Source: a virus
Virus record (IMG/VR): IMGVR_UViG_3300010885_004706
Coordinates: 1-25,978 of that record
Length of the DNA: 25,978 nt
Direction: 5' to 3' (one strand)
Shown here piece by piece: positions 1 through 25,978 of the stretch. The translations under genes and the position numbers were made by a program. A model generated the notes under the pieces. The model was not told the origin of the DNA. It did no database searches and saw nothing but the letters and a program-made list of their open reading frames with translations. The stretch's first letter is position 1, and every line of letters begins with the position of its first letter.

Positions 1-34
1 TCTGCCATTTGGTAAAATACGGTCCTTTAGCCAT
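1..34 (-). CDS. Start of an unidentified leftward gene (partial)
   Basis: Read leftward from an ATG at 34-32, the edge encodes MAKGPYFTKWQ and stays open to the window boundary. It is only 11 codons, so no family can be assigned. Support comes from context: a late-promoter box on the same strand at 74-87 would start a transcript about 40 bases upstream of this ATG. No strong ribosome-binding site is visible. The same bases are also open in a rightward frame that stops at 123-125, so a rightward gene end cannot be excluded. Confidence 0.4.
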   Translation of the reverse strand, partial: MAKGPYFTKWQ

Positions 35-44
35 TAAAACGCCA

Positions 45-52
45 CATAAATA
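45..52 (+). promoter_or_regulatory. T4-type late promoter for gp26-gp51
   Basis: CATAAATA differs from the T4 late consensus TATAAATA at one base. The predicted start is near 58, giving a leader of about 46 bases before the gp26-like ATG at 104. A ribosome-binding site AAGGA lies at 91-95, 8 bases before that ATG. It lies head-to-head with the leftward box at 74-87, so the two predicted transcripts would overlap by a few bases. Confidence 0.5.
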
Positions 53-73
53 CAATTATGATATAGGTTCTAT

Positions 74-87
74 TACACCTATTTACC
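74..87 (-). promoter_or_regulatory. T4-type late promoter, leftward
   Basis: On the minus strand this reads GGTAAATAGGTGTA. It contains the TAAATA core of T4-family late promoters and is identical over 14 bases to the sequence just before gp25 at 12778-12791. If the spacing is as in T4, where the box covers about -13 to -6, transcription would start near position 74 and run off the left edge. The assignment is by motif only. Confidence 0.5.
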
Positions 88-103
88 GCAAAGGATTAAC
101 TAC

Positions 104-997
104 ATGGATAACTCAAACCCACTAAAACAGCCAATTAAGCAGCCGGCAACAAACCCATTGGCTCAATATTACCGAAAGCCCGGCACTTATATTGAACTGC
201 CCAGTGGAGGTCGTTTTTACAAGCTGGCACCAAAGCTCAGCGATACCAATGAATTGGCAGTTTACCCAATGACAGCCAAAGACGAACTTGCTCTTAAAAA
301 CCCAGATGCGCTGTTAAACGGCGAAGCACTAAAGCAAGTTATTGGTTCTGTATGTCCTGATATTCGTGACGTGAGTGAAATTCCAGCTCCAGACATTGAT
401 GCTATCTTGGTTGCCATGCGTATGACCAGTTATGGTGATGATATGGAAATTGATGTCAATCACGGATGTGAAGAAAGTGGTGGTAAATCACAAAGAGTCA
501 CAGTTGGTTTGGGCAGTGTGTTGTCAACACTGAAAGTAATTCCAGAATCATTGGGCACTGTAACATTGGCCAATGGAGTTGTTGTCCAACTGCGTCCATA
601 CACATTAGAAGCACAAAGTCGGTTGCTTCGTGTACAGTTCAACACCATGCGTCAATTGCAAGGTGCTGAGGCCAATGAAAATTCTACCATTGAACAAAAA
701 GCAGACATTGCCAATAAAGGTTATGATCAGCTGGTTGTACTGAGCCAGGATATTCTAGCACAAAGTATCATTTCAGTTACACTGCCAGACGGAGTTGAAG
801 TAACAAACTTTGCACACATCCATGAGTGGGTTAAAAACTTAGATCGTGCCAGCAATGAAAGACTAGACGAAGAAATCAAAGCATTTGCAAAGTTTGGTAT
901 TACTCGCACACTTGAAGTAGAGTGTGATCATTGTAAGACAAAATTTACAACAGACATGCTGTTTGATCCTACAAGTTTTTTCAACGTAGGCTCTTGA
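104..997 (+). CDS. 26: Baseplate hub assembly protein, gp26-like
   Basis: This 297-residue protein resembles the T4-family baseplate protein found as gp26 in aquatic T4-like phages, which helps build the central hub of the baseplate. The N-terminal part has the typical opening YIELPSGGRFY (residues about 29-39), followed by a stretch rich in NPDALLNGEALKQVI. Cysteines at C122 and in a C274-x2-C277 pair near the C-terminus (ECDHCKTKF) could form a small metal-binding knuckle. The ATG at 104 has AAGGA 8 bases upstream. The stop overlaps the start of the next gene, which fits co-translation with a partner hub-assembly protein. The family call comes from remembered motifs, not a search; the gp26 number follows cyanophage usage. 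Confidence 0.72.
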   Translation: MDNSNPLKQPIKQPATNPLAQYYRKPGTYIELPSGGRFYKLAPKLSDTNELAVYPMTAKDELALKNPDALLNGEALKQVIGSVCPDIRDVSEIPAPDIDAILVAMRMTSYGDDMEIDVNHGCEESGGKSQRVTVGLGSVLSTLKVIPESLGTVTLANGVVVQLRPYTLEAQSRLLRVQFNTMRQLQGAEANENSTIEQKADIANKGYDQLVVLSQDILAQSIISVTLPDGVEVTNFAHIHEWVKNLDRASNERLDEEIKAFAKFGITRTLEVECDHCKTKFTTDMLFDPTSFFNVGS

Positions 998-1215
998 ATC
1001 TAGGACTTGATAGAGCAAAGATTCGACGCTTTATCGAGGGCATTGAAAACGAATCAAGAGCCGTAATCAAAGAAGTTTCTATGTTGAGTGTTTGGGGTAA
1101 TATCAGCCCATCTGAAATATGGAACATGACTTACCAGGAACGAGTAGTACTAAGTGAAGTTATCAAAGAGCACACAGATACCATGTACGGCAAAAAGGGT
1201 ATTGCTCGTCGTTGA
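994..1215 (+). CDS. 51: Small baseplate hub assembly protein, gp51-like
   Basis: A 73-residue protein directly overlaps the gp26-like gene. In many T4-like phages a small protein annotated as gp51 (baseplate hub assembly catalyst) sits in this position, and the central segment (WGNISPSEIWNMTYQERVVLSEVI) fits that group. The start used is TTG at 994, which overlaps the upstream stop as TTGA and has a weak AGG at 988-990. An internal ATG at 1081 would leave 45 residues and lose the basic N-terminal helix, so TTG is preferred. It is much shorter than T4 gp51, so the name rests mainly on position. No catalytic residues can be named. Confidence 0.55.
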   Translation: MNLGLDRAKIRRFIEGIENESRAVIKEVSMLSVWGNISPSEIWNMTYQERVVLSEVIKEHTDTMYGKKGIARR

Positions 1216-1239
1216 TGTTCATTTGTAAAGTATATTGGT

Positions 1240-1258
1240 AGAGCGAATACTTCGCTCT
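1240..1258. terminator. Strong hairpin after gp51, possible terminator
   Basis: AGAGCGAA, a three-base loop TAC, and TTCGCTCT form a perfect 8-bp stem 25 bases after the gp51-like stop. The position fits a terminator or a 3'-end-stabilising hairpin for the gp26-gp51 transcript. There is no T-run right after it on either strand, so it is not a textbook intrinsic terminator; the nearest T-tract is about 45 bases on. The AGAGCGAA arm partly recurs just downstream (CGCTTCGCTC at 1273-1282). Confidence 0.4.
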
Positions 1259-1376
1259 TGAATTTCGTATCGCTTCGCTCAACTCATTCACTTTACTGTA
1301 AACCTATTTTTTTAGATTTAACACGATTTTATATGATTGTAGTTAGGTTTCTTACTAAATGAACTACATATTGATT

Positions 1377-1441
1377 ACTTGACCTGATGCTTCAGTCACA
1401 CTTAGCCGTTTTACCGGCTAAGATTAACACTTGACCCGAAG
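1377..1441. repeat. Direct repeats flanking a perfect 8-bp hairpin
   Basis: ACTTGACCTGATG (1377-1389) and ACTTGACCCGAAG (1429-1441) match at 11 of 13 bases. Between them lies a perfect stem CTTAGCCG (1401-1408) and CGGCTAAG (1415-1422) with the loop TTTTAC. Repeats around a hairpin suggest either a protein-binding site or part of a folded RNA. No known element is recognised. Confidence 0.45.
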
Positions 1442-1640
1442 TCCAATGCCACATTCAACTAAAGCAACTATTTCTAGCTAAGGCGGTCACGCTGTACCTT
1501 TTTACGCTTATCTTATTATGACGCTACTGTATCAACCTAATTGAAATAACTGATACTGTATGTAGGATGTAATTGTCAACAGAGCCTACTCTTTTTGGTA
1601 GTACGATACTTGCACCAATTCTTTTCATACCATGAATTGC

Positions 1641-1824
1641 GTCCTGTGAAGGATAGTGGTGCCGAGTCTCCGCTACTGCATCGGAAGTTCCTTCCCCTGC
1701 GCCACCCTAGGGCCAGGTTTTATGGGTGCAAAATAACTGGCTGCACAAGCCTATCAGTAGTAAATGAGTCTGGGGGAGTTTGCGGTTTACGCAGAGAGTA
1801 TAAGGATTTATCTGTTTGACAGAT
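1641..1824 (+). ncRNA. Candidate structured RNA, chain of hairpins
   Basis: Seven local hairpins follow one another: GTCCT/AGGAT with a GTGA loop (1641-1654), TAGTGG/CCGCTA (1654-1675), GGAAG/CTTCC (1683-1695), CCTGcGCC/GGCCAGG with one bulged base (1696-1717), GTGCA/TGCAC (1726-1746), TGCG/CGCA (1781-1793) and ATCTGT/ACAGAT (1810-1824). The first two share position 1654, so they are adjacent or alternative. Positions 1641-1720 hold 48 G or C of 80 (60%), well above the flanking DNA, as for stable RNAs in AT-rich genomes. The GTGA loop is a GNRA tetraloop only on the plus strand, a weak pointer to strand. It does not match a tRNA, tmRNA or CRISPR array, and I find no group I or II intron core. 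It adjoins a GIY-YIG gene. Strand, ends and function are unknown. Confidence 0.45.
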
Positions 1825-1839
1825 GAGTTAACGATGTAG

Positions 1840-2265
1840 TTAAAGTTTATCTTTGATATGGTTTTTATGTACTTTGAGTGAGATAATGCCGTTGTAGTAG
1901 TCTACGGATTCTAATACTTTTCTATCAAATTGTTCTTTCGCTTCAATATACGAGCATACTGCTTTTGCATTGCAATAATGCAGTATCTCTCTTTTAAATT
2001 TATCTGTGCCTAGTTGAGCTATGTCTGCCAAAAGTTCTACGCTTGAGCCATAATATATTTGCCAATCCGAATCAATTTTGCCTCGGATCTTCTTTTTCTT
2101 CTTGGTGCCGTTTTTTAACTTTACAGTCTTGTATGTGGTTTTACTAAACTTTGCCAGTTTCTTCCCCACATACTTTCGGTTGTTGGTCAGGTTTGTTATA
2201 AGATACACAAACCCAACACAATCTTCAGGTAACGTTTCTACAACAGCATCGTTGTAAAACCACAT
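1840..2265 (-). CDS. GIY-YIG endonuclease (homing type)
   Basis: This 141-residue protein carries a GIY-YIG nuclease signature in the variant form VYLITN (about residues 20-25) and YVGKK (about 32-36). It is followed by a lysine-rich loop, then DWQIYYGSS, and a C-terminal EAKEQF whose first glutamate is the likely metal ligand. Proteins of this type are common free-standing homing-like nucleases in T4-like phages; they nick or cut DNA and can spread themselves between genomes. It appears intact. Its ATG overlaps the upstream stop in TAATG, so it is probably translated by coupling at the end of the gp55 operon. Its 3' end borders the hairpin-rich region. The cut site cannot be told from the sequence; a housekeeping or repair nuclease is an alternative. 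Confidence 0.8.
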   Translation of the reverse strand: MWFYNDAVVETLPEDCVGFVYLITNLTNNRKYVGKKLAKFSKTTYKTVKLKNGTKKKKKIRGKIDSDWQIYYGSSVELLADIAQLGTDKFKREILHYCNAKAVCSYIEAKEQFDRKVLESVDYYNGIISLKVHKNHIKDKL

Positions 2266-2453
2266 TACTTGGGTGCAGACAAAGCTTCTTTCTCGGCAGT
2301 AATCTCTTTACGGCGTTCTTTGATAGCTTTGCTCATTTCCTGTAGTGCTTTACGAGCACGAGCGGCTGCGGCCTTAACACCTTTGCCTGCAAATTTTTCG
2401 TTTTCAGCCTTGTACGCTTCAAACTGTTCTAATAAAATTTCATGATTTGTCAT
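2265..2453 (-). CDS. Hc1-like small basic protein
   Basis: A 62-residue, lysine- and alanine-rich, probably all-helical protein. The core KFAGKGVKAAAARARKALQE followed by a charged helix (MSKAIKERRKEI) matches the pattern of the histone H1-like Hc1 family, small proteins found in several bacteria and in aquatic T4-like phages. In chlamydiae Hc1 compacts DNA; a DNA-binding role here is inference. The ATG at 2453 has AAAGGA 5 bases upstream. It lies 9 bases after gp46 and overlaps the nuclease gene by one base. Confidence 0.65.
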   Translation of the reverse strand: MTNHEILLEQFEAYKAENEKFAGKGVKAAAARARKALQEMSKAIKERRKEITAEKEALSAPK

Positions 2454-2462
2454 AATGTTCCT

Positions 2463-4238
2463 TTAATTTTCAATAACCTGTGTATCCGCTTCCAGCATAG
2501 TGAATCCATTTTCTTTAACTACCATGAGCACATTGTTGACTCTACTTGCTAGTTCATCTCTATGAGAGATTAAGAAAATATTACGATTCATCTCACGTCC
2601 CATGGACTTTAACACTGACATAGAGTGTTCGATACCCACACTATCCATACCAGAGTCAACCAGTTCGTCGATAAACATCAAGTTCATTGGCTCTGTGAAA
2701 CTCTCATACACATCCCTAAAACTCCAGCTCAATGCTAGAATTAAACGATTTCGTTCGCCTCGACTTAGATTATCAAAATCAAAACTTTGTCCTAATTGGC
2801 TAATGTCTACTTCCAAATCACTTTTAAATGTAACCTGATGTGGCAGTTGCAACTTGTCCAAATAGTAACTCAATCTATAATTCAAATATGCCAAGTTTTG
2901 TTCAATAATTCGCTTTCGCACAAATGAGTCCTTGCTGGTCAACAACTTTAACAAAAACTCTTGGTGTTCGAGCAGTTTACTTACTCTGTTAATTTCATCC
3001 CAGCTGACCAGAGCTAGTGCGGTATTACGCATGGCTTCAATTTGTTCTTGATAAGGATCTTCTTCTTGAGCCTTTAAATCAAGTTGCTTACGGATGTTTT
3101 CCAAGTTGTTCTTATGTGCGGCCGCATCAGCTACATCCTGATATTTGGTTTTAGGACGATCACCTAGTAGGCCAATGCTTCGAACAGCCATGTCTGCTTG
3201 AGCCAAATAACTATGCTCTTCCTTTAGTGCATTAACTGTTAGATCCACAGCAGCTTGTGCATCAGCGGCCATTTGGTCATGCCGTTCATCATGCACATCT
3301 TGTCCACAACTGGGACATTGGTGAGCTTTAATAGAAGCCAGGCTCTTTTGTGCAAGACTCAATGCATCTTGCAGTTTCTTTACATTGCTTTGTCTAGTGG
3401 CCAGTTCTTTGTTGGCTAACTTTAGACGGTTTTCATTTTCTTTGTAAAGAGCTACAGCACGATGAGATTCCAATTCTGCTTCAATGTCAGTATTTTCTAA
3501 TTCTGTGATAGCTGCCATAAAGGATGCTACATCAGAATCTTTCTTGGTAGACCAAACACGACTACGGCGCTCTAAATCATCAATACTGGTTTGAACACGA
3601 GCATTGCTTTCTTGCAAGGCCTTGATGCGTGATTCCTCATCCTTGATATCGTCTTTGCTTTTCTTAATGTGTTCGCGAAGTATTTCAGCCTTTTCACTTA
3701 ACTGAGTAATGCCCAACAGTTCTTCAATGATGTCACGTTGCTCGCCACTCTTGAGACTCAAAAAAGGCTGTGTATAAGTGTTCAGTGCTACAAGGTGTTT
3801 GAACATTTCAGCACTCATACCAATCACATGCTCAATTGCTTTTTGTGTTTCGCGATTCTCACCTTGACCCTCATCAGTGCCAGATTCGTTTACTTCTTGA
3901 TCGTCAACTAAAAAACGCAACAGGTTAGGTTTACGACCACGTTCAATAGTGTACCGGTTACCATTCTTTTCAAATTCCACTGTGACCAACATGTTCTTGG
4001 CGTTGGTTTTATTGATCAAGTTTTCCTTACGGATATTTGTAAGTGCATTGCCGTAGATGGCATAGCTGAGTGCATTGACCATTGTAGTTTTACCTACACC
4101 GTTACGAGCACCATCACCGCCCAAGTCCAAGTTGTTACCCAGCACAAGAGTCAAGCCATGTTGATTCATACGAAGAGCCTGGGTCACATTGCCCACGCTC
4201 ATAAAGTTTTTAATTGTTAAATTGTTAAACTTGATCAA
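2463..4238 (-). CDS. 46: Recombination endonuclease subunit gp46 (Rad50-like)
   Basis: A 591-residue SMC/Rad50-type ATPase. With gp47 it forms the nuclease that resects DNA ends and feeds recombination-dependent replication. Visible motifs are a Walker A GARNGVGKTT (residues 43-52), a zinc hook CPSC (C308 and C311) in the middle of a long charged coiled coil, the ABC signature LSRGE (491-495), and Walker B LMFIDE with D524-E525. The length is close to the T4 protein. The start is TTG at 4238: it overlaps the gp47 stop (TTGA), has AAGGA 8 bases upstream, and gives the expected MIKFNNLTIKNF N-terminus. The tight overlap fits 1:1 production with gp47. Confidence 0.96.
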   Translation of the reverse strand: MIKFNNLTIKNFMSVGNVTQALRMNQHGLTLVLGNNLDLGGDGARNGVGKTTMVNALSYAIYGNALTNIRKENLINKTNAKNMLVTVEFEKNGNRYTIERGRKPNLLRFLVDDQEVNESGTDEGQGENRETQKAIEHVIGMSAEMFKHLVALNTYTQPFLSLKSGEQRDIIEELLGITQLSEKAEILREHIKKSKDDIKDEESRIKALQESNARVQTSIDDLERRSRVWSTKKDSDVASFMAAITELENTDIEAELESHRAVALYKENENRLKLANKELATRQSNVKKLQDALSLAQKSLASIKAHQCPSCGQDVHDERHDQMAADAQAAVDLTVNALKEEHSYLAQADMAVRSIGLLGDRPKTKYQDVADAAAHKNNLENIRKQLDLKAQEEDPYQEQIEAMRNTALALVSWDEINRVSKLLEHQEFLLKLLTSKDSFVRKRIIEQNLAYLNYRLSYYLDKLQLPHQVTFKSDLEVDISQLGQSFDFDNLSRGERNRLILALSWSFRDVYESFTEPMNLMFIDELVDSGMDSVGIEHSMSVLKSMGREMNRNIFLISHRDELASRVNNVLMVVKENGFTMLEADTQVIEN

Positions 4239-5257
4239 ACTGTTAGTCCTTGGTAAATTTGTACAAGAATTTGTCTATCAATCACATCAGAATCAATGGC
4301 CTGAATCTGATTTAATACAATAGCATCTACAGATTCAAATTGAATCTCGCCGCCTTGCCATTCGTTCGCATGTTCTTCCTTCTTGCCTGGTACAAGAGCC
4401 AGCTCACGCATATTATACGTTTCTGCCCACTGTTCTTTGATGTACGTGGCTTCTTCGTAGCTGATGTCTACATCAATGGTGATACGAGCAAAGGTCTGCT
4501 CGTCAAACAGTTCGGCATGACGGTCAATGGCCTGTGTTAGTGTAAGCGTCTTAAACTTAGGTGCGCTTGGCCAAGTTCTAAATTCTGGTTCTCCGCCATG
4601 CTCTAAAAACATACAGCCACGTTCGTCATCCCATGCATCAGCATAGTTGTGTGGAAAGCAATTGCCCATGTAAATGATGTTGCCTTTGCGTTGACGCTTG
4701 TGAAAGTGTCCTGAGAACACCAATTCTTGATTGGGAAAGTGTCCAGCATTGAGTCCACCATGATCCGGCATTTCTACCATGGCATTCATTTTAAAGTGCG
4801 GCAATTCAAAGTGACCAAACACATAACGACTTTTCAGCTTGGCCATTTTAGTCCACTCGTCACCTACCAGCCAAGGAATGATTGTCATGTCACCCACTGT
4901 CAACTGTTCGTCAACTAGGACAACATTGTCCAAGTGCTTGGCAAACGGCAGTGAGTTGATCTCACGCTTTTCACGATACGCCAAATCATGGTTGCCCATA
5001 ATCAAGTATACCTTTTCAAAGTGTTCTGACAAGTACTTGACGTTGGACGTTGTATAATTAAGTGTGCTAACGTTAACAGTGGATCTGTTGTTGTGCCAGT
5101 CGCCAAGAAAGATGCATGTTTCAGCACCTTCCTTCTTGGCTTCTTCTACCATCCACTTGATAAAGTTTTCACAGTCATTGTTATGGCTGCGGCTGTTGTT
5201 ACGTAGTCCAAAATGAATGTCTGTAAAGCAAACAGCTTTTTTAAAGGATTGAGTCAT
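4235..5257 (-). CDS. 47: Recombination endonuclease subunit gp47 (Mre11-like)
   Basis: A 340-residue metallophosphoesterase, the nuclease partner of gp46. Numbering from ATG 5257, the metal-binding motifs run in the correct order: D13-x-H15 (FTDIHFG), G52-D53-W-H55, G88-N89-H90-D91, G148-H149 and G183-H184-F-H186. The open frame extends one codon upstream to a TTG at 5260, but the ATG is the more likely start. No clear ribosome-binding site precedes it. The YdcH-like gene stops 6 bases upstream, so coupled translation is likely. The stop overlaps the gp46 start. Confidence 0.95.
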   Translation of the reverse strand: MTQSFKKAVCFTDIHFGLRNNSRSHNNDCENFIKWMVEEAKKEGAETCIFLGDWHNNRSTVNVSTLNYTTSNVKYLSEHFEKVYLIMGNHDLAYREKREINSLPFAKHLDNVVLVDEQLTVGDMTIIPWLVGDEWTKMAKLKSRYVFGHFELPHFKMNAMVEMPDHGGLNAGHFPNQELVFSGHFHKRQRKGNIIYMGNCFPHNYADAWDDERGCMFLEHGGEPEFRTWPSAPKFKTLTLTQAIDRHAELFDEQTFARITIDVDISYEEATYIKEQWAETYNMRELALVPGKKEEHANEWQGGEIQFESVDAIVLNQIQAIDSDVIDRQILVQIYQGLTV

Positions 5258-5263
5258 CAACTA

Positions 5264-5458
5264 TTATAGCATTTCTGCAAGTGTATGTCTACAGCGAACC
5301 AGCTCATCTTTGATGAAAAGTTTTCGTTTCTTAAGAGTTTGGGCAACTGGAGTATCGTTTTGATGTTGTTCCTCCAGGATCAACAGTTGTTTTTCGAGAT
5401 TATTATGATGAATCTCTAAGTGATCAATATGACGTTTTAAACTGTCAGGATGTTTCAT
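5264..5458 (-). CDS. YdcH/DUF465-like small helical protein
   Basis: A 64-residue, highly charged protein. SLKRHIDHLEIHHNNLEKQL near the N-terminus and LKKRKLFIKDEL near the C-terminus match the pattern of the YdcH/DUF465 family, small helical-hairpin proteins of unknown function in bacteria. The ATG at 5458 has AAAGGAG 5 bases upstream, embedded in the last codons of the MazG-like gene. Its place between the pyrophosphohydrolase and gp47 suggests early or middle expression. The function is not known. Confidence 0.6.
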   Translation of the reverse strand: MKHPDSLKRHIDHLEIHHNNLEKQLLILEEQHQNDTPVAQTLKKRKLFIKDELVRCRHTLAEML

Positions 5459-5460
5459 AG

Positions 5461-5829
5461 TTACTCCTTTTTTAAGAATTGTGCAAGCTCTGGTGCTTTC
5501 CAGCCTAGTGGCTTTAGAACCTTACCATCTTCACGTTTACGAACTTTACCAGTGTCTTTATCAATTTTGGCAAAGTTAGTGTGCATAACTTCTTTCCATG
5601 CACCTTCACCATCAGCACCCATACTATGTATAGCACCAATGCTAACAACCAATATATCAATCAGCGCATCTAATGTTTCAACTTCGTCGTAGTTATTGAT
5701 TGCCTCAATAAGTTCAGTGTGTTCTTCTTTGATCAAATTAACATACAATCTAAACTGTTCTTGGTTGAAACCTTCTACACTTTGGTCACAGGCCTTCATA
5801 AATTTTTCTTGGTCACGGAATGGATTCAT
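5461..5829 (-). CDS. MazG-like nucleotide pyrophosphohydrolase
   Basis: A 122-residue all-alpha protein of the MazG/PRA-PH superfamily. Helix one carries the metal-binding EEHTELIEA (about residues 35-43), matching EExxE; the second half of the motif is ETLDALIDILVVSIG (about 51-65), whose acidic residues would complete the site. A conserved tail, GAWKEVMHTNFAKID then GKVLKPLGW, is typical of phage members. The family hydrolyses NTPs or related nucleotides to monophosphates; in phages it has been proposed to clean the nucleotide pool or blunt (p)ppGpp signalling. The substrate here cannot be told. The ATG overlaps the gp55 stop in TAATG, giving direct coupling to the late sigma factor. Confidence 0.8.
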   Translation of the reverse strand: MNPFRDQEKFMKACDQSVEGFNQEQFRLYVNLIKEEHTELIEAINNYDEVETLDALIDILVVSIGAIHSMGADGEGAWKEVMHTNFAKIDKDTGKVRKREDGKVLKPLGWKAPELAQFLKKE

Positions 5830-6845
5830 TATGCTTCCTCGCTGTCCTCTAAAATAATTTCAGACACTTCAATGTCTGCATCAATATCAATGTCTGTATT
5901 AACATCAACTTCAGTGGTTGGAATTTCTGGTTCTGCTTCAAGTTCAGCCAATGCTTCGGATTCTTTGAGTGCATTGAATCTTTCAATACCTTCCAAGTGA
6001 GCTTGTTGACTTTCCATCTGTCGAGTCCATGATGGCATTTGTCCTGAGTCACACAACATGTCATCACGGATATCACGTTGACGTTTTTCTACGTTGAGTA
6101 CTCGAGTAAATGAGTTTGTAACTGCGGCGGTATAATAAGCAAATGGGTTTTGACTTTTGCCTTCGTCAAACTGTAAGGCAATTTGTGTCAGCTGAATCAG
6201 GGCCTGACCACGCATTTCGTCTACATAGCTATAACCACGCCAGTTGCTTCGTAAGCTATAACGCTCGCACAACTTTAAGAACATAGCACCTAAACGATTG
6301 GTGATATTGCCATGATCAACACAGAACTCTCCTGTTTCTAAATCACCTTTCCAGTGACTGCGCAACACTTCACGCCAGGCACCATCTTCATTTTGAACAA
6401 AGTGCTTGAATGGCGGAAAGTTTACTTTGGATCGATGATCAGCAATGCTCTTGGGATTATTTTTACGGCCTGGCTCTAACGGAATGTGTTCAAATGTCAT
6501 CATGCGAACAACCAAGTCAGTGACTGGAATCTTTTTAGGATTCACTTCAAATTGATCCTGTTTAGGCTTGGTACTGGCTTTGCCATTGTTGGCTTCCCAT
6601 TCTGCAATGGCTGCTTGATAAGCAGCAGTTTGCATCCTGGCTGCTCGAGCTTCACGTGCTAAATTAACAGCACCTTCGGGACAGGCTTTGGTTTTGCGAT
6701 TATGAAAGCTCTTTAATTCAGTTACAATGTAATCGTATTGCTCAACATCTCGGCTTTCTTTCCAACAGTAACTCATTTTACTGGCATGGATTGCAGCAAG
6801 AATGTCTTTGTTCTTTAGGTAAATTGTTGTTGTTTTTTCTGACAC
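5829..6845 (-). CDS. 55: Late-transcription sigma factor gp55
   Basis: This is the phage sigma factor that directs host RNA polymerase to TAAATA late promoters. The sigma region-2-like core lies at about residues 170-265 and includes Y207-VDEMRGQALIQL, FDEGKSQNPFAYYTAAVTNSF and NVEKRQRDIRDD. At 338 residues it is far longer than T4 gp55 (about 185): it has an N-terminal extension of about 150 residues and a very acidic C-terminal tail ending in SEIILEDSEEA. T4 gp55 uses its C-terminus to touch the sliding clamp, and the acidic-hydrophobic end here could serve the same role, but that is inference. The start is GTG at 6845, with a perfect AAGGAG 8 bases upstream. It is the first gene of the leftward operon. 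Confidence 0.88.
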   Translation of the reverse strand: MSEKTTTIYLKNKDILAAIHASKMSYCWKESRDVEQYDYIVTELKSFHNRKTKACPEGAVNLAREARAARMQTAAYQAAIAEWEANNGKASTKPKQDQFEVNPKKIPVTDLVVRMMTFEHIPLEPGRKNNPKSIADHRSKVNFPPFKHFVQNEDGAWREVLRSHWKGDLETGEFCVDHGNITNRLGAMFLKLCERYSLRSNWRGYSYVDEMRGQALIQLTQIALQFDEGKSQNPFAYYTAAVTNSFTRVLNVEKRQRDIRDDMLCDSGQMPSWTRQMESQQAHLEGIERFNALKESEALAELEAEPEIPTTEVDVNTDIDIDADIEVSEIILEDSEEA

Positions 6846-6865
6846 GTTGGGGTCTCCTTACATCA

Positions 6866-6895
6866 AGTATAGCATAAAGTTGTAGCCATTGTCAA
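6866..6895 (-). promoter_or_regulatory. Sigma-70 promoter of the gp55-gp46 operon
   Basis: On the minus strand a perfect -35 TTGACA (6895-6890) is separated by 18 bases from -10 TATACT (6871-6866), one base off the consensus. Transcription would start near 6859, so the leader is very short and begins at or just before the AAGGAG ribosome-binding site (6859-6854) of gp55. This looks like a host-polymerase early promoter that makes the whole leftward operon before gp55 is available. Confidence 0.8.
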
Positions 6896-6921
6896 CGGTA
6901 ATATACCTACTTTATAGAAAC

Positions 6922-6932
6922 GGTAAATAGGT
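6922..6932 (+). promoter_or_regulatory. T4-type late promoter for the nucleotidyltransferase-tail operon
   Basis: GGTAAATAGGT, with the TAAATA core at 6924-6929, shares 11 bases with the boxes at 74-87 and 12778-12791. With T4 spacing, transcription would start near 6935, so the transcript would begin GGAGAAAC. This supplies the ribosome-binding site for the ATG at 6948 and excludes the ATG at 6933. Confidence 0.6.
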
Positions 6933-6947
6933 ATGGAGAAACTTTTA

Positions 6948-7595
6948 ATGAAGATCAATGAGCTAAATTCCCGAGTTATTGCTGTGTACGCAGGACGCTT
7001 CCACCCTTTCCACCATGGACATGCTGAAGTGTTTCGTGAACTCGCGAACAAGTTTGGCATTAACAATACTTACATTACAACCAGTGGCAAGGTTGAACCA
7101 GAAAAGAGTCCGTTTACGTTTGCAGAAAAGTCAGTGATGATGCAGGCCGCAGGCGTACCAAAAAAGAACATTGTGGAAGAAACAGTACCATATGCACCAG
7201 TGAACTTGCCAAGTAAATTGGGTCTGGATCCAGATCGAGATGTTATGATTTTTGGCGTAGGCCAAAAGGACATGACAGAAGATCCACGCTTTGCGTTCAA
7301 GCCATTAAAGGACGGCAGTCCCAGTTATTTCCAACCATACACTGGTAAAAATTTACAGCCATTCAGCAACGCTAAAAATGCTGATGGTACTCGTGCTGGA
7401 CATGCTTACATTTACCCTGTGCGTGATGTACAGTTCAGCATTGCAGGCCAGTCAATCAACAGTGCAAGTCAAATCAGAAACTTGTACAAAGCCGCCGACG
7501 ATGAAGGTCGTACAGCAATACTGCACGAACTATATCCAAATGGTGGAGCTGTGATTGAAAAGATTAAACGCATCTTTGATGCCAAGTTAGGATAA
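6948..7595 (+). CDS. HxGH-type nucleotidyltransferase
   Basis: A protein of the nucleotidylyltransferase superfamily (NMN/pantetheine-phosphate adenylyltransferases and cytidylyltransferases). From ATG 6948 (215 residues), the ATP-binding loop is GRFHPFHHGH at residues 16-25, and a C-terminal SASQIRNLY corresponds to the family's ISSTxIR motif. These enzymes transfer a nucleotide from an NTP to a phosphate group; the acceptor cannot be read from the sequence. An upstream ATG (6933) adds five residues, but it lies at the predicted transcription start and lacks a ribosome-binding site, while GGAG sits 9 bases before 6948. It is the first gene of a late tail operon and ends 4 bases before the next start, an unusual place for a metabolic enzyme. 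A NAD-related or structural accessory role is possible. Confidence 0.78.
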   Translation: MKINELNSRVIAVYAGRFHPFHHGHAEVFRELANKFGINNTYITTSGKVEPEKSPFTFAEKSVMMQAAGVPKKNIVEETVPYAPVNLPSKLGLDPDRDVMIFGVGQKDMTEDPRFAFKPLKDGSPSYFQPYTGKNLQPFSNAKNADGTRAGHAYIYPVRDVQFSIAGQSINSASQIRNLYKAADDEGRTAILHELYPNGGAVIEKIKRIFDAKLG

Positions 7596-7599
7596 TGCC

Positions 7600-8235
7600 G
7601 TGGCAAATTTAGATAACAAAGTCACTATTGAATTTAAAGCATTTGCCGAAATGGGAACAACTGATGCAAGTGGTCGCAAGACTGGTGAAAACGATATACG
7701 TTCAAGCACTTACAAAGGACCTAGTGCAAAGCACATCCTTACTTGGCCAAGTACTCCCAAGATTAATCAATCAATCGAAGTAAACTACAGCACTTGGGAA
7801 TTACAACACACCAACTATCAGCCAAGTGCATTTGGCAATCGTACAACACCAACAATCACTGTCAGTGGTCCTTGGTTTTGTAGAACAGTAGAAGAAGCTA
7901 CGGCCACATTAAATGCAATTCATTTGCTACGTTCTGCTACCAGCATGTTTTACGGACGCGAAGATAAAAACAAAGGCACACCACCACCTATTGGACGTTT
8001 AAATGCACATGGCTTGTACTCAAATACACCAGTGGTTGTAAAAACGTTTCAATACGATTACCCAAACGATGTTGACTATATCACAGTTGACATGTTCAAT
8101 GGAAAACAAAGTGTGCCTGTGCTGTTTGAAATGTCAGTTAGCTTGATTGTTCAAATCAATGCAGTTGAAGCAGTTAAAGAATATACTCTTGAGAATTTTT
8201 ACACTGGCAAATTACTAGGAAACGGATACATCTAA
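7600..8235 (+). CDS. Tail-tube cap/initiator protein, gp48/gp54-like
   Basis: A 211-residue protein whose body matches the gp48/gp54 group of T4-like baseplates, which sit on top of the hub and start tail-tube polymerisation. Features include PSAKHILTWPSTPKINQ, repeated beta-strand-rich segments, LNAIHLLRSATSMFYG (about residues 105-120), and a C-terminal VEMSVSLIVQINAVEAV-like stretch. The start is GTG at 7600, with AGGAT about 7 bases upstream. gp53 follows directly. In T4 the tube-associated proteins are gp48 and gp54; I cannot decide which one this is. Confidence 0.65.
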   Translation: MANLDNKVTIEFKAFAEMGTTDASGRKTGENDIRSSTYKGPSAKHILTWPSTPKINQSIEVNYSTWELQHTNYQPSAFGNRTTPTITVSGPWFCRTVEEATATLNAIHLLRSATSMFYGREDKNKGTPPPIGRLNAHGLYSNTPVVVKTFQYDYPNDVDYITVDMFNGKQSVPVLFEMSVSLIVQINAVEAVKEYTLENFYTGKLLGNGYI

Positions 8236-8236
8236 T

Positions 8237-8536
8237 ATGGCAACCACAGGAAAAAACCAGTACGCAGACACACCAATTACAGATTTTTATCTTGATTTGG
8301 CCAAGTTGCCAAAAGCAGAAGACATTGTTTATGGAAAAAAAGTTGAAACAATTGTTGTAGAGCCTAAGTTTCAACATCGTCCTGACTTGTTAAGTTACTC
8401 ATTATATGGTAACAGCAACTACTGGTGGGTAATAGCTTTAATCAATCGCAATCAACTTCGAGATCCTATTAGAAATCTAAAAGCAGGCATGGTACTTCGC
8501 GTACTAAGCAAATCAGATATTTCCGGAGTAATATAA
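8237..8536 (+). CDS. 53: Baseplate wedge protein gp53
   Basis: A 99-residue protein with the strong gp53 pattern: an N-terminal FYLDLAKLP, then LLSYSLYGNSNYWWVIALINRNQLRDPIRNLKAGMVLRV. The YWWVI..N....DP..L..G segment is LysM-like. gp53 joins the baseplate wedges to the central hub. It is about half the length of T4 gp53, as in many aquatic T4-like phages. The ATG comes one base after the upstream stop, and its own stop overlaps the next ATG (TAATG), so the three genes are probably translated as one unit. Confidence 0.88.
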   Translation: MATTGKNQYADTPITDFYLDLAKLPKAEDIVYGKKVETIVVEPKFQHRPDLLSYSLYGNSNYWWVIALINRNQLRDPIRNLKAGMVLRVLSKSDISGVI

Positions 8537-10599
8537 TGGCTGATAAACCAACCTACAACGATGACATTGGCTTGCCGGAAATTCATTATAACCCTTTACA
8601 AAATTATCGTAATGCAACTTACAACACTCGTTTAACAATGATGTCGTCAGTTGAGGCAACAAAGTCAAGACTTGACAGAAGCTATGATTACAAAAAAGGT
8701 ATTGTTATTTGGGAGACTGGCGGAGCAGGATCAGTTTATCTTGAAGAAATGACCATGGAGTGTGTTGGTGCTGGCAATAAAACTGGCAACTATGTAACAC
8801 AACTTCCAATTAATTTTAAGGGCAAAGTTGTTGAACCCATTGGTGGACGTTTGATTGAGCAGATTAGTTTGGCAGCACTTGACTTGGGTTATAAAAGCAA
8901 TGACGGTGTTTATCTATTTGAAATTTCTTTCACCGGCTACAATACTGAAACTGACCAACCTGAAATATGCAAAGGCTGGCAAGGAGAAGAGCTGATCTTT
9001 CGTTGGTATATTAGACTAAATCAATTGCACATGCAACTTGACTACAAGGGCAGCATATACGACTTTGAGTTTATTTCGGCTGCTGGCCAAGCCTTGATGA
9101 CTGATTACACCACACTTGAAGATGGTTTTAGAATGGTAGGTTCACCAGATAATGTTGGAAGTTTTTGTAAAGAATTAGCAGATGCGCTCAACAAAAGAGA
9201 AGAAGAACACGTTAAGGCCAATATTCGTTGTATTCCTCACAAGTATGTTATCACCGCGCACAAAGACATTAAAAATTTAAAATTAAAAAGTGGATTTTGG
9301 TCAAGACAAACATTCTCCTGGTTGATTGGTCGAGGTGAGATGCAAGGCAAGCCTGGACAGAAAATACAAGAATTTATTCTGGGCGCATTGGCCAACAGTG
9401 AAGAACTATTGAAACATTTACATCGTATTCCTGAAAAGAAAGATTACAATAGCCCTGACACCAAACCTGGCAAGTTAGAAATAGTTCCTAAAAACGTTGT
9501 GGTGATTCCAGGATCCAAAGATGTTGAACAAAATAAAGATTATGCATTTGATGCAAAGTTAGGAAGTTCTGCTAAAGAAATACACTTTTTCATCACAACA
9601 AAAGAAGATGCAAGAAACGTAATCAGTCCACAAGAATATGTTGATGCACAAGATCCTGCACAAAGAAACAAACGTGTTGACAATTGGATTAAAAAAGGTC
9701 TACTTCGTAAAGTATATAAATGGATCTATACCGGCGAAAACTCTGAAGTTATCAATACCAGCATTAAACTTGATTATATGTGGCGTAACGTACGACCAAT
9801 TTGGGTAAGCTCAGAATCTGGTAAGCCTATTGCACCAGTGGCCACAGCTGCAACAGCAAAAGAAAAATCTCCTGCTAAAAAAGATGCAAAAGCAATTGCC
9901 TGTACAGATGCTAGATCAGTAGGCGTTGTAACACAGCGTGTGGCTGCAACATACGCAGAAGACGCAGAGTTTGACAAAGCCACTGGTAAAATTCAACCAA
10001 AGCCGGGTTGGTATCCGCACATGCCACAGTTTTATCATATGAACGTGGGCATTAATCAGCAAAGCCAACAGGGTGCTCTGTCTGACGAAAATGCAAATGA
10101 GTATAGCATCTATAGACAGATTGGTTCAAACTTGTCTGGCAGTGGTGAAATGGTAAAACTTGAACTTGAAGTGGTTGGTGACCCATACTGGCTAATGCAA
10201 ATTCCTGGAACTCCTGGCAATCCGCCTTGGGAAGAAGATGTATGGGAATATGAAAAAGAACAGTTGACAGAAGATCAAATGGCTGAAAAGAGAAAGAAGA
10301 CTGCAACACATACATGGTTGCCGTTTATCTATTTCGAAGCACAAGTGCCGTCAGCTACAATAGACTCACAGGATAAAATGGCATTGCGAGAATCTGATGC
10401 AATCAGTGGCGTGTACAACACAATAAAATTAACAAATAAATTTGTCAAAGGTAAATTTACTACCCACTTAGAATGTGCAAGAGAAACACTTTCAAACCCA
10501 TGGACAGGAAAAACAAAACCACCTGCATCATCCAGCAGCAACAAAGCATCTGGTAATGCATCATCTAAAGGTCCTAACAATGCCGGGACAACAAAATAA
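8536..10599 (+). CDS. Baseplate hub structural protein (gp27 position)
   Basis: A 687-residue protein between gp53 and gp5. The segment KLELEVVGDPYWLMQIPG (with DPYW at residues 549-552) resembles the shared fold of tail-hub proteins (gp27/VgrG/gpD type). That fold forms a ring joining tube, baseplate and spike. The N-terminal 200 residues contain two beta-rich domains (GYNTETDQPEICKGW region), residues about 430-465 are an Ala/Lys linker, and the last 35 residues are Ser/Asn/Gly-rich and probably disordered. It is nearly twice as long as T4 gp27 (391). Assignment as the gp5 partner rests on position and the hub-like segment, not on an end-to-end match. Confidence 0.55.
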   Translation: MADKPTYNDDIGLPEIHYNPLQNYRNATYNTRLTMMSSVEATKSRLDRSYDYKKGIVIWETGGAGSVYLEEMTMECVGAGNKTGNYVTQLPINFKGKVVEPIGGRLIEQISLAALDLGYKSNDGVYLFEISFTGYNTETDQPEICKGWQGEELIFRWYIRLNQLHMQLDYKGSIYDFEFISAAGQALMTDYTTLEDGFRMVGSPDNVGSFCKELADALNKREEEHVKANIRCIPHKYVITAHKDIKNLKLKSGFWSRQTFSWLIGRGEMQGKPGQKIQEFILGALANSEELLKHLHRIPEKKDYNSPDTKPGKLEIVPKNVVVIPGSKDVEQNKDYAFDAKLGSSAKEIHFFITTKEDARNVISPQEYVDAQDPAQRNKRVDNWIKKGLLRKVYKWIYTGENSEVINTSIKLDYMWRNVRPIWVSSESGKPIAPVATAATAKEKSPAKKDAKAIACTDARSVGVVTQRVAATYAEDAEFDKATGKIQPKPGWYPHMPQFYHMNVGINQQSQQGALSDENANEYSIYRQIGSNLSGSGEMVKLELEVVGDPYWLMQIPGTPGNPPWEEDVWEYEKEQLTEDQMAEKRKKTATHTWLPFIYFEAQVPSATIDSQDKMALRESDAISGVYNTIKLTNKFVKGKFTTHLECARETLSNPWTGKTKPPASSSSNKASGNASSKGPNNAGTTK

Positions 10600-10609
10600 A
10601 GGTTAAGCA

Positions 10610-12751
10610 ATGAAATCAAATACAAACGGCAGTGCATCAGGAGGAACAACAGCAGTCGGCAGTAAAATGCAAGGCGTGTTTCTTGGCAAGATAAAAGATA
10701 ACATTGATCCAGACGGCCTGGGTAGATTGCGTGTATGGATTCCGCAACTGAGTGGTTCTCAAGAATCAAATAAACAAGGATGGTTTACAGTTCGTTATTG
10801 CCCACCTTTTGCTGGGGCTACCAATACCAAAGACGAGTCACAGGCCAAAGACGCAACCAAGTATGCACAAACAAATCAAAGCTATGGCATGTGGATGGTG
10901 CCACCAGACTTGAATGTACAAGTTATTTGCAGTTTTATCAATGGCGAGTTGCATCAAGGAATTTGGTGGGCATGTTTGCCGCATGATGGCCACACACATG
11001 CACTGCCAGCAGTGGCATCGGGCACTACACATGACGGTGAAACAACTCCTTTAGCTGAACGCAATAGATACAATACTGATGACCCGGATGTAGAACGCAG
11101 ACCCAAGCATCCTTTAAACAATGTTATTAGACGACAAGGGCTTGAAAAAGACCTACGTCGTGGTCATATCAATGGTGGACCTTTTAGAAATAAAGAAAAG
11201 CACACTGGTTTAGCGTATGGTGTACTGACACCTGGACAACATCAGTTTGTAATGGATGACGGTGAAAAGTTTAAGAACGGTCAAATTAGATTACGTACTG
11301 CCAGTGGCAACACATTTATCATGGACAACGATGAAGGCTTTATCTATTTTATCAATGCCACGGGCAATGCTTGGATGCAATTAGACAAAGAAGGTAACGT
11401 TGATGTGTATGCTGGTGGCTCGTTTAGTGTCAACGCCGAAGAAAGTATTAACCTTCGTGCTGGCAATAACATCAACATGGATGCTGGCAACAATATCAAC
11501 GCTGCTGCCGCAAACAACTTTGAATTAGAAGCATGCGAAGTATTTAACGCAACTGGCACCAACGGAATGAAGTTAAGCACAGGGCAAAATATGAACATTC
11601 TTGCTGATAGTCAATTTAAAATGACTGGTCAGCGTATTGACTTAAACGGTCCGCCTGCTGAACGTGCAACATTACCATCGCCAAACAATTTGGTAACAAA
11701 CACCACAGTTGGTAAAAGTATTGCAGGTCGTGTGCCTGAAGCAGAGCCATACGGTGGTCACGTTAGTAAGGGTGGCGAACAACCCACAGTAATTACAGGA
11801 GCTGCACCTATTGAAGATCCTACAATTACACCAGCACCAGAAAGTTATGAGGATAAACCACCTCCAGAAAATACAGATGCAATTGCATGCGTACCAGATG
11901 TTACACAAAATAAATTAAGCGACGAAGCTTTTTCAATGTTACTCAGTAGAGAAGCATATCGTGGTATGATGTACAGCGATTTCCAAGGATACTCAGTGGG
12001 GTATGGTACTCGAGTAGATATTTTTGGTCCTGGTAACCCTGCAAGCAAAATTGATGCCAACTTAAAGCAGGCCTTACTGGCAGGACCAAGCGAAGCTGAA
12101 GCACGTTTGGCCAGCCGACAAATCATTGATCGTCATATAACGCCAGGAGTTGTCAATACATTGGCAAAAGAAAAAGCCGCTGCCGGCAAGGAAGTGTGTA
12201 TTACTCAAGCGCACATTGATGCTCTTATTATTGCGGCATATGGAAATCCAAGCGCAGCAAATGGCATGGCCAAAGAATTAGTGGCCAGTGGCGCACGTAG
12301 CGCAGACGGCAAGCCAACCAATGAAGATATAGCACGTATTTGGGCAAATGGCAAATATTCAAACAGTTCAGGCCAAAGAAATAATGAAGCGTCCTATGCC
12401 ATGACCGGAAAACAAAACGGAGACTCAAAATCTGGCGATCCAATAAAACAAATGAACGCTGGTGTCAAAGCAGACGAAGCTGCTATTCGAAACAACAAAG
12501 CACGAAATCCAGATACTCCGTGGCCAGGAACTTTGGGTAATGGTCCACAAACAGGTAATAAAAGCGAAGCTTCTTATACAAAGCCAACACCTACACAATT
12601 TGGACAGTGGGAAAGAAGTTCTTATTTAAACACTGGTAAAGTACCATACGGAAGTAATTTAACACCTGCACAGCTACGAGACAAGTACGGAGCACCGCAC
12701 ACTGGCGGAAATTACCCTCCCAGTGCCCCTGCACCAGCCTCACAGGCATAA
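10610..12751 (+). CDS. 5: Baseplate spike protein gp5 with C-terminal lysozyme
   Basis: A 713-residue puncturing-spike protein. Residues about 20-130 form the gp5 OB-fold (GVFLGKIKDNIDPDGLGRLRVWIPQ). Residues about 225-347 are a beta-helix needle with short repeats such as AGNNINMDAGNNIN. A Pro-rich linker (about 370-430) leads to a phage lysozyme domain (about 438-590) with E448, D457 and S462 in LSREAYRGMMYSDFQGYSVG, followed by AHIDALIIAAYG. The last 100 residues are low complexity. T4 gp5 instead carries its lysozyme between the OB-fold and the needle, so the order is different here. The catalytic Thr of T4-type lysozymes is a Ser, and the Asp-to-Ser spacing is one residue short, so activity needs testing. 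AAAGG precedes the ATG by 7 bases. Confidence 0.86.
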   Translation: MKSNTNGSASGGTTAVGSKMQGVFLGKIKDNIDPDGLGRLRVWIPQLSGSQESNKQGWFTVRYCPPFAGATNTKDESQAKDATKYAQTNQSYGMWMVPPDLNVQVICSFINGELHQGIWWACLPHDGHTHALPAVASGTTHDGETTPLAERNRYNTDDPDVERRPKHPLNNVIRRQGLEKDLRRGHINGGPFRNKEKHTGLAYGVLTPGQHQFVMDDGEKFKNGQIRLRTASGNTFIMDNDEGFIYFINATGNAWMQLDKEGNVDVYAGGSFSVNAEESINLRAGNNINMDAGNNINAAAANNFELEACEVFNATGTNGMKLSTGQNMNILADSQFKMTGQRIDLNGPPAERATLPSPNNLVTNTTVGKSIAGRVPEAEPYGGHVSKGGEQPTVITGAAPIEDPTITPAPESYEDKPPPENTDAIACVPDVTQNKLSDEAFSMLLSREAYRGMMYSDFQGYSVGYGTRVDIFGPGNPASKIDANLKQALLAGPSEAEARLASRQIIDRHITPGVVNTLAKEKAAAGKEVCITQAHIDALIIAAYGNPSAANGMAKELVASGARSADGKPTNEDIARIWANGKYSNSSGQRNNEASYAMTGKQNGDSKSGDPIKQMNAGVKADEAAIRNNKARNPDTPWPGTLGNGPQTGNKSEASYTKPTPTQFGQWERSSYLNTGKVPYGSNLTPAQLRDKYGAPHTGGNYPPSAPAPASQA

Positions 12752-12755
12752 AGAT

Positions 12756-12769
12756 ATAACCCGCTTTAT
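12756..12769 (+). repeat. 14-base inverted repeat, left copy
   Basis: ATAACCCGCTTTAT lies 5 bases after the gp5 stop. Its exact reverse complement occurs at 25014-25027, at the end of the giant gene. The pair brackets gp25, gp6 and the giant gene, and each copy sits just upstream of a TAAATA late promoter. Confidence 0.5.
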
Positions 12770-12777
12770 TCCTTACT

Positions 12778-12790
12778 GGTAAATAGGTGT
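12778..12790 (+). promoter_or_regulatory. T4-type late promoter for gp25-gp6-giant gene
   Basis: GGTAAATAGGTGT ends directly at the gp25 ATG. The TAAATA core is at 12780-12785, so with T4 spacing the first transcribed base would be 12791, the A of the ATG. Transcripts from this promoter would be leaderless. The AGGT at 12785-12788 is too close to the ATG to be a normal ribosome-binding site. Confidence 0.55.
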
Positions 12791-13171
12791 ATGCCAACGT
12801 ATACATCAAAATTTCGCGGTTATAGTTCGATTGGAACCACTTTTTTAAATCCGGTCCTACACGATCTTTCTCTTGCAAAACAAGACCTACTGAATCATTT
12901 CAATACTCGCAAAGGCGAGCGTATTATGATGCCTACTTTTGGCAGCATAGTATGGGACATGCTTTTTGAACCGCTTGATGATTACACAATCAATTTAATT
13001 GATCAAGATGTACGCACAATTATCAAAAGCGACCCTCGCTGGTTGTTACAAAAAGTAGAAATAAGCGAAGGGCCAAATGCACTTAACATTGAAGTTACAG
13101 TGACATATTTGCCATCAGATGAAATAATAACATTACCATTGGTATACGATAAAGGAACAAATACAGTATGA
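12791..13171 (+). CDS. 25: Baseplate wedge protein gp25
   Basis: A 126-residue member of the GPW/gp25 family, a lysozyme-like-fold wedge protein that forms the inner core of the baseplate with gp6 and gp53 and nucleates the sheath. Recognisable parts are LAKQDLLNHFNTRKGERIMMPTFGSIVWDMLFEPLDD, with the family EP motif at E60-P61, and the later PRWLL..VEIS segment. Length and order match T4 gp25 (132). The stop overlaps the gp6 start in ATGA. No separate ribosome-binding site exists; see the late promoter just upstream. Confidence 0.95.
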   Translation: MPTYTSKFRGYSSIGTTFLNPVLHDLSLAKQDLLNHFNTRKGERIMMPTFGSIVWDMLFEPLDDYTINLIDQDVRTIIKSDPRWLLQKVEISEGPNALNIEVTVTYLPSDEIITLPLVYDKGTNTV

Positions 13172-16100
13172 GCCAGACACGACGCCTAGGACAGTTAAAC
13201 GCAGCCGAAAGCTGGCTTAACAATTATCGTTATCTAGTAAACGCAGACTTCAAGGCCTACGACTTTGAAAGCCTAAGAACTGCTTTACTAAATCACATTC
13301 AATTAAACTATCCAGAAGATTTCAACGATTTTATTGGTTCAAGTGAATATGTTGCACTAGTAGACTTGATGGCATTTATGGGACAGAATCTTGCATTCCG
13401 CAGTGATTTAAATTTGCGTGAAACATTTTTAGAAACAGCAGAAGTACGCGGCAATGTATTAAGCATTGCTCGTCAATTGGGTTACAAACCATTCCGTAAT
13501 GGTGGAGCCAATGGCTTCTTAAAAATTACATCTGTAACAACCACACAAGAATTATATGACAGCAAAGGTACAAACTTAGCCGGCAAAACTATTGTATGGG
13601 CAGATCCGTTGAATTTGGACTTCAATGAACAATTCTCATTAATTTTAAATCAAGCATTGAATAAATCAAATCCCATTGGTCGTCCAGTTAGTTCTATTTC
13701 TTCAAACGGTGTATCTCGCCAACTGTACGAGCTTGATCAGCCTGACACTCGCACAATGGTGGAAACGTTTTCAGTCAGTGCCAGAAACAACAACAGCTAT
13801 TCATGTGAGTTGGTTCCAGTAACAATTGACACAGCAACAGAATTAGCAACAGAGAACACACCAAACCCGTATGGACGACAGACTGTGTTATTCAACAATG
13901 ATGGCACTGGTTATGGCTCAACCTCAAATGGTTGGTTCTTTATGTTCAAACAAGGTACATTAAAGTTTGAGGACTTTACATTAAACACACGAGTAGAAAA
14001 CCGTGTGATTGATTTGCAAGGTGACAACATTAACGAAACTGATGTATGGGTTCAGAGCATTGACTCTAACGGAAAGATTCTCAGTGAGTGGACACCAGTA
14101 CCAAATGCCAACAACAAGAACATTATATTCAATGCACTTGATAAGGACAAACGAAAAGTTTACGAAATTATTACTCGTGAAAACGATTCAATTTCGTTGA
14201 AGTTTGGTGACGACATATTTGCAGATATTCCAACAGGTAACATTAGAGTTTGGTATCGCGAAAGTGCAAATGAAACATTAACAATCTCTTCTAATGATAT
14301 AGCAGGTTTAGAGTTATCTTTGCGTTATGTTGACAGTACATTAACTGAACAAGATTTAACAGTGACACTGGAATTATCAGACGCTGCGGCCAGCTCAGCA
14401 GGTGAAACATTAGAACAAATTAAAAATCGTGCAAGTCGTACAAGTGCAAGTCAAGACCGTATGATCACAGCATCTGACTATAATATCTATCCAGAAGGTA
14501 AAGTAAGTGGTGTAGATAAAATCAGAGCAATTAATAGAAAGCATGCAGGTCAAAGCGTATATGCTGACTTGACTGATCCAACTGGAACATATCGTCCTGT
14601 TATTACATTTGCAGACGATGGCTTTATCTACGAAACTCAAGTGGTAACAGAAGATTCAAAAGATGCAATAGTAGGAGCCCAAGAGTTATTGTCTTGGATT
14701 GAAAATAGTTTATTGAATAGACAGCTGACACAACTATACTATAAAAAGTACAGTCCTATTAGGCCAAATGTTGGCACAAATATGCGTTGGGTAACAGTGA
14801 GTTCTGGCAATGCAACGTCAACTGGATATTTTTCTATGACATCACCAGATTCACCGCTACGTATTGGATACGGCAGCCCAGATCTAAAGTTTAGAACCAT
14901 TGGTAAAAATACCTTAATTAAAACCACAAACGGCACATGGACTCGTATTATAGACGTGTACCGCGAAGGATTTGGAGTCAATGATAACATTGGTGCCAAT
15001 ACTGGTTTACGTGCCAATGGCCAAGGTGCTATATTTGTTAATACCATATTACCAACCACTGCAATTGAGTCTTGGTTTCCTGCATTGCGTACAATTTTTA
15101 CGCCAATGGAACAGCAAGAAATTCTCAGAGAGATTCGTGCAGGTCGTAACTTTGGTTTAAAATATATCAACACACTTGCACAGCAGCATCGTTGGAAAAT
15201 TATTCCTGCAGATTCAATTGAACCGTCGGGCAATTTTGTTGTGCCAGCAGAAACAGGAACAGATTCTGGTGCCAGTTGGTTAGTACGTTTAGAGTATGAT
15301 TCTACAACCGGCCAATGGACACTATTTTCTCGCAATGATCAAACAGTATTTGGCAGCGTAGATCAATTGACATTCCACAATCAACGTTTTGGAAAAGCAG
15401 TTGATCAGGCATCAAAACGATCCCTGAAAGATACAATCAAATTCTTAAAACAAAATAATTTAGAAAATGAATTGACGCTGGATGTTGCTGACTACTTTAA
15501 ATTGGATGACGGCAGATATGATTCGTCAAGAGTTATATTGTTGTTACCTGGATTGAGCGAAAATGCAGCACCTAACAACCCAGATGTAATTAGCAAGTTA
15601 ATTTTGGGAAACAATGTGCAATTTAAAAAAGTACAGTTCCTTGATACCAATGGACAATACACTTTGAAGCCATCAGACTCTACTGGAGTAACAATGCCAG
15701 GCCGTAAAGATCTGCGTGTGCAAAATACACACGTTCCTTTACGAGATACCAGAGTAGATGCATCTACTACAAACATTGTTGACATGTTTGTATTAACTAC
15801 CAACTATAATACTGCATATCGTGCATGGGTAAACAGCGGAGCCGATACTGTAACAAAACCATTGACACTGACATCATATGGATTGGAAAAGTTAATGAGT
15901 ACTATTATTCCTTATAAGAGTATCAGTGACAGCATTGTATTTCATCCGGTAAAGTACAAAGTTATTTTTGGCAAGACAGCAGATATTAGAAATCAAGTTA
16001 CTATTCGTATCACTAAGAGTGATACCACTAGAATCAGTGACGCTGAAATTCGTAGTCGTGTAATCAGTGCAATCAACGAATACTTTACAGTTGATAACTG

Positions 16101-16299
16101 GGATTTTGGAGAAACATTTTATTTTACTGACATGGCGTCATGGATACATAAGTCGTTGGGCGGAGTTATTAGCAGTATTGTTTTGATACCAAAACAAAAA
16201 CAGTTGTCAAGCAATGACTTGTTTCAAATTCCATGTGAAGACGATGAAATCTTTATCAGCAGTGCAACAGTCAATGACGTTGAAGTTGTTTCAAATTAA
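13168..16299 (+). CDS. 6: Baseplate wedge protein gp6
   Basis: A 1043-residue wedge protein whose dimers form the inner ring of the baseplate. The N-terminal part (about residues 35-115) is the typical gp6 opening, including YPEDFNDFIGSSEYVALVDLMAFMGQNLAFR and the following RQLGYKP. Residues about 404-455 carry the Baseplate_J signature SSAGETLEQIKNRASRTSASQDRMITASDYN. The C-terminal third contains the conserved VKYKVIFGKTADIRNQV-type segment and ends in ISSIVLIPKQK. It is much longer than T4 gp6 (660), with extra beta-rich insertions in the middle. AAAGGAAC at 13151-13158 precedes the ATG, and the start overlaps the gp25 stop. Confidence 0.93.
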   Translation: MSQTRRLGQLNAAESWLNNYRYLVNADFKAYDFESLRTALLNHIQLNYPEDFNDFIGSSEYVALVDLMAFMGQNLAFRSDLNLRETFLETAEVRGNVLSIARQLGYKPFRNGGANGFLKITSVTTTQELYDSKGTNLAGKTIVWADPLNLDFNEQFSLILNQALNKSNPIGRPVSSISSNGVSRQLYELDQPDTRTMVETFSVSARNNNSYSCELVPVTIDTATELATENTPNPYGRQTVLFNNDGTGYGSTSNGWFFMFKQGTLKFEDFTLNTRVENRVIDLQGDNINETDVWVQSIDSNGKILSEWTPVPNANNKNIIFNALDKDKRKVYEIITRENDSISLKFGDDIFADIPTGNIRVWYRESANETLTISSNDIAGLELSLRYVDSTLTEQDLTVTLELSDAAASSAGETLEQIKNRASRTSASQDRMITASDYNIYPEGKVSGVDKIRAINRKHAGQSVYADLTDPTGTYRPVITFADDGFIYETQVVTEDSKDAIVGAQELLSWIENSLLNRQLTQLYYKKYSPIRPNVGTNMRWVTVSSGNATSTGYFSMTSPDSPLRIGYGSPDLKFRTIGKNTLIKTTNGTWTRIIDVYREGFGVNDNIGANTGLRANGQGAIFVNTILPTTAIESWFPALRTIFTPMEQQEILREIRAGRNFGLKYINTLAQQHRWKIIPADSIEPSGNFVVPAETGTDSGASWLVRLEYDSTTGQWTLFSRNDQTVFGSVDQLTFHNQRFGKAVDQASKRSLKDTIKFLKQNNLENELTLDVADYFKLDDGRYDSSRVILLLPGLSENAAPNNPDVISKLILGNNVQFKKVQFLDTNGQYTLKPSDSTGVTMPGRKDLRVQNTHVPLRDTRVDASTTNIVDMFVLTTNYNTAYRAWVNSGADTVTKPLTLTSYGLEKLMSTIIPYKSISDSIVFHPVKYKVIFGKTADIRNQVTIRITKSDTTRISDAEIRSRVISAINEYFTVDNWDFGETFYFTDMASWIHKSLGGVISSIVLIPKQKQLSSNDLFQIPCEDDEIFISSATVNDVEVVSN

Positions 16300-16311
16300 T
16301 AAGGCAAAGAG

Positions 16312-19300
16312 ATGGCAAAAGATCCAAAAAAGTTAAACCCTGAAGACCCGTTTAATAAAACATACCCGGGCCAGGATTTAAACACAGGTGTTGTGCCTAG
16401 CACCACTGACTTATTACCTACAATTTTTAGAACAGAAACAAACAAAAAAGTTTTAAGTGCTATAGTTGAAGACTTATTCCAACCAAGTTCAATTGAAACA
16501 TTAAACTATGCTGTTGGTCGTAATAAAACAAAATCTACGGGAGTTGACTATTTGCCGCATCCGTCGGCACGTAGACAATTGGAAACTGGACTAGTATTAT
16601 TTGGCGATACTGGAGCATCTGTATTAACAGCAGATGATATTGCAACAGCATGGGATCACAATAACAGAGCCAACGAAACAGCTGAACCAATTAGTATATT
16701 AGATTTACCAATCGATACAGACAAGTTTTTAAACTGGGCAAACTATTACTGGGTCGACAGTCGTATGCCAGTGGTATTTTTAAACAGTGGTGACAATGAT
16801 TCATTGAATATACAGGCTGACATTGTTGGCAAAAAGTATTACACTTCTCCGGTGCAAGATAATGGCCGCAGTTTAGAATTTAAAAATGGTATGCGAATAG
16901 CATTCCAACAACACCCTCGACATGCAAACATCAGCGGAGACTTGGATTTAGATTTGTTCACTGACGGGACTGATCAATTAAAGTTAGATTACGAATTTGT
17001 TAACTATGATAAAGGTTTAATGGGAGTGTCAGTTGACGGCAATATATTAACACAAGGTGTTGATTATACTGCAGTAGGCAATCATATAGTATGGTTAAAG
17101 TCGTACAGTGCAAGAAAACCAGTGCATATCCATGCACCAGATTTTTACATTACATTAGAAGACAATGGAATACGTTCATGGCTGGTATATGGAGTTGGCA
17201 CCGAAGAAGGCATTCAGTTGCTTGGGCGACATTCACAGTTTACAAACACAGTTTATAGTAGGTTGGCGCCTGCTCGTTGGGATGCACCTGCGTTGCCTTG
17301 GGATCGCAGTGAATGGGATGGATTTGTTCCTGGTGTCAATTCCAAGCAATACATTCTTCAAGAGGTAGGTGCTAAAAATAAAAATGCACACAGTAGAACA
17401 AACGTATGGTTTCACAAGTCTACTATTCAAACTACTGTTGACTTTTTGGGAATTGAATTTAGGGATATTGCAAAGAGCGAAAACCAAGCCATGCGTCCAA
17501 TTATTGAATTTGAAAATACACTTGAGCTTTATAATCATGGCGTAAGTTATAGAGCATGGGCAACCTTCCTTGTTAACGAATTAAATGTAAGTGTTGCTGA
17601 CTTTATTAACTTGCCATTGGTGGAAAGCAATACTGGTACACTAAATTCTCGTTATATGGCATTGATGATCAAGTTAGATCGCCCAGTCGATATTGATGTT
17701 CAAACAGAAATCCAAGGCAAGCCAAAATTGGCATTAAATGCATCTTCAATTCCAGAATCTGAATTAAACAATATTCTGGCCAATCTTGATAAGGACAATG
17801 CTGCTGGCCGTATTCCAAAATATGCAGTTTATAAAGTAAACGGAGACACCATTGCTTGGCTTAAAAATCCTCCAATCAATACCAACTGGAAAATTACATA
17901 TAGAATCTCCGGAGTGCTATTGTCTGCATTACGAATCTTATGGTTAACCAAAGACGCAAATGCCAATTCAATTGTATTCATTAAGAGTAATGCAACAAAG
18001 ACAACTGGTTTTTTTAAAGAACATGTTACCAATGGTGATGCAACTGTTATCAACGTAGCATCACCTGACGATCCGCACTACCTTAAAGAGTATTACTGGA
18101 AGAACGGTGTTGCTACACTTGCAACATTCCGTAAAACAGCTATTCAACAACCGCTGTTTGAATTATATGCTCGTGATGGAATCAAGCTGAGTTCTAAAAC
18201 TGGCTTTAAGCCATCTATTATCAACAGCAACATTATCAAAATTAAATCTGGCCTAAACATTGACGACGATTCTGGTTACAGCATTGATTTCTTACCAACA
18301 CAGTTTACACAACTAACAACAGGTAATATTGCAGCCGATAGTGTATATAATATTTTGTTTGAACACAATTTGCAAAATCCAGCTGTCTATACAAATGCCA
18401 ATGGCTCACAATTAACAGTTCCTGGACCATATTCTTTCCGTAGATACACAGGCGGCAATTTAACATCAGAGTTAAGCAATGGCTATCGTCGTTCTTGGTT
18501 TAAATTAAAAAGCTGGGCAATTCGCTCAGTGCAAGTGTCTGGCGATACTACTATTCAGTTGGATAGTTCAATGTGGCCCACATATGATTGGGCGGTTAAA
18601 ATTGCCAATGGTGTTGGTACAGTGGTACACGCTGACGATTTTGTAGAATTAGTTGATAACGTTGCAGTTGGTGCTCGCGGCCGCCGCATTAATTTTAAAG
18701 TGTATCACGACAGTCCACAGCAAGTTGCAATAGTAAGAGGCTCTGGATTTGACTCATTTAATGTCAATATAGTTGATAGAACTGTTTCATTTATTGTACC
18801 GCCAACAGCGGGTGATGCACTAAAAGTTTCCATTGGATCTATTAGTGTTACGGTTCGACTAATAGAATTAAAAAATGATCCTCGATTCTTGCAAATTACA
18901 TTGGATGGTATGCCAGTGGATTACACAGTTGATTCAATGGACTATACAATTTCATTATTGGGCGGTATGTTTGGAGTAGTTGAAATTAGTCACCAGGGCA
19001 ACCAAATTGATAACGATCGTATCACAGCTATTCCAGGACTTGATTACAATCCAGAACAGTACGAAAATCTTGGCGAAATCAGTGCAGCACGTTTGATTAA
19101 AGGGCTGTCAAGAAACATCACTATCAATACAGCCAATACTCGTGAATGGATTGATAGTCCACGTTTTAAAACATTAGATGGTATCTATATGGCTGACAAT
19201 AGTGCAATGCGATTATCCTGGGCAAATTTTGCACTGCAACCCGGCCTACAAGATGTTGTTGTAGCACGTTCAATGTCAGCGTGGAGATGGTATCGTAAGT

Positions 19301-22300
19301 TTATTTCCAAGTTAGAAGAAAGTAATCGCCTATACAACATTGAAACTTATGGTGTTGCCAACACGCTTGATCGTATATTGGATGAGTTATTGCTTGGAGT
19401 AAACTACAGCTCAGTAGATGCAGTATCCGGCATGGCGTTTACACGCAATAGCATGCGTACAAATACTATTACTTCAACAGGAAGTAATGTAGTTGACATT
19501 GGATCAACTAACTTGTTTACAAACTCATATGCTGCAGATCATGTGTATGTTTATGTCAACGACATTTTACAATTACTCAATGCTGACTATACAATTAAAG
19601 GACAGCAGGTACAGTTTGTGACTGCGCCAGAATCTAGAAGCATCATTAAAATTTACTTTGCTGGAGAAACTGAAATTTATTCTGGTATTCCAGCCAGCAC
19701 CGCTAAACTTGGATTAAGTGGATTATTTGTTCCAGGTTTGGTTACAGAAACTTGGGGTACAAATTCCAAAACATTCATTCAGCGACACGACGGTTCACGC
19801 ATCACTGCCTACATTGATCCAGTGACTGGTGTGGCCAACGCTGATAATGTATTCAATGCAGTAATATTGGAACTAGAAAACAGAACATACAATGCATGTA
19901 TCAATAGAGTTGGAGATGCTAATAGACAGCATTCATATAGAAACTATACTGACAAAGAAATTACAGAATCTCAATCACGTTCTCAATTGGAATGGTATGC
20001 TATCAATGCCATTAACTACAGAGACCGCAGCGACTTTGATGCATCTGACGCTTGGACATGGAACTACGGTGGTGCAAGCTGGAGAAAGTTATACTTGAAT
20101 AACTATGGAACTTATCGTTTACATCAAGCTCCGTGGGAAGCATTGGGGTATGACAACAAACCCACCTGGTGGGATACTCACTACTCTTGGACCAATGCAA
20201 CCAAACGAACAGCACTTGAACGGGCTTTGTACTTTGGTATTCTAAGCGAACCAGGTCGCACAGTTTTTACAGATCCCGACTTTGCGCACCCAAACAATGT
20301 ATATCCCGTTGATGTCAATGGCAACTTATTAAGCCCATTTGATGCTGGTATTGCAGCTCCTACGGTAAGCGAAGCACAACAACCATGGGAAATTGGTTCT
20401 ATGGGTCCAGCTGAAATGGCTTGGGCTCGTAGTGTCAGCGGTACATGGACCAATGTATTACATTCGTTAGACAAGTACAATTTGGCAAACAAATTTTTTG
20501 ACAGCTCAATCAATCCATTTGTAATCACAGTAAAAAATAACAGCACTGCTCCCAAAGGAACAGGCAGCATTGCACCAGATCAATTCTTGTACAATCGTAC
20601 ATTGATTGGTATTGGCGCAGTTCTATTCGAAGGCTATCGCGAGTTTAATCTATTGGGCGAAACTCCATTAGATAGCTTATTGGCAATTGGTACAAAATTA
20701 GAATTCAGTGCTGGAGGTTTTACCGACGGTAACATTTCATTAAAGATGCCGTACACAAAATTTCAAGACAATGAATATGTGCCAAACGATGACTTTGGTT
20801 TAACACTAAGCAACGGCGTACCAAAAGAACAATTGCGATACACATCGGTAAGAGTTGAAAAAGATGATGTTGGGTTCCGTGTGTACGGGTTTGACCCAAA
20901 GCAAAGATTTTTCAAGATATTAACACCCACTGCAGCTGCACTATCAACCAGCTACCCTACATCGCGCAGACAGTTTCAAACCAACTATGGTACCTTTGTT
21001 GAATATCTAAGTTGGAATACTACAGAGTCAGTTGTTCCATATGGCTCATACATTGCAAACAAACAAGACCTTATTACATTCTTAATGGGCTTAGGTGAAT
21101 ATCAGCAACAACAAGGATTGATATTAGATAGTATTAATTCTCGTGGTACCATTACCAACTGGAAACAAGCATCAATCGACGCACTGGCATGGATTGAAGA
21201 CCAATGGGGCGACGAACACTATTGTGTGGTTGGTGTTGCAACTCAGGATGGTTTAAAGTTCAAACACACAATGGGCGCACTAAGCAGACTGGATGCTGAT
21301 CTAGGAAGAACTGGTAAAGTACTGTATGCAAATGGTCGTTCAGCCACCGCCAATGAGCTACTAATCACTCGTGATTTTGAGCCCAACGTTGATAAGATAA
21401 CTCCGCTAACTAGTGAACAATTGGTATTTGTTAACTTTAAAACTCAATTGTACGATCATGTGTTCTTTATCAACAAGAAGACCAAGTTTGGTGACTTGGT
21501 GGTTGATTTACAAACTGGTAACAGATTACACGACCTGACAATATCCGGCCGTAGAACATACAGTTGGAATGGCCGCCCAAATGCCAAGGGTGTAATTCCT
21601 CAACAGTACACCACCTTACCTGGCTTTGATACATTGGTAGATGACATCTTATCAAGTCATATGCCAGAACGAGTGGCTTTTGACACAGCCAAAACTGACA
21701 TTGCTCGCGGCAATGTGGTACCTGTAAAGAAAACTGTAATTTCTGATATCATACAAGATGGTTCAAGCGCATATCTATACCGTCAAGGCTTGCAAAATGC
21801 AGCTGGTACAAATTTGGCCATTGACGCTTTATTTAGAAATAGAAACATTGATATTCCTGGCAACGAACAAGATGTCAGTGTCAATGAACAATGGATGTTT
21901 GATACTGGTGAGTTTGGAAACTTGGCAGATAAGAAAACATGGGAAATTGAATTACGCAAAGCTGATTTAACAGGCAATCGTCAAATTGTAAGATTCCGTG
22001 ATGACACATTGGGATTGACAGATTTACGCAGCGATAGCATCATTGATATCATTGGCAAAGCAGACCCGCATTGGATTTCACGTCCAAGCGACTATACATT
22101 TCTTACTATCAACAGAGACTTAATTGACCAAAATTACAGCAAAGCACAAAACTGGTTACCAAGTGCTGGTCTTGCCAGCGTTGATAATGCTGACATTGAG
22201 ATTATGTATATAAACGAACTTACATTTGATAAGTTGTTACAAGTAGATCGCACACATACATTATTTGCTACTCAATCATTTAGCAAATATAACGATTACA

Positions 22301-25017
22301 ACCCTGGTGATCATGCCTGGAATCAAGGCAAGTTTTATCAAGCCCAAGTACGGATTGTAGGAGCAGCAACCAGCAATTTTGATCCTATTCAATGGTTAGA
22401 AATTCCAGTTGGTTTGCTACCTTCTATTTGGATCAGTGATTACTTAGACAAACAAGGTTATGGATGGAATGTGTTACAAACATTTGCACCTGCGTACATT
22501 GAAGAAATTTGTCCAAACGCACTCGAGCCTGGCCTAAACGAAAGTAAAGCATCATTTGCTAGTCCTCACAGATTGGCCAAAGGCGACACATTTATTATTG
22601 CTGGCGGCAACGACGGCAACTATAATTCCATACACATAGTCAAGTCAGTGGTTGATGACTACAATGTTTTAATTGAAGCTCGTAGTACCAGCGACAAAGT
22701 AGTTTATAATGCAGTTGGATTTAAATTGAGTTCTGTTAAGTTTAAAACTGATGCAGAGTTTTTAAGCTCGCCTTTGTTTTTTGTCACAGGTATGAAGGCT
22801 TACATTGACTACGGTGATATTGAAGGCAGCTACAAAATTTATACTTTCACTGGCAACGGCCAGGTCAGCTCACATCAATATCAAGCCGAGAATTACAGTA
22901 ATACTATGATTGACAGCAGTTCAATCTATCAGGTACAGTTGTTTGATTATCAAACAGGTGATCTATTAGAAACATTAGAAGTATATGACCCGTATAAAGG
23001 TTTAACAATTGATGAAGTTGCACAGTATATTGACTTCAAGCAACTGCCTGATCCTGCAAACTATAATATCAACGAGCTGGGTTTAGCAGATGAATATGCA
23101 GCTGATCCGTGGGGTGCTGATTATGTTGGTAAACTATGGTGGGATCTTGACAAGATACGTTATATTGAATATGAACAATCTGGCGATATTCAATATCGAG
23201 CTAACCATTGGGGCGAACGTTTTGCTGACAGTGAAGTTGTAATTTATGAATGGGTAGGAAGTAATACATTGCCCACCGTTGATACAGAACCAACAGCATA
23301 TTTAGATACAAGCGGCAACGCAGCTGGCCAAATTAGATACAGCGAGATTGTCACCACAGATACCACAACTGGTGCAATACAAACAACCTATTACTATTGG
23401 AAGCGAGCTCCGCTAGTGGTTCCAGCTAATACAAACAGAACATATTCAGCTGCAGCCATTGAGTCCGTGTTGAATAACCCAGATATTAACGGTGTAGCTT
23501 GGTTTGCACCAATTGATACCAATGCATTTATTATTTCTAATATATCTGGAATATTTGGTAACAGAGATCAAGTAGTATTGCGAATTGAACAAAATCTTCA
23601 CCCTGCGCAAACACACTCAAACAGTGTTCTGGTAACAGAGAACATTGATGTCATCAATGATTATCTATTCAATCGATTGTCAATGAGTATTGTAGGGCGT
23701 GATAATTTTAGAGAATCATACAAGTTAAACAACTATGTTGTTGGTCGTCAGTACCGCAAAGGCGACTATATGTATGTTAAGGCCAATGGAATAGATGTTG
23801 CAACCAGCAACTATGGTAACCACGACTATCCAATTTTACAAAGATTAGATGATACCCGTTATGATATCAATGTTGTTAGACGTCCAGTTGGCTCAGCTGA
23901 CCATATGATTTACATAGCTATTAAAGACTTTGTTGCGTCGGGACTGGCCACTGATTTTAAAATCAGAAACATTATCAAGAGCGCCGCATCTGCATTGATT
24001 CTTGATCCATATGAAAACACAGACTCGTACTATGCAGTAGTTAATACAAGACGCACAGTACCAGATCCAAGTTTGCATCCATTGCGCCGTTACGGCAATG
24101 CGTATGTTCCAAAGCCACAGTCTTGGTTCAAAGACATTACAAATGCCAGAAGAACATTGATAGTTGCAGCCAATGATTATCTATTGAACATTGACACAGT
24201 AAGTAAAACAAATTGGGATAGATATTTGATAAAGTATCAACCGCTGAGTGGCTCTTACGAAAAGTATCTAACACAATATTGGGAATATGTAGATTACGTT
24301 GCGCCGGGTTATACAGTTGGTAACGAACCTGTAAAAATTTACTCAAGCGAAATCAGTTCGCTTGATAGTACTGTAACAAGTTTTGGTGTGATAGACAGTG
24401 TTGGTAACGTGATTGAAGCATACGCCAAGGCCGGTAACACGCTTACACTAAAGTATCGTAAAAATGGTACAATCCAATTCCTAAACTCAGTATGGGACAG
24501 TAGTCTAACAAATGCATGGGACCATACATTATGGGACAAGACATATTGGGATGAAGATACAAGCGAAGTGGTAGAAAGCATTTTACGAGCTCTTCGCAAG
24601 GACATCTTTATAGGTGATGATATTGAATACTTTAACAAGTTATTCTTTACATTGGTCAAGGAAAGTTTATCTCAAATTCCAAATGCTGATTGGGTAATAA
24701 AGACAACATACTTGGATGTGTTCCAAACCAGCGATCGCGAATTAGAAAAAGTTAATACTTACTATAATAAAAAAGACAAATTAATTATCAAGTACATCGA
24801 CGAAGTTAAACCTTTCCATAGTAAAATTATTGAAGCCAACAAGTTGAACAAAGCCCAGCAAGATATTGCAGTTAATGTTGTAGAATCAATTTCAATGACA
24901 TGGACAACCCGTTCTATGCTGACTGACGAAACCGAAAACCCAATGACCACTCAAGATGGCCGTAAACTGGCGCCAGTGGCTGAAGAAGTGACACAAACTG
25001 TGCTGTTTGAGAGATAA
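16312..25017 (+). CDS. Giant baseplate/tail structural protein (gp7 position)
   Basis: One uninterrupted 2901-codon frame directly after gp6, where T4 has gp7 (1032 residues), the largest wedge protein. The N-terminal region (LLPTIFRTETNKKVLSAIVEDLFQ, about residues 35-58, then LPHPSARRQLETG) resembles the conserved opening of giant structural proteins in aquatic T4-like phages and the C-terminal domain of T4 gp7. The body is a long series of beta-rich segments without transmembrane or enzyme motifs. Near the C-terminus, DPWGADYVGKLWWD and a W-D cluster starting at W2728 (WDSSLTNAWDHTLWDKTYWD) stand out. AAGG lies 12 bases upstream of the ATG. It may combine gp7 with functions of other wedge or fibre proteins; this is inference. 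Confidence 0.6.
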   Translation: MAKDPKKLNPEDPFNKTYPGQDLNTGVVPSTTDLLPTIFRTETNKKVLSAIVEDLFQPSSIETLNYAVGRNKTKSTGVDYLPHPSARRQLETGLVLFGDTGASVLTADDIATAWDHNNRANETAEPISILDLPIDTDKFLNWANYYWVDSRMPVVFLNSGDNDSLNIQADIVGKKYYTSPVQDNGRSLEFKNGMRIAFQQHPRHANISGDLDLDLFTDGTDQLKLDYEFVNYDKGLMGVSVDGNILTQGVDYTAVGNHIVWLKSYSARKPVHIHAPDFYITLEDNGIRSWLVYGVGTEEGIQLLGRHSQFTNTVYSRLAPARWDAPALPWDRSEWDGFVPGVNSKQYILQEVGAKNKNAHSRTNVWFHKSTIQTTVDFLGIEFRDIAKSENQAMRPIIEFENTLELYNHGVSYRAWATFLVNELNVSVADFINLPLVESNTGTLNSRYMALMIKLDRPVDIDVQTEIQGKPKLALNASSIPESELNNILANLDKDNAAGRIPKYAVYKVNGDTIAWLKNPPINTNWKITYRISGVLLSALRILWLTKDANANSIVFIKSNATKTTGFFKEHVTNGDATVINVASPDDPHYLKEYYWKNGVATLATFRKTAIQQPLFELYARDGIKLSSKTGFKPSIINSNIIKIKSGLNIDDDSGYSIDFLPTQFTQLTTGNIAADSVYNILFEHNLQNPAVYTNANGSQLTVPGPYSFRRYTGGNLTSELSNGYRRSWFKLKSWAIRSVQVSGDTTIQLDSSMWPTYDWAVKIANGVGTVVHADDFVELVDNVAVGARGRRINFKVYHDSPQQVAIVRGSGFDSFNVNIVDRTVSFIVPPTAGDALKVSIGSISVTVRLIELKNDPRFLQITLDGMPVDYTVDSMDYTISLLGGMFGVVEISHQGNQIDNDRITAIPGLDYNPEQYENLGEISAARLIKGLSRNITINTANTREWIDSPRFKTLDGIYMADNSAMRLSWANFALQPGLQDVVVARSMSAWRWYRKFISKLEESNRLYNIETYGVANTLDRILDELLLGVNYSSVDAVSGMAFTRNSMRTNTITSTGSNVVDIGSTNLFTNSYAADHVYVYVNDILQLLNADYTIKGQQVQFVTAPESRSIIKIYFAGETEIYSGIPASTAKLGLSGLFVPGLVTETWGTNSKTFIQRHDGSRITAYIDPVTGVANADNVFNAVILELENRTYNACINRVGDANRQHSYRNYTDKEITESQSRSQLEWYAINAINYRDRSDFDASDAWTWNYGGASWRKLYLNNYGTYRLHQAPWEALGYDNKPTWWDTHYSWTNATKRTALERALYFGILSEPGRTVFTDPDFAHPNNVYPVDVNGNLLSPFDAGIAAPTVSEAQQPWEIGSMGPAEMAWARSVSGTWTNVLHSLDKYNLANKFFDSSINPFVITVKNNSTAPKGTGSIAPDQFLYNRTLIGIGAVLFEGYREFNLLGETPLDSLLAIGTKLEFSAGGFTDGNISLKMPYTKFQDNEYVPNDDFGLTLSNGVPKEQLRYTSVRVEKDDVGFRVYGFDPKQRFFKILTPTAAALSTSYPTSRRQFQTNYGTFVEYLSWNTTESVVPYGSYIANKQDLITFLMGLGEYQQQQGLILDSINSRGTITNWKQASIDALAWIEDQWGDEHYCVVGVATQDGLKFKHTMGALSRLDADLGRTGKVLYANGRSATANELLITRDFEPNVDKITPLTSEQLVFVNFKTQLYDHVFFINKKTKFGDLVVDLQTGNRLHDLTISGRRTYSWNGRPNAKGVIPQQYTTLPGFDTLVDDILSSHMPERVAFDTAKTDIARGNVVPVKKTVISDIIQDGSSAYLYRQGLQNAAGTNLAIDALFRNRNIDIPGNEQDVSVNEQWMFDTGEFGNLADKKTWEIELRKADLTGNRQIVRFRDDTLGLTDLRSDSIIDIIGKADPHWISRPSDYTFLTINRDLIDQNYSKAQNWLPSAGLASVDNADIEIMYINELTFDKLLQVDRTHTLFATQSFSKYNDYNPGDHAWNQGKFYQAQVRIVGAATSNFDPIQWLEIPVGLLPSIWISDYLDKQGYGWNVLQTFAPAYIEEICPNALEPGLNESKASFASPHRLAKGDTFIIAGGNDGNYNSIHIVKSVVDDYNVLIEARSTSDKVVYNAVGFKLSSVKFKTDAEFLSSPLFFVTGMKAYIDYGDIEGSYKIYTFTGNGQVSSHQYQAENYSNTMIDSSSIYQVQLFDYQTGDLLETLEVYDPYKGLTIDEVAQYIDFKQLPDPANYNINELGLADEYAADPWGADYVGKLWWDLDKIRYIEYEQSGDIQYRANHWGERFADSEVVIYEWVGSNTLPTVDTEPTAYLDTSGNAAGQIRYSEIVTTDTTTGAIQTTYYYWKRAPLVVPANTNRTYSAAAIESVLNNPDINGVAWFAPIDTNAFIISNISGIFGNRDQVVLRIEQNLHPAQTHSNSVLVTENIDVINDYLFNRLSMSIVGRDNFRESYKLNNYVVGRQYRKGDYMYVKANGIDVATSNYGNHDYPILQRLDDTRYDINVVRRPVGSADHMIYIAIKDFVASGLATDFKIRNIIKSAASALILDPYENTDSYYAVVNTRRTVPDPSLHPLRRYGNAYVPKPQSWFKDITNARRTLIVAANDYLLNIDTVSKTNWDRYLIKYQPLSGSYEKYLTQYWEYVDYVAPGYTVGNEPVKIYSSEISSLDSTVTSFGVIDSVGNVIEAYAKAGNTLTLKYRKNGTIQFLNSVWDSSLTNAWDHTLWDKTYWDEDTSEVVESILRALRKDIFIGDDIEYFNKLFFTLVKESLSQIPNADWVIKTTYLDVFQTSDRELEKVNTYYNKKDKLIIKYIDEVKPFHSKIIEANKLNKAQQDIAVNVVESISMTWTTRSMLTDETENPMTTQDGRKLAPVAEEVTQTVLFER

Positions 25018-25027
25018 AGCGGGTTAT
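25014..25027 (-). repeat. 14-base inverted repeat, right copy
   Basis: Read on the minus strand this is ATAACCCGCTTTAT, an exact match to 12756-12769. It overlaps the stop codon of the giant gene (TAA at 25015-25017) and lies 2 bases before the first TAAATA box of the next gene. Confidence 0.5.
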
Positions 25028-25029
25028 TT

Positions 25030-25045
25030 TAAATACACTAAATAT
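25030..25045 (+). promoter_or_regulatory. Tandem T4-type late promoter boxes
   Basis: TAAATA occurs at 25030-25035 and again within CTAAATAT at 25038-25045. With T4 spacing the second box would start transcription at 25050, the A of the next ATG (leaderless), and the first near 25041. No ribosome-binding site separates either box from the ATG. Confidence 0.55.
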
Positions 25046-25049
25046 CATT

Positions 25050-25676
25050 ATGAACACTACATCTTTACCAGTTAAAATTACAACTCACATTGTGATCAGT
25101 GATGCAGACACTGGGGAAATCTTGCGCGAAGGCAAAAATGCTATTCATCAGGAAAACATGAGTCAAGTATTTGCTGCCGCACTTGCACGTGGAACAAACA
25201 ACTTTATCAGCGAAATGCATTTTGGCAACGGAGCAAGTGTTACTGCAACAGACGGCTCTATTTCTTATAGAACACCTAATATATTTGGTGCAAATTCAGA
25301 TTTGTATAATCCCTTATATTTTAGAGTAGTTGATGCACAAGACTTAAACAATCCAGAAATTGCAAACAATAACGTAACAGTGACTCATACTACTGGAACA
25401 ACTTACAGTAATACTGTGGTTACAACAACATTGGAATATAATGATCCAATGGCCAGTGATAGTATTTTTAACATTGTTAACAGCACTGAAAACAGCTTAA
25501 ATGCAACCACTGATGTAGATGGAGAAATGGTTTTTGATGAAATTGCATTAAAAACAAAAGGAACAGCAGGTTTAAATTCTGGGAATTTGCTAACGCACTT
25601 TATCTTTCACCCAGTGGAAAAAAGTCATAACCAGCGTATACAGATTGTATACACGCTAAAAGTTCAAGCTGGTTAA
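25050..25676 (+). CDS. Probable tail/baseplate structural protein
   Basis: A 208-residue protein of a type often found among phage tail genes. It has an N-terminal TGEILREGKNAIHQENMSQVFAAALA (about residues 22-47), which resembles proteins that decorate the baseplate or attach fibres, then SEMHFGNGASV and Thr/Asn-rich beta segments. It ends in a beta strand (RIQIVYTLKVQAG). No enzymatic motif or signal peptide is seen. It has its own late-promoter boxes and follows the giant wedge gene, so late expression and a virion role are likely. In T4 this position holds gp8, but I cannot show homology to gp8. The ATG at 25050 lacks a ribosome-binding site. Confidence 0.55.
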   Translation: MNTTSLPVKITTHIVISDADTGEILREGKNAIHQENMSQVFAAALARGTNNFISEMHFGNGASVTATDGSISYRTPNIFGANSDLYNPLYFRVVDAQDLNNPEIANNNVTVTHTTGTTYSNTVVTTTLEYNDPMASDSIFNIVNSTENSLNATTDVDGEMVFDEIALKTKGTAGLNSGNLLTHFIFHPVEKSHNQRIQIVYTLKVQAG

Positions 25677-25688
25677 AACGAATTTAAA

Positions 25689-25696
25689 CTAAATAT
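25689..25696 (+). promoter_or_regulatory. T4-type late promoter for the fibre-like gene
   Basis: CTAAATAT matches the box at 25038-25045 over all eight bases. Transcription would start near 25701, giving a leader of about 27 bases that contains AAAAGGA and AAGAAGAA before the ATG at 25728. Confidence 0.55.
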
Positions 25697-25727
25697 ACAA
25701 AGGCATTAGCCAAAAGGACAAGAAGAA

Positions 25728-25978
25728 ATGGCATACGAAGTAAACAGAGCAAACGGTGAAGTGTTAGTTAATCTGATTGACGGGGAAATTGACAACACAT
25801 CAACCAGTTTAAACTTATTGGGCAAGAACTATCTTGGCTACGGTGAACTCATCGCTGAAAACTTTATTCATTTGCTAGAAAACTTTGCAAGCAGCATTGA
25901 ACCAATTAGCCCAGTAAGTGGCCAGACTTGGTTTGACACTGGCGAACTACGTTTAAAACTAAACACTGATAATTCAAA
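25728..25978 (+). CDS. Tail-fibre-like structural protein (partial)
   Basis: The first 83 codons of a gene that continues past the window. MAYEVNRANGEVLVNLIDGEI, then SLNLLGKNYLGYGELIAENFIHLLENFAS and SPVSGQTWFDTGELRLKL, form a pattern common at the N-terminus of long phage fibre or structural proteins: GKNY.GYGE..aENF.hlLENFas followed by a G-x-x-WfDt repeat unit. The N-terminal part probably docks to the baseplate and the WFDT-type repeat begins a fibre shaft. The start is supported by the purine-rich leader (AAAAGGACAAGAAGAA) and the late promoter at 25689-25696. Receptor specificity would lie in the missing C-terminus. Confidence 0.7.
   Translation, partial: MAYEVNRANGEVLVNLIDGEIDNTSTSLNLLGKNYLGYGELIAENFIHLLENFASSIEPISPVSGQTWFDTGELRLKLNTDNS

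Follow-up and report, generated by a model that had tools for sequence, protein, structure and literature searches.

Genes and features of the locus

The window analysed here is the whole 25,978-nt stretch of IMG/VR record IMGVR_UViG_3300010885_004706, in which a structured RNA is encoded on the minus strand. The RNA lies between two convergent operons and beside a SegE-type GIY-YIG gene, a location that the preliminary description had given correctly, and no gene lies 3' of it on the same strand. The RNA and its neighbours are:

104 to 997, plus strand: gp26-like baseplate hub gene, the convergent neighbour (PF12322, E 3e-14; synteny)
~1760 (5') to ~1371 (3'), minus strand: whole conserved RNA, ~390 nt, with ends inferred from conservation
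1840 to 2265, minus strand: SegE-type GIY-YIG endonuclease gene, upstream (PF19835, E 6e-31); context, dispensable
2463 to 4238, minus strand: gp46-like gene, conserved upstream neighbour (synteny)

A small histone H1-like (Hc1) gene was also seen between gp46 and SegE (2265 to 2453, minus strand), as in most window-like phages. A hairpin at the convergent junction (1240 to 1258) shows covarying pairs in relatives (GAGCG/CGCTC, GGGCG/CGCCC); on the minus strand, it is not followed by a T tail.

The preliminary description had proposed a run of seven hairpins on the plus strand at 1641-1824. It was right that this interval is non-coding, that it is GC-rich (48 of the 80 bases at 1641-1720 are G or C, against a window mean of 39.8%), and that the locus holds a phage structured RNA other than a tRNA, tmRNA, or CRISPR. 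The GC-rich stretch is what speaks for a plus-strand RNA. However, when the plus-strand fold was compared with 200 dinucleotide shuffles, the seven stems (-54.2 kcal/mol) were no better than the shuffled mean of -54.97 (z 0.17, 107/200 shuffles as good), a check that by itself would have rejected the RNA, and the interval's minus strand also folded no better than shuffles (z 0.50). Furthermore, the conserved pairs fit the minus-strand model, and a seven-hairpin plus-strand RNA is refuted, with next to no probability left to it. Both strand and boundaries had been misplaced: the RNA runs on the minus strand from ~1760 to ~1371, with a known domain at 1751-1606 and a core at 1596-1450, so that 1641-1824 covers only its 5' part together with an unrelated flank.

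RF01718 is the 5' third of a larger RNA

A cmscan search of the window against Rfam, one of the checks suggested in the preliminary description, found a single known family, RF01718 (Polynucleobacter-1). The match is full length (model positions 1-141 of 141) and well above the gathering cutoff. The RNA is therefore not wholly undescribed, as had been supposed; that label fails for the 5' third, known since 2010 (PMC2864571), and holds for the remainder, with no Rfam family at gathering score over the core region in the window. DUF805b RNA (RF02914) was rejected as a candidate (14 bits, E 1.1, cutoff 35.6 bits), and ARAGORN gave no tRNA or tmRNA match in the window. RF01718 was reported by Weinberg et al. 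from Burkholderiales and fresh water, with a table entry marked 'y' for cis-regulation (PMC2864571), and among the open-licence papers searched it is named nowhere but in that discovery paper. The features of the 5' domain are:

1606 to 1751, minus strand: RF01718 Polynucleobacter-1 (cmscan 92.1 bits, E 8e-19, gathering cutoff 37)
1755 to 1760, minus strand: P0 5' strand CUACUG, outside the Rfam model, pairing with 1678-1673
1673 to 1678, minus strand: P0 3' strand CAGUAG, unpaired in the RF01718 model

A search pattern derived from RF01718 yielded 38 IMG/VR contigs, 28 of them with full-length RF01718. Further homologues were found with a pattern from the 3' part of the RNA, including the 317,722-bp contig L094 (record G061), where RF01718 has no match anywhere. 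Two pattern matches (L129 and L135) look like chance by inspection, and of the 22 bacterial genomes matched in a pattern scan, none was confirmed by RF01718.

When the whole intergenic stretch was aligned with MAFFT, conservation continued for >200 nt beyond the Rfam model. RF01718 is extended at its 5' edge by P0, a new stem that closes the domain and is paired in 64/64 homologues (consensus CUACYG/CRGUAG; 49 CUACUG/CAGUAG, 12 CUACCG/CGGUAG, and 3 with a wobble), and on its other side the covarying core directly adjoins; in 9 of 11 more diverged loci, RF01718 likewise lies immediately 5' of the core. The Rfam model is thus only the 5' third of the conserved RNA, and the new stem, the RF01718 domain, and the core together define the full RNA. 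RNAalifold, run on 49 full-length sequences over the 1371-1760 stretch, gave 91 pairs, 40 of them with compensatory change. The folding energy of this stretch (minus strand) differs only weakly from shuffles (z -1.1), so that an RNA clear by covariation would have been missed by folding energy alone.

A covarying core with two pseudoknots

The remainder of the RNA comprises the following features:

1450 to 1596, minus strand: core domain, with two pseudoknots and no counterpart in Rfam 15 (model R1, 150.7 bits, the window sequence being included in the model)
1562 to 1589, minus strand: P1 hairpin GUAGG...CCUAC with a short inner stem (100% paired, 4/5 pairs compensatory)
1525 to 1560, minus strand: P3 hairpin, its loop bearing pseudoknot 1 (9/9 pairs compensatory)
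1538 to 1545, minus strand: pseudoknot 1 loop strand UUCAAUUA (8/8 pairs compensatory, 95.3% paired)
1454 to 1461, minus strand: pseudoknot 1 3' strand UAGUUGAA, partner of 1538 to 1545
1462 to 1509, minus strand: P4 (AAGC/GCUU), enclosing hairpins P5 and P6 (4/4 pairs compensatory)
1480 to 1500, minus strand: P5 hairpin AAGG-UACAGCGUGACCG-CCUU with a hyperconserved loop (100% paired; AAGG/CCUU, AGGG/CCCU, AUGG/CCAU)
1519 to 1522, minus strand: pseudoknot 2 joining strand GUCA, pairing with UGAC at 1489-1486 in the P5 loop
1401 to 1422, minus strand: 3' hairpin CUUAGCCG-GUAAAA-CGGCUAAG, whose inner pairs differ in sequence among 73 homologues and remain paired

In alignment A1 of 24 diverged homologues, 93.3% of cells were paired in the core including pseudoknot 1, and 31/36 pairs had compensatory changes. 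Such a level was seen in 0/500 shuffles, and slid versions of the structure had 35-46% of cells paired, a control that leans toward the core structure because that structure was drawn by eye on the same 24 sequences. RNAalifold independently recovered the nested core helices (30 pairs, 24 compensatory). Pseudoknot 2 (GUYA with URAC of the P5 loop) was paired in 24/24 sequences, in 7 of them through the compensatory change from GUCA/UGAC to GUUA/UAAC. Covariation among homologues, also suggested as a check in the preliminary description, therefore strongly supports the minus-strand RNA in its core, pseudoknot 2, and P0.

Conservation of the genomic position

The carriers of the homologues are large T4-like (jumbo) phages, in which the RNA lies between gp46/SegE and a convergent gp26 baseplate operon. 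As far as the neighbours fall inside the contig fragment, their order is constant: gp46, in some cases the Hc1-like and SegE genes, and the RNA, followed by a small ORF and the gp26-like baseplate hub gene on the opposite strand. The RNA is kept in four contigs without SegE (L002, L010, L038, and L109), and the GIY-YIG neighbour is therefore incidental. Window-like phages have one RNA copy each. Four copies were found by R1 in the G061 contig, one of them 0.8 kb 3' of gp46 on the same strand.

The RNA may be made as a discrete transcript, as the signals around its relatives suggest. TTGACA/TATAAT-type promoters lie upstream of the RNA in L125, L139, and L094. A promoter scan of the window itself gave no excess over shuffles, with no clear sigma-70 promoter, and no clear T-tailed terminator for the RNA was found there; promoters and terminators were seen in relatives only.

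A probably related RNA in cultured phages

Neither the window RNA nor three diverged homologues had a BLASTN match in INPHARED; the route to the cultured isolates was similarity of the gp46 protein together with synteny. By its gp46 protein, the window falls close to jumbo phages that include PA5oct, Atu_ph07, and 121Q. The corresponding slot in 121Q, XbC2, CBB, BF, GAP32, Munch, and Hallingskeid is an unannotated or only doubtfully annotated gap, with locus and orientation as in the window (gp46, RNA, small ORF, gp26 hub). In Rak2-like phages, the RNA and gp46 have an endonuclease VII gene between them, on the opposite strand. The 121Q gap sequence matched 40 phage records by BLASTN, most of them at several places, and among the matching records is Sharanji (OR545507), a phage grown on E. 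coli K-12 MG1655. A whole-record search (BLASTN pieces, with R2, the Rak2-type model, in four of the records) found copies in 8/9 records: four in 121Q, three in RaK2, and five each in XbC2, CBB, BF, GAP32, Munch, and Hallingskeid. In a tree built from 36 copies, those from like genome positions mostly fell together (CBB provides an exception), which indicates old paralogues.

All 37 extracted Rak2-type regions contained TATAAT, most of the copies displayed having an extended -10 (TGnTATAAT), and a T-tailed hairpin is present in the 121Q RNA, whose fold is better than that of its shuffles (z -2.9). Across 36 core copies, pairing was 100% in P4, P5, and pseudoknot 2, with compensatory changes. 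Pseudoknot 1 was 88.9% paired in the same copies, its register having been corrected by one base, and 97.2% in a 21-sequence alignment. The core of P4 enclosing P5 and P6, with both pseudoknots, each covarying, is found in the window type and the Rak2 type alike.

No Rfam family reached gathering score over the RNA region in the cultured jumbo phages, R1 (the window-type model) had no match on seven isolate loci or whole records, and R2 had none on window-like phages. Since neither covariance model recognizes the other's clade, the case for homology of the two types is built on locus, orientation, and topology (P3 with pseudoknot 1, P4 enclosing P5 and P6, and pseudoknot 2), and on these grounds we infer that the Rak2/121Q-type RNA belongs to the same family as the window RNA. 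The Rak2 type differs in having another 5' domain, a sigma-70 promoter, and 3-5 copies per genome.

Three further observations concern these and other phages. A hairpin insert around GATCCGTCCAAAATTTGAG recurs in P6 or 5' of P3 in a number of Rak2-type copies (L214, L216, L219, L220, L224, L229, L239, and L250), and can be read as a small mobile or modular hairpin. In the jumbo phages PA5oct (L145:9180-10145) and Phosso (L144:9440-10040), the syntenic place or its vicinity is taken up by long gaps or by tiny ORFs of doubtful standing, perhaps further diverged RNAs; R1 had no match there, nor had R2 within the gaps. Weak R2 matches with a GACCG motif in Salicola phage SCTP-2 (63759-63849, L255; 25 bits) and Vibrio phage 2.275 (L256; 19 bits) are possible distant members, which we do not claim as such.

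A copy in an E. coli chromosomal island

BLASTN of the 121Q RNA against 5,426 E. coli genomes gave two matches, both chromosomal, and a plasmid search found no copy. The feature is:

L292:10958-20857 (E. coli LR-29-1) and L293 (EEC_W5): island of ~10 kb with the RNA copy, integrated at ffs

The island RNA is intact (121.5 bits by R2), and its flanks, read by eye, contain TGnTATAAT upstream and a T-tailed hairpin. The island genes include a tyrosine integrase split by IS3, a recombinase, and PDC-M45 candidate defence genes, and two hypothetical island proteins have little or no phage match. As a guess, the island may be a satellite. We suggest tentatively, as a possibility with less than even chances, that the RNA gene is ancient and widespread in jumbo phages, having escaped annotation in those that grow on E. 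coli K-12 or other enterobacteria, and that the island, which has an intact copy beside its candidate defence genes, is a putative satellite using the RNA to exploit or hinder its jumbo helper phage.

A probable stand-alone RNA gene

The covarying structure and the genomic position of the RNA are both conserved. The reading we favour is that the locus is probably a noncoding RNA gene in its own right, belonging to large T4-like jumbo phages. Minus-strand transcription would give an RNA of ~390 nt with a 5' domain of RF01718 and P0, a two-pseudoknot core, and a 3' hairpin. By analogy with GOLLD and ROOL, this RNA would serve the infection in trans, as an RNP scaffold or structural RNA, and may bind a phage or host partner or itself.

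It could be hypothesized that the locus instead works on DNA, either through a replication preprimer like RNA II of ColE1 or by marking a packaging site or an origin; the several spaced copies, and the one in a possible satellite, would then be accounted for. One copy lies beside gp46, a recombination/replication gene, another in an integrated island, and the 4-5 copies per genome are on one strand, with a spacing more even than random (P 0.00005-0.011) in five tested genomes that have five copies each and share ancestry. Against this, the GC skew of GAP32 gave no support for origins, having no switch at 4/5 copies and the fifth lying at a gene-strand switch; the single copy of window-like phages and the uneven spacing in G061 also speak against it. 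Moreover, the genes around the other 121Q copies point the same way, which makes same-strand copies unsurprising. We consider a role on DNA unlikely.

A riboswitch, an attenuator, or an element in the 3'-UTR of the gp46-SegE operon would fit the 'y' of the 2010 table and the position of the RNA after SegE on the same strand. However, with no same-strand gene after the RNA in the window, and an opposite-strand gene between the RNA, which has its own promoter, and gp46 in Rak2-like phages, a leader or 3'-UTR role is unlikely; additional copies also adjoin unrelated genes, and cis-regulation is altogether improbable. Even less can be said for a mobile element, ribozyme or intron-like, that would belong with the GIY-YIG gene: the adjoining SegE-type homing endonuclease gene suggests one, yet the RNA is kept without SegE, its position is fixed, its paralogues are inherited vertically, and no group I or group II intron matched in Rfam in the window, so that this very improbable explanation is largely refuted.

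The matching gene in cultured phages, one of them grown on E. coli K-12 MG1655, makes expression, structure, and knock-outs immediately testable, and through the copy in the chromosomal island the role of such RNAs could be approached genetically. RF01718 was already known; its extension, the double-pseudoknot core, the assignment to phages, the RNA of cultured phages, and the island copy were described in none of the open-licence papers searched.

Comparison with known RNAs

The ColE1 RNA II preprimer is a structured RNA gene of ~500 nt at a DNA locus. The window RNA resembles it in being a structured RNA gene at a DNA locus and differs in that replication initiation has no support there. Window positions 1751-1606 (minus strand) are a full-length member of RF01718, whose model contains neither P0 nor the double-pseudoknot core nor the 3' hairpin; the family came from Burkholderiales and fresh water in its first report (PMC2864571) and was found in phage contigs here. 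An orphan Rfam motif of 2010 is thereby the tip of a much larger phage RNA. The GOLLD and ROOL models of Rfam matched neither the window nor the cultured phages, and these RNAs (Rfam; PMC12286853) differ from the window RNA in sequence and size and in that the window RNA is not beside tRNA genes. They are alike in being large, elaborate, pseudoknotted, phage-encoded, and of unknown function; if the window RNA is of their kind, it would be one more large ornate phage RNA.
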